Part shown: in pieces, positions 1 to 64,000 of the stretch
How positions within the stretch are numbered: the stretch's first letter is position 1
Layout of the letters: each line of letters starts with the position of its first letter
Origin: Hyphomicrobium sp. CS1BSMeth3
Lineage (GTDB): Bacteria; Pseudomonadota; Alphaproteobacteria; Rhizobiales; Hyphomicrobiaceae
Direction of reading: 5' to 3'
Assembly: GCF_900117415.1 (NCBI RefSeq)
Contig: NZ_FPEI01000004.1
Coordinates: 620,001-684,000 of the forward strand
Length of the DNA: 64,000 nt
Position numbers and translations under genes: made by a program
The notes under the pieces: generated by a model
The model's input: the letters and a program-made list of their open reading frames with translations, nothing else
Databases searched by the model: none
What the model was told of the DNA's origin: nothing

Positions 1-307
1 AGCGCCCTCGCACTAAAGGGAGTTACCTCGATCGGCCCATCAGCACACGGAAACACGGCGGATGCGTGGCGCCGCGTCGCCAGCCGCCGCTGTACCGGTT
101 GCATAGGGCATTGCATTATCACGCAATTGTTCAGCACTGCTTCACGAACCCGTGCTTAGACCTCCGAGCTGAAGCGTTCACTCCCTTCGCCAATAAACCG
201 TGTCCCCCGCAAAAGGTTCCCGGGGGCGCGTCGCTGCGGCGACTTGTCTTGAGCTGCCCGCGCACCACGTGTAGGACAACAGCAATCGAGAACCTCCCAG
301 GCCTCAC
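1..307. other. Non-coding leader / no gene recognised
   Basis: No reading frame here has a recognisable protein or alphaproteobacterial coding character; the frames that are open are short, Arg/Pro-rich by-products of GC-rich DNA. The stretch ends directly at the sufE start and presumably holds its promoter, but I see no convincing -35/-10 pair. The end of an upstream gene could lie just outside the window. Confidence 0.4.
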
Positions 308-730
308 ATGACGCTGGACGACATTCGCGCCGACTTCGCTCTCCTCGACGATTGGGAGGACAAGTACCGCTATGTCATCGAGCTCGGCCGTGAGCTGCCC
401 GCGTTCGACGAGACGAAGCGTACGCCCGAGAACAAGGTGCGCGGCTGCGTGAGCCAGGTGTGGCTTGCAACGCGCTGGCCCGCAGGCCCTGGCGGCGCGC
501 CGGTGCTCGAGATGCAGGGCGACAGCGATGCGCACATCGTGCGCGGTCTCGTCGCGATCCTCCTCACGCTCTTTGCCGGCCGGACGGCGGAGGAGGTGAT
601 CGGCACCGACGCCCGTGCCGTTTTCGGCGAGCTCGGGCTTTCCGATCACCTGACGTCACAGCGCTCGAATGGCCTCAATTCCATGGTCCAGCGCATCCGC
701 GCCGACGCCGAGGCCGCGCTCGTCGAATAG
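308..730 (+). CDS. sufE: SufE-family cysteine desulfuration protein
   Basis: SufE accepts sulfane sulfur from the cysteine desulfurase SufS (IscS in some bacteria) and passes it to the Fe-S scaffold in the cytoplasm. The 140-residue product has the normal family length. Its sulfur-accepting cysteine is Cys47 in GCVSQVW (46-52), matching the GCxSxVW active-site loop, and it has the usual C-terminal helix with LTSQRSNGLNSM (115-126). No suf or isc genes lie nearby, so it is probably a stand-alone sufE, as is common in Hyphomicrobiales. It converges on a PLP enzyme across a repeat-bearing gap. The ATG at 308 gives full family length. Confidence 0.93.
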   Translation: MTLDDIRADFALLDDWEDKYRYVIELGRELPAFDETKRTPENKVRGCVSQVWLATRWPAGPGGAPVLEMQGDSDAHIVRGLVAILLTLFAGRTAEEVIGTDARAVFGELGLSDHLTSQRSNGLNSMVQRIRADAEAALVE

Positions 731-732
731 TG

Positions 733-757
733 CCGCGGGCTGCTGGGAAGAGGTGCT
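733..757 (+). repeat. 25-nt post-stop repeat, copy 1
   Basis: This segment begins 2 nt after the sufE stop codon and matches 50548-50572 at 24 of 25 positions (T/C difference in the middle). The second copy also begins within about 10 nt of a stop codon, and a paired-hairpin repeat follows each copy on the same side. It may be the 5' border of a longer composite repeat. Confidence 0.5.
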
Positions 758-880
758 GTGGCTTCCTGGTACGGCCTACCGGCCGGCGCGCAGTCGCGCG
801 CTCATGACTGCTGTGCGCCGGTGCCAATCGCGTCCCCTCGCCCGCGAGCGGACAGCGCTCGCGTGTTGCGCCCTACTTCC

Positions 881-1025
881 CCCTCTCCCCATTGCCTTCA
901 ATGGGGAGAGGGTCGGGGTGAGGGGCAGCGGCTTGCACCGACGTCAGCGTATGCCGCCGCCCCTCATCCTAACCTTCTCGTCGCGCCAGCGGCGCGCTTC
1001 CAGCGCGACAAGGACGGGGAGAAGG
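881..1025. repeat. Paired-hairpin palindromic repeat, family 2, copy 1
   Basis: The left hairpin is CCCTCTCCCC / GGGGAGAGGG, followed by TCGGGGTGAGGGGC. After a spacer of about 35 nt comes GCCCCTCATCCTAACC and a right hairpin ending GGGGAGAAGG at 1025. The halves are inverted relative to each other. The right hairpin loop is enlarged by an inner palindrome (GTCGCGC ... GCGCGAC). Related copies are at 7248-7362 and 50687-50810, with partial ones near 47857 and 60501. This repeat and its flanks fill the 408-bp gap between sufE and the convergent PLP-enzyme gene; no gene was seen there. Such G/C-rich hairpins between convergent genes may act as terminators. Confidence 0.8.
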
Positions 1026-1138
1026 GACATGCCGGCGCTCGTGGCGTGCTCCGAGTCCATAAAAGACGGGGGTCCGGGGGTGTCCCCCGGGCGGGTTGCA
1101 AGGGCGGCAGCCCTGCTCGTGGCGAAGCCACGACCAGC

Positions 1139-2275
1139 TTACCCCAAAGCCTGATCCAAATCGGCGATGAGGTCGGCAGGATCTTCGAGGCCGACGGAGA
1201 GGCGCAGCAGATCCGGCGGGCACGGCGTGCCGGCGCCTTCGACACTCGCGCGGTGCTCGACGAGGCTCTCCACACCGCCGAGCGACGTGGCCCGCTTCCA
1301 TAGCTGCACGCGCGCAGCGACAGCGATCGCTGCAGCCTCGCCGCCAGCGACGCGGATCGAGAGCATCCCGCTGAAGCCGCCCTGCATCTGCTTCGCAGCG
1401 ACGTTATGGCCGGGTCCCGGCAAACCGGGATAGAGCACCTCGACGACACGGCGGTCGGCCGCGAAGTGCCGCGCGATGGTCATGGCCGACGCCGACTGAT
1501 GCGCGACGCGCAGGTGCAGCGTCCGCATACCGCGCAGCAGGAGCGAAGCCTCGAAAGGCGACAGCACGGCACCAAGCCCCGAGCGCAAGCTTTTCGCGCG
1601 GTCGAGCAGCGCATCCGCGCGCGCAAAGAGCAGCGCACCCGCGATGATGTCCGAGTGACCGTTGAGGTACTTGGTCGCCGAGTGCATGACGATATCGGCG
1701 CCGAGCGCGATCGGCTGCGAGAGCACCGGTGTCGCGACTGTCGAGTCGACACCGAGCAGCGCCCCCGCCTGATGGGCCGCCTCGGCTACTGCCGCGATGT
1801 CGCTGATGCCCCAGAGCGGATTGGCCGGCGTCTCGATCCAGATCATGCGCGTCTTGCCCGGCCGGATGGCCGCACGGATCGCATCGAGGTTCGTCGCATC
1901 GACGAACGTCGCTTCGATCCCGAGCGTCGGCGCGATGTTCGCGAGCCATCCCTTCAGCGCCCAGTACATGACCTCGGGCGCGACCACGTGCGCGGGCCGT
2001 TCGAGCGCGAGAAATGCCGTCGTCGCGGCTGCCATCCCCGAGCCCATAAGCATACACGCCGCAGCGCCTTCAAGCGCCTCCAGAACGCTCTCCGCCTGCC
2101 GCACGTTCGGGTTATCGGGGCGCGCGTAGATGTAGCCGCGGCGATAGGCATTGTCGGGATCGCGCTCGAAGGTCGAGGCCATCTGGATCGGCGGCACGAT
2201 CGCGCCCGTGACGGGATCGACAGCGCCGCCCGCTTGCGCGGCGATCGTGCTCGGTTGCCACTTCGGCTTGCTCAC
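1139..2275 (-). CDS. PLP-dependent trans-sulfuration-family enzyme (Cys/Met metabolism)
   Basis: A 378-residue cytosolic enzyme of the Cys/Met-metabolism PLP family (cystathionine gamma-synthase, cystathionine lyases, O-acetylhomoserine sulfhydrylase). Visible marks are YARPDNPN (50-57) for cofactor phosphate binding, Asp177 in GVDST, and the Schiff-base lysine Lys202 in HSATKYLNGHSD. The C-terminal SLGGVESLVEHRAS resembles the family's SLGGxESL signature but lacks the usual CHPAS. Residues alone do not separate lyase from synthase activity. It is last in a leftward trio with two methyltransferase-like genes, 18 nt after its neighbour, which would fit a sulfur-amino-acid or methyl-transfer pathway. 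The ATG at 2275 gives full family length. Confidence 0.88.
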   Translation of the reverse strand: MSKPKWQPSTIAAQAGGAVDPVTGAIVPPIQMASTFERDPDNAYRRGYIYARPDNPNVRQAESVLEALEGAAACMLMGSGMAAATTAFLALERPAHVVAPEVMYWALKGWLANIAPTLGIEATFVDATNLDAIRAAIRPGKTRMIWIETPANPLWGISDIAAVAEAAHQAGALLGVDSTVATPVLSQPIALGADIVMHSATKYLNGHSDIIAGALLFARADALLDRAKSLRSGLGAVLSPFEASLLLRGMRTLHLRVAHQSASAMTIARHFAADRRVVEVLYPGLPGPGHNVAAKQMQGGFSGMLSIRVAGGEAAAIAVAARVQLWKRATSLGGVESLVEHRASVEGAGTPCPPDLLRLSVGLEDPADLIADLDQALG

Positions 2276-2293
2276 GTTGCCGTTCCTTCGCGA

Positions 2294-2857
2294 TCAGCGC
2301 GGCTTCGTCAGAATTCGCAGCGTCTTGAACGAGCCCGTGTCCGTGAAGCCGCGCTGAGCCTTCAGCCCTTCGATGACCGCGAGCGTGGCCTTGTAGCCAT
2401 CGGAACCCGTGTAGAAGTGCATCTCGCCACCCAGCCTGATCCGGTCCGCAAGGACGAGCGTAAACTCGAGATCGGTCAACGCGCCATAGGCGTCGTTCTT
2501 CTCGGTGCGGAACTCGCAGGTGTGAAAGTTCGTGACGTAGTCGAACTCGGGCAGCAGGCGCGGATCGAGCTGGTAGATGTCGCCGAAGTAGGCCTTGTAT
2601 GTGGCGCCGAGCCTCGGCTTCTCGATGAGCAGCTTGATGTAGGCATCGTATTCGCCGGGCGATGCCGTGATGCCGAGCACGGCGTTGTTGGAGCCGTTCT
2701 CTGCCGTCCTCAAGCCCAGAATGTGATGGCTGCCCGTGCCGAAGTGGAAGATCGAAGCACCCTTGATGCCCTTCTCCTCGAGGTACTCGGCAAAGTGCAC
2801 GTCGCAAGGGCACAGGCGCTCGTCGAGCCCCCAGCTCGCATCCCAGAAATTCAGCAT
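2294..2857 (-). CDS. Unrecognised protein, possibly a divergent class I methyltransferase fold
   Basis: The 187-residue product matches no family I can name. It reads like a compact Rossmann-type methyltransferase: a strand then a glycine loop in IFHFGTGSHH (residues 36-45), an FDYVTNFHTCEF stretch in the middle, and a late EMHFYTGSDGY segment. This is inference from pattern only. There is no signal peptide or membrane span. It sits between a clear methyltransferase gene (32-nt gap upstream) and the PLP enzyme (18-nt gap downstream), so co-transcription is likely. Codon usage resembles its neighbours and translation is clean throughout, so it is a real gene. Confidence 0.75.
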   Translation of the reverse strand: MLNFWDASWGLDERLCPCDVHFAEYLEEKGIKGASIFHFGTGSHHILGLRTAENGSNNAVLGITASPGEYDAYIKLLIEKPRLGATYKAYFGDIYQLDPRLLPEFDYVTNFHTCEFRTEKNDAYGALTDLEFTLVLADRIRLGGEMHFYTGSDGYKATLAVIEGLKAQRGFTDTGSFKTLRILTKPR

Positions 2858-2889
2858 CTAGGCACTCCAATGTTCAGGCAGGGCAACGT

Positions 2890-3702
2890 TCAGGCAGGTT
2901 TGCGTGCAATGGCAATGAGCTCGTCGAGCGTGAAGCCGATCTTGTCGCCATCGAACGTCGGCTTGAGGAAAGCAGCGAAGGCCCCCTTCGCGCCCGTCAG
3001 CATGGCGCGCAACTCGACCACCGTCGCCTCGGGCACCTTCATGGTCTTGCACCATGTGGCGAAATCCATGGCCTTGGGCGCGTGCTCCGTATGCACGAGC
3101 TGGAGGCCCGCCGCGGCAATGTCGCGCGTCCATTCGGCGGTCGTCAGTGCGCGGCCGTGCGAGGGATCGCGCTTCTTCTCGAAGGCATTGTAGGCATCCG
3201 CGGCCGAAGCCAGCTCCGCCGACGGAAAGCCCGCCGTCGTCGCCTCGTCCGGCGAAACGTTGTCGACCAGCGCGAACGTGCCGCCCGGCTTCAGAACGCG
3301 GCGGCTCTCGCGGATGAATGCCGGAATGTCCGGGAAGTGATGCGGCGCGATGCGGCATGTCACGAGATCGAAGCGCGCATCGGGAAAGGGCAGCTTCTCG
3401 GCATCGGCGGCCGCCGTCGTCATGTTGGCATAGCCCTTGGACGCGGCAAGCTTGGCCGCCTCATCGAGCATCTCGGGTGTGAGGTCGCTCGCGATCACCT
3501 CCCGCACGTGCGGCGCAAAGGCCAAGGCCGTGTGCCCGGCCCCCGTCGCAATATCGAGCGCCGCCCAATCCTTCCCCGGCTTCACCAGCTCGACGAGGCG
3601 GGCGAGGCTCGCCCCCTTGGCGTGCACGGCCGATGTGGCATAGGCCGCGGCGTTGGCGCCGAACTGCTGCTGGACGAGGGTCTTGGGCGCTATCTCGGAC
3701 AT
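2890..3702 (-). CDS. Class I SAM-dependent methyltransferase (UbiE/methyltransferase-11 type)
   Basis: A 270-residue soluble methyltransferase. Motif I is LDIATGAGHTALAFA (49-63), the acidic end of strand 2 is ASDLTPEML (71-79), motif III is AEKLPFPDARFDLV (101-114), and RVLKPGGTFALVD (135-147) is the post-motif segment. The layout is that of UbiE/COQ5-like small-molecule methyltransferases, but the substrate cannot be read; it is not UbiE itself from context. It is the first gene of the leftward trio ending in the PLP enzyme. The upstream gap to the CAP-domain gene is about 90 nt and contains a short direct repeat (ACTCGAGCGG). Confidence 0.88.
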   Translation of the reverse strand: MSEIAPKTLVQQQFGANAAAYATSAVHAKGASLARLVELVKPGKDWAALDIATGAGHTALAFAPHVREVIASDLTPEMLDEAAKLAASKGYANMTTAAADAEKLPFPDARFDLVTCRIAPHHFPDIPAFIRESRRVLKPGGTFALVDNVSPDEATTAGFPSAELASAADAYNAFEKKRDPSHGRALTTAEWTRDIAAAGLQLVHTEHAPKAMDFATWCKTMKVPEATVVELRAMLTGAKGAFAAFLKPTFDGDKIGFTLDELIAIARKPA

Positions 3703-3793
3703 CGGTGCGGGCTCCTGCCAACTCGAGCGGGGCCAACTCGAGCGGGCGGACTATACGCCGTCTGCCATGGCCCGCGAAAGGCGCGATTGTGGC

Positions 3794-4258
3794 CTACCTG
3801 CGCGGCACCTCGGGGCAGCCGGCGCCGGGCGGTCGGCCCATGATCTGGACGGAATAGAACGTCGGCGTCTCGCCAGGAGCGCGGGCCACGCCGACGCCGA
3901 TCTGCGTCACTTTCGGCGAGGCCATGTTCGCGCGATGGCCGGGAGAATTCTTCCACCCTGTCACGACCGTCCCCGCGAGCGCGCTCGTCGAGTAGCCCTT
4001 CTGGTCCCGGCGCCAGGAGAGATTCTCGGCAAGCCAGCAGAAGCGATAGCCCTGTGCCCTCACGCGCGCATCCATACTGCGCCCGTCCGCCGTGTGGGAG
4101 AGGGCGCCGGTTTTGGCGAGGTAAGCCGCATAGGCGCGCGCAGCCGCTGCAAGCTGTTTGTTCGAGGACAGCGTCCCGAGCTTCTGCTCGCGGCGGAAGG
4201 CGTTCGTCATCTGGATGATGGCGACCTCGGTCTTGGGAAGATCGGGCAGAGTGGTCAT
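3794..4258 (-). CDS. CAP (SCP/PR-1) domain protein
   Basis: This is a 154-residue CAP-superfamily domain, the fold of cysteine-rich secretory proteins and bacterial secreted proteins such as YkwD. The signature residues are present: HT (55-56), EN (78-79), and W102 followed by SPGHRANM (105-112). Domain length is complete. No signal peptide is visible at the chosen ATG and no good alternative start exists in the 58-nt gap behind the carbonic anhydrase gene, so its location is uncertain; most bacterial relatives are exported. Its molecular function is not known for most bacterial members. Confidence 0.85.
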   Translation of the reverse strand: MTTLPDLPKTEVAIIQMTNAFRREQKLGTLSSNKQLAAAARAYAAYLAKTGALSHTADGRSMDARVRAQGYRFCWLAENLSWRRDQKGYSTSALAGTVVTGWKNSPGHRANMASPKVTQIGVGVARAPGETPTFYSVQIMGRPPGAGCPEVPRR

Positions 4259-4316
4259 ACGCAGACGCTCACACGTTGCTTGGACGAGTTCGGGCAGGAT
4301 ATGGGCCGGATATGGA

Positions 4317-4955
4317 TCAGAGCGGGACGAAGCTGTTGGTTGCCTCGTTGAGGACGGAGAGCTGGCCGGTGGAGATGTCGAAATAGGCGCCGTGCAGGTT
4401 GAGGCGCCCCTTGCCTTCGAGCGTCTGAACGCAGGGGAAGGTCCGCAGATTGGCCAGCGAGACCTTCACGCCCTCGCGCTCGAGATCCGCCCGCATGGTC
4501 GGAGGCGGCTGCCCGGCATTCGCAGCAATGAGGCGATCGCGCGCCTCGTCGAGCATGGACATCCAGTTGGCGATGAACTCGGCCTCGGTCTGGCGCGTGG
4601 CCTCGTGGTCGATACAGGCGCGCACACCGCCGCAGCTCGAATGTCCGATCACCACGATGTGCTTCACACGCAGATTGAGCACGGCGAACTCCAATGCCGC
4701 GCTGACGCCGTGGAACTTGCCGTCCGTTTCGTAGGGCGGCACGAGGTTCGCGACATTGCGCACGACGAACAGCTCGCCCGGCATGGCGCTGAACACAGCC
4801 TCGGGCTCGACGCGACTGTCACAACAGCTCACGACCATGACCTCGGGGCTCTGGCCATGGCTGGCGAGCTGCTCGTAGTCATCCTGGTGCGGGATGAAAT
4901 GGCGGAGCTTGAAGCGCCGGTAGCGGTCGGCAAGGTGATCTGGAAAATAGCTCAT
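4317..4955 (-). CDS. Beta-class carbonic anhydrase
   Basis: It interconverts CO2 and bicarbonate with a zinc ion. The 212-residue product has the beta-class signatures: Cys45, Asp46 and Arg48 in CCDSR, and His105 and Cys108 in GHSSCGG (zinc ligands Cys45, His105, Cys108; Asp46-Arg48 dyad). Length is typical and there is no signal peptide, so it is probably cytosolic and supplies bicarbonate for carboxylases; pccB is in the same window but distant. It lies upstream of the CAP-domain gene on the same strand. Confidence 0.95.
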   Translation of the reverse strand: MSYFPDHLADRYRRFKLRHFIPHQDDYEQLASHGQSPEVMVVSCCDSRVEPEAVFSAMPGELFVVRNVANLVPPYETDGKFHGVSAALEFAVLNLRVKHIVVIGHSSCGGVRACIDHEATRQTEAEFIANWMSMLDEARDRLIAANAGQPPPTMRADLEREGVKVSLANLRTFPCVQTLEGKGRLNLHGAYFDISTGQLSVLNEATNSFVPL

Positions 4956-5188
4956 GCGACTCCGGTGATGAGGGTTGCCATCAAGGTTGTATCGGCGGGA
5001 ACTTGGGCCCCGCGGCTGAAGAAATGGCTGGAGCAGCCGGGAAGCGCAAGCAGGAACTTGATCTTAGTGCGTCTGAAGCGGCCCGGCGCCCATCTTGGCA
5101 GCAGAAGCAATACCTTCCCGAATGGCGGTAGCCGGCTTAGCATGGGCCATCGGGGGATCCCTGCCCTTCAGCCGGCGGCAAATCAATA

Positions 5189-7240
5189 ATGAGCATGATT
5201 ACGGACATCGAGCGCGGCCTCATTGCGCGCTACCTGACCCGGCTTCTCGTTCGGCAGGATCTGACGCTGCGCTCGGCGCGCAACCTGCTCGTCTGGCTGA
5301 ACGAGCGTTCGGATGTTCTGAGCCTGCCGCTGCCGACCCCGCTCGTCGAAGCCCTCGGCGGCTACATGGCCTACAAGCCTGCCGAGTTCGAGAAGGCCTG
5401 GTCGAAGCACCGGGACGCCGTCGTCGTCAGCCTCGACCGCGCCGCCAAGGAGACGCCTCGGCCCGAGCCCATGGCGACGAACGTCGAGCGCCTCGTCGAA
5501 GCCCTCGGCCTTCCGAATGCCGCCTGGCGCCTGCTCGGCCTCTTCACCTGCTCGACGCGCTTCGAGCAGGTGCAATATCTCGCCAATGCCGCCGCCGACT
5601 ACTGCGGGCCCATGACGCGCGCCGTCTCGCTCCTCTGCGATGTGCATCCGCGCGCCACCGAGGAGCTGCTGGCACCGGGCGGCGAGCTGGTCGCGGCCGG
5701 CCTTCTGCAGGTGCGTGACCAGAGCACCACGCTCGCTGGGTACGATGCGCGCTTCACGATCCCAACGCGCGTCAATGCCTGCCTCGAGCGCACGTTCAGC
5801 TCGTTCGACGAGATGCGCAACGCCATCCTCGGCGATCCGCTCGCCCCGAGCGTGACCATGGGCGACTACGACCACATCACGGCCGACCGCGACCTCATCG
5901 CCGCAGTCCTGCGCGGTGCCGTCGACACAGGCGCGACGGGCGTCAACATCCTGCTCTATGGTCCGCCCGGCTCGGGCAAGACGGAGCTCGCCAAGGTCGC
6001 GGCCGTGGATGCAGACGCCGCGCTCTTCGCGACCGGCGAAAGCGCCTCCGACGAGCGCGAGGCGGACCGCTCCGAGCGCCTTGCCGACATCACGTTCTCG
6101 CAGCGCCTGCTCGGGAGCCAGCCGCGCACGGCTCTGCTCTTCGACGAGATGGAAGACGTCGCCGTCCACCTCATCAGGCGTGGTGGCTCGAAGGTCTACC
6201 TGAACCGCCTGCTCGAAACGAACCCAGTACCGATCATCTGGACGTCCAACGAGCTACAGCACATCGACCCAGCGCTGCTGAGGCGCATGACGCTCGCCAT
6301 CGAGCTGAAGCGGCCGCCCGCCGTCCAGCGCCAGCGCATTCTCGAACGCCTCGCCGCGCGTATGGACTTGAAGCTCACGGCGAGCGAAGCCGAGGCCCTC
6401 GCGCGCCGGCTCGATGCCACACCCGCAATCTACGAGAATGCCCTCAAGGCGGCCAAGCTCTCGGGCGGCGGCGCGGAGGCCATCGAGCGCGCCGCGCTCG
6501 GCATTGTCCGCGCGGTCTCGGGCGTCGTCGCGCGCAAGGCCGGCGCGATCCCCGATTTTGATCCCCTGCTCGTCTGCTCGGATCAGGATCTTGCCGCGCT
6601 CTCCGACCGCCTCGTCGCCGCGCAGGCGCGCGCCTTTTCGATTTGTCTGTCGGGACCACCCGGCACAGGCAAATCCGCCTTCGCGCGCGACCTCGCGCGA
6701 CGCCTCGGGCTCGAGATCATCCTCAAGCGCGCCTCCGACATTCTCGGCCCCTATGTCGGCGAGACCGAGCGCCAGATTGCCGGCGCATTCGAGGAGGCAC
6801 GCGAGAGCGATGCCATGCTCGTCTTCGACGAGGCGGACAGCCTGCTGCTCGATCGCCGCGATGCCACACGCTCGTGGGAGATCACGCAGGTCAATGAGAT
6901 GCTGACGTGGATGGAGGACCATCCGCTGCCAGTGTGCTTCACGACGAACTTCATGGAGCGCGTCGACAGTGCTTCGCTGCGCCGCTTCACCTTCCAGATC
7001 GTGCTGAGCTATCTCGACAAGCCCGGCCTGCGCCGCGCCTGGCAGGTCTTCTTCGGCACGGACCGTATTCCGGCAGAGGCCGCCGGCATCGCCAATCTCA
7101 CGCCCGGCGACTTCGCGAAGGCGAGAAAGCAGGCGGAGGTGCTCGGCGTTCTCGACAATCCCGCGCGTCTTGCCGAGATCATGAGCGACATCAGCCGCTC
7201 GAAGCCGGACGCGCGCGGGAGCTTGGGGTTCGTGAGGTAG
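5189..7240 (+). CDS. Tandem AAA+ ATPase of unknown role
   Basis: This 683-residue protein has two complete AAA+ modules after a helical N-terminal domain of about 220 residues with no recognised family. Module 1 has Walker A GPPGSGKT (258-265) and Walker B LLFDEME (316-322); module 2 has GPPGTGKS (489-496), LVFDEAD (544-550) and an Arg-rich sensor/finger segment SLRRF (596-600). Module 2 contains ILGPYVGETERQI (518-530), a pore-loop-like segment of the classic AAA clade. The arrangement recalls Cdc48/ClpB-type double-ring remodellers, but no protease, Clp N-domain or Zn-protease domain is present. The gene stands alone, convergent with rnj. An ATG two codons downstream (5195) is an alternative start. 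Confidence 0.85.
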   Translation: MSMITDIERGLIARYLTRLLVRQDLTLRSARNLLVWLNERSDVLSLPLPTPLVEALGGYMAYKPAEFEKAWSKHRDAVVVSLDRAAKETPRPEPMATNVERLVEALGLPNAAWRLLGLFTCSTRFEQVQYLANAAADYCGPMTRAVSLLCDVHPRATEELLAPGGELVAAGLLQVRDQSTTLAGYDARFTIPTRVNACLERTFSSFDEMRNAILGDPLAPSVTMGDYDHITADRDLIAAVLRGAVDTGATGVNILLYGPPGSGKTELAKVAAVDADAALFATGESASDEREADRSERLADITFSQRLLGSQPRTALLFDEMEDVAVHLIRRGGSKVYLNRLLETNPVPIIWTSNELQHIDPALLRRMTLAIELKRPPAVQRQRILERLAARMDLKLTASEAEALARRLDATPAIYENALKAAKLSGGGAEAIERAALGIVRAVSGVVARKAGAIPDFDPLLVCSDQDLAALSDRLVAAQARAFSICLSGPPGTGKSAFARDLARRLGLEIILKRASDILGPYVGETERQIAGAFEEARESDAMLVFDEADSLLLDRRDATRSWEITQVNEMLTWMEDHPLPVCFTTNFMERVDSASLRRFTFQIVLSYLDKPGLRRAWQVFFGTDRIPAEAAGIANLTPGDFAKARKQAEVLGVLDNPARLAEIMSDISRSKPDARGSLGFVR

Positions 7241-7247
7241 CGGGTAT

Positions 7248-7362
7248 CCCCTCTCCCCGCCTGCGGGGAGAGGGCTAGGGTGAGGGGCCGGAACTTGCGC
7301 CAACGTTTGAGTATGCCGCCGCCCCTCATCCCGACCTTCTCCCCGTAAGGACGGGGAGAAGG
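7248..7362. repeat. Paired-hairpin palindromic repeat, family 2, copy 2 (likely bidirectional terminator)
   Basis: The left hairpin CCTCTCCCC / GGGGAGAGG and right hairpin CTTCTCCCC / GGGGAGAAG flank a spacer bounded by GTGAGGGGC and GCCCCTCA. It fills the 130-bp gap between two convergent stop codons (7240 and 7371), the expected place for transcription to end on both strands. Confidence 0.8.
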
Positions 7363-7370
7363 AGAGGAAC

Positions 7371-9083
7371 TCACCCCTTCACGTCGAGCTGCGAGACCAT
7401 CACGCGCACGACAGACTTCTTGCCCCACACTTGATCGACCGACGCGCGCACGGCGCGACGCACGGCCTCGCGCACCATCTCCACATCGCTGCGGCGCTTG
7501 GGCGGGATGCTCTCGATCGTGCCTTCGACGACATCGAGCACCATGTCCTCCATGGCGCCGCCGCCCGGGCGCTCGGAGGGAATGCCCTCCATGACCACCT
7601 CGGGATCGTCGAGCATCTTGCCGTTGCGCGAAAGCACGAGCGACACGACGATCACGCCGACATAAGCGAGCTTGCGCCGCTCGCGAATGCACATGTCCTC
7701 GGCGCTGATCAGCAGATTGCCGTCGCGATAAATGCGCCCGACCGGCACCTCGTCGACGATCGCCGGACGGCCCGGCGCGAGGGCGACCACCTCGCCATTG
7801 ATCGCGACAACGACCTCCTTGATGCCCGCGGCCCGCCCGAGTTTGGCGTGCTCGGCAAGGTGGCGCATCTCGCCGTGCATGGGCATGAGGATCCTGGGCG
7901 TTAGCAAGCCATAGAGTTGCTTCAGCTCATCGCGCCGCGGATGCCCCGTGACGTGCACCAGCGCCTCGTTGTCGGTCACGAGGTCGGCGCCCATACGCAC
8001 GAGCGAATTCTGGATGCGCCCGACATCCCGCTCGTTCCCGGGAATAGTGCGCGAGGAGAAGATGACGAGATCGCCCTTCGCAATCGAGATGTCAGGATGC
8101 GCGTTCTCGGCAATGCGTGCGAGCGCGGCGCGCGGCTCGCCCTGGCTCCCGGTGACCAGCGCCACGATCTCATCGCGGCGATAGTCGCTGAAGCGCTGCT
8201 GGTCGGCGTACACGAAATCCGGCGGCAGGTAGCCCGTCTCGATCGCCACCTGGATGATGCGATGGAGCGCGCGCCCCGCCACGACGAGACGCCGCCCCGC
8301 TGCACGCGCCGCATTTGCGACAGCCAGCACGCGCGCGACATTCGAGGCGAATGTCGTGACGATCACGCACTGCTCGGCCTGCTTGATGATGCGCGCGAGC
8401 GATGCTGCGACATCCTCTTCCGAGGGGGAGCGGCCGTCGCGCATAGCATTCGTCGAGTCGCAGACGAGCGCCAGCACACCCTCCTCGCCGAGCTCCTTGT
8501 AGCGCAGCTCGTCCGGCGGCAGGCCCGCGCCCGGCGACTTGTCGAGCTTCCAGTCGCCCGTGTGGTAGACGAGGCCATGCGGCGTGCGGATCGCGAGACC
8601 GTTCGGCTCGGGAATCGAGTGCGCCTGATTCACGAGCTCGATGGAGAACGGCCCCACATCGAACGTCCCGCCGAGCGGGATCTCGTGGATCGGGATCTTG
8701 AGCTTGCCGCCCGTCTGCTCGGCGAGCTTGGTCTTGAGCAGCGTTGCCGTGAAGGGCGTCGCGTAGATCGGCACCTTGATGCGCGGCCAAAGCTCGATGA
8801 CCGCGCCGAAATGGTCCTCGTGCGCGTGCGTGAGCACGAGACCGCAGAGATCCTTCGCCCGGCTCTCGATGAACTTGAGATCCGGCATGATGACATCGAC
8901 GCCGGGATCGAACTCGCCTTCGGGGAAGGTAATACCGAGGTCGATCATCAGCCACTTGCGCGCGCGCTCGGGGCCGAGGCCGTAGAGATAGCAGTTCATG
9001 CCGATCTCGCCGAGCCCGCCGAGGGCGAGGACGACCAGCTCACTATCGCCTTTGGATTCCGGTGTGCGCGTGCGTGCCATCAT
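7371..9083 (-). CDS. rnj: Ribonuclease J
   Basis: Ribonuclease J is a metallo-beta-lactamase/beta-CASP nuclease with 5'-exonuclease and endonuclease activity in RNA maturation and decay. The 570-residue product has the zinc-binding HAHEDH (86-91) and the later ligand HTGDWKLD, followed by the beta-CASP domain and a C-terminal domain, matching the alphaproteobacterial form. It is the last gene of the leftward nuo block, 6 nt after birA, a placement typical of Hyphomicrobiales. Two Met codons are adjacent at the start; either could be used. Confidence 0.95.
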   Translation of the reverse strand: MMARTRTPESKGDSELVVLALGGLGEIGMNCYLYGLGPERARKWLMIDLGITFPEGEFDPGVDVIMPDLKFIESRAKDLCGLVLTHAHEDHFGAVIELWPRIKVPIYATPFTATLLKTKLAEQTGGKLKIPIHEIPLGGTFDVGPFSIELVNQAHSIPEPNGLAIRTPHGLVYHTGDWKLDKSPGAGLPPDELRYKELGEEGVLALVCDSTNAMRDGRSPSEEDVAASLARIIKQAEQCVIVTTFASNVARVLAVANAARAAGRRLVVAGRALHRIIQVAIETGYLPPDFVYADQQRFSDYRRDEIVALVTGSQGEPRAALARIAENAHPDISIAKGDLVIFSSRTIPGNERDVGRIQNSLVRMGADLVTDNEALVHVTGHPRRDELKQLYGLLTPRILMPMHGEMRHLAEHAKLGRAAGIKEVVVAINGEVVALAPGRPAIVDEVPVGRIYRDGNLLISAEDMCIRERRKLAYVGVIVVSLVLSRNGKMLDDPEVVMEGIPSERPGGGAMEDMVLDVVEGTIESIPPKRRSDVEMVREAVRRAVRASVDQVWGKKSVVRVMVSQLDVKG

Positions 9084-9089
9084 GTGACC

Positions 9090-9863
9090 TCAGGCCCGCT
9101 CGGACGGCAGCACAGTGACGTCACCGAACGTGAAGCGGCGCCGCCCAGCCAACGGCAGATCGATCAGCAGGGCGCCATCGTCGTCGAGCCCCGCGAACGC
9201 GCCCGCGACCGGGCCATCCTGCGTCTTGATCTCGAGCGGGCGCCCGAGCGGTATGGCGCGGGCGGCCCAGGCGGCGCGGATCGCGGCGAAGCCGTCGGCT
9301 GCTTCCCATGTGGCGAGCCAGTGCGCGGTGTGCGCGACGAGCAGGTCGAGAACTTCGCGCGCCGCGAGAGAGCTCCCACGCGCGGAGAGAGAGGTTACCG
9401 CCCGATCCGAGACGTCCGGCGCGGAGGCCACATTGATGCCGATGCCGATGAGCGACATGAGCGTGCCGCCATAGGTGCCGGACTCGATGAGAATGCCCGA
9501 GATCTTAGCCCCCTCGATCAGCACGTCGTTCGGCCACTTCAGCTCGACACGCCCGGCCCTGCTGCCGGTGAGGGCTTCGGCGACCGCATCGTAGGTGGCA
9601 ACGCCGGCGACCAGTGACAGCTCCGGCAGTCGCGCCGGCGGACAGTTCGGCGCGAACAGCAGTGTCGCTGCGACATTCCCTTCGCTGGCCTCGACCCACG
9701 CGCGGCCCGAGCGGCCCTTGCCCGCCGTCTGGCGACGTGTCGCAATCCAGATGGGCCCGCGCTCACCGGCGGCCGCACGCCGATGCGCCTCGTCGTTCGT
9801 GGAGCCGACCTCATCGAGGAGCTCAACCGGAGGCAACGCATACGGGAGAGGCCGGTCCGGCAT
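9090..9863 (-). CDS. birA: Biotin--[acetyl-CoA-carboxylase] ligase
   Basis: It forms biotinyl-AMP and attaches biotin to carboxyl-carrier proteins. From the ATG at 9863 the product has 257 residues. STNDEA (21-26), the biotinyl-AMP loop GKGRSGRAW (48-56) and KWPNDVL (109-115) are all present, followed by a C-terminal SH3-like domain. There is no N-terminal winged helix, so it is an enzyme only (group I), not a repressor. The longer open frame from 9968 would overlap nuoN by 97 nt and adds low-complexity sequence; the chosen start lies 8 nt after the nuoN stop. It should serve carboxylases such as the propionyl-CoA type whose beta subunit lies at 50.9 kb. Confidence 0.93.
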   Translation of the reverse strand: MPDRPLPYALPPVELLDEVGSTNDEAHRRAAAGERGPIWIATRRQTAGKGRSGRAWVEASEGNVAATLLFAPNCPPARLPELSLVAGVATYDAVAEALTGSRAGRVELKWPNDVLIEGAKISGILIESGTYGGTLMSLIGIGINVASAPDVSDRAVTSLSARGSSLAAREVLDLLVAHTAHWLATWEAADGFAAIRAAWAARAIPLGRPLEIKTQDGPVAGAFAGLDDDGALLIDLPLAGRRRFTFGDVTVLPSERA

Positions 9864-9871
9864 CAGATTTC

Positions 9872-11320
9872 CTAGAAGAGCGTACGCGCTGCCGCTGCTG
9901 CTGCCTCGACCAGCGGTGCGGAAATGATGGGCAGCACGAAAGCGATGACCAGCACCATGGCCACCCACTGCACGGCCCTTTCCTTGGGCAGCGTCGGCTC
10001 GAAAGGCTGGCCGGCCTCATCGAAGAACATCAGCTTCACGATGCGCAGATAATAGTAGGCGCCGACCACACTCGCGAGCACGCCGATCACGGCGAGCGTA
10101 TAGAGCTCCGCCTTGATGGCTGCCATGAACACGTAGAGCTTGGCGAAGAAGCCCGCGAGTGGCGGGATGCCGGCAAGCGAGAACATGAACATGGCCATGG
10201 CAAAGGCCATGGGCAGATTGGTCTTGGAGAGGCCTGCGAGCTCGCTGATGTCCTCGATGGCCGTGCCGTCGCGGCGCATGGCAAGGATGACCGCAAAGGC
10301 ACCGAGCGTCATGACGACATAGATCGCCATGTAGAGGAGCACACCCTGCACGCCCTCGACCGTCCCCGCGGCGAGACCGACAAGCGCATACCCCATGTTC
10401 GCGATCGAGGAGTACGCCATCAGTCGCTTGATGTTCGTCTGCCGGATGGCGGCGAAGGCACCGAGCAGCATGGAGGCGATCGCGAGGAACACGACGATCT
10501 GCTGCCACTGCGGCTGCACGCCCGCGAACATCGAGATGACAATGCGGATGAAGAGCGCCATGGCCGCGACTTTCGGCGCGGAGGCGAAGAAGGCCGTCAC
10601 CGGCGTCGGCGCACCTTCGTAGACGTCCGGCGTCCACATGTGGAAGGGCACGGCCGAGATCTTGAAGGCGATGCCCACGAGCAGGAAGACGAGACCGAAG
10701 ACGAGCAACAGATCCTGTCCTGCCCCCGGTGAACGCGCGGCAGCGGCAATGGCCTCGAAGCTTGTCGCGCCGGCAAAGCCGTAGAGCAGCGAGGCGCCGT
10801 AGAGCAGCATTCCCGAGGAAAGCGCGCCGAGGACAAAATACTTGAGGCCAGCCTCGCTCGAGCGCGTCGAGTCGCGCCGGATGGCCGCGACCACATAGAG
10901 CGCGAGGCTCTGAAGCTCGAGGCCGAGGTAGAGCGAAATGAGGTTGTTGGCCGAGACCATCATCATCATGCCGGTAGCCGCCAGCAGGACGAGGACGGGA
11001 TACTCGAACTTCAGCGCCTTCCTCTCGGACATCTCGTCGAATGAAAGGACGAGCGCGCCGGCCGCGGCGACGAGCACGACGATCTTCATGAAGCGGCCGA
11101 AGGAGTCGATGACGAAGGCACCGTCGAAGAGCTGCTGCTTGCCCGCACCCTGCAGGACAGCGAAACCCGACGCGAGCAGCACGGCGACTGCCAGCCACAT
11201 GATGCGGCCGGCTTCCTCCTGGGCTTCAGGTCGGAACACACCGAGCATGAGAAGCGCCATGGCGCCGAGCGCGAGGATCAGCTCGGGAAGCAGCGGGGCA
11301 TAGACGGCGAGGGCGGACAT
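9872..11320 (-). CDS. nuoN: NADH-quinone oxidoreductase subunit N
   Basis: An antiporter-like membrane subunit of respiratory complex I. The 482-residue product is almost entirely hydrophobic helices, with the conserved lysine-bearing segment [20 protein letters not shown] and [16 protein letters not shown], both typical of the NuoL/M/N proton-channel family. Length is normal. It follows nuoM by 28 nt and precedes birA by 8 nt. Confidence 0.96.
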
Positions 11321-11348
11321 CTGAAAAGCGAGCCTCTCTCAGGTGTGC

Positions 11349-12884
11349 TCAGCGCGTTGGCGCCGCTGCTGGACTGATGACCACGCGCGTCGCGCTCTCG
11401 CCACGCGCTTTCTTGACGGCCGTCGTGTGCCGCTCGACGAGCTGGTTCACGGACTTCGCGGTGACATCGAGCACGGGTGCCGGATAGAAACCGAACAGAA
11501 TGGTCAGGATGACGAGCGGCGCCATGAAGACGATCTCGCGCGGCGTCATATCGGCAATGGCCTTGAGCTTCGGCTTCTCGAGCACGCCGAAGATCATGCG
11601 GCGGTAGAGATAGAGCGCATAGGCCGCCGAGAGGATCACGCCCGTCGTTGCGAAGAAGGCAACCCAGGTATTGGCCTTGAAGGCCGACAGGAGCGTGAGG
11701 AACTCGCCGACGAAACCCGACGTGCCCGGCAGGCCGACGTTCGCCATGGTGAAGACCATGAAGCAGAAGGCGTAGATCGGCATTCGGTTGACGAGGCCGC
11801 CATAGGCCGCGATCTCGCGCGTGTGCATGCGGTCATAGACGACGCCGACGCAGAGAAAGAGCGCGGCCGAGACAATGCCGTGCGAGAGCATCTGGAAGAT
11901 CGCGCCGTCCACGCCCTGCTGCGAGAACGTGAAGATGCCCATGGTCACGAAGCCCATGTGGGCGACGGACGAGTAGGCGATCAGCTTCTTCACGTCCTCC
12001 TGCGCCAGCGCCACGAGCGATGTGTAGACGATCGCCACCACCGAGAGCAGGAACACGAGCGGCGCGAAATCCACGGACGCCACCGGGAACATCGGCAGCG
12101 AGAAACGCAGGAAGCCGTAGCCGCCCATCTTCAGCAGGATGCCCGCCAGGATCACGGAGCCCGCAGTCGGCGCCTCGACGTGCGCGTCGGGCAGCCACGT
12201 GTGGACGGGCCACATGGGCATCTTCACCGCAAAGGAGGCGAAGAAGGCGAGCCACAGCCACCACTGCATACCGACGGGGAAATCCGTCCTCAGCAGCGTC
12301 GGGATGTCGGTCGTGCCGGCGTACCAGTACATGGCCAGCATGGCGAGCAGCATCAGCACCGAGCCGAGCAGCGTGTAGAGGAAGAACTTGAAGCTCGCGT
12401 AGACGCGCCGCGCACCGCCCCACACGCCGATGATGATGAACATCGGGATGAGGCCAGCCTCGAAGAAGATGTAGAAGAGCACGAGATCGAGCGCGCAGAA
12501 GACGCCGATCATCAGCGTTTCGAGCACTAGAAACGCGATCATGTATTCCTTGACGCGCTCCTCGACGGATTCCCAGCTCGCCAGGATGCAGAGCGGCATG
12601 AGGAAAGCCGTCAGCACGACGAACAGCATGGAGATGCCGTCGACGCCCATCTTGTACTTGATGGGACCGAGCCACGCCCGCTCCTCGACGAACTGGAAGT
12701 CGGGGTTGGCGGGATCGAAGTTGATCCAGATGATCAGCGAGAGCGCGAACGTGAAGAGCGTCGTCCAGAGCGCGATCCAGCGCGCGTTCTGCTTGGCTTC
12801 CGAATTAAGGAAGCACATGAAGATCGCGACCGTCGCCGGCAGGAAAGTGACGACGGACAGGAGGCTGTTGCCGGCGAGGTTCAT
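11349..12884 (-). CDS. nuoM: NADH-quinone oxidoreductase subunit M
   Basis: The second antiporter-like proton-pumping subunit of complex I (511 residues, about 14 membrane helices). Family segments include [39 protein letters not shown] and [15 protein letters not shown]. Its start overlaps the nuoL stop by 4 nt (ATGA), implying translational coupling. Confidence 0.97.
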
Positions 12885-14830
12885 CGCACGCCTCCCGTGC
12901 CGAGCATGAACCAGGTAATGAGCGCCGCGAGCCCAATGAGCATGGCAAAGGCATAGTGGTAGATGTAGCCCGTCTGCAGCTTGGCGACGTTGTTTGCCGT
13001 CACGAGCACGCGGTTCGCGGTGCCGTCGATCGTGCCGTCGATGACAGCGCCATCGCCCTTCTTCCAGAGGAAGTTGCCGATCGCGAAAGCGGGCCTGACG
13101 AAGATGCGGTCATAGAGCTCGTCGAAGTACCACTTGTTGAGCAGGAAGAGGTACAGCGGGCGGAAGGCGTTCGCCGTCGCCTCGGGCAGCCAGGGCGCCT
13201 GGATGTAGTAGACGTAGGAGAGGCCGAAGCCCGCCAGCATGGCGAGGAACGGCGACACCGCGACCCACGCCGGCACCTCGTGAATGGCGTGCATGATGTG
13301 GCTGCCCGGCCCTTCGAAGATCGCCTTGCCCCAGAACTCCTTGTAGCCGTCGCCGACGAATAGCCCCTTGAACATGAAGCCGGCGAAGATCGCACCCGCT
13401 GCCAAAACGAACAGCGGCACGAGCATCACATAGGGGCTCTCGCGCGCGTGCTCGTAGGTGTGGTGGTCGGCGCGTGTGCGGCCGTAGAAGGTCATGAACA
13501 TGAGCCGCCAGGAGTAGAACGAGGTCATGAAGGCGGCGATAACCAGCAGCCAGAAGGCGTAGTTGAAGGGCGTGTGCCCGGCATAGGCCGCTTCCACGAT
13601 CACGTCCTTGGAGTGGAAGCCCGCAAAGCCCGCAACGAACGGAATGCCGACGCCGGTCAGCGCCAGTGTGCCGATCAGCATCATGGCCCAGGTGATCGGG
13701 ATCTTGGAGCGCAGGCCACCCATGTGGCGCATGTCCTGCTCGTGATGCATGGCGTGGATCACCGAGCCCGCGCCAAGGAACAGGAGGGCCTTGAAGAAAG
13801 CGTGCGTGAAGAGGTGGAAGATGCCCGCCGAATATGCGCCGACGCCAATCGCCGCGAACATGTAGCCGAGCTGCGAGCACGTCGAGTAGGCGATCACGCG
13901 CTTGATGTCGTTCTGGACGAGGCCGACGGTCGCCGCGAAGAATGCCGTCACGGCGCCAACCAGCGTCACGACCTGCAGCGCGACCGGCGCATACTCGAAG
14001 AGCGGCGAGAGGCGCGCCACCATGAATACGCCGGCGGTCACCATGGTCGCAGCATGGATCAGCGCCGAGACCGGCGTCGGGCCTTCCATGGCGTCCGGGA
14101 GCCAGGTGTGCAGCAGGAACTGCGCCGACTTGCCCATGGCACCGACGAACAGCAGCAGACACAGCGTCGTCAGGATGTCGACCTCGTAGCCGAGGAAGCC
14201 CATGGTCTTGCCGGCGTGCTGCGGGGCCGCGGCGAACACGGCGTCGAGGCTGATCGTCTGGAAAATGAAGAACACGCCGAACATGCCGAGCGAAAAGCCG
14301 AAGTCGCCGACACGGTTGACGATGAAGGCCTTGATCGCGGCCGCATTGGCCTCGGGCTTCTGATACCAGAAGCCAATCAGCAGATAGGAGGCGAGACCCA
14401 CGCCCTCCCAGCCGAAGAACATCTGGAGGAGATTGTCCGCCGTCACCAGCATGAGCATGGCGAACGTGAAGAGCGAGAGATAGGCGAAGAAGCGCGGCCG
14501 GTGCGGATCCTCGTGCATGTAGCCAATGGAGTAGATGTGCACGAGGGCCGAGACCGTCGTCACGACGACGAGCATCACGGCTGTGAGCGTATCGACGCGA
14601 ATACCCCAGGAGACGTCGAGCTCGCCCGAGGAGACCCAGCGCATGAGCGTGATCTTGTCGGTCGCGTGTCCGATGCCGACCTGCCAGAAGGCAACCCACG
14701 AAAGCACCGCCGCGATCACCAGGAAGCCCGAGGTGATCAGCTCCGCCGGGCGCGGGCCGATGAAGCGGCCGAAGAAGCCGGCGATCAGCGCGCCGAGCAG
14801 CGGGAGGAAGACAATGGCCTGATAGATCAT
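12881..14830 (-). CDS. nuoL: NADH-quinone oxidoreductase subunit L
   Basis: The largest antiporter-like subunit of complex I (649 residues). It carries the NuoL signatures [39 protein letters not shown] and [20 protein letters not shown], and a long C-terminal extension consistent with the lateral helix that runs along the membrane arm. It is coupled to nuoM by a 4-nt overlap and lies 46 nt after nuoK. Confidence 0.97.
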
Positions 14831-14876
14831 GCGTTGGTCCCGGAAGGCGCAGACACGGAAGAGCCGGCGGCGCTAG

Positions 14877-15185
14877 CTAGCCCTTCATCATGTTGATGTC
14901 TTCGACCGCGATAGTGCCGCGGTTGCGGAAATAGACGACCACGATCGCAAGGCCGATCGCCGCCTCGGCGGCCGCGACCGTCAGCACGAACAGCGCGAAC
15001 ACCTGGCCGGTGAGGTTGCCGAGGTAGCTCGAGAACGAGACGAGGTTGATGTTGACCGCGAGCAGCATGAGCTCGACCGACATCAGGATGACGATCACGT
15101 TCTTGCGGTTGAGGAAGATGCCGAAGATGCCGAGCGTGAACAGGCACGCCGCGACCGTGAGATAGTGTCCGAGCCCGATATCCAT
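14877..15185 (-). CDS. nuoK: NADH-quinone oxidoreductase subunit K
   Basis: A 102-residue, three-helix membrane subunit linking NuoH/J to the antiporter subunits. The two buried glutamates of the proton path are visible as Glu38 (LMSVELML) and Glu74 (AAAEAAIG). Length is standard. It starts 9 nt after a small extra membrane-protein gene rather than directly after nuoJ. Confidence 0.97.
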
Positions 15186-15194
15186 GGTGCTCCC

Positions 15195-15425
15195 TCAGCT
15201 CCCCACTATGCCGGCCGCGCGCAGCAGCGGTACCGCAAGCGCAAAAACGCCGCCGATCGCCAGCGCCACGAGGAACGCGCTCATCAGCCATTGCCCTTTC
15301 GTCGGCCGGCGCTCGCCGCGCGCGTGCGCCTTGCGGGCGCGCTCGGCTTCCTTGGCCTGCTTACGGGCGCCGGCGAGAGAGACGACATTCGAGCCATGAT
15401 CCTGATGGTCGAGCCCGTTCTTCAT
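15195..15425 (-). CDS. Small single-span membrane protein embedded in the nuo operon
   Basis: A 76-residue product not matching any core Nuo subunit. Residues 1-47 are polar and strongly basic (KQAKEAERARKAHARGERRP at 22-41); residues 48-71 form one hydrophobic helix (LMSAFLVALAIGGVFALAVPLL). It should sit in the membrane with a cytoplasmic basic N-terminus. It is clearly translated with nuo: its ATG overlaps the nuoJ stop as ATGA, and nuoK starts 9 nt after its stop. Precedents exist for unidentified frames inside alphaproteobacterial nuo operons (Paracoccus), so it could be an accessory subunit or assembly factor of complex I; this is inference. Confidence 0.85.
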   Translation of the reverse strand: MKNGLDHQDHGSNVVSLAGARKQAKEAERARKAHARGERRPTKGQWLMSAFLVALAIGGVFALAVPLLRAAGIVGS

Positions 15426-16069
15426 CCCCGGCGCTCCCCGCTCGGCACGATGACCTGGCCCGGCGCGAGCTTCACGACCTCGATGGCCGCCGCCGGCGTG
15501 CGCGCGTTCTGGGCCGCGATCGACTGGCGACGGATGCCTTCCTTGTGGCGCAGCGTCAGCACGATGGCGCCGATCATGGCCACGAGCAGGATCAAACCTG
15601 CCGCCTGGAAGAAGTAGACGTATTGCGTGTAAAGCAGCCGGCCCAGCGCCTCGGTGTTGGTGAGCACCGGCCCGGTCGACGCCGGCGCCTTCGCCGCCCC
15701 GGCCACGACGTCGCTCGCCTTCCCGACCACGCGGAAACCGACCACCATGATCAGCTCGACGAGCAGCACGAGACCGACGAACGCCCCGATCGAGGCATGG
15801 CGGATGAAACCGGCGCGCAGCGAGGCAAAATCGACGTCGAGCATCATGACGACGAAGAGGAAGAGCACCGCGACGGCGCCGACGTACACGACGACGAGGA
15901 TCATCGCCAGGAACTCGGCCCCGAGCAGCACGAAAAGACCTGCCGCATTGAAGAAGGCGAGGATCAGCCACAGAACCGCGTGCACGGGATTGCGCGCGAC
16001 GATGACCAGGAGCCCGGACATCACCGTCACGCCGGCGAACAGATAGAAGAAGAGCGCCGTCAATGCCAT
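15422..16069 (-). CDS. nuoJ: NADH-quinone oxidoreductase subunit J
   Basis: A 215-residue membrane subunit of complex I with five predicted helices, including the NuoJ/ND6 core EFLAMILVVVYVGAVAVLFL, which contains the pi-bulge helix. The C-terminal tail is polar. It starts 61 nt after nuoI, and its stop overlaps the start of the 76-codon gene. Confidence 0.96.
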   Translation of the reverse strand: MALTALFFYLFAGVTVMSGLLVIVARNPVHAVLWLILAFFNAAGLFVLLGAEFLAMILVVVYVGAVAVLFLFVVMMLDVDFASLRAGFIRHASIGAFVGLVLLVELIMVVGFRVVGKASDVVAGAAKAPASTGPVLTNTEALGRLLYTQYVYFFQAAGLILLVAMIGAIVLTLRHKEGIRRQSIAAQNARTPAAAIEVVKLAPGQVIVPSGERRG

Positions 16070-16130
16070 CCGCTAATCCTCATCCCTCGATCATCTCCCG
16101 CGCCCCGCGTAGCAGCGCGCCACACGTCCG

Positions 16131-16619
16131 TCAGCGATAGCGCGCGTCGAGCGCGAGGTTCTTCGCGATCTCGCGCTCCCAGCGGTCGCCGTTCGCGAGC
16201 AGGCGCGCCTTGTCGTAGTAGAGCTCTTCGCGCGTCTCGGTCGCGAACTCGAAGTTCGGCCCCTCGACGATCGCATCGACCGGGCAGGCCTCCTGGCACA
16301 GGCCGCAGTAGATGCACTTCACCATGTCGATGTCGTAGCGGGTCGTGCGCCGCGTGCCGTCATTGCGGCGCGGGCCGGCCTCGATCGTGATCGCCTGCGC
16401 CGGGCAGATGGCCTCGCAGAGCTTGCAGGCAATGCAGCGCTCCTCGCCGTTCGGGTAGCGGCGCAGTGCGTGCTCGCCGCGGAAGCGCGGGCTCAGCGGC
16501 CCCTTCTCGAAGGGATAGTTCAGCGTCTTCTTCGGCGCGAAGAAGTAGCGCATGGAAAGGAAGAACGCCGAGACGAACTCCTTCAGGAAGAGCGATTTCA
16601 CACCTTGGGCGACGCTCAT
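16131..16619 (-). CDS. nuoI: NADH-quinone oxidoreductase subunit I (two [4Fe-4S])
   Basis: A ferredoxin-like subunit carrying clusters N6a and N6b between NuoG and NuoB. Two CxxCxxCxxxCP motifs are at Cys62/65/68/72 and Cys102/105/108/112. The 162-residue length is that of the alphaproteobacterial and mitochondrial (TYKY) form. nuoH ends 37 nt upstream. Confidence 0.97.
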
Positions 16620-16656
16620 GGGCGGCCTCGTGCAGTTGTGCGTGCGATCGAGAGGG

Positions 16657-17715
16657 TCACGGCGCGAGCCCTCCGAAGTGGAGGATGGCAGCCACCGCCA
16701 CGACCATGGCGAGCGAGAGCGGCAGGAACACCTTCCAGCCGAGCCGCATGAGCTGATCGTAGCGATAGCGCGGCACCATGGCCTTCACCATCGCGAACAT
16801 GAAGAAGACGAACGTGACCTTGAGCAGGAACCAGATCGGTCCCGGAATCCAGTTCAGCAACCAGATGTCAACCGGCGGCAGCCAGCCACCGAGGAACATG
16901 ATGGTCGTCAGTGCACACATGGTCACGATCGCCACGTACTCGCCGAGCATGAACAGCAGGTACGGCGTCGATGAATACTCAACCATGAACCCCGCGACGA
17001 GTTCCGATTCCGCCTCGGGGAGGTCGAAGGGCGGACGGTTGGTTTCTGCGAGCGCCGAGATGAAGAACACGACGAACATCGGGAAGAGCACCAGCCAGTT
17101 CCAGTCGAGGAACGAGTTGGGCAAGCCGATCGCCGTGCCAATGCCGGTCTTCTGCGACATCACGATCGCGCTCATGTTGAGCGAGCCGACCAGCAGCAGG
17201 ACCGTGATGATCACGAAACCGATCGAGACCTCGTAGGACACCATCTGCGCCGCCGAGCGCAGAGATCCGAGGAAGGGATACTTCGAGTTCGACGCCCAGC
17301 CGCCCATGATGATGCCGTAGACGCCGAGCGAGGAGATCGCGAACAAGTACAGAATGCCGACATTCAGGTCCGAGATCACGATGCCGCTGCCGACCGGGAT
17401 CACGGCCCAGGCCGCGAGCGCGAGCACCGAGGTCACGAGCGGCGCGAGCAGGAACACGCCCTTGTCGGCGCCGGCCGGAATGACCGGCTCCTTCAGCACG
17501 AACTTCAGGAGGTCTGCGAAGGACTGCAGGAGGCCGAACGGACCGACCACATTGGGGCCGCGACGCATCTGCACGGCCGCCCAGACCTTGCGGTCCATGA
17601 GCAGCAGGAAGGCGATGATGACCAGCAGCGAGACGAGCAGCAGCAGGCTTGCGCCTACTGTCAGCGCGAGCCAGAGCGCGTAATCCCACCAGGTTTCAAA
17701 GGTTGTCGGAAACAT
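16657..17715 (-). CDS. nuoH: NADH-quinone oxidoreductase subunit H
   Basis: A membrane subunit forming the quinone chamber and first proton channel. The 352-residue product has about eight helices and the diagnostic loop [17 protein letters not shown] (224-240), plus [14 protein letters not shown] (51-64). It follows nuoG by 15 nt. Confidence 0.97.
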
Positions 17716-17730
17716 GCGTGCTGGCCTGCC

Positions 17731-19836
17731 TCATTCCGCTGCCGCGCGTATGCGGCCACTGCCCGCCTTGATGATCGACAGCTCCGCCATCACTGCGGAG
17801 GCGCGGGCAATCGGATTGGTCATGTAGAAGTCGCGGATCGGCGACGTGAACGGCGTGTCTTCGATCTTGCCGGTGCGCTCGGCAAGGCGCTCGACGCCAC
17901 TGGCTGCCGCCGGCGAGACTGAATCGAGTGCTGCGAGCGTCGGCGCCGCTTTGAACATCTGCGCGCGGAGCTGGCGCATGTCGTCGAAGGGCAGCGTCGC
18001 CCCCATGACGGCCGAGAGCTGGCGCAGGATCGTCCAGTCCTCGCGCGCCTCGCCCGGCGCGAAGGCGGCCTTCGCCGTCATCTGCGCTCGGCCCTCGAGA
18101 TTGACGTAGGTGGCATCCTTCTCGGTGTAGGTCGCGCCCGGCAGGATCACATCCGCGCGGTGCGCGCCGGCATCGCCGTGGCTGCCCTGGTAGATCACGA
18201 ACGCCTTGCCCAGGCGGTTCATGTCGATCTCGTCGGCGCCGAGCAGATAAAGCACGTCGAGGCGGCCCTCGTTGGCCGCGGCCATCATGCCGGGCACATC
18301 GAGCCCGCCCTTGCCCGGCACGAAGCCGAGATCGAGCCCGCCGACGCGCGACGCTGCCGTGTGCAGCACGTTGAAGGCATTCCAGCCCGCATCCTTGCCC
18401 GCCATGGCATCGCGCGCGATCCTGGCGGCAAGCGCGAGGACGGCGGCGCCATCGGGACGCGCCGCAGCGCCCATGCCGACGATTACCATGGGATGTTGGG
18501 CTTGGCGGAGAATTCCCGAGAAGGCGCTCTTGCCTTCGGCGATCTCGATGAGCGTGTCCGGGCTCGTGCCGAGATGGTCGGCGCCGTAGGTCAGGTCGGC
18601 GGGCGCGCCGACGAGACCGATGCTGACGCCGCCGTGGCGCCAGCGCTTGCGAATGCGCCCGTTGAGCACGGCCGATTCGAGGCGCGGGTTCGTCCCGACG
18701 AGCAGGATCGCATCCGCCTTCTCGATACTCTCGATCGCGGAATTGAAGAGATAGCTCGCGCGGCCGAGCGCCGGATCGAGCTTGGCGCCATCCTGGCGAC
18801 AGTCGAGATTGGCGACACCGCGCGCGGCAAGCAGCGACTTGAGCGCGAACATCTCCTCCGCGCCACAGAGATCACCGGCAATGGCGCCGATCCGCTCGGG
18901 CGCCGTCCCGGTGAGCTTTTTCGCGACGAGATCGAGCGCCTCGGTCCAGGTTGCGGGCTCGAGGCGGCCATTGCGGCGCACGTAGGCGTGATCGAGCCGC
19001 TGCGTCCTGAGGCCATCAGCGACGTGGCGCGTCTTGTCGGTGATCCACTCCTCGTTCACCGCATCGTTGTTGCGCGGCAGGATGCGCATGACCTCGCGGC
19101 CGCGCGTGTCGACGCGGATGGCAGCGCCGAGCGCGTCCATGACGTCGATCGATTCGGTCTTGCGCATCTCCCAGGGACGCGCGTTGAAGGCCCAGGGCCG
19201 ATGCGTCAGCGCGCCGACCGGACAGAGGTCGACGACGTTGGCGGAGAGCTCCGACATCATCCCCTGCTCGAGGTACGTCGTGATCTCCATATCCTCGCCG
19301 CGGCCGATGGCGCCGAGTTCCTCGACGCCCGCGACCTCGGTCATGAAGCGGACGCAGCGCGTACACTGGATACATCGCGTCATCATCGTTTTGATGAGCG
19401 GGCCCAGGTACTTCTCGTCGACGGCGCGCTTGTTCTCGACATAGCGTGTGCCGCCCTTGCCGAAGGCCATGGCCTGATCCTGGAGATCGCACTCGCCGCC
19501 CTGATCGCAGATCGGGCAATCCAGCGGGTGGTTGATCAGCAGGAATTCCATCACCCCCTCGCGCGCCTTCTTCACCATGGGCGAGCGGGTATTGATGACC
19601 TTGGGCGTGCCGTCGCGGTTGGGCGGCAGGTCATTCACGCCGAGGGCGCAGGAGGCCTGCGGCTTCGGCATCCCCACGACCTCGACAAGGCACATGCGGC
19701 AGTTGCCGGCAATGGACAGGCGCTCGTGGTAGCAGAAACGAGGAACTTCGATCCCTGCCTGCTCACATGCCTGGAGAAGCGTAATCCCGTCCTCGACCTC
19801 GATCTCGGTGCCGTCGATGATCAGCTTCTTGGCCAT
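17731..19836 (-). CDS. nuoG: NADH-quinone oxidoreductase subunit G (Fe-S)
   Basis: The peripheral-arm subunit with several Fe-S clusters. From the ATG at 19836 it has 701 residues. The [2Fe-2S] cysteines are 35, 46, 49 and 63; His103 with Cys107, 110 and 116 binds N5; Cys155, 158 and 161 begin the N4 site; a molybdopterin-oxidoreductase-like domain follows. A longer frame from 19956 adds 40 non-conserved residues and is rejected. This is the first nuo gene in the block: nuoA-F, expected immediately upstream, are absent, and a palindromic repeat doublet lies there instead. Confidence 0.96.
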   Translation of the reverse strand: MAKKLIIDGTEIEVEDGITLLQACEQAGIEVPRFCYHERLSIAGNCRMCLVEVVGMPKPQASCALGVNDLPPNRDGTPKVINTRSPMVKKAREGVMEFLLINHPLDCPICDQGGECDLQDQAMAFGKGGTRYVENKRAVDEKYLGPLIKTMMTRCIQCTRCVRFMTEVAGVEELGAIGRGEDMEITTYLEQGMMSELSANVVDLCPVGALTHRPWAFNARPWEMRKTESIDVMDALGAAIRVDTRGREVMRILPRNNDAVNEEWITDKTRHVADGLRTQRLDHAYVRRNGRLEPATWTEALDLVAKKLTGTAPERIGAIAGDLCGAEEMFALKSLLAARGVANLDCRQDGAKLDPALGRASYLFNSAIESIEKADAILLVGTNPRLESAVLNGRIRKRWRHGGVSIGLVGAPADLTYGADHLGTSPDTLIEIAEGKSAFSGILRQAQHPMVIVGMGAAARPDGAAVLALAARIARDAMAGKDAGWNAFNVLHTAASRVGGLDLGFVPGKGGLDVPGMMAAANEGRLDVLYLLGADEIDMNRLGKAFVIYQGSHGDAGAHRADVILPGATYTEKDATYVNLEGRAQMTAKAAFAPGEAREDWTILRQLSAVMGATLPFDDMRQLRAQMFKAAPTLAALDSVSPAAASGVERLAERTGKIEDTPFTSPIRDFYMTNPIARASAVMAELSIIKAGSGRIRAAAE

Positions 19837-19927
19837 TCGCGTCCCGTTTCTGCGCGAGGAATCAGGCGGGGCCCGTGCGGCGCGCCACACGGTCGCCGCA
19901 CTCTTTAGCGTGGTGCGCCGCGGTATG

Positions 19928-20093
19928 CTAGTGCGATGATCGTGAAATTCGCCCACAGTGGCGACATGTCTCCCTAGCGAATTTCACGATCTGAATCGCA
20001 CTAGTAAACCCATGAATCTAGTGTCCCTTCACATTCCGAAGTTCGCTCCTCCCCCGGGCTGGACACTGGCGAACTTCGGAATGGGGACACTAG
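19928..20093. repeat. Two-hairpin palindromic element (REPIN-like), copy 1
   Basis: Hairpin A occupies 19928-20004 and hairpin B 20018-20093, with a 13-nt spacer. Both begin with CTAGTG and end with CACTAG. Hairpin A has outer arms CTAGTGCGAT / ATCGCACTAG, a TGA bulge on its 3' arm, then inner arms GATCGTGAAATTCGC / GCGAATTTCACGATC. Hairpin B has outer arms CTAGTGTCCC / GGGGACACTAG, a TTCA bulge on its 5' arm, and inner arms CATTCCGAAGTTCGC / GCGAACTTCGGAATG. Hairpin B reverse-complemented has the same design as A, so the element is two units facing each other. The second copy is at 49631-49797. The element fills most of the 329-bp gap upstream of nuoG; no gene was seen there. Confidence 0.92.
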
Positions 20094-20165
20094 GCCCGAT
20101 CTGCCGCAGCCCGCATGTTCTCGGCGAATAGCCTGATATGTTGACAGGGCCCGCCGAAATGCGGC

Positions 20166-21011
20166 CTACGCCGCGTCGACGATCGGGTTCGCCAGGATGC
20201 CGATCTTCTCGACCTCCACCTCGACCTTGTCGCCCGCCTTCATCCAGGCCGGGGGCTTGCGCGCATGGGCGACGCCCGAGGGCGTGCCGGTGGCAATGAG
20301 GTCGCCCGGCTCGAGGGTCATGAACTCGGAGATGATCGCGACGATCTTCGCCGTCGAGAAGATCATGTCGGACGTATTGCTGTCCTGCATGGTCTCGCCG
20401 TTCACCCGGGTGCAGATGCGCAGGCCCGAGGCGCCGGGCGGCAGCTCGTCGGCCGTGACCACCACCGGACCGAGCGGGCCAGTGCCGTCGAAGTTCTTGC
20501 CCGGCGTCCACTGCGCGCCCTTGCGCTGGAAGTCGCGCACCGAGACGTCATTGAACAGCGTATAGCCGAAGACGTGATCGAGCGCCTTGCTCTCCGGGAT
20601 ATGGCGACCACCCTTGCCGATCACGATCGTCAGCTCGCACTCATAATCGAGCTGGATGGACTCTTTCGGCCGAATGACCGGCTCGCCGGCGGCAACGAGC
20701 GAGGAGTGGAAGCGTGGGAACAGCGCCGGGTAGGTCGGCGTCGCGTGGCCACCTTCGGCAGCGTGGGCCGCATAATTCAGACCGATGCAGAGGAACTTGC
20801 CCGGCCGCGCGATCGGCAGCGCCGGCTTCACGGAGGCGAGCGGCTGCTTCGTCCCCTTGGCTGCGGCAGCCTTCACCGCCGCGAGGGCTGACGGCCCCCC
20901 CACAATCACGTCGTAGAGGTTCGCTCCTGCCGAGCCGACCTCGATGACGCTATCACCCTCGACGACGCCGAGAGCTTCTCCGGCACCCTTCTTGAACATC
21001 ATCAGCTTCAT
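20166..21011 (-). CDS. Fumarylacetoacetate hydrolase (FAH) family protein
   Basis: A 281-residue enzyme of the FAH family, whose members hydrolyse or decarboxylate 2-oxo/acylpyruvate compounds with a divalent metal. Metal-site residues are Glu124 and Glu126 in LDYECEL and Asp155 in FNDVSVRD; GTGPLGP and TGTPSGV are further family signatures. The N-terminal FAH_N-like domain is present. The exact substrate is unclear (acylpyruvase, ureidoglycolate lyase and 2-hydroxyhepta-2,4-diene-1,7-dioate isomerase relatives look alike). It follows an Old Yellow Enzyme gene by 45 nt on the same strand, which suggests a shared catabolic role. A GGGAGG ribosome site precedes the ATG. Confidence 0.9.
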   Translation of the reverse strand: MKLMMFKKGAGEALGVVEGDSVIEVGSAGANLYDVIVGGPSALAAVKAAAAKGTKQPLASVKPALPIARPGKFLCIGLNYAAHAAEGGHATPTYPALFPRFHSSLVAAGEPVIRPKESIQLDYECELTIVIGKGGRHIPESKALDHVFGYTLFNDVSVRDFQRKGAQWTPGKNFDGTGPLGPVVVTADELPPGASGLRICTRVNGETMQDSNTSDMIFSTAKIVAIISEFMTLEPGDLIATGTPSGVAHARKPPAWMKAGDKVEVEVEKIGILANPIVDAA

Positions 21012-21056
21012 GGCTTCGCGCCTCCCTAGCGTGTCCTGCCCATCATTCTTCTAATC

Positions 21057-22211
21057 CTACCGCGCCTCGTCGGCGCGGATGTCGGCGATCGTGCGCTCGC
21101 GCAACTTGAGCCACCAGCCATACTGCACCGTCCAGCCGTCGAGCGCGTCCTTCATCGCCCGCCCGAGCGCCACCTCGGCCATCTGCGGCCAGCAGGGATT
21201 GACCAGCGCCTCACGCCCGATCGCGATGAGATCGGCTTGCTCCTTCTGCAGGATGTCTTCGGCGAGCGCCGGCTCGACGATCAGGCCGACCGCCATGGAC
21301 ATGATCCCAGCCTCGCGGCGCACGCGCTCGGCATAGGGCACCTGGAAGCCCCACGAGCGCTTCACGCGCGCTGCCGTCGCCGAGCCGACGAGACCGCCGG
21401 ACGAACAATCGATCACGTCGACGCCGCGCGCCTTGAGCGCCTTCGCGTAGGCAACCGTATCGTCCATGGTCCAGCCGCCATCGATGCCATCGACGGCAGA
21501 GACACGCAGGAAAAGCGGCATCCCCTTCGGAATGGCCTTGCGGACGGCCTCCGCGATCTCGAGCGGAAAGCGCGTGCGGCCGGCGAAGTCGCCGCCATAG
21601 GCGTCATTGCGCTTGTTCGAGAGCGGCGAGAGAAACTGATGCGCGAGATAGCCGTGCGCATTGTGGATCTCGATCATCTCGAAGCCGGCATCGACGGCCC
21701 GCCCGGCCGCAGCCGCCCAGTCCTGCACGAGCTGGCCAATATCGGCAACGCTCAATGCCTGCGGGACGATATAGCCAGGCGCCATCGGCTCGGCGACGGC
21801 CGACACGATGGGCCAGGTCTTGTCTCCGCGCGCGAGATCCTCCGCCGTGAGCGCGCCATTGCCGTGCCAGGGCCGCTGCATGGAGCCCTTGCGGCCGGCG
21901 TGCGCGAGCTGGATCGCCGGGATCGTCCCCTGCTGCTTCATGAAAGCGGCGATGCGCTTCAGGGGCCTTGCGTGCTCGGCCGACCAGATGCCGAGATCGC
22001 CATTGGTGATACGTCCCTGGTCCGTCACCGCCGTCGCCTCGACCATGACGCAGCCTGCGCCACCGAGAGCGAAGCGGCCGAGATGAGCGAGGTGCCAATC
22101 CTGGGCAATGCCATCCACTGCCGAGTATGTCGCCATAGGCGCGATGACGATGCGGTTCTTGAACGTCACATCGCGGATGGCGAGCGGCGTGAAGAGGCGT
22201 GGCGTTGTCAT
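21057..22211 (-). CDS. NADH:flavin oxidoreductase, Old Yellow Enzyme family (YqjM-like)
   Basis: A 384-residue FMN-dependent TIM-barrel ene-reductase. Seen are PLAIRDVTFKNRIVIAPM at the N-terminus, the active-site strand FEMIEIHNAHGYLAHQFLSP (His/Asn pair), NKRNDAYGG, and the FMN phosphate region near VGLIVEPALAEDIL. It resembles the YqjM/xenobiotic-reductase branch. It reduces activated C=C bonds; the physiological substrate is not readable. It is probably transcribed with the FAH-family gene. Confidence 0.92.
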   Translation of the reverse strand: MTTPRLFTPLAIRDVTFKNRIVIAPMATYSAVDGIAQDWHLAHLGRFALGGAGCVMVEATAVTDQGRITNGDLGIWSAEHARPLKRIAAFMKQQGTIPAIQLAHAGRKGSMQRPWHGNGALTAEDLARGDKTWPIVSAVAEPMAPGYIVPQALSVADIGQLVQDWAAAAGRAVDAGFEMIEIHNAHGYLAHQFLSPLSNKRNDAYGGDFAGRTRFPLEIAEAVRKAIPKGMPLFLRVSAVDGIDGGWTMDDTVAYAKALKARGVDVIDCSSGGLVGSATAARVKRSWGFQVPYAERVRREAGIMSMAVGLIVEPALAEDILQKEQADLIAIGREALVNPCWPQMAEVALGRAMKDALDGWTVQYGWWLKLRERTIADIRADEAR

Positions 22212-22356
22212 GAGAGCATTCGGTCCGTGGAGGCTGGCGGCGATTTAGCGCGCTCAATAAGCCAGCCGGCAGGCCGCCGCTGTCAAGGCCGAATGCTGCA
22301 GCCGTGCTGCCAGCTCCATGCAGACGGCGCGGTCGGCGACAAGAGCCCGAAGGTGC

Positions 22357-23577
22357 TTACCGACTGACCGGCGCGTCGCTCGCAGCGGGACGGACAGCGG
22401 AGAGGCGCAACGTCTCGCGATTGGCCGTCACCTTCTGCCCTGGACGCGCGCGCTGAAGACCGCTCGTGACAACCCAGTCCTGCGGGCCGACGCCCTGGCG
22501 AACGATGCGAAGCCCCTGATGGAGCGGCCCGAGCTGTACATTGCGCCGAGAGACCATTCCATCCTCGGCAACGACGAGCACGAACTTGTTGGCCTGGTCC
22601 GTGCCGATCGCAGCATCCGGCAGGAGGACGGTCGATTTCAGCGGCGTACCCGCAAGCCGGACGCGCGCGAACATGCCCGGCGAGAATATCTGCTTGCCAT
22701 TGGCGAGAATGGCGCGGGCGCGCATCGTTGCCGTGCCGGGATCGAGACGGTTGTCGACGAAGTCGAGCTTGCCGCCGTGCGCGAACGCCGTCTCGTCGGG
22801 CAGCGCGACCTCGACGTCGGCACCCTTACCGTCCTTGCCCCCAAGCGCGCCCAGCTCCGCCATGCGCTTGTACTTGATGTAATTGTTCTCGCTGATGTCG
22901 AAATAGATGTGGATCGGATCCTGCGTCACGAGCAGCGTGAGCAATGTCGCGTTGGCCGTGCCACCCGCCGAGATCCAGCTCCCGAGGCTCACAGTGGCGC
23001 GGCTCATGCGGCCGTCGATCGGCGCGGTGATACGCGTGAAGGCGAGTTCGAGTTCGGCAGTCGCGACCTTGGCATCCGCGACCTTGACCGCGGCCTCGGC
23101 CTCCCTCAGCAGGTTCGCGCGATCGTCGAACATCTTCTCCGACATGACCTTGCGCTCGAGGAGCGGCTTGCCGCGCTCGACATCCAGTGCAGAGTTCTGC
23201 GCTTTCGTGCGCGCCTGCTCGAGCTCGGCCTGGGCCTGGGCGAGCGCGCGCTCGAAGGGGCGCGGGTCGATCACGAACAGAAGATCGCCCTTCTTCACCG
23301 CCTGGCCATCGACGAAGGCGATCCTGTCGACGTAGCCGGACACGCGCGCACGAACCTCGACGCTCGCAACGGCCTCGAAGCGGCCCGTGTACTCGTCCCA
23401 CTCGACGAGCTCACTCACGACAGGCTGGCTCGTCGTGACGGCAGGAGGCGGCGCTGCCTGCTGGCTCTTGTTCTGAGCCTGCGGCCGATCGCATGCCGTC
23501 AGCGCAAGGGCGACCAGCAGTGCGCCAAGCGGCAACATTGCGCGCTCGCTCCCTCGGTGCCGAAAGCATTTCTGCAT
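22357..23577 (-). CDS. RND efflux periplasmic adaptor lipoprotein (membrane fusion protein)
   Basis: A 406-residue HlyD/AcrA-type adaptor. The N-terminus carries a lipoprotein signal with lipobox LTAC, so it should be anchored to the inner membrane. Then come a barrel-sandwich (lipoyl) half (VRARVSGYVDRIAFVDGQAV), an alpha hairpin (LAQAQAELEQARTKAQ ...), the second lipoyl half (ITAPIDGRMSRATVSLGSWI), a beta barrel and a membrane-proximal domain. The ATG at 23577 is preceded by a purine-rich GAGAGAC; the longer frame from 23667 adds non-signal sequence. No RND pump or outer-membrane channel is adjacent, so its partner lies elsewhere. Confidence 0.92.
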   Translation of the reverse strand: MQKCFRHRGSERAMLPLGALLVALALTACDRPQAQNKSQQAAPPPAVTTSQPVVSELVEWDEYTGRFEAVASVEVRARVSGYVDRIAFVDGQAVKKGDLLFVIDPRPFERALAQAQAELEQARTKAQNSALDVERGKPLLERKVMSEKMFDDRANLLREAEAAVKVADAKVATAELELAFTRITAPIDGRMSRATVSLGSWISAGGTANATLLTLLVTQDPIHIYFDISENNYIKYKRMAELGALGGKDGKGADVEVALPDETAFAHGGKLDFVDNRLDPGTATMRARAILANGKQIFSPGMFARVRLAGTPLKSTVLLPDAAIGTDQANKFVLVVAEDGMVSRRNVQLGPLHQGLRIVRQGVGPQDWVVTSGLQRARPGQKVTANRETLRLSAVRPAASDAPVSR

Positions 23578-23785
23578 CGTCTCTCGCCCATGCCTAGGGA
23601 TTGCAGCCCCGCCCGTCTGTCGCACGAGAAAGCGACAGTCTGGCAAACCCGACGGGTGTACGCTCAAGCAATTCTAGCCGCCCCGGCGGCCTGCGCAAAC
23701 AGAGCACCTGAACGAATTAACGGCAGTCCGCCGGGATATCCGTCGCCCGCGGCACGATTTTTGACGCAGAAATCTCAAATTGGCC

Positions 23786-23805
23786 AGCGCCGAAACCTCG
23801 GCGCT
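23786..23805. terminator. Perfect 8-bp hairpin beyond the yrbL-like gene
   Basis: Arms AGCGCCGA and TCGGCGCT flank the loop AACC, 50-70 nt downstream of the leftward yrbL-like stop codon. There is no run of T on either side, so this is only a possible terminator. The surrounding 278-bp gap (23578-23855) shows no gene. Confidence 0.35.
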
Positions 23806-23855
23806 TCCGCGAAGTGTGGCGAAGCTGCATCGCTCCGGTTGAGATCGCTGGCCGG

Positions 23856-24593
23856 CTAGAGCCCGGCAAGGGTAATGATCAGAGTTCTGCCTTTACCGGC
23901 AAGATTTGACCGGCGAACGGCCCCCTTCGGCCTGCTTTCCTCGACCATGGTTTCCCCCGCAGCAACGCGGGCGACCTGCGCCTCGACGGCGGTGCGAAGC
24001 CGCTTAACCTTGCGCGACTTGCTCCAGCGGTTGGCGCGCGCGCTCATGCGCACGATCGGGATGATGTTCTTGAACCCGATCCCGTCGATGAGCACGAAGT
24101 GGTCCCCATGCTCCGGCGTATAGCCGAGGACGACGTTCGAGGGATGGAGATCGGCGACGATCACCGGTGAGTTCATGAGATCCTGGAAGAACGTCCCGAG
24201 CTTGTCCCAGGCCGACTGGTCCATCTCGCCCCGCTGGATGAGCTCCGCGACAGTCGGGGCGTAGGCACCATCCCGCCCCCTCACGGCTTCGACGACGAAG
24301 CCCATGCCCATGTCGGTCTCGACGACGCCGACGATCTTCTGAAGGAACGGCGGGTGCTCACTGCCCGTGGCGTGGACGGCAATCTGTTCACGGATCTCGC
24401 GCAGATAGGCAATAAGATGCCGATAACGGCGGCGCTTGACGTTGAGCTTGTACCAAGGCGCACCACGCTCGAAGCGCTCCTTGACCGCCGAGGGCCGGAT
24501 CACTTTGATCAACAGGTTCGGATCATCAGGATGGCGGTACACGTTGCGCGTGCTTCCAGCAGCAACGACCTCCGCATCCTTGAGCAAAAACAT
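23856..24593 (-). CDS. YrbL-family protein (PhoP regulatory network, kinase-like fold)
   Basis: A 245-residue protein of the YrbL family, which has a protein-kinase-like fold. The opening GSTRNVYRHPDDPNLLIKVI (13-32) resembles a nucleotide-binding loop plus the strand with a conserved lysine (Lys30). VADLHPSNVVLG (147-158) resembles the kinase catalytic loop (Asp148, Asn153), and VLIDGIG (168-174) the metal-binding Asp. The C-terminal 60 residues are basic. The function of YrbL is unknown. It is 66 nt downstream of ybdK on the same strand. Confidence 0.85.
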   Translation of the reverse strand: MFLLKDAEVVAAGSTRNVYRHPDDPNLLIKVIRPSAVKERFERGAPWYKLNVKRRRYRHLIAYLREIREQIAVHATGSEHPPFLQKIVGVVETDMGMGFVVEAVRGRDGAYAPTVAELIQRGEMDQSAWDKLGTFFQDLMNSPVIVADLHPSNVVLGYTPEHGDHFVLIDGIGFKNIIPIVRMSARANRWSKSRKVKRLRTAVEAQVARVAAGETMVEESRPKGAVRRSNLAGKGRTLIITLAGL

Positions 24594-24659
24594 GAGCTTT
24601 AGCCCTTGGACAACGCACTCCCATGCTTAAGATTTCTGCATAGTCCAGTCAAGAAACTG

Positions 24660-25799
24660 TCACGTTCCGCGACAGCTCTCCGCAGCAAGATGATCGACGA
24701 CGGCATTCAGGGCTTCCTGGTGCGTGGCCCCGCTTTCGATGGCACGCGCGAAGCAGGCGAGTTGGCGGTCCGCACTCGTGCCTTCGGCAAGAATACGGCG
24801 CGCACCCTGGACCTCTTCCAGACAGCCGAGCGCCACCGCATCCTCATGAATGATTGCCAGAATTTCCTCTAGCAGATCCGCGTACGGAACGAGCTCGCCG
24901 CGCCCGAAGTCGAAGAGCGAACCCTGCAGGCCATAGCGCTGCGCCCGCCACCGGTTCTCCTCCAGAAGAAAGACCGGATAGGTGCGCCAGCTCTGGTTGT
25001 TGCGGCGCAGCCGATGGAGCATCCGCGCAAGACAGACGAAGAGCGCTGCGACGGTCACCGCATCCTCGAGCCGCGTGCAGACGTCGGTGATTCGCATCTC
25101 GAGGGTCTGGAAGCGGGCGGAGGGCCGCAGGTCCCACCAGATCTTCGAGGCGTCCTCCATGACCTTGCCGCGCACGAGCACTTCGACGGTCTGGCGATAC
25201 TCGTCCCAACTGTTGAAGCGCCCCGGCAGGCCCGTGCGCGGCAGCTCGCGGAAGATCGCGAGGCGCCAGCTCTTGAGGCCCGTGTCTTCGCCCTCCCAGA
25301 ACGGCGAGGAGGTCGACAGTATGAGGAGGTGCGGGAGGAAGTAGCGGAGCTGGTTCATCAGGTCGATGCGCTGCTCGTCGTCCTCGATGCCGATGTGGAC
25401 GTGCATCCCAGAGATGAGGAGGCGACGGCCGACACCGGCAAGATCGCGCGCCAGGGTGTGATAGCGCTCGCGGTCCGTATGAGGGGCCTGCCCCGTGCGC
25501 GCGAAGGGATGCGTCGACGCCGCGATCGGCGCGAGACCGTGGCGCGCGGCGCTTGCGACAATGCCGGCGCGCAGCCGCTTGAGATCCGCCGAGGCCTCGC
25601 CGAGCGTCCGGCAGGGGCGCGTGCCCACTTCGATCTGCGAGCGCAGGAACTCGGGCGAGACCTGCGGACCGAGCGCACGCTCGCAGTCCTCTAAGAAACC
25701 TGCCGGCGCCTCCGTTGCCAGCGCACGCGTGCGCACGTCGACGAGGTGGTACTCCTCTTCTATGCCGATAGTGAAAGAAGGCTCGCTCGGGGGCATCAT
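24660..25799 (-). CDS. ybdK: Carboxylate-amine ligase, YbdK family (GCS2)
   Basis: A 379-residue glutamate-cysteine ligase family 2 enzyme. The N-terminus FTIGIEEEYHLVD (residues 8-20) is the ATP/glutamate-binding start of the family, with SGMHVHIGI in the middle and RITDVCTRLEDA later. E. coli YbdK has weak gamma-glutamylcysteine synthetase activity. A separate, canonical-type GshA is encoded at 60.5-61.9 kb, so this one probably has another amine substrate or a back-up role. It may be co-transcribed with the downstream yrbL-like gene. Confidence 0.92.
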   Translation of the reverse strand: MMPPSEPSFTIGIEEEYHLVDVRTRALATEAPAGFLEDCERALGPQVSPEFLRSQIEVGTRPCRTLGEASADLKRLRAGIVASAARHGLAPIAASTHPFARTGQAPHTDRERYHTLARDLAGVGRRLLISGMHVHIGIEDDEQRIDLMNQLRYFLPHLLILSTSSPFWEGEDTGLKSWRLAIFRELPRTGLPGRFNSWDEYRQTVEVLVRGKVMEDASKIWWDLRPSARFQTLEMRITDVCTRLEDAVTVAALFVCLARMLHRLRRNNQSWRTYPVFLLEENRWRAQRYGLQGSLFDFGRGELVPYADLLEEILAIIHEDAVALGCLEEVQGARRILAEGTSADRQLACFARAIESGATHQEALNAVVDHLAAESCRGT

Positions 25800-25910
25800 G
25801 GTCTCGCGGAGAATTGAACCTGCCGCGCAGGTTAGCCGATCCGGGCGCGTGGCGCGCCTCCTCTCGATCCCCTAAGTTCGACCGGAGTTCATTCTGCGGG
25901 AGATATCGAC

Positions 25911-26399
25911 GTGGCGCGATGGCTGATCGCATTTCTGCTCGGCGGCGTGCTCGGCACTGGCTTCGGCTTTGCGGCCGGCATTTTCTTCTTTCCACACATC
26001 TTCCCGCCACCCACCGCCGCCGAGACGCTTACCCAGGCGGACATGACGGCGCCGGTCGTCGCGCGCGGAACGTTCATCCACGCCGATCCCTCCGATCCCG
26101 TGCACTGGGGAAAAGGCGCGGTCACCGTCAGGCGCGACAACATCTTCCTGGAAGACAGCTTCGAGGTCGGTCCAGGACCCAAGTACCATGTCTATCTCGT
26201 GCCCAAGGCTGAGTTCCGCCGTTCGGGGGATCTCAAGGGGCAGATGTTCGTCGACCTCGGGCGCCTCCGGGCTTTCAAGGGCAGCCAGCGCTACGCGATC
26301 CCTGCCGGCACGGACATCAGCAAATATGCAAGCGTCATCATCTGGTGCGAGGCGTTCTCCGTGCTGATTTCGCCTGCCGACCTCAAGGTCGGGACCTGA
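25911..26399 (+). CDS. DM13-domain protein with N-terminal membrane anchor
   Basis: A 162-residue protein. Residues 4-31 are a hydrophobic, Gly/Phe-rich segment (LIAFLLGGVLGTGFGFAAGIFF) serving as uncleaved anchor or signal. The rest is a DM13 domain: GTFIHADPSDPVHWGKGAV, FEVGPGPKYHVYLVP and the late WCEAFSVLIS. DM13 domains are proposed to take part in redox or electron-transfer steps in extracytoplasmic proteins; the single cysteine here (near residue 144) fits the conserved position. GTG at 25911 is used as start with GGGAGAT upstream. It is the only rightward gene in the 20-33 kb region. Confidence 0.87.
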   Translation: MARWLIAFLLGGVLGTGFGFAAGIFFFPHIFPPPTAAETLTQADMTAPVVARGTFIHADPSDPVHWGKGAVTVRRDNIFLEDSFEVGPGPKYHVYLVPKAEFRRSGDLKGQMFVDLGRLRAFKGSQRYAIPAGTDISKYASVIIWCEAFSVLISPADLKVGT

Positions 26400-26410
26400 A
26401 GGTCGCGCGC

Positions 26411-27805
26411 CTATGACGGCAGGGGCATGACGCCGAGCGGCATCCCGCCTTTGGGCCGGAGCGTGACACGGCTGACGGGCTCGGGCAGGTGCCGGCCGTC
26501 CCAATCAAAGCGCGCGGCGCGGATGAATGTCGCGAGCAGCACTACGGCCTCGACCAGCGCGAACGACATGCCGAGGCAGATGCGTGGCCCCGCACCGAAG
26601 GGCATGTATTGCGCACGCGGCATGACCTTCTCGCGCTCGGGAAGGAAGCGATCGGGATCGAAGCGGTCCGGGTCATCCCACAGCTTGCGGTGACGGTGAA
26701 TGGCATAGATCGGGATCACGACCTGCGCGCGCGGGCGAATAGTGACATCGCCGATCCTGGCTTCGCTCGTCGGCGTCCGCACGATAACCGGCGCCGGCGG
26801 ATAGAGCCGCATGGCTTCCTTCATGACGCGATCGGTGATCGCAAGGCGCGGGATGTGCGCGGCTTCGATCGGCGCATTGCCGGCGACAGCTATGACCTCT
26901 GCCCGCACGCGCTCCTGCCATTCGGGCGCCCGCGCCAGCAGATAGAGCCCCCATGTGAGAGCGCGCGCCGTCGTTTCATGTCCGGCTTCCAGCAGCGTCA
27001 GCAGATTGCTGATGACATCTTCATCACCCATGGGCGCGCCGCTTTCGGGATTACGTGCTGCGAGCAAACGCCCGAGGAGATCGTTGCCACCCGCGCCTTC
27101 GGCCTGACGCCGCGCGACGATATTGCCGACGGCCTGACGTAGCCGGCGCCCGGCGCGCCGCCGGGTCCAGGTTCCGGGATGTGGCAGCCACGAGGGGAAT
27201 TTCATCAGCGCCCAGGCGAGCTCCCATGAGCTGTTGGCGAGAAAGGCCGTACCCTCGCGCTTGATCAGCTCGGCTTCAGCCGGCACGCCGCCCGTCAGCA
27301 TCGTGCGTGCGATGACGTCGAACGTGACGTCGATCATATCCGCATCAATGGCGCGCACGCGGGAGCCGCCTCGACGCCACTGAGCGGCAAGCACCTCGGC
27401 CGCCGCCGACATCTCGGGCACATAGGTCAGGATCTCCTGGTGCCGGAAGAGTGGCGCCATCGTGCGCCGCTGCCAGCGCCAATGCGCGCCGACCGACGTC
27501 AGCACACCATCACCGAGGCTGCCGCCGAGCACGCGCCGCTCGACATCCGTTTTTTGGAACTTGTCAGCGCCGGTAATCAGCACCTGCTCGACGAGATCGG
27601 GCCGCGTCACCCAGACGACGAGCCGTCCCGGAGCCGGCTCGAACACGACCATCGGCTCTTCATAGACCGGGCGCGAGATTACGCGCAGCGGATTGCGCAC
27701 GTATTCGACAAGCGCCCGCTTGAGCGCGATCGGCTTTTCCGGCGGTACGATGGTCGGAGGATAGAGTGCTGTGTTTGCGGGAGCGACGACGCCTGCGTGC
27801 AGCAT
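26411..27805 (-). CDS. Cytochrome P450
   Basis: A 464-residue P450 monooxygenase. The I-helix oxygen-activation motif is AGHETT (274-279), the K-helix ExxR is EAMR (330-333), and the haem-thiolate loop is FGAGPRICLG with Cys410. There is no membrane anchor. The pattern is close to the bacterial CYP102-like/CYP4-type haem domains that hydroxylate fatty acids or terpenoids, but the substrate cannot be read. The ATG at 27805 follows a strong AGAAGGTG ribosome site; the longer GTG frame (27859) runs through a perfect hairpin and is rejected. It lies 79 nt downstream of an acyl-CoA dehydrogenase on the same strand, so a lipid-oxidation role is plausible. Confidence 0.93.
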   Translation of the reverse strand: MLHAGVVAPANTALYPPTIVPPEKPIALKRALVEYVRNPLRVISRPVYEEPMVVFEPAPGRLVVWVTRPDLVEQVLITGADKFQKTDVERRVLGGSLGDGVLTSVGAHWRWQRRTMAPLFRHQEILTYVPEMSAAAEVLAAQWRRGGSRVRAIDADMIDVTFDVIARTMLTGGVPAEAELIKREGTAFLANSSWELAWALMKFPSWLPHPGTWTRRRAGRRLRQAVGNIVARRQAEGAGGNDLLGRLLAARNPESGAPMGDEDVISNLLTLLEAGHETTARALTWGLYLLARAPEWQERVRAEVIAVAGNAPIEAAHIPRLAITDRVMKEAMRLYPPAPVIVRTPTSEARIGDVTIRPRAQVVIPIYAIHRHRKLWDDPDRFDPDRFLPEREKVMPRAQYMPFGAGPRICLGMSFALVEAVVLLATFIRAARFDWDGRHLPEPVSRVTLRPKGGMPLGVMPLPS

Positions 27806-27820
27806 GACGATCACCTTCTG

Positions 27821-27840
27821 GCTATCCTTGGCAGGATAGC
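27821..27840. promoter_or_regulatory. Perfect palindrome just upstream of the P450 ribosome site
   Basis: Arms GCTATCCT and AGGATAGC flank a 4-nt TGGC loop. It lies directly before the P450 Shine-Dalgarno sequence in the 79-bp gap after the acyl-CoA dehydrogenase. It could be a repressor operator or an mRNA hairpin near the ribosome site. No second copy was noticed. Confidence 0.5.
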
Positions 27841-27883
27841 AGATCGCGAAACGCGGCACAGCCGCTCACGCCATTGTGCTCGA

Positions 27884-29557
27884 TCAGTTGGCCCCTTCGA
27901 GCAACCGCCGGGCAATGACCTGGGCCTGGATCTCGGCCGCGCCCTCGAAGATGTTCAGAATGCGGGCATCGCAGAGCACGCGCGACACCGGATATTCGAG
28001 CGCGAAACCATTGCCGCCGTGGATCTGCAGCGCGTTGTCCGCGTTCGCCCAGGCAATGCGCGCGGCGAGCAGCTTGGCCATGCCCGCTTCGAGATCGCAG
28101 CGCCGGCCCTCGTCCTTCTCGCGCGCGGCGTAGTAGGTGATCTGGCGCGCGATCATGGTCTCGACGGCCATCATCGCAATCTTGTTGGCGACGCGCGGGA
28201 AGGAGTAGATCGGCTTGCCGAACTGCACGCGCTCCAGCGCATACTTGAGCGCGAGATCCATCGCCGACTGGGCAACGCCGACGGCGCGCGCCGCCGTCTG
28301 GATGCGTGCCGATTCGAAGGTCGCCATGAGCTGCTTGAAGCCCTGGCCTTCGGCGCCGCCGAGAAGCTGGCTCGCCGGCACCTCGAAGCCATCGAAGGAA
28401 ATGTCGAACTCCTTCATGCCGCGATAGCCGAGCACCTCGATCTCGCCGCCCGTCATACCCTCGGCCGGGAACGGATTCTCGTCGCTCCCGCGCGGCTTCT
28501 CCGCGAGCAGCATGGAAAGGCCCTTGTAGCCGGGCTCATTCGGGTTCGTGCGCACGAGCAGCGTCATGACGTCCGCGCGCACGGGATGCGTGATCCAGGT
28601 CTTCTGGCCATAGACCTTGTAGACATCGCCGTGCTTCTCGGCGCGCGTCTTGAGCGAGGCCAGATCAGAGCCCGTATTGGGCTCGGTGAAGACCGCCGTC
28701 GGCAGGATCTCGCCCGAGGCGATGGCACCGAGATACTTCGCCTTCTGCTCGTCCGTGCCGTTCTGGAGGATCAGCTCGCCCGCGATCTCCGAGCGCGTGC
28801 CGAGCGAGCCAACGCCGATATAGCCGCGCGAAAGCTCCTCCGAGACGAGGCACATGCTCTCCTTGCCGAGCCCGAGCCCGCCGTGCTCCTCCGGGATCGT
28901 CAGGCCGAACACGCCCATGGCGCTCATCTCGGCAATGACATCGAGAGGGATGTACTGGTTCTCCAGATGCCACTCGTGCGCGTGCGGGATCACCTTCTCG
29001 ACGGCGAACTTGCGCATTTCCTCGCGCATGGCGGCGAGCGTCTCGTCCATGCCGGTATCGCCGAAGGTCGTCGCACCCGGCTGGTCAGCGATGAGCGCAG
29101 CAATCCGCACCTTCACATCATCGGAGAAGCCGTTCTCGACAAGCTCGGCCACAGCCGGCTCGGCGAGGAAGCGCGCGACCTCGGCTGCGGGAATGCCGAG
29201 CTGCCCTGGGCGCACGATCTCGCCCTGGCTCATGGGAATGCCGCCGCCGATCTGCGCGAGGTACTCGCCGAAGGCCGCACCGACCAGCAGGCGCTCCATC
29301 TCGCCGGCCCGGCCGTCGGCTTCGAGACGCTGCGCCCAGCCGAGCATCTGCCGCAGCGCCTCGACGTACGTCGCAAGCCACGCGAGGCCGTGCAGCGCGT
29401 GCTGCGCGCTGTCGCTGCGCCCCGCCGCTGCAGACTTCGTGCCGACCGCACTCCGCGCGAGTTGCAGGAGCCGCTCCGCAGCCGCAAGCGCGCTGGCGCA
29501 GGCGTCGAGATTGGTCGCAGATGTCGAGGGCGCGGCGGCGCGTTGGGCGGTGGCCAT
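27884..29557 (-). CDS. Acyl-CoA dehydrogenase family protein
   Basis: A 557-residue FAD flavoprotein with an N-terminal helical extension of about 150 residues before the usual ACAD core, which is longer than the common 380-residue form. Core signatures are TEPNTGSDLASL (FAD/substrate loop), GGNGFALEYPVSRVLCDARI and FEGAAEIQ, whose Glu is at the position of the catalytic base in short-chain enzymes. It catalyses alpha,beta-desaturation of acyl-CoAs with ETF as acceptor; chain length is not readable. The ATG at 29557 follows AAGGACGC; a 23-residue longer frame is rejected. Next gene on the strand is the P450. Confidence 0.92.
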   Translation of the reverse strand: MATAQRAAAPSTSATNLDACASALAAAERLLQLARSAVGTKSAAAGRSDSAQHALHGLAWLATYVEALRQMLGWAQRLEADGRAGEMERLLVGAAFGEYLAQIGGGIPMSQGEIVRPGQLGIPAAEVARFLAEPAVAELVENGFSDDVKVRIAALIADQPGATTFGDTGMDETLAAMREEMRKFAVEKVIPHAHEWHLENQYIPLDVIAEMSAMGVFGLTIPEEHGGLGLGKESMCLVSEELSRGYIGVGSLGTRSEIAGELILQNGTDEQKAKYLGAIASGEILPTAVFTEPNTGSDLASLKTRAEKHGDVYKVYGQKTWITHPVRADVMTLLVRTNPNEPGYKGLSMLLAEKPRGSDENPFPAEGMTGGEIEVLGYRGMKEFDISFDGFEVPASQLLGGAEGQGFKQLMATFESARIQTAARAVGVAQSAMDLALKYALERVQFGKPIYSFPRVANKIAMMAVETMIARQITYYAAREKDEGRRCDLEAGMAKLLAARIAWANADNALQIHGGNGFALEYPVSRVLCDARILNIFEGAAEIQAQVIARRLLEGAN

Positions 29558-29662
29558 GGAGCGTCCTTGTGGGAAAGTCAGTGCGGATACTGCACCGCAC
29601 AATAGTCGGTTTGGGCGCCTGCGCAATCCCGCCGGCTGATGGAAAAGGCGCCGCCGCGGTGC

Positions 29663-30862
29663 CTACCTGCGCTCGCGGGCGATCTCATCGAAGATGCGCG
29701 CGAACTCGACGGCACCAGCGCGCTTCTCGTTGATGCGCATGCGCTGCTCCAGCGCCGCCAGCAGCTCGGCGCCGTTCTTCTCGCGCACAATGGTGTTGCG
29801 GCCATAGGCGGCGCGGGTGAAGAAATTCGTCGTCGGCATCCGCCGCCCGATCGGCGTCATCATCTCGAGGCCCGTACCCGGTCCGGCGAGGTTCATCAGC
29901 TCGAGCTCCGGGCCCGAAAGCGACGTGCGGCCCGCCTGCAGGCCATGGTCCAGCACACCCCTGAGCTTGATGACCTGCAGCCATGGCCCAATGTCGGGAT
30001 CGAGGTTCAGCGCGTGGATGCCCTGCCCGCGCGGCGTGTTGCCAAGCGCCACGTGGCGCCCCCATTGGTAAGGTACCGACTTCGCCGCGCGCACCATCTT
30101 GCGCACGGTCGCGGCCTTGCGCTTGAGGTACGCGGCGCGCCCCGGCGAGACGCCGCGTGCCCGCGCCATGTCTTCGAGCCGGTTGATGAACGTGCCGCCG
30201 TGCTTCGCGACCTCGTTCACCGAGTTGCCGGCGAGGAGCTGCGCATAGCCAAGCGCCGTCGAGATCGGCCGGCCCTTTCGCGTCTCCGGATCGATGCCGG
30301 CCTGCATGTCGTAGACACCGCGGCCGCCGGTCTCCAGTGAGTAGACGTCGATGACCTGTGCCTTGCTGAGCCCGACGCGCAGAGCCTCCAGCGCATAACG
30401 CCGTTTGAACTCGCGCTCGGCGACAGCGGCCGGCACATAGCCGTACTCGGATTTTGCCGCCGCCAGAAAATCATGGAGACCGGCGATCTCCGTATCGGGC
30501 TTCGGCGGGCGCAGGTCCGCGATGATCTTCGCGACATCCGCCGGCATGGGCGGGCCCTCGTACTGCGGCGGATGCTCCGAGACGTAGTCCGCCACCGCCA
30601 AAGGAACGCCGCCTGCCCGCTTGCGACGCCGCCCCTCGCGCAACGTATCCACTTCCGCCCAGTAGGCGTCGAGCCGCCGATCGAAGGGTGCGCGTGCGGC
30701 GAGATAGGCGCGATAGGCCGCGATCTGGCGCTCGTTGAGACGTGCCGCGAGGTCGTCGGGAATGCGCTGCGCGGCTGCCGCGAGAGACGCGCCGGCGAGC
30801 GCCAGCGCAAAAAGAAGTGCTCCTGCGCAGGCCCGAAATGCCCGCAGCCGCCAGCCAGCCAT
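29663..30862 (-). CDS. Exported protein with a transglycosylase-like (lysozyme-fold) segment
   Basis: A 399-residue product with a signal peptide (hydrophobic core ALLFALALAGASLAAAA, cleavage after AAAAQ near residue 32). I do not recognise the full-length family. Residues 165-225 resemble soluble lytic transglycosylases: VIDVYSLETGGRGVYDMQAG with a candidate catalytic Glu177, then ISTALGYAQLL (200-210), like the S..GA.G..Q motif. A periplasmic muramidase role is therefore possible but unproven. GGAGGGAG precedes the ATG at 30862. It follows the Kef-type antiporter gene by 63 nt. Confidence 0.8.
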   Translation of the reverse strand: MAGWRLRAFRACAGALLFALALAGASLAAAAQRIPDDLAARLNERQIAAYRAYLAARAPFDRRLDAYWAEVDTLREGRRRKRAGGVPLAVADYVSEHPPQYEGPPMPADVAKIIADLRPPKPDTEIAGLHDFLAAAKSEYGYVPAAVAEREFKRRYALEALRVGLSKAQVIDVYSLETGGRGVYDMQAGIDPETRKGRPISTALGYAQLLAGNSVNEVAKHGGTFINRLEDMARARGVSPGRAAYLKRKAATVRKMVRAAKSVPYQWGRHVALGNTPRGQGIHALNLDPDIGPWLQVIKLRGVLDHGLQAGRTSLSGPELELMNLAGPGTGLEMMTPIGRRMPTTNFFTRAAYGRNTIVREKNGAELLAALEQRMRINEKRAGAVEFARIFDEIARERR

Positions 30863-30925
30863 GCTGCCGATCTCCCTCCGCTCCTCGCACACCCGCGCCA
30901 CACGGGCTCTCTATCCGGGCGGCCC

Positions 30926-32728
30926 TTAGCTCACTGATTTGCCGAGAGTATGGCCAGCATCGGCAGTTTCCTCTCCGCGGCGCTGCGAGATCGGAATATT
31001 GCCTATGAGGAGCGCGCGACCGGCATAAAGTCCGCCACTGGCCTCGAGCTCGAAGCGCTCGGCATCGCGCCGGCGAAACTCGACGATCACGTCCGCGGCA
31101 TCCGTCTGGTCGCACCCCAGCCTGACGAGGGCCTCCTCCGCCATTGCCAGTGCCGACTCGAAAGTTTCCCGGATCTGGTAGTCCACACCCGCCTGGACGA
31201 GCTCGAGCGACGTCGTGCGATCGAACGAGCGCGCAAAGACCGGCACCAGCGGGAACTCGGCCTTGCAGATCTCCGCGATCCTCGTCGTCGCCTCCCGCTT
31301 GTCGATGGCGATGATGATGGCACGCGCGTTCCCCGCGCCCGCTGCGTGCAGGACGTCGAGGCGCGTGCCGTCGCCGTAGTGCACCTTGAAGCCGAATTCC
31401 GCACCATCTCTGATGCTCTCGGTGTCCGTCTCGATGAACGAGATCGTATGGCCGCGCGCCAGCAGCGGCTGGCTGACGATCTGCCCGAAGCGGCCGAAGC
31501 CGATGATCAGCACATTGCCGGAGAGACCTCGGGCGATCTCGACACCATCCATGGACTGCGCCATCGGCGGCATCAAACGATCATGCAGAATGATCATCAG
31601 CGGCGTCAGCACCATCGAAATGATGATCACCGCGGTCAGGACGGCATTCTTCTCGCCCGTGAGAAGGCCGACGCTCGTCGCGGCTGCATAGAGAACGAAG
31701 GCGAACTCGCCGCCTTGGGCCATGATCACGGCGCGCTCGATGGCCTCGCGATGCCCGGTCCTCAGGAGCCGTGCAACCACATAGATGCCGCTGAACTTCA
31801 GCACCATGTAAGAGACGACACTGATCAGCACGAGCCGCCAGTTATTGGCGATGACGCCAAGGTCGAGCGCCATGCCGACGCCGAGGAAGAAGAGCCCGAG
31901 CAGCAGTCCGCGAAAGGGCTCGATGTCGGCTTCGAGCTGGTGACGGAAGGAGGATTCCGATAGCAGCACGCCCGCGAGGAACGCCCCCATGGCCATCGAC
32001 AGCCCGCCGAGTTGCAGAGCCAGCGCCGAGCCGAGCACGACGAGCAGCGCCGCCGCCGTCAGTATCTCGCGCGCTTTGGCATTCGCGAGCAGGCTGAACA
32101 TGGGATTGAGCAGGTAGCGCCCGACGACGATCAGCGCGGCAATCGAGGCAATGCCGATCCCGACTGCCGTCACGCGGTCCATCAGCGTTGCGTCGGCGCC
32201 GCCGGGCGCGAGGAACGCAACGAGCGCCAGCAACGGCACGATGGCGAGGTCCTCGAGCAGCAGCACGGAGACCATGCGCTGGCCCTTGGGCGTCGAGAGA
32301 TCGCCGCGCTCCTCGAGCACCTGCATGACGATCGCCGTCGACGTGAGGACGAACCCGGCCGCAGCGATGAAAGACACGCCGAGCGGAAAGCCGAGGACTA
32401 TGCCGACGAGGGACAACAGCACGCTGCACGTGCCGACCTGCAGCGCTCCGAGCCCGAAGATCTCGCGCCTGAGACCCCAGAGGCGTGAGGGCTCCATTTC
32501 TAGGCCGACAATGAAGAGGAACATCACGACGCCGAGCTCGGCGACATGGATGATGGCCTGCGGATCCGAGAAGAGTCCGAGGCCGAACGGGCCGATTGCG
32601 AGCCCGGCCGCGAGATAGCCGAGCACCGAGCCGAGCCCGAGGCGCTTGAAGAGCGGAACGGCAACAACCGCCGCCCCGAGCAGCGCAACGATCTTCACGA
32701 GGTCCGGGCCGTGCGCCTCTGCAGCCAT
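30926..32728 (-). CDS. Kef-type monovalent cation:proton antiporter with TrkA-N domain (CPA2)
   Basis: A 600-residue protein. Residues 10-385 are about 12 membrane helices of the Na+/H+ exchanger fold (ALLGAAVVAVPLFKRLGLGS, FLFIVGLEMEP, SVLLLEDLAIVPLLAL). Residues 403-530 are a cytoplasmic TrkA-N Rossmann domain with the NAD(H)-binding GFGRFG (410-415). This matches KefB/KefC-type potassium efflux systems, which in enterobacteria are gated by glutathione; no KefF/KefG ancillary gene is adjacent. A 92-residue membrane protein gene precedes it by 10 nt. Confidence 0.94.
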   Translation of the reverse strand: MAAEAHGPDLVKIVALLGAAVVAVPLFKRLGLGSVLGYLAAGLAIGPFGLGLFSDPQAIIHVAELGVVMFLFIVGLEMEPSRLWGLRREIFGLGALQVGTCSVLLSLVGIVLGFPLGVSFIAAAGFVLTSTAIVMQVLEERGDLSTPKGQRMVSVLLLEDLAIVPLLALVAFLAPGGADATLMDRVTAVGIGIASIAALIVVGRYLLNPMFSLLANAKAREILTAAALLVVLGSALALQLGGLSMAMGAFLAGVLLSESSFRHQLEADIEPFRGLLLGLFFLGVGMALDLGVIANNWRLVLISVVSYMVLKFSGIYVVARLLRTGHREAIERAVIMAQGGEFAFVLYAAATSVGLLTGEKNAVLTAVIIISMVLTPLMIILHDRLMPPMAQSMDGVEIARGLSGNVLIIGFGRFGQIVSQPLLARGHTISFIETDTESIRDGAEFGFKVHYGDGTRLDVLHAAGAGNARAIIIAIDKREATTRIAEICKAEFPLVPVFARSFDRTTSLELVQAGVDYQIRETFESALAMAEEALVRLGCDQTDAADVIVEFRRRDAERFELEASGGLYAGRALLIGNIPISQRRGEETADAGHTLGKSVS

Positions 32729-32738
32729 TATCTTCTTC

Positions 32739-33017
32739 TCAGGGGCGTCTGCGCCCTCCGGTTCGCTTTATGACCAAGAGCGCCGCCGCGGCCGGAATAC
32801 CGAAGGTGATCACCAGGATCGGCAGCTCTTGGAGCAGAGTGTAGCCCGCGTAGCGGACGCCGATCCAGAGGTTCACCAGCGTTAGCGCCAGCCATACTGG
32901 AATGAAGGCTTTGGCGCCGACCGCGAGGATGCCGCGATCGGAGGCCCAGAAGCGCGCGAGGAGGAGGAACATTCCGAGCAATACGAGGCCAGCGGCCGTC
33001 ACAATAACCGTATGCAT
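32739..33017 (-). CDS. Small integral membrane protein upstream of the Kef antiporter
   Basis: A 92-residue, mostly hydrophobic product with three likely membrane helices (3-22, 33-52, 58-80) and a basic C-terminus (KRTGGRRRP). I do not recognise a named family. The ATG at 33017 follows AGGAAAG. It ends 10 nt before the Kef-type gene starts, so the two are probably co-transcribed and may cooperate. The longer frame from 33062 adds no conserved feature. Confidence 0.78.
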   Translation of the reverse strand: MHTVIVTAAGLVLLGMFLLLARFWASDRGILAVGAKAFIPVWLALTLVNLWIGVRYAGYTLLQELPILVITFGIPAAAALLVIKRTGGRRRP

Positions 33018-33126
33018 GCGCTTTCCTAGTAAGACAACGGATAAATCAACCGTCGCGTGCAATACGATCGCACCACGTCAAGGTCAAGGTCTGCCTTGGG
33101 CGTAGAAGAACCGGGCTTGTGCGCCC

Positions 33127-33900
33127 TCACTTCGTGGTGTAGCCGCCGTTCACCAGGATCGTCTGTCCGGTCATCCACCAGCCGTCCGATGCCAGCAGGC
33201 GAATGAACGGGATGATGTCCTCGATGTCGGTCAGGCCGGTCTTGGAAAAGGGCGAGAGCGCCGCAGCGGTCTTGTGATAGGCGACCGCATCTGCGCCCTC
33301 GGCTGGATAGAAGAAGGGCGTGTCCATCGGCCCGGGACCTATGGCCGTGACGGAGATGCCGCGAGCCCCGAACTCCTTTGCCGCGGCGCGTGTGTAGTGC
33401 TCGACGGGCGCCTTCCCACCGGCATAAGCGGCGTAGAAGGGCGTGAAAGCGCCGAGCAGCGATGTCACCAGCGTTACCAGCTTTCCATTGTCGTTGAGGC
33501 TCTTGCCGGCTTCCTTGATGAAGAAGAAGGCCGACTTGGAGTTGACGGCGCTCATCTCGTCGAACTCGGCCTCGGAAATCTCGGCAATCGGCTTCTTCAG
33601 CACCTTGCCGACGGTATTGATCGCGATGTCGATGCCGCCCATGGCCGCCTTTGCGTCCACGAACAGCTTCTCCATGGCCGCAGCTCCGGTCAGGTCCGCC
33701 TGAAAGGCGTACGCCGCAGCGCCCGTCGCCTTCACGTCAGCGACCGTGGCATCGGCGGCGGCTTTGGAGGCCGCACTGTTGTAGTGGATGGCAACTGCCT
33801 TCGCCCCGTGCGCCGCCAGATCGCGCGCGATCAGGCCGCCCAGGTTCTTCGCCCCACCCGCAATGAGGGCCGTCTTTCCCTTGATGCTGTGATCCGCCAT
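33127..33900 (-). CDS. Short-chain dehydrogenase/reductase (SDR)
   Basis: A 257-residue classical SDR. The nucleotide-binding turn is GGAKNLGG (15-22, a variant of TGxxxGxG), NTVG (95-98) replaces NNAG, and the catalytic residues are Ser147 and Y159-x3-K163. The C-terminus TGQTILVNGGYTTK is typical. Residues after strand 2 (AIHYNSAASK) favour NADP(H). It is divergent from a LysR-type regulator across 134 bp, the usual layout of a regulator and its target. AGGAGATG precedes the ATG; an upstream extension to 34011 is rejected. Confidence 0.93.
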   Translation of the reverse strand: MADHSIKGKTALIAGGAKNLGGLIARDLAAHGAKAVAIHYNSAASKAAADATVADVKATGAAAYAFQADLTGAAAMEKLFVDAKAAMGGIDIAINTVGKVLKKPIAEISEAEFDEMSAVNSKSAFFFIKEAGKSLNDNGKLVTLVTSLLGAFTPFYAAYAGGKAPVEHYTRAAAKEFGARGISVTAIGPGPMDTPFFYPAEGADAVAYHKTAAALSPFSKTGLTDIEDIIPFIRLLASDGWWMTGQTILVNGGYTTK

Positions 33901-34034
33901 CGCTCCATCTCCTGAAACATGGCAGCCGCGCTGCGCGACCGCGTCGGAGATGACGTTACACAGTTGTTGCGCATTGCATAAATCGCCGTGTTTGAACAAA
34001 ACTGATCGCAAATCTCGAACAATAGGCTGGCTTC
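33901..34034. promoter_or_regulatory. Divergent promoter region, SDR / LysR
   Basis: This is the 134-bp gap between two outward-facing genes. It contains an A+T-richer patch with GAACAA at 33994-33999 and again at 34017-34022, and the partial dyad GTTT-GAACA-AAAC. LysR-type regulators usually bind such a region; the exact operator cannot be fixed by eye. Confidence 0.5.
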
Positions 34035-34934
34035 GTGGACCGCATCGACCTCTTCCGCATCTATGTCCGGGTCGCCGAGTGCGCGAGCTTCACGGTGGCC
34101 GCGAACTCACTCGGCTTGCCGCGCTCCTCGATCTCGACGGCCATCCGGGATCTCGAGGCGCGTGTTGGCGCTCGCCTGCTCAACCGAACCACACGGCGCG
34201 TCTCGCTGACGAACGACGGCATCGCCTTCCTCGAGCGCTGCCAGCGGCTCCTCGCCGATGTGGAGGAAACCGAAGGCCTCTTCCGTCAGTCCTCGTCAGA
34301 CGTCGGCGGCAAGCTGCGCGTGGACGTTCCGGGCCGCATTGGCCGCCTGATCATTGCGCCCGCGCTTCCGGCGTTCCTCGCGCGTTTTCCCCAACTGCAG
34401 ATCGATCTCGGCATCACCGACCGCATCGTCAACTTCGTCGAGGAGAACGTCGACTGCGCCATCCGTGTCGGCCCGCTCGGCGATTCCACCTTGATCGCGC
34501 GCCGCATTGCCAACCTCGAGCTCATCAACTGCGCGAGCCCGGCTTATCTCGCAGCGCGTGGTACGCCGCACACGCCAGCCGATCTCGACGATCATCAGGC
34601 CGTCCTCTACGCCTCCCCTTCGACGGGACGCATCGAGGACTGGGAGTGGCAGGAGGACGGCGCTCTGCGAAGCCGCCCCATGCACGGCCAGGTCATCGTC
34701 AACAATGCCGAGGCCTACATTGCTTGCGCCCTTGCCGGCCTCGGCATGATCCAAATCCCGGCCTACGACGTGCGCGAGCCGATGGCGGCCGGCGCGCTGG
34801 TCGAGGTTCTGCCGGCGCATCGTGCCCCGCCCTTGCCGATGACCCTGCTCTATCCGCAGCGCCGGCAACTCTCCCGCCGGCTGCAGATCTTCATCGACTG
34901 GGTCGTGCCGCTGCTGGAGAAGTGCGCGGCCTGA
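34035..34934 (+). CDS. LysR-family transcriptional regulator
   Basis: A 299-residue regulator starting at GTG. The N-terminal winged helix (VRVAECASFTVAANSLGLPR, then LEARVGARLLNRTTRRVSLT) is followed by a substrate-binding domain from about residue 90. It resembles the large LysR branch annotated in Hyphomicrobiales as controlling divergent oxidoreductases. Its likely target is the divergent SDR gene. Confidence 0.95.
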   Translation: MDRIDLFRIYVRVAECASFTVAANSLGLPRSSISTAIRDLEARVGARLLNRTTRRVSLTNDGIAFLERCQRLLADVEETEGLFRQSSSDVGGKLRVDVPGRIGRLIIAPALPAFLARFPQLQIDLGITDRIVNFVEENVDCAIRVGPLGDSTLIARRIANLELINCASPAYLAARGTPHTPADLDDHQAVLYASPSTGRIEDWEWQEDGALRSRPMHGQVIVNNAEAYIACALAGLGMIQIPAYDVREPMAAGALVEVLPAHRAPPLPMTLLYPQRRQLSRRLQIFIDWVVPLLEKCAA

Positions 34935-34945
34935 AATAACCGCCC

Positions 34946-36169
34946 TCACCCGCGCGGATGCACGTCGCGGATGGGGCCGAGAATGACGAGGCCGACGAGC
35001 GCCATCGCGGCCTGCACGCCGAACGCCGTCCGGTAGGCCATTTCCGGCGGCACACCAGCCACGGCAGGAAAGATGCCGACCACCCAACCGAACACGAACT
35101 GCGCACCCGCAATCGCCGTCATGATGCCCATGTTGGCAACGGCGACACCGCGCCCCAAGAGCCGGGCCGGTACGAGACCACGGCCGTGGGTCATCACGAT
35201 CGTCGGGTAGGCGCTGCAGATGCTCGCGATCACGAAGAGCGTGGTCACGAGCCACAGCGGCGGGCGCGTCATGAGCGCCATCAGCGCCGCCACGGTAAGG
35301 ATGATCGTGCCGCCGACGAGCATGGGCCACTTCAGCGTGTTGAAGTAGCGGGCGACGCGACCGTAGAAGTAGTGCCCGCCGATGCCACCGATCGCCATCA
35401 GCAACAGGATGCTGCCACGCTCGATGTTGTCGAGGGCATGAATGTGCTTGAGATAGGGTGCGCCCCACACACCAGAGATCACGCCCGAGAAGGACATCGG
35501 CAAGCCCGCCACGAGCAGGCGCTTCATGCCGGGTTGCCGCACGGCCTCGCGCACGCCAGCCAGCACCTCGCGGAATGTCTCTTTCTTGGTGGTGCGCGGC
35601 ACGTGCCCCGGCGGCGCGTCGCGTACGATCACCGCGAGCGCGAGCGTCAGTACAGCGACACACGCCGCAAAGAGCCAGTAGCTTTGCCGCCATCCGATGA
35701 GCACGATCAGCGCCGAAAGCGGCGCCGTCGCGCACAGATTACCAACCGCGGCAAAGCTGTTGAGCGCCCCGGTCTGCGTCACGAAGCGGTCCGCCGGCAG
35801 CCAGTTCACCAAGACATAGAACGCCCCCGTGAAAGCGCCGGCCGTGCCGATGCCCATGAGGATGCGCGCCAAGGTGAGCATCTCCGCTGAGCCGCCAGCC
35901 GCGAAGAGCGCAGTCCCGATCGCCGTGAAGACGAGCATCGTGCTCATCACCACGCGACCGCCGAAGCGATCGAGCAGCATCCCTGTCGGAACCTGCATCA
36001 GCGCGTAGGCGAAGAAAAGCGAGCTCGCGATCGTCGAGAGAACGGCAGGCGAAAGCGCCATCTCGCGCTCGAGCTCAGGCGCCACGACGCCGAAGCTCTG
36101 GCGCAGGAAAAGATTTGCGAAGCCGAGGAGATAGAGCGTCGCCAGGATCGGCAGAAAGGCGCGGTTCAC
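34946..36169 (-). CDS. MFS transporter
   Basis: A 407-residue, 12-helix major-facilitator carrier. The loop 2-3 motif MLLDRFGGRVVMST and the second-half repeats are visible. The substrate is not readable. It starts at GTG (36169) with a poor ribosome site; the next in-frame start would remove the first helix. It is convergent with the LysR gene (11 nt between stops) and divergent from the small ABM-fold gene across 224 bp. Confidence 0.9.
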   Translation of the reverse strand: MNRAFLPILATLYLLGFANLFLRQSFGVVAPELEREMALSPAVLSTIASSLFFAYALMQVPTGMLLDRFGGRVVMSTMLVFTAIGTALFAAGGSAEMLTLARILMGIGTAGAFTGAFYVLVNWLPADRFVTQTGALNSFAAVGNLCATAPLSALIVLIGWRQSYWLFAACVAVLTLALAVIVRDAPPGHVPRTTKKETFREVLAGVREAVRQPGMKRLLVAGLPMSFSGVISGVWGAPYLKHIHALDNIERGSILLLMAIGGIGGHYFYGRVARYFNTLKWPMLVGGTIILTVAALMALMTRPPLWLVTTLFVIASICSAYPTIVMTHGRGLVPARLLGRGVAVANMGIMTAIAGAQFVFGWVVGIFPAVAGVPPEMAYRTAFGVQAAMALVGLVILGPIRDVHPRG

Positions 36170-36393
36170 GGGCGCGTCCAGGCAAGCGCCATGCGCACGA
36201 CGCCGGTCTCGGTTGCGGCGCCGGGAGCGGCATCCAGCCGATCTCGCTTGCGCCGACGGCGCCGATCGTCAATGCAGTGGACCACTTCTTCCCCCGTTCC
36301 CGCCGCGTGCTTGGCAGAGTCGCGGCCGCATCTATGATGTCGCCCCTTCATCGCTTCGGCAATCGCGCCAAGCCACACCCAGGAGTGCACGGA

Positions 36394-36711
36394 ATGATTA
36401 TCGCCGTGGTCCAGATCCCCATGCCCCAGCGCCCGCGTGAAGCCGCAATCGCCGCACAGACGAAGTCGGCGCCGACCTTCCGCGCGCTCGGCGACAAGGG
36501 GCTTCTGCGCAAGGACTTCCTGAATGGCGAGGCTGGCGGAGGCGGCGTCTACACCTGGACATCGCGGGAAGCGGCCGAAGCCTGGTTCAGCCCTGAATGG
36601 CGCGCCGAGGCCAAGGTGCGCTTCGGCGCCGAGCCGGTGATCACCTATTACGAGTCCTACGTCACCGTGGACAACATCAAGGGCGAAACGATCGTTCGCG
36701 ACAACGGCTGA
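36394..36711 (+). CDS. Small ABM/YdhR-like monooxygenase-fold protein
   Basis: A 105-residue product beginning MIIAVVQIPMP with AGGAG at 36381-36385. It resembles the dimeric alpha/beta ABM superfamily (YdhR-type): VYTWTSREAAEAWFSPEWRA (about 54-73) is the helical segment common to these proteins, and VTYYESYVTVDN-like strands follow. Members include monooxygenases and heme or quinol-binding proteins; the role here is unknown. It is first in a rightward set with two MFS transporters (17-nt and 4-nt gaps). The longer open frame starting at 36115 is not supported. Confidence 0.82.
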   Translation: MIIAVVQIPMPQRPREAAIAAQTKSAPTFRALGDKGLLRKDFLNGEAGGGGVYTWTSREAAEAWFSPEWRAEAKVRFGAEPVITYYESYVTVDNIKGETIVRDNG

Positions 36712-36728
36712 GCGAGATCGGTCAGCGC

Positions 36729-37925
36729 ATGTCGCTCGAACGCCGCATACTGCTCTGGATGTGCGTGCTCGTTGCCGTGAACCAGCTCGGCTTCGGGGCC
36801 ATGGTGCCGTCACTGGCGCTCTACGCGCAATCGTTCGGCGTTCCGGCTTCGGCAATCGGCATGGCCGTCGCCGCCTACGGGCTCGCGCGCTGCCTCTCGG
36901 CGCTCCCGGCGGGACAGATCTCCGACTGGGTCGGTCGGCGGCCGAGCCTCGCCATCGGCGGTCTCGTCTCGGCGGCCGGGAATCTCTGGTGCGCCCTGGC
37001 GACGAGCTATCCCGAATTCATCATCGCGCGCTTCGTCGCGGGCTTCGGCGCCGGCCTCGTGCTCACGACCGGACAGGTCGTGCTCGCCGACATCAGCACA
37101 CCCGAGATCCGCGGGCGCATGATCGCGATCTACCAGGGCACGTTCATCTTCTCCGTCGGCATCGGCCCCTTTCCCGGCGGGCTGCTGGCCGAGCACTTCG
37201 GGCTCGCCGCGCCCTTCGTCTTCACCGGGCTCGGCAGCTTCCTTGCGACCGTCGTTGCCTGGTTCGCCGTGCGCGAGACGCGCGAGATGGCGCGGGCACC
37301 AAGTGCGAGCGGCGCCCCGAGCCTCTCGTTCGTGGCTCAGATCCGCACCTTGACCCGCCACGTCGGTTATGTCCTCGTGAGCCTCATCTCGCTGATGAAT
37401 GCCGTCGTGCGCACGGGTGGCCTCTTCGCCATCATCCCCATCCTGGCGACGGCGCGGCTCGGCCTTTCCGTCACTGCCATTGGCTTCGGGTTGATGCTCG
37501 GCAGCGTGGCCGGGCTGTTCGCCTCCTATCCCGCAGGCTGGCTCGCCGACAAGTTCGGCCGCAAGGCCGTGATCGTGCCCGTCACCGTCATCAGCGGCCT
37601 CTCGATGGTGCTCTTCTGCTTTGCCCCCTCCTATTCCTGGTTCGTCGCCGCCTGCATCGTCTGGGGTATCGCGATCGCGGCCGGTGGCGCGGCGCCCGCA
37701 GCCTATGCCGCCGACTCCGCCCCGCCCGGCATGAATGCCGCCGCCATGAGCACGTTCCGCATGACGGGCGACATCGGCTACGTCGTCGGCCCCCTTGCCC
37801 TCGGCTTCATTGCCGATCTTTATGGGCCGGTTATTGCCCTCCTCTCAGGCGCGGCGGGCCTCGTGCTCATCGGCGCGGCCTTCGGCATTTTCGCACCCGA
37901 ATCTCATCGACAGCGAAAGGATTGA
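36729..37925 (+). CDS. MFS transporter (multidrug-type)
   Basis: A 398-residue major-facilitator carrier. The loop 2-3 motif is GQISDWVGRRPSLAIGG, and the second-half equivalent is GWLADKFGRKAVIV. The pattern is that of drug:H+ antiporters of the 12-helix type. The ATG at 36729 gives a normal cytoplasmic N-terminus (MSLERRILLWM); a longer frame from 36597 reads through the ABM gene and is rejected. It sits between the ABM-fold gene and another MFS gene. Confidence 0.93.
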   Translation: MSLERRILLWMCVLVAVNQLGFGAMVPSLALYAQSFGVPASAIGMAVAAYGLARCLSALPAGQISDWVGRRPSLAIGGLVSAAGNLWCALATSYPEFIIARFVAGFGAGLVLTTGQVVLADISTPEIRGRMIAIYQGTFIFSVGIGPFPGGLLAEHFGLAAPFVFTGLGSFLATVVAWFAVRETREMARAPSASGAPSLSFVAQIRTLTRHVGYVLVSLISLMNAVVRTGGLFAIIPILATARLGLSVTAIGFGLMLGSVAGLFASYPAGWLADKFGRKAVIVPVTVISGLSMVLFCFAPSYSWFVAACIVWGIAIAAGGAAPAAYAADSAPPGMNAAAMSTFRMTGDIGYVVGPLALGFIADLYGPVIALLSGAAGLVLIGAAFGIFAPESHRQRKD

Positions 37926-37929
37926 GGTC

Positions 37930-39147
37930 ATGTCCGCGAGCGCCGATGCGACAGCCCGAACGCGCTCGCTGATCTTCCTGCTGCTGGCCCAGGTCACAGC
38001 CATGACGACATGGTTTGCGACCACCGCATCGCTCGCCGCCATGCGCCAGGGCTGGACGCTGACGCCTTTCCAGGAAGGCCTGATGACGAGCAGCGTGCAG
38101 GCGGGCTTCGTCGCGGGCACCTTGACGAGCGCGCTCCTCAGCGCCGCCGATCGCTATGACCCGCGCAATCTCTTCATGACCGCGGCTGCCATCGCCGGCA
38201 TCGCTTGTCTGCTCGTCGTCCTCTTCGAGCCGACCGACGTAACCGTTCCCATGCTTCGCTTCGCCACCGGCTTCTGTCTGGCCGGCGTCTATCCCGTCGG
38301 CATGAAAATGGCCGCCACTTGGGCGAAAGGCGACCTCGGTCTGCTGATTGGATTGCTTGTCGGCGCGGTCACGCTCGGCTCGGCCATGCCGCATCTCTTC
38401 GTGCCGCTCGGCCTTGACTGGCGCGTGCCGTGCATCGTCGCGGGCGTGTGCGCTCTCATCGGAGCGGTGCTCATTCGCTGGGTCGATCTCGGTCCGAACC
38501 GCGCGCCCGCGCCGCCCTTCCGCCTCGCCAATGCGACGGAAGCCTTCCGCCGCCGGCCGCTGCGCCTCGCCAATCTCGGCTACTTCGGCCACATGTGGGA
38601 GCTCTATGCCATGTGGGCCTGGATCGGCACATTTCTCGGCGCGAGCTTCGCGCTCCGCTATGGCGCGTCACCGCCGATCGGCGCGAGCATCGCGACCTTT
38701 CTCGTGATCGCGAGCGGTGCCATCGGCTGTCTCGCCGGCGGATGGGCTGCCGACCGTGTCGGCCGCACGGCCGTCACCATTGCTTCGCTCGCCGTGAGCG
38801 GGACATGCGCGCTGATCATGGGCTTTGCCTATGGCGGCCCTGCGTGGCTGATTCTGCTCATCGGCATCATCTGGGGCATCACGGTCGTCTCGGACTCGGC
38901 GCAGTTCTCGGCCTCGGTGACGGAGCTGAGCGACCGCACGCTCGTCGGCACCATGCTGACCGTGCAGACGTGCATCGGCTTCCTGCTGACGCTCGTCACG
39001 ATCCACGTGATGCCTTACGTGGTGACGGGGCTCGGCTGGACGTACGCCTTCATGATCCTGGCGATCGGCCCCGCCATCGGCATGTGGGCCATGGCACGGC
39101 TCCGCGCCGATCCGGCCTCGACGAGCCTTGCCGGCGGCCGGCGCTGA
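37930..39147 (+). CDS. MFS transporter
   Basis: A 405-residue, 12-helix carrier, not closely similar to the preceding MFS protein. It resembles CynX/nitrate-type or sugar-phosphate-like MFS members (FCLAGVYPVGMKMAATW in helix 4; GGWAADRVGRTAVTIASL in the middle loop). The substrate is unknown. It starts 4 nt after the previous stop with TTGAGGTC upstream. It is convergent with selO with no spacer: the two stop codons abut. Confidence 0.93.
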   Translation: MSASADATARTRSLIFLLLAQVTAMTTWFATTASLAAMRQGWTLTPFQEGLMTSSVQAGFVAGTLTSALLSAADRYDPRNLFMTAAAIAGIACLLVVLFEPTDVTVPMLRFATGFCLAGVYPVGMKMAATWAKGDLGLLIGLLVGAVTLGSAMPHLFVPLGLDWRVPCIVAGVCALIGAVLIRWVDLGPNRAPAPPFRLANATEAFRRRPLRLANLGYFGHMWELYAMWAWIGTFLGASFALRYGASPPIGASIATFLVIASGAIGCLAGGWAADRVGRTAVTIASLAVSGTCALIMGFAYGGPAWLILLIGIIWGITVVSDSAQFSASVTELSDRTLVGTMLTVQTCIGFLLTLVTIHVMPYVVTGLGWTYAFMILAIGPAIGMWAMARLRADPASTSLAGGRR

Positions 39148-40644
39148 TCAGGTCCCGCAGAATGTCGCGCGCACGACCTGCTCGGGGCGCGGCGGCAGTG
39201 TGTACTCGGGCACATCCGGCTGATCGTCGAAGGGTCGCGCGAGTACGCCGATCAGCTTCTCGAAAGGCGCGAGATCGCCGTTGTTGACGGCTGCGTTGAG
39301 CGCTTCCTCGACGAGATGATTGCGCGGAATGAAAGCCGGGTTCGTTGCCTTCATCGCCGCAGCACGGTCCGCGGGATCGCCGTCCTCGCGCGTAAGCCGC
39401 TCCCGCCACTTCGCCAGCCAGCCATCGGCGGCCGTTCGATCGTCGAACAGCGCACGCACCTTGGCATCTGCAGCCGGATCGCCCGCGGCCTCCGACAAAC
39501 CTCGGAACGTCAGCGTGAAGTCCGCATTGTTCGCGGCCATCAGGTCCATGAGCTCTTTCACCAGCGCGGGATCACCGTCCTCAGCCGCGAAGAACCCGAG
39601 CTTCCTGCGATAGCCCGCGATGAAAGCTGCCTCGAATTTTCCGGGATAGGCGTTGATCGCTTCCTGCGCGATCTCGACCGCCTTCTCGCGATCCTCCGCA
39701 ATGACCGGGAGCAGCGCCTCGGCGAGGCGCGTGAGATTCCACTGCCCGATGACCGGCTGATTGCCGTAGGCATAGCGCCCGTGCTCATCGATCGAGCTGT
39801 AGACGGTCGCCGGGTCGAACGTATCCATAAAGGCGACGGGGCCGTAGTCGATGGTCTCACCCGAGATGGCCATGTTGTCCGTGTTCATGACCCCATGAAT
39901 GAAGCCGACGAGCATCCAGCGCGCGATCAGCTCGGCCTGCTTGTCGATGACGCGCATGAGCAGCGCGGCGGCCGGATTTTCGCTGCCGGCAAGATCGGGA
40001 TAGTGCCGCTCGATGACGTAGTCCGTCAGGGCCCTGAGCCCCTCCTCATCGCGGCGCACGGCAAAGAACTGGAAGGTGCCCACACGAATATGGCTTGCCG
40101 CGACGCGCGTCAGCACGGCACCGGGCAGGGCCTTCTCGCGCATCACGTCCTCGCCCGTGGTCACGGCCGCCAATGCCCGTGTCGTCGGAATGCCGAGCGC
40201 GTACATGGCCTCGCCGATGATGTATTCGCGCAGAACCGGCCCGAGCGCCGCGCGGCCATCCCCGCGCCGGGAGAACGGCGTCGGCCCCGAGCCCTTGAGC
40301 TGGATGTCGCGGCGCTGACCCGTCCGATCAATCACCTCGCCCAGCAGAATTGCGCGCCCGTCCCCGAGCTGGGGCACGAACCCACCGAATTGGTGGCCCG
40401 CATAGGCCATGGCAATGGGCTCGGAGCCGCCGGCCACGCGGTTACCGGCCAGGATCTCGACACCCTCGGGCGAGGCCAGATAAGCCGGATCGAGCCCAAG
40501 CTCCCGCGCGAGATCCTCATTGAGCCTCACAAGGCGCGGCGCCCTCACCTGCGTCGGCGCGAGGCGCGCGTAGAAGCGCTCCGGCAGCCGGGCATAGCTG
40601 TTCTCGAAGGGCAGGAAGACGGCAACATCCGGCTCGACGCTCAT
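39148..40644 (-). CDS. selO: Protein adenylyltransferase SelO (YdiU/UPF0061)
   Basis: SelO is a pseudokinase-fold enzyme that AMPylates Ser/Thr/Tyr on target proteins and is linked to redox stress. The 498-residue product has the family landmarks [19 protein letters not shown] (80-98), [18 protein letters not shown] (115-132), and the metal/catalytic region [20 protein letters not shown] (250-269, with Asp256, Asn257 and Asp267). The C-terminus ends [12 protein letters not shown] with a Cys near the end, at the position of selenocysteine in animal SelO and of Cys in many bacterial forms. Confidence 0.96.
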
Positions 40645-40764
40645 GGTTCTTTCCGGTCCGTGTTGTAGGGGCGAGGCCTTTCAGGGCGCCGCGTTCACTT
40701 ATAGCCTATATCGTGTTTAGGGCGCGACTTGACCAGGGCGCAGGACCGGCCCAATTGTCCCGCC

Positions 40765-42771
40765 ATGAGCGCGCCGACCGACATCCAGCAGAATGGCCAG
40801 CATGGGGGACCGCCCGCGGACGCGCCACCCGCCCCGCGCGGCCCCGATGTGATCAACGCCTATTTGAAGACGCTGCCTGCGGCGCCCGGCGTCTATCGCA
40901 TGATCGATGCCCAGGGCGATGTGATCTACGTCGGCAAGGCGCGGAGCCTCAAGGCACGCGTCTCGAACTACACGCGCCTCGGCGGCCACACGAACCGCAT
41001 TGCGCGCATGATCGCCGCGACCGCGAGCATGGAGTTCGTCACGACGCGCACGGAGAGCGAGGCGCTGCTGCTCGAGGCGAACCTCATCAAGCGCTTCCGT
41101 CCGCGCTTCAATGTCCTCCTGCGCGACGACAAGTCATTTCCCTACATCCTGATCTCGCGCGACCATGGCGCCCCGCAGATCATGAAGCACCGCGGCGCGC
41201 GCAAACGCAAAGGCGACTACTTCGGCCCCTTCGCCTCGGCCGGCGCCGTCAACCGCGCCATCAACACGCTGCAGCGCGCCTTCCTTCTGCGCTCGTGCTC
41301 GGACTCCGTCTACGAGAGCCGCACGCGCCCCTGCCTGCTCTATCAGATCAAGCGCTGCTCGGCGCCGTGCACCGGCGAGATCAGCCTTGAGGACTACAAC
41401 AAGCTCGTCGATGAAGCCTGCCTCTTCCTGCGCGGCGACAGCCAGCACGTGCGCGAGGAGCTGCGGGCGCGCATGACGGCCGCCTCCGATGCGCTGGAGT
41501 TCGAGCACGCAGCCGCGATCCGCAATCGCCTCTCGGCACTGAGCCACGTCACGGCCGACCAGACGATCAATCCAGAAGGCATCGAGGAAGCGGACGTCTT
41601 CGGCGCCTATCAGGACGGCGGGCAGACCTGCGTCCAGGTTTTCTTCTTCCGCACGGGCCAGAACTGGGGCAACCGCGCCTACTTCCCGCGCGCCGACCGC
41701 TCCATCGAGCTCGCCGAAGTGCTCGATTCCTTCATCGCGCAGTTCTATGACGACAAGCCCGTGCCGCGCCTCATCCTGCTCTCGCACGATGTGCCGAGCC
41801 GTGAGCTTTTGGCGGAGGCGCTCTCGCTCAAGGCCGAGCGCAAGGTCGAGATCCGCGTGCCTCAGCGCGGCGCCAAGACCGGCGTCGTCGAGCATGCACT
41901 CGCCAATGCCAAGGAAGCGCTCGGTCGCCGTCTTGCCGAGGGTGCCTCCCAGCGCCGGCTGCTCGAAGCGCTCGCCGACCGCTTCGGCTTGGAGCAGGTG
42001 CCGCGCCGTATCGAGGTGTTCGACAACAGCCACGTGTCCGGCACGAATGCCGTCGGCGGCATGATCGTTGCGGGCCCGGACGGCATAGTCAAAGGCCAGT
42101 ACCGCAAGTTCAACATCAAGTCTGCTGATCTCACGCCGGGCGACGACTACGCCATGATGCGCGAAGTGCTCACACGGCGCTTCAAGCGCATTGCCGGGTC
42201 GACGGCGCCCGCCATCGACGAAAGCCCTGTCGATATCGATACAGTGCCGGAAACGACCGCAGATGTGGTTCCTTCCGACGAAGCGGAGGAAGCAGAGGAG
42301 ACGGTGTTCCCCGACAAGCCGGACGTCGTGCTCATCGATGGCGGCCTCGGCCAGCTCAATGTCGCGCGTGAGGTGTTCCAGGGCTATGGCATCGACGACG
42401 TCGCGCTCATCGGCGTCGCCAAGGGACCGGACCGCGATGCCGGCCGCGAGCACTTCCACATTCCTGGCCGCGATCGCCCCATCATGCTCGAAGCGCGCGA
42501 TCCCGTGCTCTATTTCGTCCAGCGGCTGCGCGACGAAGCCCACCGCTTTGCCATCGGCGCCCATCGCGCGCGCCGCACGAAGGCCATCAGCGCCAATCCG
42601 CTCGATGAGATCGAGGGCATTGGCCCAACGCGCAAGCGCGCGCTGCTCCATCACTTCGGCTCGGCCAAGGCCGTGAGCCGCGCGAGTGTCGCCGATCTCA
42701 CGGCCGTCAGCGGCATCTCGCAGGAGACGGCCCAGCGCATTTATGATCATTTCCACGAGCGGGACCGGTAG
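40765..42771 (+). CDS. uvrC: Excinuclease ABC subunit C
   Basis: The nuclease of nucleotide-excision repair; it makes both incisions around a lesion with UvrB. From the ATG at 40765 it has 668 residues. The GIY-YIG nuclease domain has GVY (42-44) and YVG (55-57); a UVR domain ([12 protein letters not shown]) follows; the RNase H-like nuclease has [17 protein letters not shown] and [13 protein letters not shown]; the C-terminus has helix-hairpin-helix motifs ([20 protein letters not shown]). An acidic insert (about 490-515) separates the halves of the RNase H-like domain. A TTG start at 40729 would add 12 residues and is a possible alternative. Confidence 0.96.
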
Positions 42772-42779
42772 GCGCACAC

Positions 42780-43640
42780 ATGATCCTTCGATGCGCTCTC
42801 GCCGCCTTGGCGCTTGCCCTCATGCCGGCGAGCCTGTCCGCGCAGGGCACCAAACCTCAGCGCATTGTCTCGCTGAACCTCTGCACGGACATCCTGCTGT
42901 TCGATCTGGTGGCACCGGAGCGCATCGCGGCGCTGAGCCCTTCCGCGAACGATCCGCGCGCCTCGCCCATTGCCGAGCGCGTGCAGCCCATCCGACGCAT
43001 CCGCGGCGAGGCCGAGGAGGTTCTGTCCCTCTCACCGGATCTTGTTCTCGCGGCGGAGTTCACGGCGCCCGCGACCATTTCCATGCTCGAACGCCTGAAG
43101 CTGCGCGTCGTCAAGATCCCAATGGCGCAGGATATCGCAGGCGTTCGCACATCTTTGCTCCGGGTCGCCGAGGCGACGGGCGACACCGAGAAAGCGCGTG
43201 CCGCCATCGCCGCCTTCGATGCGCGCCTTGCGCGCGCCCGCGCGGCCAGCGCGCCCGAGGAAGGGCGCCCCTCGGCGGTCATCTATCAGATCAACGGCAT
43301 TGTCTCCGGCACAGGACTGCTCGAGGACGAGGCGCTCAGCCATGCAGGCTTCCGCAATCTTGCCCCCGACCTTCATGCTGACCGCGGCGGTCGCGTGAGC
43401 ATCGAGGCCATTGTCGCGCACCCGCCCGACCTTCTCCTCTTTGCCGGGCCGAGCGACGAGTACCGCACGGTCGTCGCCGATGCGCTGGTCCATCCGGCGC
43501 TCAGGGCCGTCATGCACGACCGCGCGACGGCGGTTCTTCCCTGGCGGGACTGGATCTGCGGCACCCCGTACATTGCCGACACCATCGATGTGCTCGCCGA
43601 TCTGCGACGGCGTCTCGCGGTGCGGAGACCGCCGGCATGA
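42780..43640 (+). CDS. ABC transporter periplasmic binding protein (BtuF/FecB type)
   Basis: A 286-residue periplasmic binding protein for a cobalamin, haem or siderophore-type ligand. The signal peptide spans residues 1-21 (ALAALALALMPASLSAQG). KPQRIVSLNLCTDILLFDL is the typical start of the first lobe, and an inter-lobe helix (about 110-135) is visible, as in BtuF. Its ATG is 8 nt after the uvrC stop and its stop overlaps the permease start by 4 nt. BtuF-like ligands are most likely, but no cobalamin riboswitch or TonB receptor is adjacent to support B12 specifically. Confidence 0.9.
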   Translation: MILRCALAALALALMPASLSAQGTKPQRIVSLNLCTDILLFDLVAPERIAALSPSANDPRASPIAERVQPIRRIRGEAEEVLSLSPDLVLAAEFTAPATISMLERLKLRVVKIPMAQDIAGVRTSLLRVAEATGDTEKARAAIAAFDARLARARAASAPEEGRPSAVIYQINGIVSGTGLLEDEALSHAGFRNLAPDLHADRGGRVSIEAIVAHPPDLLLFAGPSDEYRTVVADALVHPALRAVMHDRATAVLPWRDWICGTPYIADTIDVLADLRRRLAVRRPPA

Positions 43641-44611
43641 GCCCTCACGCGCAGCCGTACGTCACGCCGTGTCTCGCTGTGCTGGTGCTGTTGCTCGCAC
43701 TCGCCTCGCTTGCGGTCGGCCCTGCAGGGCTGAGTTTTTCGAGCGCCGATCAGGCCTGGCTCATTCTCACCGAGATCCGCCTGCCGCGCACGTTGCTCGG
43801 CCTCCTCATCGGCGCCGCGCTCGGTCTTTCAGGTGCGGCCTTGCAGGGCTACCTGCGCAATCCGCTCGCCGAGCCCGGTATCATCGGCATTTCGGGTGGT
43901 GCAGCCCTCGGCGCGGTGCTCGCGATCCATACCGGCCTCGCCGCGAGCCTCGTCTTCGGGCTGCCCCTTGGTGGCCTCGTCGGTGCGGCGGGCGCCATGG
44001 CTGTCGTGCTTTGGCTCGCAGGTGAGCGCGGCGGCCCCATCACGCTGATCCTCTCCGGCGTCGCCGTCGCGAGTCTCACGACCGCACTGATCGCCCTCGT
44101 GCTCACGCTCTCGCAGAATCCCTTTGCTGCGGTCGAGATCGTCTACTGGCTCATGGGCTCGCTCAGCGATCGCAGCATGACCCACGTCTGGCTCGCCGCA
44201 CCACCAATTCTTGCCGGCCTCGCCGTGCTTGCGCGCCTCGGCCGGGATCTCGATGCATTGACGCTCGGCGAGGAAGTTGCTGCGAACCTCGGTACGTCGC
44301 TTGCACGTCTGCGCCTGCTCGTCGTCGCCGGCACGGCGCTCGCAGTTGGTGCGGCCACGGCCGTCTCCGGCACGATCGGCTTTGTCGGCCTCATCGTGCC
44401 GCACATTCTGCGTCCACTGGTCGGGCATGTGCCGTCGCGTTTGCTGCCCGCAAGTGCGCTCGGCGGGGCCGCCCTCGTGCTCGCGGCCGACCTTGCGCTG
44501 CGCATTGTCTCGCCCGCTGGCGGCATTCGCCTCGGCGTGCTCACGGCGCTGATCGGCACGCCCTTCTTCGTCTGGCTGGTTGTGTCGACGCGGCGGGAGC
44601 TGGCGCCATGA
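43637..44611 (+). CDS. ABC transporter permease, FecCD/BtuC family
   Basis: A 324-residue permease with about nine to ten membrane helices. Family segments are LTEIRLPRTLLGLLIGAALG, GAALQGYLRNPLAEPGIIGI (coupling region) and GFVGLIVPHILRPLVGH. It overlaps both the binding-protein and ATPase genes by 4 nt, so the three are translationally coupled. Confidence 0.95.
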   Translation: MSPHAQPYVTPCLAVLVLLLALASLAVGPAGLSFSSADQAWLILTEIRLPRTLLGLLIGAALGLSGAALQGYLRNPLAEPGIIGISGGAALGAVLAIHTGLAASLVFGLPLGGLVGAAGAMAVVLWLAGERGGPITLILSGVAVASLTTALIALVLTLSQNPFAAVEIVYWLMGSLSDRSMTHVWLAAPPILAGLAVLARLGRDLDALTLGEEVAANLGTSLARLRLLVVAGTALAVGAATAVSGTIGFVGLIVPHILRPLVGHVPSRLLPASALGGAALVLAADLALRIVSPAGGIRLGVLTALIGTPFFVWLVVSTRRELAP

Positions 44612-45360
44612 CGGTCGCGCTCAAAAAGGTGCGTCTCGCGCTCGGCGATCGTGTCGTGCTCCACGATGTCGACATCGCGGTTCCGACCGGGCAGGTCACC
44701 GCCGTCGTCGGGCCCAATGGCGCCGGCAAATCGACGCTGCTACGCGCTTGTGCCGGATTGCTCGCACCTGAGCGCGGCCAGATCGCATTCGCCGGCCGCC
44801 CGCTCGAAACGCTCGCGCGCGCCGAGCTCGCCCGCGCCGTTGCCTACCTGCCGCAGGAGCGCGCCGTGCACTGGCCGCTTTCCGCGAGGGCCGTGGTCGC
44901 CCTCGGCCGCCTGCCGCATGACGACGCCGATCCCGAGGTGATCGCGCAGGCCCTCGGCGCCATGGATATCGAGCGTCTTGCCGATCGGCCGGTCTCGCAA
45001 CTCTCCGGCGGCGAACGCGCCCGCGTGCTCGTTGCCCGCGCGCTGGCTCAGGAGGCGCCGCTGCTCGTCGCCGATGAGCCGACGGCCGGCCTCGATCCGG
45101 CACACGCCCTTGCCCTGTTCACGCTCTTTCAGCGGCTCGCGACGGAAGGCCGCACCATCGTCGTTGCCCTGCACGATTTGAGCCTCGCTGCCCGCTTCGC
45201 ACATCACGTTGTTCTGCTCGCAGATCAGCGCATTGCCGCGCACGGCCCGCCGGCTGATGTTCTGACGCCCCGCAACCTGGAACCGGCGTTCGGCGTCACG
45301 ATGCTATGCACAAACGTGAACGGCCTGCCGATTGTCGCCCCCGTCTCCACTCTGCCATGA
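44608..45360 (+). CDS. ABC transporter ATP-binding protein (BtuD/FecE type)
   Basis: A 250-residue ATPase for the importer encoded just upstream. Walker A is GPNGAGKS (35-42), the signature LSGGE (132-136), Walker B LLVADEP (152-158) and the switch His in ALHDLSLA. It overlaps the permease gene by 4 nt, and the patatin gene follows after 4 nt. Confidence 0.95.
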   Translation: MTVALKKVRLALGDRVVLHDVDIAVPTGQVTAVVGPNGAGKSTLLRACAGLLAPERGQIAFAGRPLETLARAELARAVAYLPQERAVHWPLSARAVVALGRLPHDDADPEVIAQALGAMDIERLADRPVSQLSGGERARVLVARALAQEAPLLVADEPTAGLDPAHALALFTLFQRLATEGRTIVVALHDLSLAARFAHHVVLLADQRIAAHGPPADVLTPRNLEPAFGVTMLCTNVNGLPIVAPVSTLP

Positions 45361-45364
45361 TGCA

Positions 45365-46507
45365 ATGCAACAAGGCGGCGCGGAGGGGTACGTGCTCGGA
45401 ATTGGCGGCAAGCGGCAACGCGCGATCAATCTCGCGCTCCAGGGCGGTGGCGTGCACGGCGCGTTCACCTGGGGCGTGCTCGATCGCCTGCTCGAGGATG
45501 ACGAGCCGCTTCGCTTTTCCTGGATCAGTGCGACCAGTGCCGGCGCGGTGAATGCCGCGGCACTCGCGAGCGGCCTCGCCAGTGGCGGCCGCGAGCAAGC
45601 CCGGCAGACGCTCCGCAGGGTGTGGGAAGCCGTGCAGGAGGCGGGAGTTCCCGACCTCATGCGGCTCAACCCATTCCTTCGCGGCATCAGCCGTCCTGTC
45701 GCCGCACTCCTTTCGCCCTATGATTTCAATCCGCTCGGCTTTGATCCTCTCCGCCGCATTCTCAACGGGCACATCGATTTCGAGCGCATCCGCGCTTATG
45801 CCGATCTCGAGCTGCTCATTGCTGCGACCGATGTCGCGACCGGCGCCAAACGCCTCTTCCGCCGCGCGGAGCTGAGCGTCGAGGCCGTGCTTGCCTCCGC
45901 CTGCCTGCCGACCATCCACCATGCTGTCGAGATCGAGGGCCGTGCCTACTGGGATGGCGGTTTCTCGGCCAATCCCGACCTCGTCACGCTCGCCGCCGAG
46001 AGCCCGATCGGCGACACACTCCTTGTTCTGCTCAGCGCGATGGATGAGCCGGGCGTGCCACGTTCGGCGCGCGAGATCGCCGGCACGGTCAGCCGCATTA
46101 CCTTCAACCAGCCTCTGCGCCGCGACATCGAGCTGATCGAGGCGGCACGGGCAGCCGCCGACATGGGTTGGTGGCGGCGCACGGATACGCCGGCGCGGCG
46201 CCTTGCGCGCCACCGGTTCCACCTCGTCGAGGCCGGCCACCACACGGCGATCCTGCCCGCCGACAGCAAGATCCAACCTGACCGGACGACCATCTCGCGC
46301 CTCTTCCTCGCCGGCCACACGGAAGCCGGCAAGTGGTTGGATCGGCACGCCTCGGCCGTTGGCCGGCACGCGACCGTCGATCTCGCCCAGCATCTCGGCA
46401 AGGTCTCGATCCCGATCGCGCGAACGCGCGAAGCCTACGTTCCCGAGAACGACGATCCTTCCCAGACCGAAGACCCGCCGCGTTCGGCACCGGCCTCCAG
46501 CGCCTGA
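45365..46507 (+). CDS. Patatin-like phospholipase
   Basis: A 380-residue patatin-family lipid acyl hydrolase with a Ser-Asp dyad. The oxyanion loop is GGGVHG (27-32). The nucleophile elbow reads ATSAG (56-60) with Ser58, so the first glycine of GxSxG is replaced by alanine. The Asp is in YWDGGFSANP. A cytosolic location is likely (no signal peptide). A longer frame from 45332 overlaps the ATPase gene. It starts 4 nt after the ABC ATPase stop, so it is probably expressed with the importer. Confidence 0.92.
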   Translation: MQQGGAEGYVLGIGGKRQRAINLALQGGGVHGAFTWGVLDRLLEDDEPLRFSWISATSAGAVNAAALASGLASGGREQARQTLRRVWEAVQEAGVPDLMRLNPFLRGISRPVAALLSPYDFNPLGFDPLRRILNGHIDFERIRAYADLELLIAATDVATGAKRLFRRAELSVEAVLASACLPTIHHAVEIEGRAYWDGGFSANPDLVTLAAESPIGDTLLVLLSAMDEPGVPRSAREIAGTVSRITFNQPLRRDIELIEAARAAADMGWWRRTDTPARRLARHRFHLVEAGHHTAILPADSKIQPDRTTISRLFLAGHTEAGKWLDRHASAVGRHATVDLAQHLGKVSIPIARTREAYVPENDDPSQTEDPPRSAPASSA

Positions 46508-46660
46508 GCAGAGCCGATCCCTCCGACGATTGAAGCATTCCAAGCAGGCCGCGGGACGCTATAAAGTCCTCCAAGCCGCCGCCGGGTTTCCGCCCGACCT
46601 GCGGCCAATAATTTGCGCGCGCCGCATGGGCGCTCGGTCCAACTGGAGGGAACGTAGCCG

Positions 46661-47848
46661 ATGTCGTTTGAGAAAATTCGTCCGACCCGCCGCGGCCTCA
46701 TGAAGGGCGCGCTCGCCACCGTCACCGCATCGACCGTGCCAACCGGCTGGGCTATCGCGCAGGCGCGCCCGCTCAAAGTGGGATTGATGCTCCCCTACTC
46801 GGGCACGTTCGCCAAGCTCGGCGAAAACATTACCTTCGCCGTCGAGATGCTGATCGCGGAGAAGGGCGGCAAGCTCGGCGGGCGCGAGGTCCAGATCATC
46901 AAGCTCGATGATGAATCGAAGCCCGAGAACGCGCCGCAGAATACGGACCGCCTCGTGAAGCGCGATCAGGTCGATGTGCTGATCGGCACCGTGCACTCGG
47001 GCGTGCAGATGGGCATCCACAAGGTCGTGCGCGAGACCGGTACGCTGACGATCGTGCCCAATGCCGGCGCCAATGCCGTGACGCGCGCGCTTTGCGCCAA
47101 GAACGTGTTCCGCACATCCTTCACGAACTGGCAGCCCGCCTACGGCATGGGTCTGGCGCTCGGCGCCAAGGGCGTGAAGAAGGCGGCATGGATCACCTGG
47201 GACTACGCCGCCGGCAATGAAGCCGGCGAGGGTTTCAAGGAGGGTCTTGCCAAACATGGCGGCGAGGTCGTGCGCACGCTCACGCTCAAGTTCCCGGACA
47301 CGAACTTCCAACCCCTGCTCGCGCAGATCCCCGGCCTCGGCGTCGAGGCAGTGGGCGTGTTCTTCGCTGGCGGCGGTGCGGTGCAGTTCGTGAAGGAGTA
47401 CAAGTCGGCCGGCATTCAGGTGCCGCTCTGTGGCTCGGGCTTCCTCACGGAAGGCGTGCTCGGCGCTCAGGGTGCCGCCGCCGAGGGCATCGAGACCGCC
47501 CTCCACTATGGCGACAACCTCGACAATGCGAGGGACAAGGTCTTCCGCAAGGCCTTCCAGGACCGCACGCAGCGCGAGGCGGATGTCTATGCCGTGCAGG
47601 GCTATGACGCAGCCCAACTCCTCGCGGTCGGCATCGAAGCGGTCAAAGGCAACATCGAGGACGAGGCCAATCTCTACAAGGCCATGCGCAGCGCCAAGAT
47701 CGAGAGCCCGCGCGGACCGATCTCGATGTCGGCCTCGCAGGAGATCGTCCACAATATCTATCTGCGGCGCGCCGAAGGCGGGCTGAACAAGGTGGTCGGC
47801 ATTGCCGCGCCGGCTCTCGCCGATCCGGGCACGGGCTGCAAGCTCTGA
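46661..47848 (+). CDS. ABC transporter substrate-binding protein, branched-chain amino-acid type (Tat-exported)
   Basis: A 395-residue type I periplasmic binding protein (LivK/amide-binding family). The N-terminus TRRGLMKGALATVTAS carries a twin-arginine signal with cleavage near AIAQA (about residue 34). The first lobe starts PLKVGLMLPYSGTFAKLGEN, typical of the family. No permease or ATPase genes of the Liv type are adjacent, so it is an orphan binding protein. GGAGGGAA precedes the ATG at 46661. The 153-bp gap upstream shows no gene. Confidence 0.93.
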   Translation: MSFEKIRPTRRGLMKGALATVTASTVPTGWAIAQARPLKVGLMLPYSGTFAKLGENITFAVEMLIAEKGGKLGGREVQIIKLDDESKPENAPQNTDRLVKRDQVDVLIGTVHSGVQMGIHKVVRETGTLTIVPNAGANAVTRALCAKNVFRTSFTNWQPAYGMGLALGAKGVKKAAWITWDYAAGNEAGEGFKEGLAKHGGEVVRTLTLKFPDTNFQPLLAQIPGLGVEAVGVFFAGGGAVQFVKEYKSAGIQVPLCGSGFLTEGVLGAQGAAAEGIETALHYGDNLDNARDKVFRKAFQDRTQREADVYAVQGYDAAQLLAVGIEAVKGNIEDEANLYKAMRSAKIESPRGPISMSASQEIVHNIYLRRAEGGLNKVVGIAAPALADPGTGCKL

Positions 47849-47856
47849 GGACGTCT

Positions 47857-47890
47857 TTTCCCCTCTTCCCGTAAGCACGGGGAGAGGGGA
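47857..47890. repeat. Single hairpin related to family 2 repeats
   Basis: TCCCCTCTTCCCG and CGGGGAGAGGGGA flank a short loop about 10 nt after the binding-protein stop codon. It matches one arm of the paired-hairpin repeats at 881, 7248 and 50687. It probably serves as the terminator of the preceding gene. Confidence 0.6.
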
Positions 47891-48054
47891 AATCCCGCCG
47901 CCTGACTTCTGATCACCAAGTCTTCCGGCGATCGGATGACACTTCTGCTCTGTTCTGTCATATAGCCCTCGAGAACAGGTGCCTTATGATCGGCGCCCGC
48001 CTGCGCCCGCGCGCCTCCGCAGCGGCGCGGCCTCGATCCCCGAGAGGAACTCAG

Positions 48055-49560
48055 ATGGCGGTTTCCAAATCCCAGATTCTCGAGCAGTTGAAGCGCATCA
48101 AGGGGCCCGATCTCGAGGGCAACATCGTCGACCTCGGCCTCGTCTCCGAGATCCTGCTCCGCGACGACAAGGTCTATTTCTCCATCACCGTCCCGCCGGA
48201 CAAGGCGGCCGCGCTCGAGCCGCTCCGGCAGGCCGCGGAAAAGGTCGTGAAGGACATTCCCGGCGTGCAGGGCGTGACCGCGGTGCTGACCGCAGAAGCG
48301 GCGCGCGGCGGCAATGCTGGCGCGGCCCCGCCTCGTGCGGACAGTTCGCGCGTCCAGCAGGTGCGCGCACAGCAGAGCGCTGCCCGCGAAGCCGCAGCGC
48401 GCCCGCAGCCTGCGCCTGGCGGCCGCCCCTCGGCCGGCGTGCCCGGCATCAAGCACATGATCGCCGTGGCCTCGGGCAAGGGCGGCGTCGGCAAGTCGAC
48501 AACGGCGGTCAATCTCGCGCTCGGCTTCCAGGCGATCGGGCTCAAGGCCGGCATTCTCGACGCCGACATCTACGGTCCCTCGCAGCCGCGCCTGCTCGGC
48601 CTCTCTGGGCGCCCGCAAGTCATCGAGGGCTCGAACCGCCTCAAGCCCATGGAAGGCTTCGGCCTCAAGGCCATGTCCATGGGCTTCATGGTGGACGAAG
48701 GCACGCCGATCATCTGGCGCGGGCCCATGGTCGTCTCGGCGCTCACGCAGATGCTGCGCGAGGTCGAGTGGGGTGAGCTCGACGTGCTCGTCATCGACAT
48801 GCCGCCCGGCACCGGCGACGTGCAGCTCACTATGGCGCAGCAGGTGCCGCTCTCCGGCGCCATCATCGTCTCGACGCCGCAGGATCTGGCGCTCATCGAC
48901 GCCCGCAAGGGCCTCGCCATGTTCCGCAAGACCGACATTCCCGTGCTCGGCATCATCGAGAACATGAGCTACTTCCTCTGCCCGAGCTGCGGCGAGCGCT
49001 CCGACATCTTCGGACATGGTGGCGCGGCGGAAGAGGCGCGCAAGCTCGGCATTCCCTTCCTCGGTGAAGTGCCGCTGCACATGTCGATCCGCGCGCGCTC
49101 GGACGAAGGCCGCCCGATCGTCGCCGCCGAGCCCGAGAGCCAGCATGCACAGATCTTCCGCGACCTCGCGGCCAAGGCTTGGGACGAGCTTTCCGGCGCC
49201 GCCGGCCAGCGCGTGCCGCCGCCATCCCTAAAGGTGAAGCCCGGCGCCGACGCACTCGATGTCTCATTCCAGGATGGCGGGCGCTACGAGCTTTCAGCCG
49301 AGATGCTGCGCGTCATGAGCCCGTCCGCCGAGGTGCAGGGCCATTCGCCGGAGCAACGCGTCACGGTCGGCAAAAAGCGCAACGTGAAGATCCGCGACCT
49401 CGTGCCCGTCGGCAACTATGCGGTGAAGATCGTGTTCGACGACGGCCACGACACCGGCCTCTACACGTGGTCCTACCTCGCGCTGCTCGGGCGCGAGAAA
49501 GATAAACGTTGGGCCCAGTATCTTAAGGAACTGGAAGCCAAGGGCCTCAGTCGAGGTTAG
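48055..49560 (+). CDS. mrp: Mrp/ApbC-type Fe-S carrier ATPase with C-terminal DUF971 (HCF101-like)
   Basis: A 501-residue fusion. Residues 6-80 are a MIP18/DUF59 (FSCA) domain; about 80-130 is an Ala/Pro/Gln-rich linker; 133-380 is the Mrp/NBP35 P-loop ATPase with deviant Walker A GKGGVGKST (141-149), DADIYGPSQP (169-178), VIDMPPGTGD (246-255) and the cluster-binding CPSC (309-312); 392-490 is a DUF971 domain (GBBH-like N-terminal). This three-domain order is that of the chloroplast [4Fe-4S] carrier HCF101. It should load [4Fe-4S] clusters into client proteins, possibly including complex I; this is inference. The ATG at 48055 follows GAGAGGAAC; the frame from 47986 adds an unsupported Arg-rich leader. 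Confidence 0.95.
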   Translation: MAVSKSQILEQLKRIKGPDLEGNIVDLGLVSEILLRDDKVYFSITVPPDKAAALEPLRQAAEKVVKDIPGVQGVTAVLTAEAARGGNAGAAPPRADSSRVQQVRAQQSAAREAAARPQPAPGGRPSAGVPGIKHMIAVASGKGGVGKSTTAVNLALGFQAIGLKAGILDADIYGPSQPRLLGLSGRPQVIEGSNRLKPMEGFGLKAMSMGFMVDEGTPIIWRGPMVVSALTQMLREVEWGELDVLVIDMPPGTGDVQLTMAQQVPLSGAIIVSTPQDLALIDARKGLAMFRKTDIPVLGIIENMSYFLCPSCGERSDIFGHGGAAEEARKLGIPFLGEVPLHMSIRARSDEGRPIVAAEPESQHAQIFRDLAAKAWDELSGAAGQRVPPPSLKVKPGADALDVSFQDGGRYELSAEMLRVMSPSAEVQGHSPEQRVTVGKKRNVKIRDLVPVGNYAVKIVFDDGHDTGLYTWSYLALLGREKDKRWAQYLKELEAKGLSRG

Positions 49561-49630
49561 TTCGCATACGGTCGGCGTAACCTCAATTTTACGCCTCTGC
49601 GATGTACTGCCCCTGCCCAGCCGGCGCGCG

Positions 49631-49797
49631 CTAGTGTGGTGATTCCGAAGTCCGCCACCCCTTCGCGGCAGGTGTCGGAAGCGGACTTCGAAATCTGAAC
49701 CACACTAGAATCATAGACTTGCTAGTGTCCTTTCGATCGTGAAGTTCGCTCGAAAGCCCGCCGCAAATGGTGGCAAACTTCGCGATCGGGACACTAG
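49631..49797. repeat. Two-hairpin palindromic element (REPIN-like), copy 2
   Basis: Hairpin A is 49631-49708 and hairpin B 49722-49797, again with a 13-nt spacer. Hairpin A has outer arms CTAGTGTGGT / ACCACACTAG, where copy 1 has CTAGTGCGAT / ATCGCACTAG: the changed bases are compensated on the other arm. The TGA bulge on the 3' arm of A and a TTT bulge on the 5' arm of B are in the same positions as in copy 1. It lies between the mrp stop and the DUF2750 gene in the same orientation as copy 1. Confidence 0.92.
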
Positions 49798-49831
49798 CCG
49801 CGACCGGACCAAAGAGCGTGGGAGGGGAGCA

Positions 49832-50539
49832 ATGCTGCTGCGGCAAGTCGATCCGCGCCATGCCGCCGTACTGGCCGATTTCGTGCGCAAGGTCGTTGCG
49901 TCCCGCACGGTATGGGCTGTGGCCGGCGCCGAGGGTCTCGCACGTCTGCCCTCGCCGACGCGGCGCGCCCGCGAAGCCACGATCTTCTGGGCCGAGCAGG
50001 AGGACGCCGAGCGCGCTGCCGAGAAGGTCGCGACCGAGCCGCGCGTCAAGCCGATCCCGCTCGCTGATTTCATGCACGAGGTCCTGCCCAAGCTGCGCGA
50101 GCTCGAACGCGCCGTCGGCACGAACTGGCTTGCTGCACCCTGCGAGCCCGAGATCGAGCCCACGGAGCTCCTCGAGCGGCTCCGCCAGGAAATTCTCGCG
50201 AGCTTCGTGCGCCAGGCTGTCGGTCAGGGCGGGCTCTATATCCTCGAGGATGACCAGGGCCCGACCTTCGCTGCGTCGACCGAAGTCCCGAATACGCTCA
50301 TCCTGCCTGTGTGGACCCAGCGTGAGGAAGCCGAGATCGTCCAGCGCGGCTTCTGGCAGGACATGGACGTCTCGCACATCCCGGTCGCGACCTTCATCGA
50401 GCGCACGCTCGTCTGGCTCGACGAGATCGGGCGCTCGGTGGCCCCGAGCTACACGCCGCGCGTCGCGAACATCGAGCTGGCGCCTGGCGATATCGCGGAG
50501 CGCCTCAAGAAGCTGCAGCGCCTCCAGGCGCATGTTTGA
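49832..50539 (+). CDS. Tandem DUF2750-like protein
   Basis: A 235-residue soluble protein with two similar halves. The first (about 20-95) contains RTVWAVAGAEGLARLPSPTR and IFWAEQEDAERAA; the second (about 115-200) contains GGLYILEDDQGPTFAASTEV and LILPVWTQREEAEIV. Each resembles the DUF2750 fold (a strand pair reading out a protein line, then W-x-x-x-x-x-A). Function unknown. GGGAGGGGAG precedes the ATG at 49832; the frame continues open upstream into the palindromic element but that part is not coding. Confidence 0.8.
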   Translation: MLLRQVDPRHAAVLADFVRKVVASRTVWAVAGAEGLARLPSPTRRAREATIFWAEQEDAERAAEKVATEPRVKPIPLADFMHEVLPKLRELERAVGTNWLAAPCEPEIEPTELLERLRQEILASFVRQAVGQGGLYILEDDQGPTFAASTEVPNTLILPVWTQREEAEIVQRGFWQDMDVSHIPVATFIERTLVWLDEIGRSVAPSYTPRVANIELAPGDIAERLKKLQRLQAHV

Positions 50540-50547
50540 TCTTGTCG

Positions 50548-50572
50548 CCGCGGGCTGCCGGGAAGAGGTGCT
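50548..50572 (+). repeat. 25-nt post-stop repeat, copy 2
   Basis: It matches 733-757 at 24 of 25 positions and starts 9 nt after the DUF2750 stop codon. A family 2 paired-hairpin repeat follows about 115 nt later, as it does at the first copy. Confidence 0.5.
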
Positions 50573-50686
50573 TCGCATTCCGTCGTGGTGCTATGCCCGC
50601 GGCCGCCATAGCGACAGCGATCGAATGTGGCCATGCCTTCCGTATGTCTGAGAAGGACTGCAGTGCTCGCGGCAAGCGCGGCAGGT

Positions 50687-50810
50687 CCCTTCTCCCCGTC
50701 CTTCACGGGGAGAAGGTTAGGATGAGGGGCAGGAGCTTGTGCGACGTCGGAGTTTGCCGCTGCCCCTCACCCCGACCCTCTCCCCATTGAAGCCAATGGG
50801 GAGAGGGGGG
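50687..50810. repeat. Paired-hairpin palindromic repeat, family 2, copy 3
   Basis: The left hairpin is CCTTCTCCCC / GGGGAGAAGG followed by TTAGGATGAGGGGC; the right is GCCCCTCACCCCGACCC and CTCTCCCC / GGGGAGAG. The AAGG-type arm is on the left and the AGGG-type arm on the right, the reverse of copies 1 and 2, while the central spacer aligns in the same direction as theirs. The whole 392-bp gap 50540-50931 between the DUF2750 gene and pccB otherwise shows no gene. Confidence 0.8.
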
Positions 50811-50931
50811 AAAGTGGATGCGCAAGTGCCCCGCCGCCAAAACCATCCCAACCTTCCGTTTTGCCCCCTTCCGCCCCCCGTGCTAGACACGCCTGGAACT
50901 CACGTTGCAGTGCACTAGGGGCAAGAAATCC

Positions 50932-52464
50932 ATGAGGAATGTTCTCGAGGAGCTCGAGCGGCGGCGCGACATCGCCAGGCTCGGTGGCGGCGAAGCCCGC
51001 ATCGCAGCCCAGCACAAGCGCGGCAAGCTCACGGCCCGCGAGCGCATCGAGCTTCTCATGGACGAGGGCTCGTTCGAGGAATTCGACATGTACGTCGAGC
51101 ACCGCTCGACGGACTTCGGCATGGAGAAGACCAAGTTCCCGGGCGACGGCGTCGTCACCGGCTGGGGCACGATCAACGGTCGCGTCGTCTACGTCTTCGC
51201 CAAGGACTTCACGGTCTTCGGCGGCTCGCTCAGCGAGGCGCACGCGAAGAAGATCACCAAGATCCAGGACATGGCGCTGCAGAACCGCGCGCCCATCATC
51301 GGCCTCTTCGATGCGGGCGGCGCGCGCATCCAGGAAGGCGTCGCGGCGCTCGGCGGCTATGGCGAGGTCTTCCTGCGCAATGTGCTGGCTTCCGGCGTCA
51401 TCCCGCAGATCTCGGTCATCATGGGACCGTGCGCAGGCGGTGACGTCTACTCGCCGGCCATGACCGACTTCATCTTCATGGTGAAGGACACGAGCTATAT
51501 GTTCGTGACCGGCCCCGATGTCGTGAAGACCGTGACCAACGAGACGGTCACCGCGGAAGAGCTCGGCGGCGCCAAGGTGCACACGACCAAGTCCTCGATT
51601 GCCGACCGCGCCTACGAGAACGACGTCGAGACGCTGCTGCAGATGCGCCGGCTCATGGACTTCCTGCCGTCCAACAACAAGTCGGGCGTGCCGCTCCTCC
51701 CGACCAAGGACGTGCCCGACCGCATCGAGATGAGCCTCGATACGCTCATTCCCGCGAATCCCAACCAGCCCTACGACATCAAGGAGCTGATCCTCAAGGT
51801 CGTGGACGAAGGCGACTTCTTCGAGATCCAGGATCAGTTCGCGAAGAACATCGTGACGGGCTTTGCGCGCATGGAAGGCCGCACGGTCGGCATCGTCGCC
51901 AACCAGCCCATGGTGCTCGCCGGCGTGCTCGACAGCGATGCCTCGCGCAAGGCCGCGCGCTTCGTGCGCTTCTGCGACTGTTTCGAGATCCCGATCATCA
52001 CCTTCGTCGATGTGCCAGGCTTCCTGCCGGGCACGGCGCAGGAGTACGGCGGCCTCATCAAGCACGGCGCCAAGTTGCTGTTCGCCTACTCGGAAGCCAC
52101 CGTGCCGAAAATCACCGTCATCACGCGCAAGGCTTATGGCGGCGCCTATGACGTCATGAGCTCGAAGCACATTCGCGGCGACGTGAACTACGCATGGCCC
52201 TCGGCCGAGATCGCGGTCATGGGCGCCAAAGGCGCGGCCGAGATCCTCTATCGCGCCGAGCTCGGCGATCCCGAGAAGATCAAGGCGCGCATCGACGAGT
52301 ACCAGGCCCGCTTCGCGAACCCGTTCGTCGCCGCCGAGCGCGGCTACATCGACGAAGTGATCATGCCACACGGCACGCGTCGCCGGATCTGCCGCGCGCT
52401 CAACATGCTGCGCAACAAGCAAGCCCAGAACCCCTGGAAGAAGCACGACAACATACCGCTTTGA
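50932..52464 (+). CDS. pccB: Propionyl-CoA carboxylase beta subunit (carboxyltransferase)
   Basis: The carboxyltransferase subunit that moves CO2 from carboxybiotin to propionyl-CoA, giving methylmalonyl-CoA. The 510-residue product has the two crotonase-like halves: [19 protein letters not shown] and [18 protein letters not shown] in the first, and [20 protein letters not shown] and [21 protein letters not shown] in the second. Length and motifs fit PccB rather than AccD or MCC. The alpha (biotin) subunit is not adjacent. The ATG at 50932 follows GGGGCAAG. An HEPN-domain gene follows 27 nt later. Confidence 0.95.
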
Positions 52465-52491
52465 CCTAGACCAGCCTGCAAGGAGACGCCG

Positions 52492-53016
52492 ATGGTCGAT
52501 CAGCCGGTCTTTGTGACCAAGGTCGACACAGAGAAGCTTGCTGAAGCCCTTTCGTCCAACGACGATGTGGGGGTTGTGCTTCGGGCACATCTGCAAATCG
52601 AGCGCGCAATGGTGCGCGTGCTTGAACAGAAATTCCCTCACTACGCAGAATTAGAGCATCAATACTATTCTCAGCACATGAAGTCGTTGCGGGCGTTGGG
52701 CGCAACAGGACCGATTTTCGACCTCGCACATGAGATAAACAAAATCAGAAACGACATGGCTCATCTAAGGAAGCGCGAACGGACCCGAATTCTTGAGGAC
52801 GACGTCAAGCGACTTCGCAATCATAGCCTAGGAGCTTTTGGTCGCGATGTGCTCGAATACACATGCACTCTAAATAGTGATGGACCGAAACCCCTGCGCG
52901 AGTTCAATTTGAGACAGCAATTTTTGGTCATCGCCATCATGGTCGCGAGCGCGATAGATACTATACCGCAGCGTGAGAACCACGTAGTCGAGCCCAGACC
53001 CGGTTCGTCCGCTTAA
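52492..53016 (+). CDS. Solitary HEPN-domain protein (putative RNase)
   Basis: A 174-residue, all-helical protein. Residues 75-93 read FDLAHEINKIRNDMAHLRK; the RNDMAH at 86-91 is the R-x4-H motif (with a polar residue after Arg) of catalytic HEPN RNases. An upstream helix (VLRAHLQIERAMVRVLEQ, 29-46) is in the place usual for HEPN proteins of the DUF4145/MltR-like kind. The gene is richer in A+T than its neighbours: 52621-52680 has only 24 G/C of 60. No nucleotidyltransferase partner is next to it. It may be recently acquired. AAGGAG precedes the ATG. Function unknown; toxin, anti-phage or housekeeping roles are all possible. Confidence 0.85.
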   Translation: MVDQPVFVTKVDTEKLAEALSSNDDVGVVLRAHLQIERAMVRVLEQKFPHYAELEHQYYSQHMKSLRALGATGPIFDLAHEINKIRNDMAHLRKRERTRILEDDVKRLRNHSLGAFGRDVLEYTCTLNSDGPKPLREFNLRQQFLVIAIMVASAIDTIPQRENHVVEPRPGSSA

Positions 53017-53039
53017 GCCAAAACCACGCAGAGATCCCG

Positions 53040-53438
53040 GTGTCAACCGCTCCAGAAAGGCCTCATGCAGTCCCAGCCCCGACGGGCGCGGTTCGGCGCA
53101 CGCTGCAGCTCGAAGGTGCAGCCCTCGCCGCCGCCGCGCTCGTCACCTACACGCACCTCGGGGAATCCTGGTGGCTGTTCGCGCTGCTGCTGCTGGCCCC
53201 AGACCTGAGCTTTGCCGCGTATCTGGCGGGACCGCGCGTCGGCGCCGTCGTCTACAATCTCGTGCACAGCACGATCGGGCCCATTCTGCTCGGCACATTC
53301 GCCTATCTTGCGGGCGCCATTCCGGCCGTTGCCGTCGCTCTGATCTGGCTCTTCCACATCGGCACCGACCGGATGCTCGGCTACGGCCTCAAATACGGCA
53401 CGGGCTTCAAGGACACCCACCTCGGCCGCATCGGCTGA
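53040..53438 (+). CDS. DUF4260 membrane protein
   Basis: A 132-residue membrane protein of the DUF4260 family with about four helices and the C-terminal signature RMLGYGLKYGTGFKDTHLGR. Function unknown. GTG at 53040 is used, 23 nt after the HEPN gene stop. A related layout is not known to me, so linkage to the HEPN gene may be chance. It is convergent with the small gene that follows (9 nt apart). Confidence 0.85.
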   Translation: MSTAPERPHAVPAPTGAVRRTLQLEGAALAAAALVTYTHLGESWWLFALLLLAPDLSFAAYLAGPRVGAVVYNLVHSTIGPILLGTFAYLAGAIPAVAVALIWLFHIGTDRMLGYGLKYGTGFKDTHLGRIG

Positions 53439-53447
53439 AGGCGGGGC

Positions 53448-53681
53448 TCAGTCCGCCGGGAAATCCTCGAGCGCGCGCACCGCGCGTATGGCCTCGATGC
53501 CATGGAGCTGGACGCCTGTCCCGGTGATCGCGGGCGTCTCGCCCGGCTTGTGGCGCTCGATGGCGAGCCGCACGGCATTGGCGAGCCCGAGGCGACGCTC
53601 GGTGTACTCCCCCGGCGCATGTGCGGCCGTCGCGTCGCGGATGTAGGCCACCGGCGCGTTGTAGTCGAACTTGCTGGACAT
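53448..53681 (-). CDS. Small conserved-looking hypothetical protein
   Basis: A 77-residue soluble product (MSSKFDYNAPVAYIRDATAA...). No family recognised. The composition and codon use are like real genes of the region, with no membrane span or signal. A purine-rich GGGGGCC precedes the ATG at 53681; six residues longer from 53699 is an alternative. It lies between the convergent DUF4260 gene and the rightward tRNA-Gly. Confidence 0.65.
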   Translation of the reverse strand: MSSKFDYNAPVAYIRDATAAHAPGEYTERRLGLANAVRLAIERHKPGETPAITGTGVQLHGIEAIRAVRALEDFPAD

Positions 53682-53782
53682 TGCGGCCCCCCGCTCCAAC
53701 TCCCCCGGGAGAGCATGACACAGTCGCTACATTTTCGTCCACGGGAGAGGACGTCGGAGCGGCCCGCGCACATCTCACCCAC

Positions 53783-53810
53783 TTGCCAATGGCGGGTAAC
53801 ACGCTAAAAC
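53783..53810 (+). promoter_or_regulatory. Candidate promoter of tRNA-Gly
   Basis: TTGCCA (53783-53788), a 16-nt spacer and TAAAAC (53805-53810) lie 17 nt before the tRNA 5' end, a good position and near-consensus sigma-70 boxes. Confidence 0.5.
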
Positions 53811-53827
53811 GGCGCGACGCTGGAGAT

Positions 53828-53901
53828 GCGGGTGTAGCTCAATGGTAGAGCAACAGCCTTCCAAGCTGATGACGGGGGTTCGATTCCCCTCACCCGCTCC
53901 A
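53828..53901 (+). tRNA. tRNA-Gly (anticodon UCC)
   Basis: A 74-nt cloverleaf. The acceptor GCGGGTG pairs with CACCCGC, the D arm is GCTC-AATGGTA-GAGC, the anticodon loop CTTCCAA gives UCC, the T arm is GGGGTTCGATTCCCC, and CCA is encoded at 53899-53901. The anticodon stem has one end mismatch, as is normal in this tRNA-Gly. It reads GGA and GGG codons. Confidence 0.97.
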
Positions 53902-54067
53902 ATGCCCCACCCGAGCCATTTTGCCGAATCTTTCCGCAATTTGCGGATTGAGCAGAGCTGCTGCTCCATGATGTGAGAAGAGACATTGGCTCTCTAACAG
54001 CGGTCCCAGGTGGCACCTATCTCCTCGATTGTTGAAATGCGCATCTATTGAGAATGGAGATCGGTTC

Positions 54068-54316
54068 ATGAAGACTACGCTGGTCAAGATTACTGCCGCG
54101 GCCGCCTTCATTGCAGCCTCCGGCCTCGCGTCCACTTCGCAGGCGCAGGTCGCTATCAGCGCGCCGCTTACGCCGGTTACAGCGGTGGTTGGTGGCGCCG
54201 CCATCATTGCAGGCCACGAAGCATTCGCGCGTAAACCGTACGGACGTAACGGCGAGATCAAGAAGGCGTGCACGGGCGTGGTCAAGGCAGTGCTCGGCAA
54301 GAAGAAGCGCTGCTAA
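54068..54316 (+). CDS. Small secreted basic protein
   Basis: An 82-residue product with a clear signal peptide (MKTTLVKITAAAAFIAASGL..., cleavage near SQAQ, residue 27). The mature part is short (about 55 residues), with a hydrophobic stretch (VTAVVGGAAIIAG) and a strongly basic C-terminus (KKAC...KAVLGKKKRC) containing two cysteines (68 and 82). No family recognised. GGAGAT precedes the ATG. A strong hairpin terminator follows at 54341, so it is a single-gene unit after the tRNA. Confidence 0.8.
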   Translation: MKTTLVKITAAAAFIAASGLASTSQAQVAISAPLTPVTAVVGGAAIIAGHEAFARKPYGRNGEIKKACTGVVKAVLGKKKRC

Positions 54317-54340
54317 ACTTCATATCATTGCGAATGAAGA

Positions 54341-54369
54341 GGGCGCCCGGCGTCGACCGGGCGCCCTTT
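54341..54369 (+). terminator. Rho-independent terminator of the small secreted protein gene
   Basis: Arms GGGCGCCCGG and CCGGGCGCCC flank CGTCGA and are followed by TTT (54367-54369), 25 nt after the stop codon. Confidence 0.85.
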
Positions 54370-54430
54370 GGTATTCCAAGAGCAGCGCCGCCGTCATGGC
54401 GCGTCGAGTTTGTGTCGTCGGCTACGGCCG

Positions 54431-55435
54431 CTACGCCCCGCGGGGAGCGCGGCCGCCCAGCAATCTCAGTGCATTGCCGGACAGGATCATCTCGCGGTCG
54501 GCATCGGGAAGAGCTGCAAGCATCGGCAATGCCAGATCGCCTTCCGCATCGCCGATCTCATAGGGGAAGTCCGTGCCGAACAGCACGTGATCCGGACCAT
54601 AGGTCCTGATGATGAATTCGAGCAGGCCAGGGCTGGCGACGACAGTGTCGTAGTAGAGGCTCCTGAGATACGTGCTGGGTGGGCGCGAAATGTTGGCGCG
54701 GCAGGCCGGATTCGCCTCGTACTGCGGTGCGCTCCAGCCGAGATCCAGCCGGCCTGCGAGCGCTGGCAGCGTGCCGCCGCCATGTGACAGGACGAGCTTC
54801 AGGCGCGGATGGCGCTCCAGCACACCTGCAAAAATGAGCCGCGTGACGGCGACCGTCGTCTCGGTCGGCCAGGCAACGAGCGTGCGCAAAGTGTACTCGG
54901 TCTGCGTGGCGCTCAGCGCCGACGACGTCGAGTGCATGAAGATCATCAGATCGAGCGTTTCGATCACGGCGAACAGCGGCTCGAAGGCGGGATTGTCCAG
55001 CGTGAGCGGACCCGCTGACGTGCTGAGCACGACACCCGAGAATCCGTGCTGTTCAACGGCGCGGTGAAGCTCATCCGCCGCAATGGCGGGATCGCCCAGA
55101 GCCGGCACCGCAAGTCCGGCAATTCGGCCTTCGCCATTCGCGACCATCCATGCCGTGGAGGCATTCAGAAGCCGCGTCTCCTCGAGGCTCAGGACCTTGG
55201 CACCATTCGAGATGATGCTTGGCGAAGGTGAGATGAGCTGCAGCGCCACGCCTCTCCGCTTCAGGCTCTCCAGACGGGCATCGAGGTCATAGAGCAGCGG
55301 ATCGAACGTGCCGTAGCCGGGAAGATGATAGCTGCGTGGGCCGGTCGCCTGCAGTGGAAATCCCAGGCCGGGCGTATCGGCCATCCGGCGAACGAGCTCC
55401 TCGCTGAACCCGTGTGCGTGCACGTCGATGAGCAT
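54431..55435 (-). CDS. Amidohydrolase (ACMSD-like, metal-dependent)
   Basis: A 334-residue TIM-barrel amidohydrolase of the amidohydrolase-2 family. The metal-binding strand starts at residue 1 (MLIDVHAHGFSEE, His6 and His8), later His residues lie in IFMHSTSS and LSHGGGTLPALAGRLD, and the metal Asp is in FGTDFPYEIG. Relatives decarboxylate or hydrolyse aromatic or oxo acids (2-amino-3-carboxymuconate-6-semialdehyde decarboxylase family). The substrate cannot be read. Neighbours give no pathway context. It starts right at the ATG at 55435. Confidence 0.9.
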   Translation of the reverse strand: MLIDVHAHGFSEELVRRMADTPGLGFPLQATGPRSYHLPGYGTFDPLLYDLDARLESLKRRGVALQLISPSPSIISNGAKVLSLEETRLLNASTAWMVANGEGRIAGLAVPALGDPAIAADELHRAVEQHGFSGVVLSTSAGPLTLDNPAFEPLFAVIETLDLMIFMHSTSSALSATQTEYTLRTLVAWPTETTVAVTRLIFAGVLERHPRLKLVLSHGGGTLPALAGRLDLGWSAPQYEANPACRANISRPPSTYLRSLYYDTVVASPGLLEFIIRTYGPDHVLFGTDFPYEIGDAEGDLALPMLAALPDADREMILSGNALRLLGGRAPRGA

Positions 55436-55791
55436 TGCTTCGCGCCCCCCTAGCCGCCGTCGGCGCAGCGACTTTAGATTGTGGGTTCGAGACTATTCCC
55501 TCGGTCCGTCCGCATCAGCCACCATTCACAGCGGATCTGAGCTGCCTCTCGCTGCGCCATTCGGTCGCGCATTTTTTTCCCACTTTGGCTCAACAATAGG
55601 CAAAACCTCTCCCTGCTCCCTTGAACTCACCTGGCGCATTTCGTCGCGGCTTCAAGGTTGCTCCCACCATCTGCCTCAATCCAGGCGGCATCTCAGCACC
55701 ACACGACCCCCATGGGCGCCTTCGACGCATTTTGCGCGCACGCACTGTCGCCGTGCCGCCAGCCGAACGCGGCCCCAAGCTGGAGAAAAAT
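55436..55791. other. Intergenic region, no gene recognised
   Basis: 356 bp between divergent genes (amidohydrolase leftward, methyltransferase rightward). It is less GC-rich than the flanks around 55560-55620 and contains a T7 run (55571-55577). A frame open from 55621 joins the methyltransferase but its 57-residue lead is Arg/Pro-rich with no conserved feature. Promoters for both genes are expected here; no boxes are convincing. Confidence 0.5.
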
Positions 55792-56538
55792 ATGGCCACC
55801 CTGAATCCATTGCTGACCAAGGTGTTCCGAGGCCCGCTCGATCTCAACGGTCCGGTGATCGGCCGGATCTTCTATCTGTTCGAGTATGCGCGATCCTACA
55901 TCGAGGAGCGGATCGAAGCCTTCGATGCGCGCTTCGGCACGGATACGTCCGCTCCCACGTTCGAGCGCAACCAGAAGACGGCGGTCCACTTCTATGTGCC
56001 GACGACGGCTTCGACGATCTACGAGATTCTCGGCTCGATCCCTCTGCAGCCGAACAAGTTCGCATTCGTGGACATGGGATCGGGCAAGGGTCGCGCCTTG
56101 CTCGTGGCGTCGGAGTTTCCTTTCGCGAAGATCGTCGGCGTGGAACTCTCGGAGCACCTGCATCGCAGCGCCGAGATCAACATCGAGCGCTACAAACCCG
56201 AATCTCAGCAATGCGCGGCATTCGAGCTGAAATGCATGGATGCGCTCGACTTCGACTACGGAGACGAGCCGGTCGTTCTGTTCCTCTTCGATCCGTTCGG
56301 GCGAGAGATCCTGCAGAACGTCATTGCCAATCTCGAAGCATCGCTCAAGACAAAGCCCCGCGACGTCTATGTCGTCTACGTGTACCCGCAGTTCGAGGAT
56401 GTGCTGCAAAGCTCGCGCGTCTTCGAGATGGTGAAAGAAGGCGGCCCGAAATGGCGGCCCTGGAGCCGGTATGTGATCTACGCGGCAACGGCAGCAGCAG
56501 CGGCCAGCCTTGGCATGGAGCCGCCTCCGCTCACGTGA
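55792..56538 (+). CDS. Class I SAM-dependent methyltransferase
   Basis: A 248-residue enzyme. Motif I is FVDMGSGKGRALLVASEF (92-109), with Glu118 at the end of strand 2 (IVGVELS), and FLFDPFG is at the catalytic-strand position (D/N-P-F). The segment YVPTTASTIYEIL (68-80) before motif I resembles that of FAM173-type protein lysine methyltransferases, but this link is tentative. The ATG at 55792 follows GGAGAAAA. It is followed by a small gene on the same strand. Confidence 0.85.
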   Translation: MATLNPLLTKVFRGPLDLNGPVIGRIFYLFEYARSYIEERIEAFDARFGTDTSAPTFERNQKTAVHFYVPTTASTIYEILGSIPLQPNKFAFVDMGSGKGRALLVASEFPFAKIVGVELSEHLHRSAEINIERYKPESQQCAAFELKCMDALDFDYGDEPVVLFLFDPFGREILQNVIANLEASLKTKPRDVYVVYVYPQFEDVLQSSRVFEMVKEGGPKWRPWSRYVIYAATAAAAASLGMEPPPLT

Positions 56539-56588
56539 TCGCTGCGTCTGTCACCGAGCCCGATGGCCGGCGTCGATATGCGCAATCC

Positions 56589-56837
56589 GTGACAAGTCAA
56601 TCATCGAAGGGACGGAATGTCGCCGCGAATTCGCCGCGCGAATCGCGTGTGGTCCGGCTCATGCCGAACTCCACATCAAAGCTCGCCGAGAAGCTGCTGA
56701 TCATCTTCGAGATGGACGGGCGCGATGCCGTCGAGCAGTACGCGCGCGCGAACGGCATCCCGCTCGCGGTCTGCCGTAAGATCATCTCGGATTACGAGGT
56801 GGCTCGAGGCCTGCGCACGCTCGCGGCCGGCGGATAG
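56589..56837 (+). CDS. Small hypothetical protein
   Basis: An 82-residue product if GTG at 56589 is used, or 58 residues from the ATG at 56661. The C-terminal part (SKLAEKLLIIFEMDGRDAVEQYARANGIPLAVCRKIISDYEVARGL) looks like two or three amphipathic helices and has the codon and residue balance of a real gene. No family recognised. It lies 50 nt after the methyltransferase stop. Confidence 0.5.
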   Translation: MTSQSSKGRNVAANSPRESRVVRLMPNSTSKLAEKLLIIFEMDGRDAVEQYARANGIPLAVCRKIISDYEVARGLRTLAAGG

Positions 56838-57020
56838 GCGCGGCCGCCGAACGCGGCCCAAGGGCGCGTTGGCCGACAGAAGCTAAGTGATGCTCCTGCG
56901 GGAATGGTGCCTGCGTTCGGGAACGAGCGCGGGCCGCAGTTGTTTAACTCTCGTCATTCCTGAGAGGAAAGGCGAAGCAAGCCTGCTCGCCTGATCCTGC
57001 CCGCGAAAGGAGGAGGCGAA

Positions 57021-58469
57021 TTGCAAGACGCGGCCTCGCAATCGGGCGCTATCGTCACGACCGACATTCCCGCGCGCCTGGACCGCTTGCCGTGGGGACG
57101 CTTTCACACGCTTGTCGTAGTTGCACTCGGGATCACCTGGATACTCGATGGGCTCGAGGTGACGCTCGCCGGCGCCGTTGCCGGTGCCCTGCGCCAGAGC
57201 CCTGTTCTTCAGTTCAGTAATACGGACATCGGACTGGCCGGCAGCGCCTACATCGCAGGCGCCGTCCTCGGCGCGGTGTTCTTCGGCTGGCTGACGGACT
57301 GGCTGGGCCGCAAGAAACTCTTCTTCATCACGCTCACCGTTTATTTGGTCGCCACCGCCGCGACAGCGCTCTCCTGGAATTTGTGGAGCTTCATGCTTTG
57401 CAGGTTCATGACGGGCGCGGGCATCGGCGGCGAGTACGTCGCCATCAACTCGACCATCCAGGAGCTCATTCCCGCGCGCGTGCGCGGCTGGACTGATCTC
57501 GCAATCAACGGCAGCTTCTGGGTTGGCGCGGCAATGGGTGCGGCCGCCTCGATCATACTGCTCGATCCCGCGTATTTCGCACCGGACATCGGCTGGCGTC
57601 TGGCGTTCCTGATCGGCGCCATACTGGCCGTGGTCATCTTCTTCATGCGTCTGTGGATACCGGAAAGCCCGCGCTGGCTGATGACGCACAATCGCGCGAT
57701 CGAGGCCGAGGCGATCGTGACGGCCCTCGAAAACGACTTCCGCCGCCGTGGCCACGAACTGCCACCGGGACCGCTGCCGACCATCCGCCTGCGCGCGCGC
57801 ACCCACACGCCTCTGGCCGAGGTGGCCCATACGCTTTTTCGCGCGCAGCAACAGCGCACGCTGGTCGGCCTCAGCCTGATGGCGGCGCAGGCCTTCTTCT
57901 ACAACGCCATCTTCTTCACGTACGCACTCATCCTCATGGAGTTCTACGGCATCCGAAGCGACCACGTGGGCTGGTACATTCTGCCCTTCGCCGTCGGGAA
58001 TTTTCTCGGCCCCATCATCCTTGGCCGCTTGTTCGACACGATCGGCCGCCGGCCCATGCTTGCCATCACGTACACGGTCTCCGGCCTCCTGCTGGCGCTC
58101 ACAGGCTTCATGTTCGCCGAGGAGATGCTGTCAGCCTCCCATCTGACAATGGCCTGGATGATTACGTTCTTCTTTGCTTCGGCGGCCGCGAGCGCGGCGT
58201 ACCTGACCGTGAGCGAGACATTCCCGCTCGAGATCCGCGCCCTCGCGATCGCCTTTTTCTACGCGCTCGGCACGGGCGTCGGCGGTATTGCCGGCCCCTG
58301 GCTCTTCGGCATTCTGATCGAGACGGGATCGCGCTCGAGCGTGCTCATCGGCTATCTGATCGGCGCGGGGCTCATGATCGCCGCGGCGATCATTGCGGCC
58401 ATATGGGCCGTTCCCGCCGAGCGAAAGCCTCTGGAGGATGTAAGCAAGCCGCTGGCTGCGGTCGATTGA
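57021..58469 (+). CDS. MFS transporter, sugar/aromatic-acid porter-like
   Basis: A 482-residue, 12-helix MFS carrier. It has the 2-3 loop GWLTDWLGRKKLFFI, PESPRWLM after helix 6 and GRLFDTIGRRPML in the second half, as in the sugar-porter and metabolite:H+ symporter families, plus FMTGAGIGGEYVAINSTI in helix 4. It starts at TTG (57021) directly after a strong AAAGGAGGAGG ribosome site (57006-57016), which decides the start. The substrate is unknown. Confidence 0.93.
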   Translation: MQDAASQSGAIVTTDIPARLDRLPWGRFHTLVVVALGITWILDGLEVTLAGAVAGALRQSPVLQFSNTDIGLAGSAYIAGAVLGAVFFGWLTDWLGRKKLFFITLTVYLVATAATALSWNLWSFMLCRFMTGAGIGGEYVAINSTIQELIPARVRGWTDLAINGSFWVGAAMGAAASIILLDPAYFAPDIGWRLAFLIGAILAVVIFFMRLWIPESPRWLMTHNRAIEAEAIVTALENDFRRRGHELPPGPLPTIRLRARTHTPLAEVAHTLFRAQQQRTLVGLSLMAAQAFFYNAIFFTYALILMEFYGIRSDHVGWYILPFAVGNFLGPIILGRLFDTIGRRPMLAITYTVSGLLLALTGFMFAEEMLSASHLTMAWMITFFFASAAASAAYLTVSETFPLEIRALAIAFFYALGTGVGGIAGPWLFGILIETGSRSSVLIGYLIGAGLMIAAAIIAAIWAVPAERKPLEDVSKPLAAVD

Positions 58470-58475
58470 GGTGGT

Positions 58476-58496
58476 ACGGCCGCTACGCGCGGCCGT
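58476..58496. terminator. Hairpin between convergent genes
   Basis: Perfect arms ACGGCCGC and GCGGCCGT flank a 5-nt loop, between the stops of the MFS gene (58469) and the leftward 42-codon gene (58503). It is a plausible bidirectional terminator, although no T run is adjacent. Confidence 0.45.
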
Positions 58497-58502
58497 CGCG
58501 GA

Positions 58503-58631
58503 TCATTTTCCCTGGATGCGCACGCCCGGCAAGTTGATGTCGACGGTCGTGCGCTGGCTGTCCCAATAGAGGTAGCCGAGCACGGCTACGGCTACAGCCA
58601 GCACAACAATCATGAGTGATTTTGCGTCCAT
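58503..58631 (-). CDS. Short single-span membrane protein (42 aa)
   Basis: The 42-residue product begins MDAKSLMIVVLAVAVAVLGY: a short N-terminus, one hydrophobic helix (6-21), then YWDSQRTTVDINLPGVRIQGK outside. AAGGGAA precedes the ATG at 58631. The even hydrophobic segment and the polar, structured tail argue for a real gene rather than chance. No named family. Proteins this small are often missed by gene finders. Confidence 0.72.
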   Translation of the reverse strand: MDAKSLMIVVLAVAVAVLGYLYWDSQRTTVDINLPGVRIQGK

Positions 58632-58704
58632 TGTTCCCTTCTCGTGCTTTCAGTCATCCGACAAATAAGAACGCACGACGATAGCGGCGGGTTCCCGACA
58701 TACC

Positions 58705-59115
58705 TCAGTAGGTCTGGTAGCAGCCTTCGATGGCGGCTGTGCCCTCCTTGGCGCGGCGAAGCTTGAGCAGGGACTGGCGGCTCGTCTGAATGCGGAAGTC
58801 GCGGCACACGGGACCTTCCGCGCGGCTCGACAGGACGCCCAGCGCGCGCTTCGCCTCGAAGAAATCAAAGACCACGGAGATGTCCGGCGTCCCTGGGCAG
58901 ACGCAGACGCGATAGATGGCACCCGTGTCGGCGTTATTGGGGATGATTTCGAGGAGCACGGTATCCTCGTCGCCCTCGCGAATGGCCCAGGGATAGCAGG
59001 GCGAATTCGGGATGAGGCAGGCGGCAGCGAAGGCCGGCGTCGCCGCCGCGAACAAACCAAGCGCGACAGCGGCCGCGGGCAGGGAAAGAAGGCGCAAGAC
59101 TGGAGAGGTCGTCAT
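58705..59115 (-). CDS. Secreted cysteine-rich hypothetical protein
   Basis: A 136-residue product with a signal peptide (hydrophobic SLPAAAVALGLFAAATPAFA, cleavage after AFA near residue 30). The mature protein has six cysteines (ACLIPNSPC, VCVCPG, VCRDF, EGCY), suggesting disulfides in the periplasm. No family recognised. The ATG at 59115 is favoured because it gives a standard signal peptide; the frame from 59151 adds 12 residues. It is leftward and about 160 bp divergent from the serine-hydrolase gene. Confidence 0.75.
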   Translation of the reverse strand: MTTSPVLRLLSLPAAAVALGLFAAATPAFAAACLIPNSPCYPWAIREGDEDTVLLEIIPNNADTGAIYRVCVCPGTPDISVVFDFFEAKRALGVLSSRAEGPVCRDFRIQTSRQSLLKLRRAKEGTAAIEGCYQTY

Positions 59116-59277
59116 GGGCAGCCCCGTTCTCGAGAATGCTGACGAGAACAATATCGTGTGCCGCCAGCCATTCTGCCAGCGCCGAGGCCGCCCCGCGCCT
59201 GTGCATGTTCGCTCGGCCCGCCGAATGGCCTAAGCTTGCCGTAGCCAGCACGACATTAACCAACAGGGGGACGCACC

Positions 59278-60474
59278 ATGGCCGCTCGATTGATGGAGGG
59301 CTTTCCGCCCGCGACGCAAGACCAGGTGACGCTCGCGAACTGGCGGCAGTCCCCGTTCAATCATTGGGCCTTCCACCATGTGCGCGAGATCATCCCCACC
59401 GCCGACATCCCCCATGATCCGGCGCGCGTTCGGGAGCTGAAGTCGGCACCGCAGGATCTCGATCGCCTGCCGGTTGCCATGCCGGGCGGCAAATCCGTGC
59501 CGTTCAGCCAGTTTCTGACCGACAGCAGCACCGACGGCATTGTCGTCCTGCACAAGGGCGCGGTGATCTTCGAGCGTTACGGCCACGGCATGACCGAGCG
59601 CTCGCCGCACATTCTCATGTCCGTCAGCAAGTCTATGCTCGGGCTCGTCGCTGGCGTGCTCGCTGGCCAGGGCGTGCTCGATGTCGAGCGGCCGGTTACG
59701 CACTACGTGCCCGAGGTCGCGCGGACGGCCTACACCGGTGCTACAGTGCGTCATCTGCTCGACATGCGTACGGGCCTCGTCTTCGACGAGAACTATCTGG
59801 CGACCTCCGGCCCGATCGTCGCCTATCGCAAGTCGACCAACTGGAACCCGCTCGAACCGGGCGAAACGCCCACGGATCTGCGCTCGTTCTACAGTAATCT
59901 CACCGAGGCGGACCAACCACATGGCGGCCGCTTCCACTACATCTCCGTGAACACGGACCTGCTCGGCTGGGTTGTCGAGCGCGCGGCAGGACGGCGCTTC
60001 GCCGATCTCATGAGTGAGCTTATCTGGCAGCCCATGGGCGCCGCGGAGAGTGCTTACATCACGGTCGATCGGCTCGGCGCGCCGCGCTGTGCCGGCGGCA
60101 TGTGCACGACGACGCGCGATCTCGCTCGCATCGGCCAGCTCATCCTGGAGCGCGGCGCGCGCGGCAGCAAGCAGATCATCCCCGAGAGCTGGATTGCCGA
60201 CATCCTGGAGAACGGCGACACCGACGCCTGGAATGCCGGCAGCTTCGTCGAGTTCTTCCCGGGTGCGACCATGCACTATCGCGCCAAGTGGTATGTCGAG
60301 CGCGGTCGCGCGCCGCTGCTCTCAGGCCTCGGCATTCACGGGCAGAACCTGTTCATCGACCCGGTCAATCAGATCGTGATCGCGAAGTTTTCTTCGCAAG
60401 CCCCGCCGCTCGATGCGGGCCTCATCGCCGCAACGGGCGCGGCGGTCAGTGCTGTGCGGAAGGCGCTGAGCTGA
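59278..60474 (+). CDS. Serine hydrolase, class C beta-lactamase fold (NylB-like)
   Basis: A 398-residue penicillin-recognising hydrolase. The nucleophile motif SxxK is SVSK (Ser115, Lys118), and FHYISVNTDLLGWVVER resembles the Tyr-containing second motif of 6-aminohexanoate-dimer hydrolase (NylB). There is no signal peptide, so it is probably cytosolic, unlike classical AmpC. Activity could be on esters or amides; substrate unknown. GGGGG-ACGC precedes the ATG. Between this gene and gshA is a single family 2-like hairpin. Confidence 0.92.
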   Translation: MAARLMEGFPPATQDQVTLANWRQSPFNHWAFHHVREIIPTADIPHDPARVRELKSAPQDLDRLPVAMPGGKSVPFSQFLTDSSTDGIVVLHKGAVIFERYGHGMTERSPHILMSVSKSMLGLVAGVLAGQGVLDVERPVTHYVPEVARTAYTGATVRHLLDMRTGLVFDENYLATSGPIVAYRKSTNWNPLEPGETPTDLRSFYSNLTEADQPHGGRFHYISVNTDLLGWVVERAAGRRFADLMSELIWQPMGAAESAYITVDRLGAPRCAGGMCTTTRDLARIGQLILERGARGSKQIIPESWIADILENGDTDAWNAGSFVEFFPGATMHYRAKWYVERGRAPLLSGLGIHGQNLFIDPVNQIVIAKFSSQAPPLDAGLIAATGAAVSAVRKALS

Positions 60475-60500
60475 GCGGTGACTAATGGCGCCACCCACTT

Positions 60501-60531
60501 CCCCTTCTCCCCGTTCTTCACGGGGAGAGGG
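60501..60531. repeat. Single hairpin related to family 2 repeats
   Basis: CCCTTCTCCCCG and CGGGGAGAGGG flank TTCTTCA between the convergent stops of the serine hydrolase (60474) and gshA (60544). It is one arm of the paired-hairpin repeat and probably acts as a terminator. Confidence 0.6.
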
Positions 60532-60543
60532 AATTTGATTTCC

Positions 60544-61926
60544 TCAGAACGCGTATTCGCCGAACACGCGGCGGACATCACCCTTCCACGGCCCGTGGTA
60601 GGCCTCGAGCAACTGCTCGGCGATCGTACGCCCCGAAGCCACGATCTCCTCGACAGGCGCCAGATACTCCCGCTCGTCCTGCCCACGCGCATTCTTGCGC
60701 GCCCGCGCGGCGAGACCACCACGCGAGATCGCGACAGCCTCGCGCGCGATCTCCAGAAGCTTCCCATTGCGGAACGGTGTCTTGAGCGCGAGGCGTGGCA
60801 CGCCATCGCGGAGCGCCTGGCGCTCCTCCGCCGTCCAGTCCTTAACCAGCGACCACGCTGCATCAAGCGCCGTCTGGTCATAAAGCAGGCCAACCCAGAA
60901 GGCCGGCAGCGCGCAGATGCGCCGCCAGCGCCCGCCGTCCGCACCGCGCATTTCGAGGAAGCGCTTCATGCGCACTTCGGGGAACAGCGTCGTGAGATGA
61001 TCGGACCAGTCGTCGATGGTCGGCCGCTCGCCGGGCAGCGCCGCGAGCTTGCCCTCCAGAAAATCACGGAATGAAGCGCCGGCGACATCGATGTACTCGC
61101 CGTCGCGATAGACAAAGTACATGGGCACATCGAGCGCGTACTCCGCATAGCGCTCGAAGCCCATGCCCTCCTCGAAGACGAAGGGCAGCATTCCCGTGCG
61201 CCGCTTGTCGGTGTCGCGCCAGACCTCGCTGCGCATGGAAAGAAAGCCATTGGGCTTGCCCTCGGTGAAGGGCGAGGCGGCGAAGATCGCCGTCGCGATC
61301 GGCTGCAGCGCCAGCGAGACGCGCAGCTTCTTGACCATGTCGGCTTCGCTGCCGAAGTCGAGGTTCACCTGGATGGTTGCCGTGCGGTACATCATGTCGA
61401 GACCGCCCTTGCCGACCTGCGGCATGTAGCGGGTCATGACCGCATAGCGGCGCTTGGGCATGCGCGGCGTCTCTTCGCGCGTCCAGGTCGGCGAGAAGCC
61501 GAGGCCGAGGAAGCCGACGCCGAGATCCTTGCCGATCGCGCTCACCTGATCGAGGTGCTGCTGCGTCTCGTCGGCGACCTCATGAAGCGTCTCGAGCGGC
61601 GCACCCGAAAGCTCGAACTGACCGCCCGGCTCCAGCGATACCGTCGCTACCGGCTCACCGTCGGGCCGCTTGAGGGCGATGATGTTCTCGCCCTCCATGA
61701 TGGGCAGCCAGCCATAGCGCACGGCCAAGGCTTCGAGGATCGCGCGAATGCCGCGTGGGCCCTCGTAGGGCACCGGGCTCAGGTCATCGGTATGGAAGAC
61801 GATCTTCTCGTGCTCGGTGCCGATGCGCCATTGGTCGGCCGGCTTACAGCCGGCAGCAATCCAGTCGACGAGATCGGCGCGCGAGCGCACGACAGGGGAG
61901 GGCGCACCGTCCTGGCGGGTGGACAT
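60544..61926 (-). CDS. gshA: Glutamate--cysteine ligase (alphaproteobacterial/plant type)
   Basis: The first enzyme of glutathione synthesis, ligating Glu and Cys. The 460-residue product matches the class found in alphaproteobacteria and plants: IGTEHEKIVFHTDDLSPVPY near residue 37, EPGGQFELSGAPLETLHE (101-118), and RYMPQVGKGGLDMMYRT. Length is full. GAGGAAAC precedes the ATG at 61926. gshB is not adjacent. Confidence 0.95.
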   Translation of the reverse strand: MSTRQDGAPSPVVRSRADLVDWIAAGCKPADQWRIGTEHEKIVFHTDDLSPVPYEGPRGIRAILEALAVRYGWLPIMEGENIIALKRPDGEPVATVSLEPGGQFELSGAPLETLHEVADETQQHLDQVSAIGKDLGVGFLGLGFSPTWTREETPRMPKRRYAVMTRYMPQVGKGGLDMMYRTATIQVNLDFGSEADMVKKLRVSLALQPIATAIFAASPFTEGKPNGFLSMRSEVWRDTDKRRTGMLPFVFEEGMGFERYAEYALDVPMYFVYRDGEYIDVAGASFRDFLEGKLAALPGERPTIDDWSDHLTTLFPEVRMKRFLEMRGADGGRWRRICALPAFWVGLLYDQTALDAAWSLVKDWTAEERQALRDGVPRLALKTPFRNGKLLEIAREAVAISRGGLAARARKNARGQDEREYLAPVEEIVASGRTIAEQLLEAYHGPWKGDVRRVFGEYAF

Positions 61927-62192
61927 TCGACGTTTCCTCGTGAGCCTGGCCCCGCGGGAGCGGGCGGCATGTTGCCCGTCTTATGGACGACCGGAGGGCC
62001 CTGAAACAAGAGCCGAATTCAACCCCCGCGGCCGGGCATGGTGCTGGCATGGTTTGGATACCGGCACGCGGAACCTCGCGGGCCGGCCGGCGAATATGCG
62101 CCGGGTCCCGCGATCGGGGGAGCGCCGCCGGAGCATGTCACAACCGCGCCCGGCGCGCGGCCGGCCGGGGCGGTCTGGGGCCTCCCAAAGCG
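61927..62192. other. Extremely GC-rich spacer, no gene recognised
   Basis: 266 bp between the gshA start and the ahcY terminator hairpin. Frames that are open here are Gly/Pro/Arg-rich and not credible as proteins. The gshA promoter should lie near its left edge. I see no RNA gene. Confidence 0.5.
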
Positions 62193-62216
62193 AATGGGCG
62201 CCCTGGGGCGCCCATT
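62193..62216 (-). terminator. Hairpin downstream of ahcY
   Basis: Perfect 10-bp arms AATGGGCGCC and GGCGCCCATT flank CTGG, 39 nt after the ahcY stop codon on the minus strand; a short TTT follows at the minus-strand 3' side. Confidence 0.6.
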
Positions 62217-62254
62217 CTGGTCTCTCGGCCTGCTGCAGCCTCAGGGCGCAGCCC

Positions 62255-63664
62255 TCAATAGCGATAGTGATCGCCCTTGAACGGGCCTGCCTGCGTGACG
62301 CCGATATAGTCGGCCTGCTCCTTCGAGAGCTTGGTCAGCTTCGCGCCCACCTTGGCGAGGTGGAGCATGGCGACCTTCTCGTCGAGGTGCTTCGGCAGCA
62401 CGTACACTTCCTTCTTGTACTTGCCGTCCTTGTTGTTGGCGAAGAGCTCGATCTGGGCGAGCGTCTGGTTGGTGAACGAGGCCGACATCACGAACGAGGG
62501 ATGGCCCATCGCGTTGCCGAGGTTCACGAGACGGCCCTGGCTCAGCAGGATGATGCGGTTGCCGTTCGGGAACGCGATCTCGTCGACCTGATCCTTGATG
62601 TTCGTCCACTTGAAGTTCTTGAGGCCCGCGACCTGGATCTCATTGTCGAAGTGGCCGATGTTGCAGACGATCGCGCGATCCTTCATCGCGCGCATGTGCT
62701 CGAGGGTGATGATGTCCTTGTTGCCGGTCGCGGTGACGTAGATGTCGGCGCGCGAGAGCGCATCCTCGATCGTCACGACCTCGTAGCCTTCCATCGCCGC
62801 CTGCAGGGCGCAGATCGGATCGATCTCGGAAACGAGGACGCGGCAGCCGGCCTGGCGCAGCGATGCCGCCGAACCCTTGCCGACGTCACCGTAGCCCGCG
62901 ACGAACGCGACCTTGCCCGACATCATCACGTCGGTGCCGCGGCGAATGCCGTCGACCAGCGACTCGCGGCAACCGTAGAGATTGTCGAACTTCGATTTCG
63001 TGACGCTGTCATTGACGTTGATCGCCGGCCACAGCAGCGTCCCAGCCTTCTGCATCTCGTAGAGGCGATGAACGCCCGTGGTCGTCTCCTCGGAAACGCC
63101 CTTGATGGATTTCGCGATCTCGCCGAACCAGCCCTTCGGCTTCTCCTTGAGGCAGCGATTGATCAGCGCGAACAGGATCTCTTCTTCCTCGGATCCGGCC
63201 TTGCTCAAAAAGGCGGTGTCGCCCTTCTCGGCCCGCACGCCGAGATGAATGAACAGCGTCGCGTCGCCGCCGTCATCGAGGATCATGTTCGGATAGCCGC
63301 CGCCGTGCCAGTCGAACAGCTTGGCGGTGTAGTCCCAGTACTCGACCAGCGTCTCGCCCTTAACGGCGAAGACCGGGGTGCCAGCGGCAGCGATCGCGGC
63401 AGCGGCATGGTCCTGCGTCGAATAGATGTTGCAGGAGACCCAGCGCACGTCGGCGCCAAGCGCCTTCAGCGTCTCGATGAGGACGCCCGTCTGGATGGTC
63501 ATGTGCAGCGAGCCGGCAATGCGCGCGCCCTTGAGCGGCTGCTTGGGGCCGTACTCCGCGCGCGTCGCCATCAGGCCCGGCATTTCGCTCTCGGCGATGG
63601 AGAGCTCCTTGCGGCCGAAATCTGCGAGGGCAATATCCTTGACGATGTAGTCCTTGGTGCTCAT
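62255..63664 (-). CDS. ahcY: Adenosylhomocysteinase (SAH hydrolase)
   Basis: It hydrolyses S-adenosylhomocysteine to adenosine and homocysteine, relieving product inhibition of SAM methyltransferases. The 469-residue product has [15 protein letters not shown], the substrate/NAD region [16 protein letters not shown], the NAD-binding [17 protein letters not shown] and the C-terminal [10 protein letters not shown]. It includes the ~40-residue insert typical of the long bacterial form. AAAGGCG precedes the ATG at 63664; a 14-residue upstream frame is rejected. Its upstream gap carries a palindrome that looks like an operator. Confidence 0.96.
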
Positions 63665-63798
63665 GGGGCGCCTTTCTCGGCTGAGGATGGCCTGCAGACC
63701 CGGCACGGCGGCCGCACGTCAATGGCGCGGACGCGGCCTCGCGGGCATGAATGGACCGGCGTTGTATAGCGGCAGAGCCGCAGCGCCGCAAGGCGGAT

Positions 63799-63814
63799 AT
63801 AAAGAAATCTTTAT
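63799..63814. promoter_or_regulatory. 16-bp palindrome in the ahcY / metallophosphoesterase divergent gap
   Basis: ATAAAGAAATCTTTAT: perfect 7-bp arms ATAAAGA / TCTTTAT with an AA centre, standing out as A+T-rich in GC-rich DNA, 135 bp upstream of ahcY and 57 bp upstream of the divergent gene. It resembles operators of ArsR-family regulators of the SAM/SAH cycle (SahR-type) described for Proteobacteria; I could not check the exact consensus. Confidence 0.6.
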
Positions 63815-63870
63815 GTCTTTCTGCGGACGCTTGACGCACGCTGCGGCACGCGCCAGCCTGCTCGCCTCCC

Positions 63871-64000
63871 ATGGAGGCCCCAGTGAAGCCCGAGGCGATC
63901 TCCTTCGACACGGCAAAGCCCCTCCTCGTCTTCGGGGGGCCATACTCGAACCTCGAGGCGACCGAGGCCCTGCGCCGGCGGGCCGACGTGCTCGGCATTC
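63871..64000 (+). CDS. Metallophosphoesterase, N-terminus (runs off the window)
   Basis: Only 43 residues are present: MEAPVKPEAISFDTAKPLLV then FGGPYSNLEATEALRRRADV. The FGGPYSN-x-x-AT-x-AL start is characteristic of a metallophosphoesterase family in which Asp/Gly-rich metal motifs follow further on; these are beyond the window edge. It is divergent from ahcY. Confidence 0.6.
   Translation, partial: MEAPVKPEAISFDTAKPLLVFGGPYSNLEATEALRRRADVLGI

Follow-up and report, generated by a model that had tools for sequence, protein, structure and literature searches.

Identification and structure of the two copies

Two stretches of about 166 bp in the genome of Hyphomicrobium sp. CS1BSMeth3 each consist of two facing hairpins, which raises the question whether they represent a mobile element and, if so, how such an element is moved. 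Both lie in a stretch of 64,000 nucleotides of contig NZ_FPEI01000004.1 (positions 620,001 to 684,000), which is referred to as the window. The preliminary description had proposed an inverted pair of hairpins of REPIN-like design, selection for folding and a mobilised element different from known REP units, and all three proposals are supported here. The features of the two copies are as follows (positions are those of the window).

19928 to 20004, plus strand: copy 1, hairpin A (77 nt), with foot CTAG, outer stem, inner stem, loop and a TGA bulge on the 3' arm
20005 to 20017, plus strand: copy 1, 13-nt spacer TAAACCCATGAAT (superfamily motif CAANNNTATGATT, with changes)
20018 to 20093, plus strand: copy 1, hairpin B (76 nt), with foot CTAG and a bulge on the 5' arm
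49631 to 49708, minus strand: copy 2, hairpin (78 nt) with GTGTGGT outer stem and TTCCGAAGTCCGC inner stem, the second hairpin when the element is oriented by its spacer
49709 to 49721, minus strand: copy 2, spacer, whose reverse complement is CAAGTCTATGATT, the family consensus
49722 to 49797, minus strand: copy 2, hairpin (76 nt) with GTGTCC outer stem and ATCGTGAAGTTCGC inner stem, the first hairpin when oriented by the spacer

CTAG stands at all eight hairpin ends. A TGA bulge is located on the inner arm of the first hairpin and a 3-4-nt bulge on the inner arm of the second. Both copies fold as two separate hairpins and far better than dinucleotide shuffles (z -11.0 and -7.8; 0 of 200 shuffles as good). 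Copy 1 lies between a minus-strand ORF, probably fumarylacetoacetate-hydrolase-like (20166-21011), and the start of a possibly NuoG-like ORF, whereas copy 2 lies 70 nt after a plus-strand ORF, probably Mrp-like ATPase, ending at 49560. The compensated differences between the outer stems of the copies, noted in the preliminary description, are real. In one point this description has to be corrected: by spacer and inner stems copy 2 lies in the opposite orientation to copy 1, while its outer stems have the order of copy 1. Hairpin modules have therefore been exchanged, and the two copies are different subtypes. A similar mixing was seen in another locus (L115, 10319-10485), which joins a family-1 A hairpin (family 1 being the family of the two window copies) to a GTGTGGT-type second hairpin. 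The conserved spacer, e.g., that of copy 2, contains TATGAT, which may resemble a sigma-70 -10 box, but no -35 box was seen by eye at the usual distance. In the right flank of copy 2 (50687-50818) another repeat of GGGGAGAGGG type was found, with an inverted repeat at 50707-50785; it was also seen in stretches of the relatives G002, G003 and G004.

Copy number and mobility

A DNA search of the window's own genome (G000, 6,020,814 bases) gave 41 places at E below 1e-20. A covariance model built from 26 copies, in which 8 of 50 pairs show compensated changes, gave 93 distinct places of at least 155 nt. As only 150 of 4,091 first-look candidates were scored, this is a lower bound. Solo or truncated hairpins are few. 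In one locus (L363, about 8840-8970) a hairpin of this type is interrupted between its arms by another palindromic repeat (CGTCATACCGGCGAAGGCCGG...).

In G006, a genome of a sister genus, 23 copies, the place of the query itself included, are 95-100% identical over 165 bp, and all of them start and end with CTAG. Their flanks are unrelated as far as was seen, except for two copies in locus L072 (5491 and 9418) that share inverted flank sequence. At 23 insertion sites a relative lacks the element. Eleven of these elements were found in a first comparison (123 rows tested, some of them one element in two orientations, 45 of them G006 rows whose sister genomes were not yet included) and 12 of 14 elements in a second one, 10 of which were aligned base by base. 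The sites at L119 and L029 rest on unbroken matches, and L220 and L096 gave none. None of these sites was seen occupied in a relative, though some relatives matched on one side only. The flanks of the two window copies themselves were not found in the stretches of relatives examined.

The commonest clean difference between filled and empty sites is four bases: the filled site reads left flank, [CTAG..CTAG] and right flank, and the empty site reads left flank, one tetranucleotide and right flank. Clear cases are the elements e1 (CTTG, GTTG, GTTG), e4 (CTGG in three relatives) and L016 (CTAG); for example, GGGACA-CTTG-CCGAAG in the relative G003 stands against [CTCG..CTAG]. Many sites are diverged, with gaps from -13 to +59 in the first comparison, and say little. 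Two G006 sites correspond on their left side to CTAG, CTGA or TTAG at a stop codon in sister genomes, but their right flanks did not align. At the site filled by L004 in G000, the relative G004 (L164, about 16543) has AAATCGGGACACTAG, which resembles the end of an element and is perhaps a deletion remnant. Although no transposition was observed, the near-identical copies with sharp edges and the empty sites show that the element moves. At the clean sites one tetranucleotide is kept without further target duplication, as for IS200/IS605.

A second family and an order-wide superfamily

In locus L112 a family-1 element is split, at the CTAG of the inner foot of hairpin A, by an element of the same design with other stems (CTAAAGC..GCTTTAG). 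This second family has 33 places of at least 150 nt in G000 (40 of 57 candidates scored) and was found in 4 of the 5 genomes of the genus and in 0 of 13 others searched. Its spacer resembles that of family 1, and part of the inner stem is alike.

A family-1 search found 16 of 40 relatives, all in the same family (24 genomes), and 15 of 397 genomes of the order Hyphomicrobiales. An element on an Agrobacterium plasmid (NZ_CP040642) has other stems but the spacer CAAGTATATGATT. The pattern CACTAGCAANNNTATGATTCTAGTG with up to two mismatches occurs in 35 of 397 genomes of the order (20 of 142 genera; 13 family labels), with no hit of the reversed control in the listed genomes. Among plasmids, the Agrobacterium element was the only record, and a second query gave none. 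None was found in phages, while seven viral contigs carry the arm pattern and two the spacer pattern. In one viral contig (L368, about 3920-4190) three such hairpins stand in a row, joined by two copies of the spacer type.

Of 32 loci then examined (30 from the spacer search, one viral contig and the plasmid), 29 gave an element with at least 7 of 10 outer pairs in both hairpins. Two were weak (L378 and L388) and one (L381) runs off its contig. L389 and L394 were dropped for odd lengths, and 27 elements were aligned with the two window copies and three others, 32 rows in all. With a structure written from this alignment, 96.9% of 1,598 cells are standard pairs (75.4% in shuffles, 0 of 500 shuffles as high; 28-39% when slid), and 41 of 50 pairs have changes on both sides. 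The outer pairs helped to choose the ends and therefore lean towards pairing, but the 30 inner pairs did not, and they score 95.4% and 97.9%. Stems thus differ between families and yet stay paired.

Folded DNA or RNA

An RNA element at transcript 3' ends (terminator, mRNA stabiliser or regulatory RNA), spread or kept for that function, was considered, since the hairpins are very stable and 69 of 202 sites begin exactly at the TAG stop codon of a gene. If RNA were selected, G-U should be commoner than A-C. However, the counts of G-T and A-C mispairs are 24 and 25 across families and 19 and 20 among 52 intact G000 copies. A first count in transcript orientation gave 73 against 37 over 59 elements, but it contained a column that is U-G by consensus and damaged copies; without them it is 16 against 10 over 33 elements (p 0.33). 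The lack of a G-U preference points to folded DNA, although a weak RNA contribution is not excluded.

Of the 202 sites, 69 start at a stop codon, 129 are elsewhere between genes and 4 are inside genes, whereas CTAG sites without an element in four genomes split into 113, 211 and 326, respectively, as determined with a simple ORF caller in stretches chosen around elements. Background non-genic CTAG sites thus coincide with stops equally often (113 of 324). At 48 of 132 gene 3' ends the stop codon lies in the terminal CTAG of an element, but this is also explained by the CTAG background. So elements are kept out of genes, by selection or choice, and stop codons are simply where non-genic CTAG occurs. 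In addition, no Rfam match on an element was found, neither in the window at gathering score nor in 14 loci at E up to 0.1, and occupancy differs between species. A function as RNA element therefore appears very unlikely.

Feet of the hairpins and the target site

The tetranucleotide feet were compared in 64 G000 copies. A-outer and A-inner are both changed in 16 copies, complementary in 13, A-inner alone in 9 and A-outer alone in 5. CTCG-outer goes with CGAG-inner (10/2/6/46, Fisher p 2.8e-6). B-outer alone is changed in 8, B-inner alone in 2 and both in 4, 2 of them complementary. Feet are thus not always complementary, and in G006, 7 of 23 copies have a changed B-inner with B-outer still CTAG. 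We read this as an A foot that is carried by the element and covaries with A-inner, while B-outer is usually the tetranucleotide of the target itself. The empty sites favour this reading at e4, L016 and L165, where B-outer fits better than A-outer, and oppose it at L112:2113, where the site of the relatives resembles A-outer more than B-outer; e1, L097 and L024 do not decide.

The main rival is a MITE of a DDE transposase that duplicates a 4-bp CTAG-like target, the hairpins being secondary to terminal inverted repeats. Both outer feet are equal in 35 of 64 G000 and 23 of 23 G006 copies, as a plain 4-bp duplication would give, and TG..CA ends lie inside the CTAG. IS481 of Bordetella pertussis, which appears to use a CTAG target, may be a precedent. 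The two ends of an element agree at 13 to 21 of 26 positions in the 32 rows, and more than ends of different elements do (12.1 against 10.2 of 20 variable positions; 0 of 20,000 permutations as high, relatedness not modelled), as one enzyme reading both would also require. The ends agree at position 8 in only 5 and at position 9 in 0 of 32 rows, as if the two hairpins were kept distinct there. On the other hand, a target duplication does not cause the covariation of A-outer and A-inner, and the outer feet differ in e4, L016 and other copies whose empty site is known. Selection keeps the whole stem paired while its sequence is free. Moreover, in 1.75 Mb examined, rather than whole genomes, nine orphan-arm places all fall on known or truncated copies. 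This explanation is considered possible but unlikely. Compared with an IS481-type MITE, which would share the CTAG target, the TG..CA ends and the likeness of the ends, the element has covarying feet, unequal outer feet in 29 of 64 G000 copies and a terminal sequence that changes from family to family.

Search for the mobilising enzyme

The preliminary description had suggested looking for a RAYT-type or other transposase gene whose flanks carry the hairpin. The Y1 domain (PF01797) is absent from G000 (99.76% complete) and from 10 of 11 other carriers tested (the further carriers G013, G017, G022 and G023 not included). G006, 100% complete with near-identical copies, has none. The single match, in the carrier G007, has no family-1 element in its 3.4-kb locus, and the same search is positive in 5 of 14 control genomes. 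The RAYT link is thus not supported. A RAYT/IS200-type Y1 enzyme that has been lost, is too divergent for PF01797 or is missing from the assemblies remains a doubtful alternative, in favour of which it can be said that design, bulges, tetranucleotide feet and dimer arrangement work like REPINs and that REPtrons can be lost by deletion (PMC3733652).

A linked mobiliser was searched for by all-against-all comparison of 723 proteins within 700 bp of elements. The recurring groups are, where identified, SDR, ABC, 2-hydroxyacid dehydrogenase, FAD-linked oxidase and kinase proteins, or ORFs that run through the element. Pfam searches of 30 nearby proteins, three of which had no Pfam match, gave no transposase, although not all element neighbourhoods were covered. 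SnoaL-like repeats beside elements were regarded as unrelated. No orientation bias against local GC skew was found in family 1 (79 of 170 positive, p 0.14), so there is no sign of lagging-strand preference. In another carrier (G011, contigs C1 and C2) the listed copies are biased in orientation (18 plus and 4 minus in the family-1 search; 8 to 0 in the spacer search), but sampled skew did not explain it.

Comparison with known systems and proposed mechanism

Like REPINs, the element is an inverted pair of imperfect palindromes with a bulge and a tetranucleotide foot, present in high copy number and mostly outside genes. However, REPs with RAYT (TnpA-REP), including the GTAG families, are 20-40 bp with GTAG at one end (PMC3733652), whereas here the units are about 77 nt with CTAG at both ends, a fixed 13-nt spacer conserved across families, freely varying stems and no Y1 gene in 11 of 12 carriers tested. 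The CGTC-tagged REPs of Alphaproteobacteria are also palindromic repeats without a dedicated transposase, but have stems of 8-9 bp, loops of 4-5 nt and a CGTC tag; the main text of that study does not contain CTAG (PMC3733652). At the ends of IS200/IS605 and their derivatives the feet are tetranucleotides selected by base pairing with guide sequences (PMC8266576), by our reading with one foot element-borne and one from the target. Here, the foot extends the hairpin stem itself, no Y1 transposase was found in 11 of 12 carriers, and the element is two hairpins only. No description of this family was found in the literature searched, although sequences printed only in figures or supplements would be missed and most subscription papers were outside the search.

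Taken together, each copy is best explained, with moderate confidence, as a non-autonomous mobile element of about 165-167 bp moved as folded single-stranded DNA by an unidentified enzyme. We infer that an enzyme acting in trans recognises the folded single strand, probably through the hairpins with their bulges and the conserved spacer. It would cut at the CTAG feet, each chosen by pairing with the complementary inner foot of its hairpin, and join the strand at a CTAG-like target, which is the logic of guide-selected single-strand transposition in IS200/IS605. More tentatively, the elements may belong to a transposition system not yet described, in which an order-wide superfamily of paired-hairpin elements is moved by an enzyme that is not an HUH/Y1 transposase and not linked to its elements. 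Such an enzyme would read the conserved 13-nt spacer and the hairpin shape, so that stems are free to diversify and hairpin modules are exchanged between families, and changing the inner foot would change the CTAG-like target.

The finding adds a mobile-element superfamily spread over at least 13 families of one bacterial order, with copies numerous enough (93 and 33 places in this genome, both lower bounds) to shape intergenic DNA. It is a natural experiment in which sequence is free to change and only the fold is kept, with pairing rules that point to DNA rather than RNA. If the feet are guided by pairing, as in IS200/IS605, the element would be a small insertion module whose target could be set by four bases.
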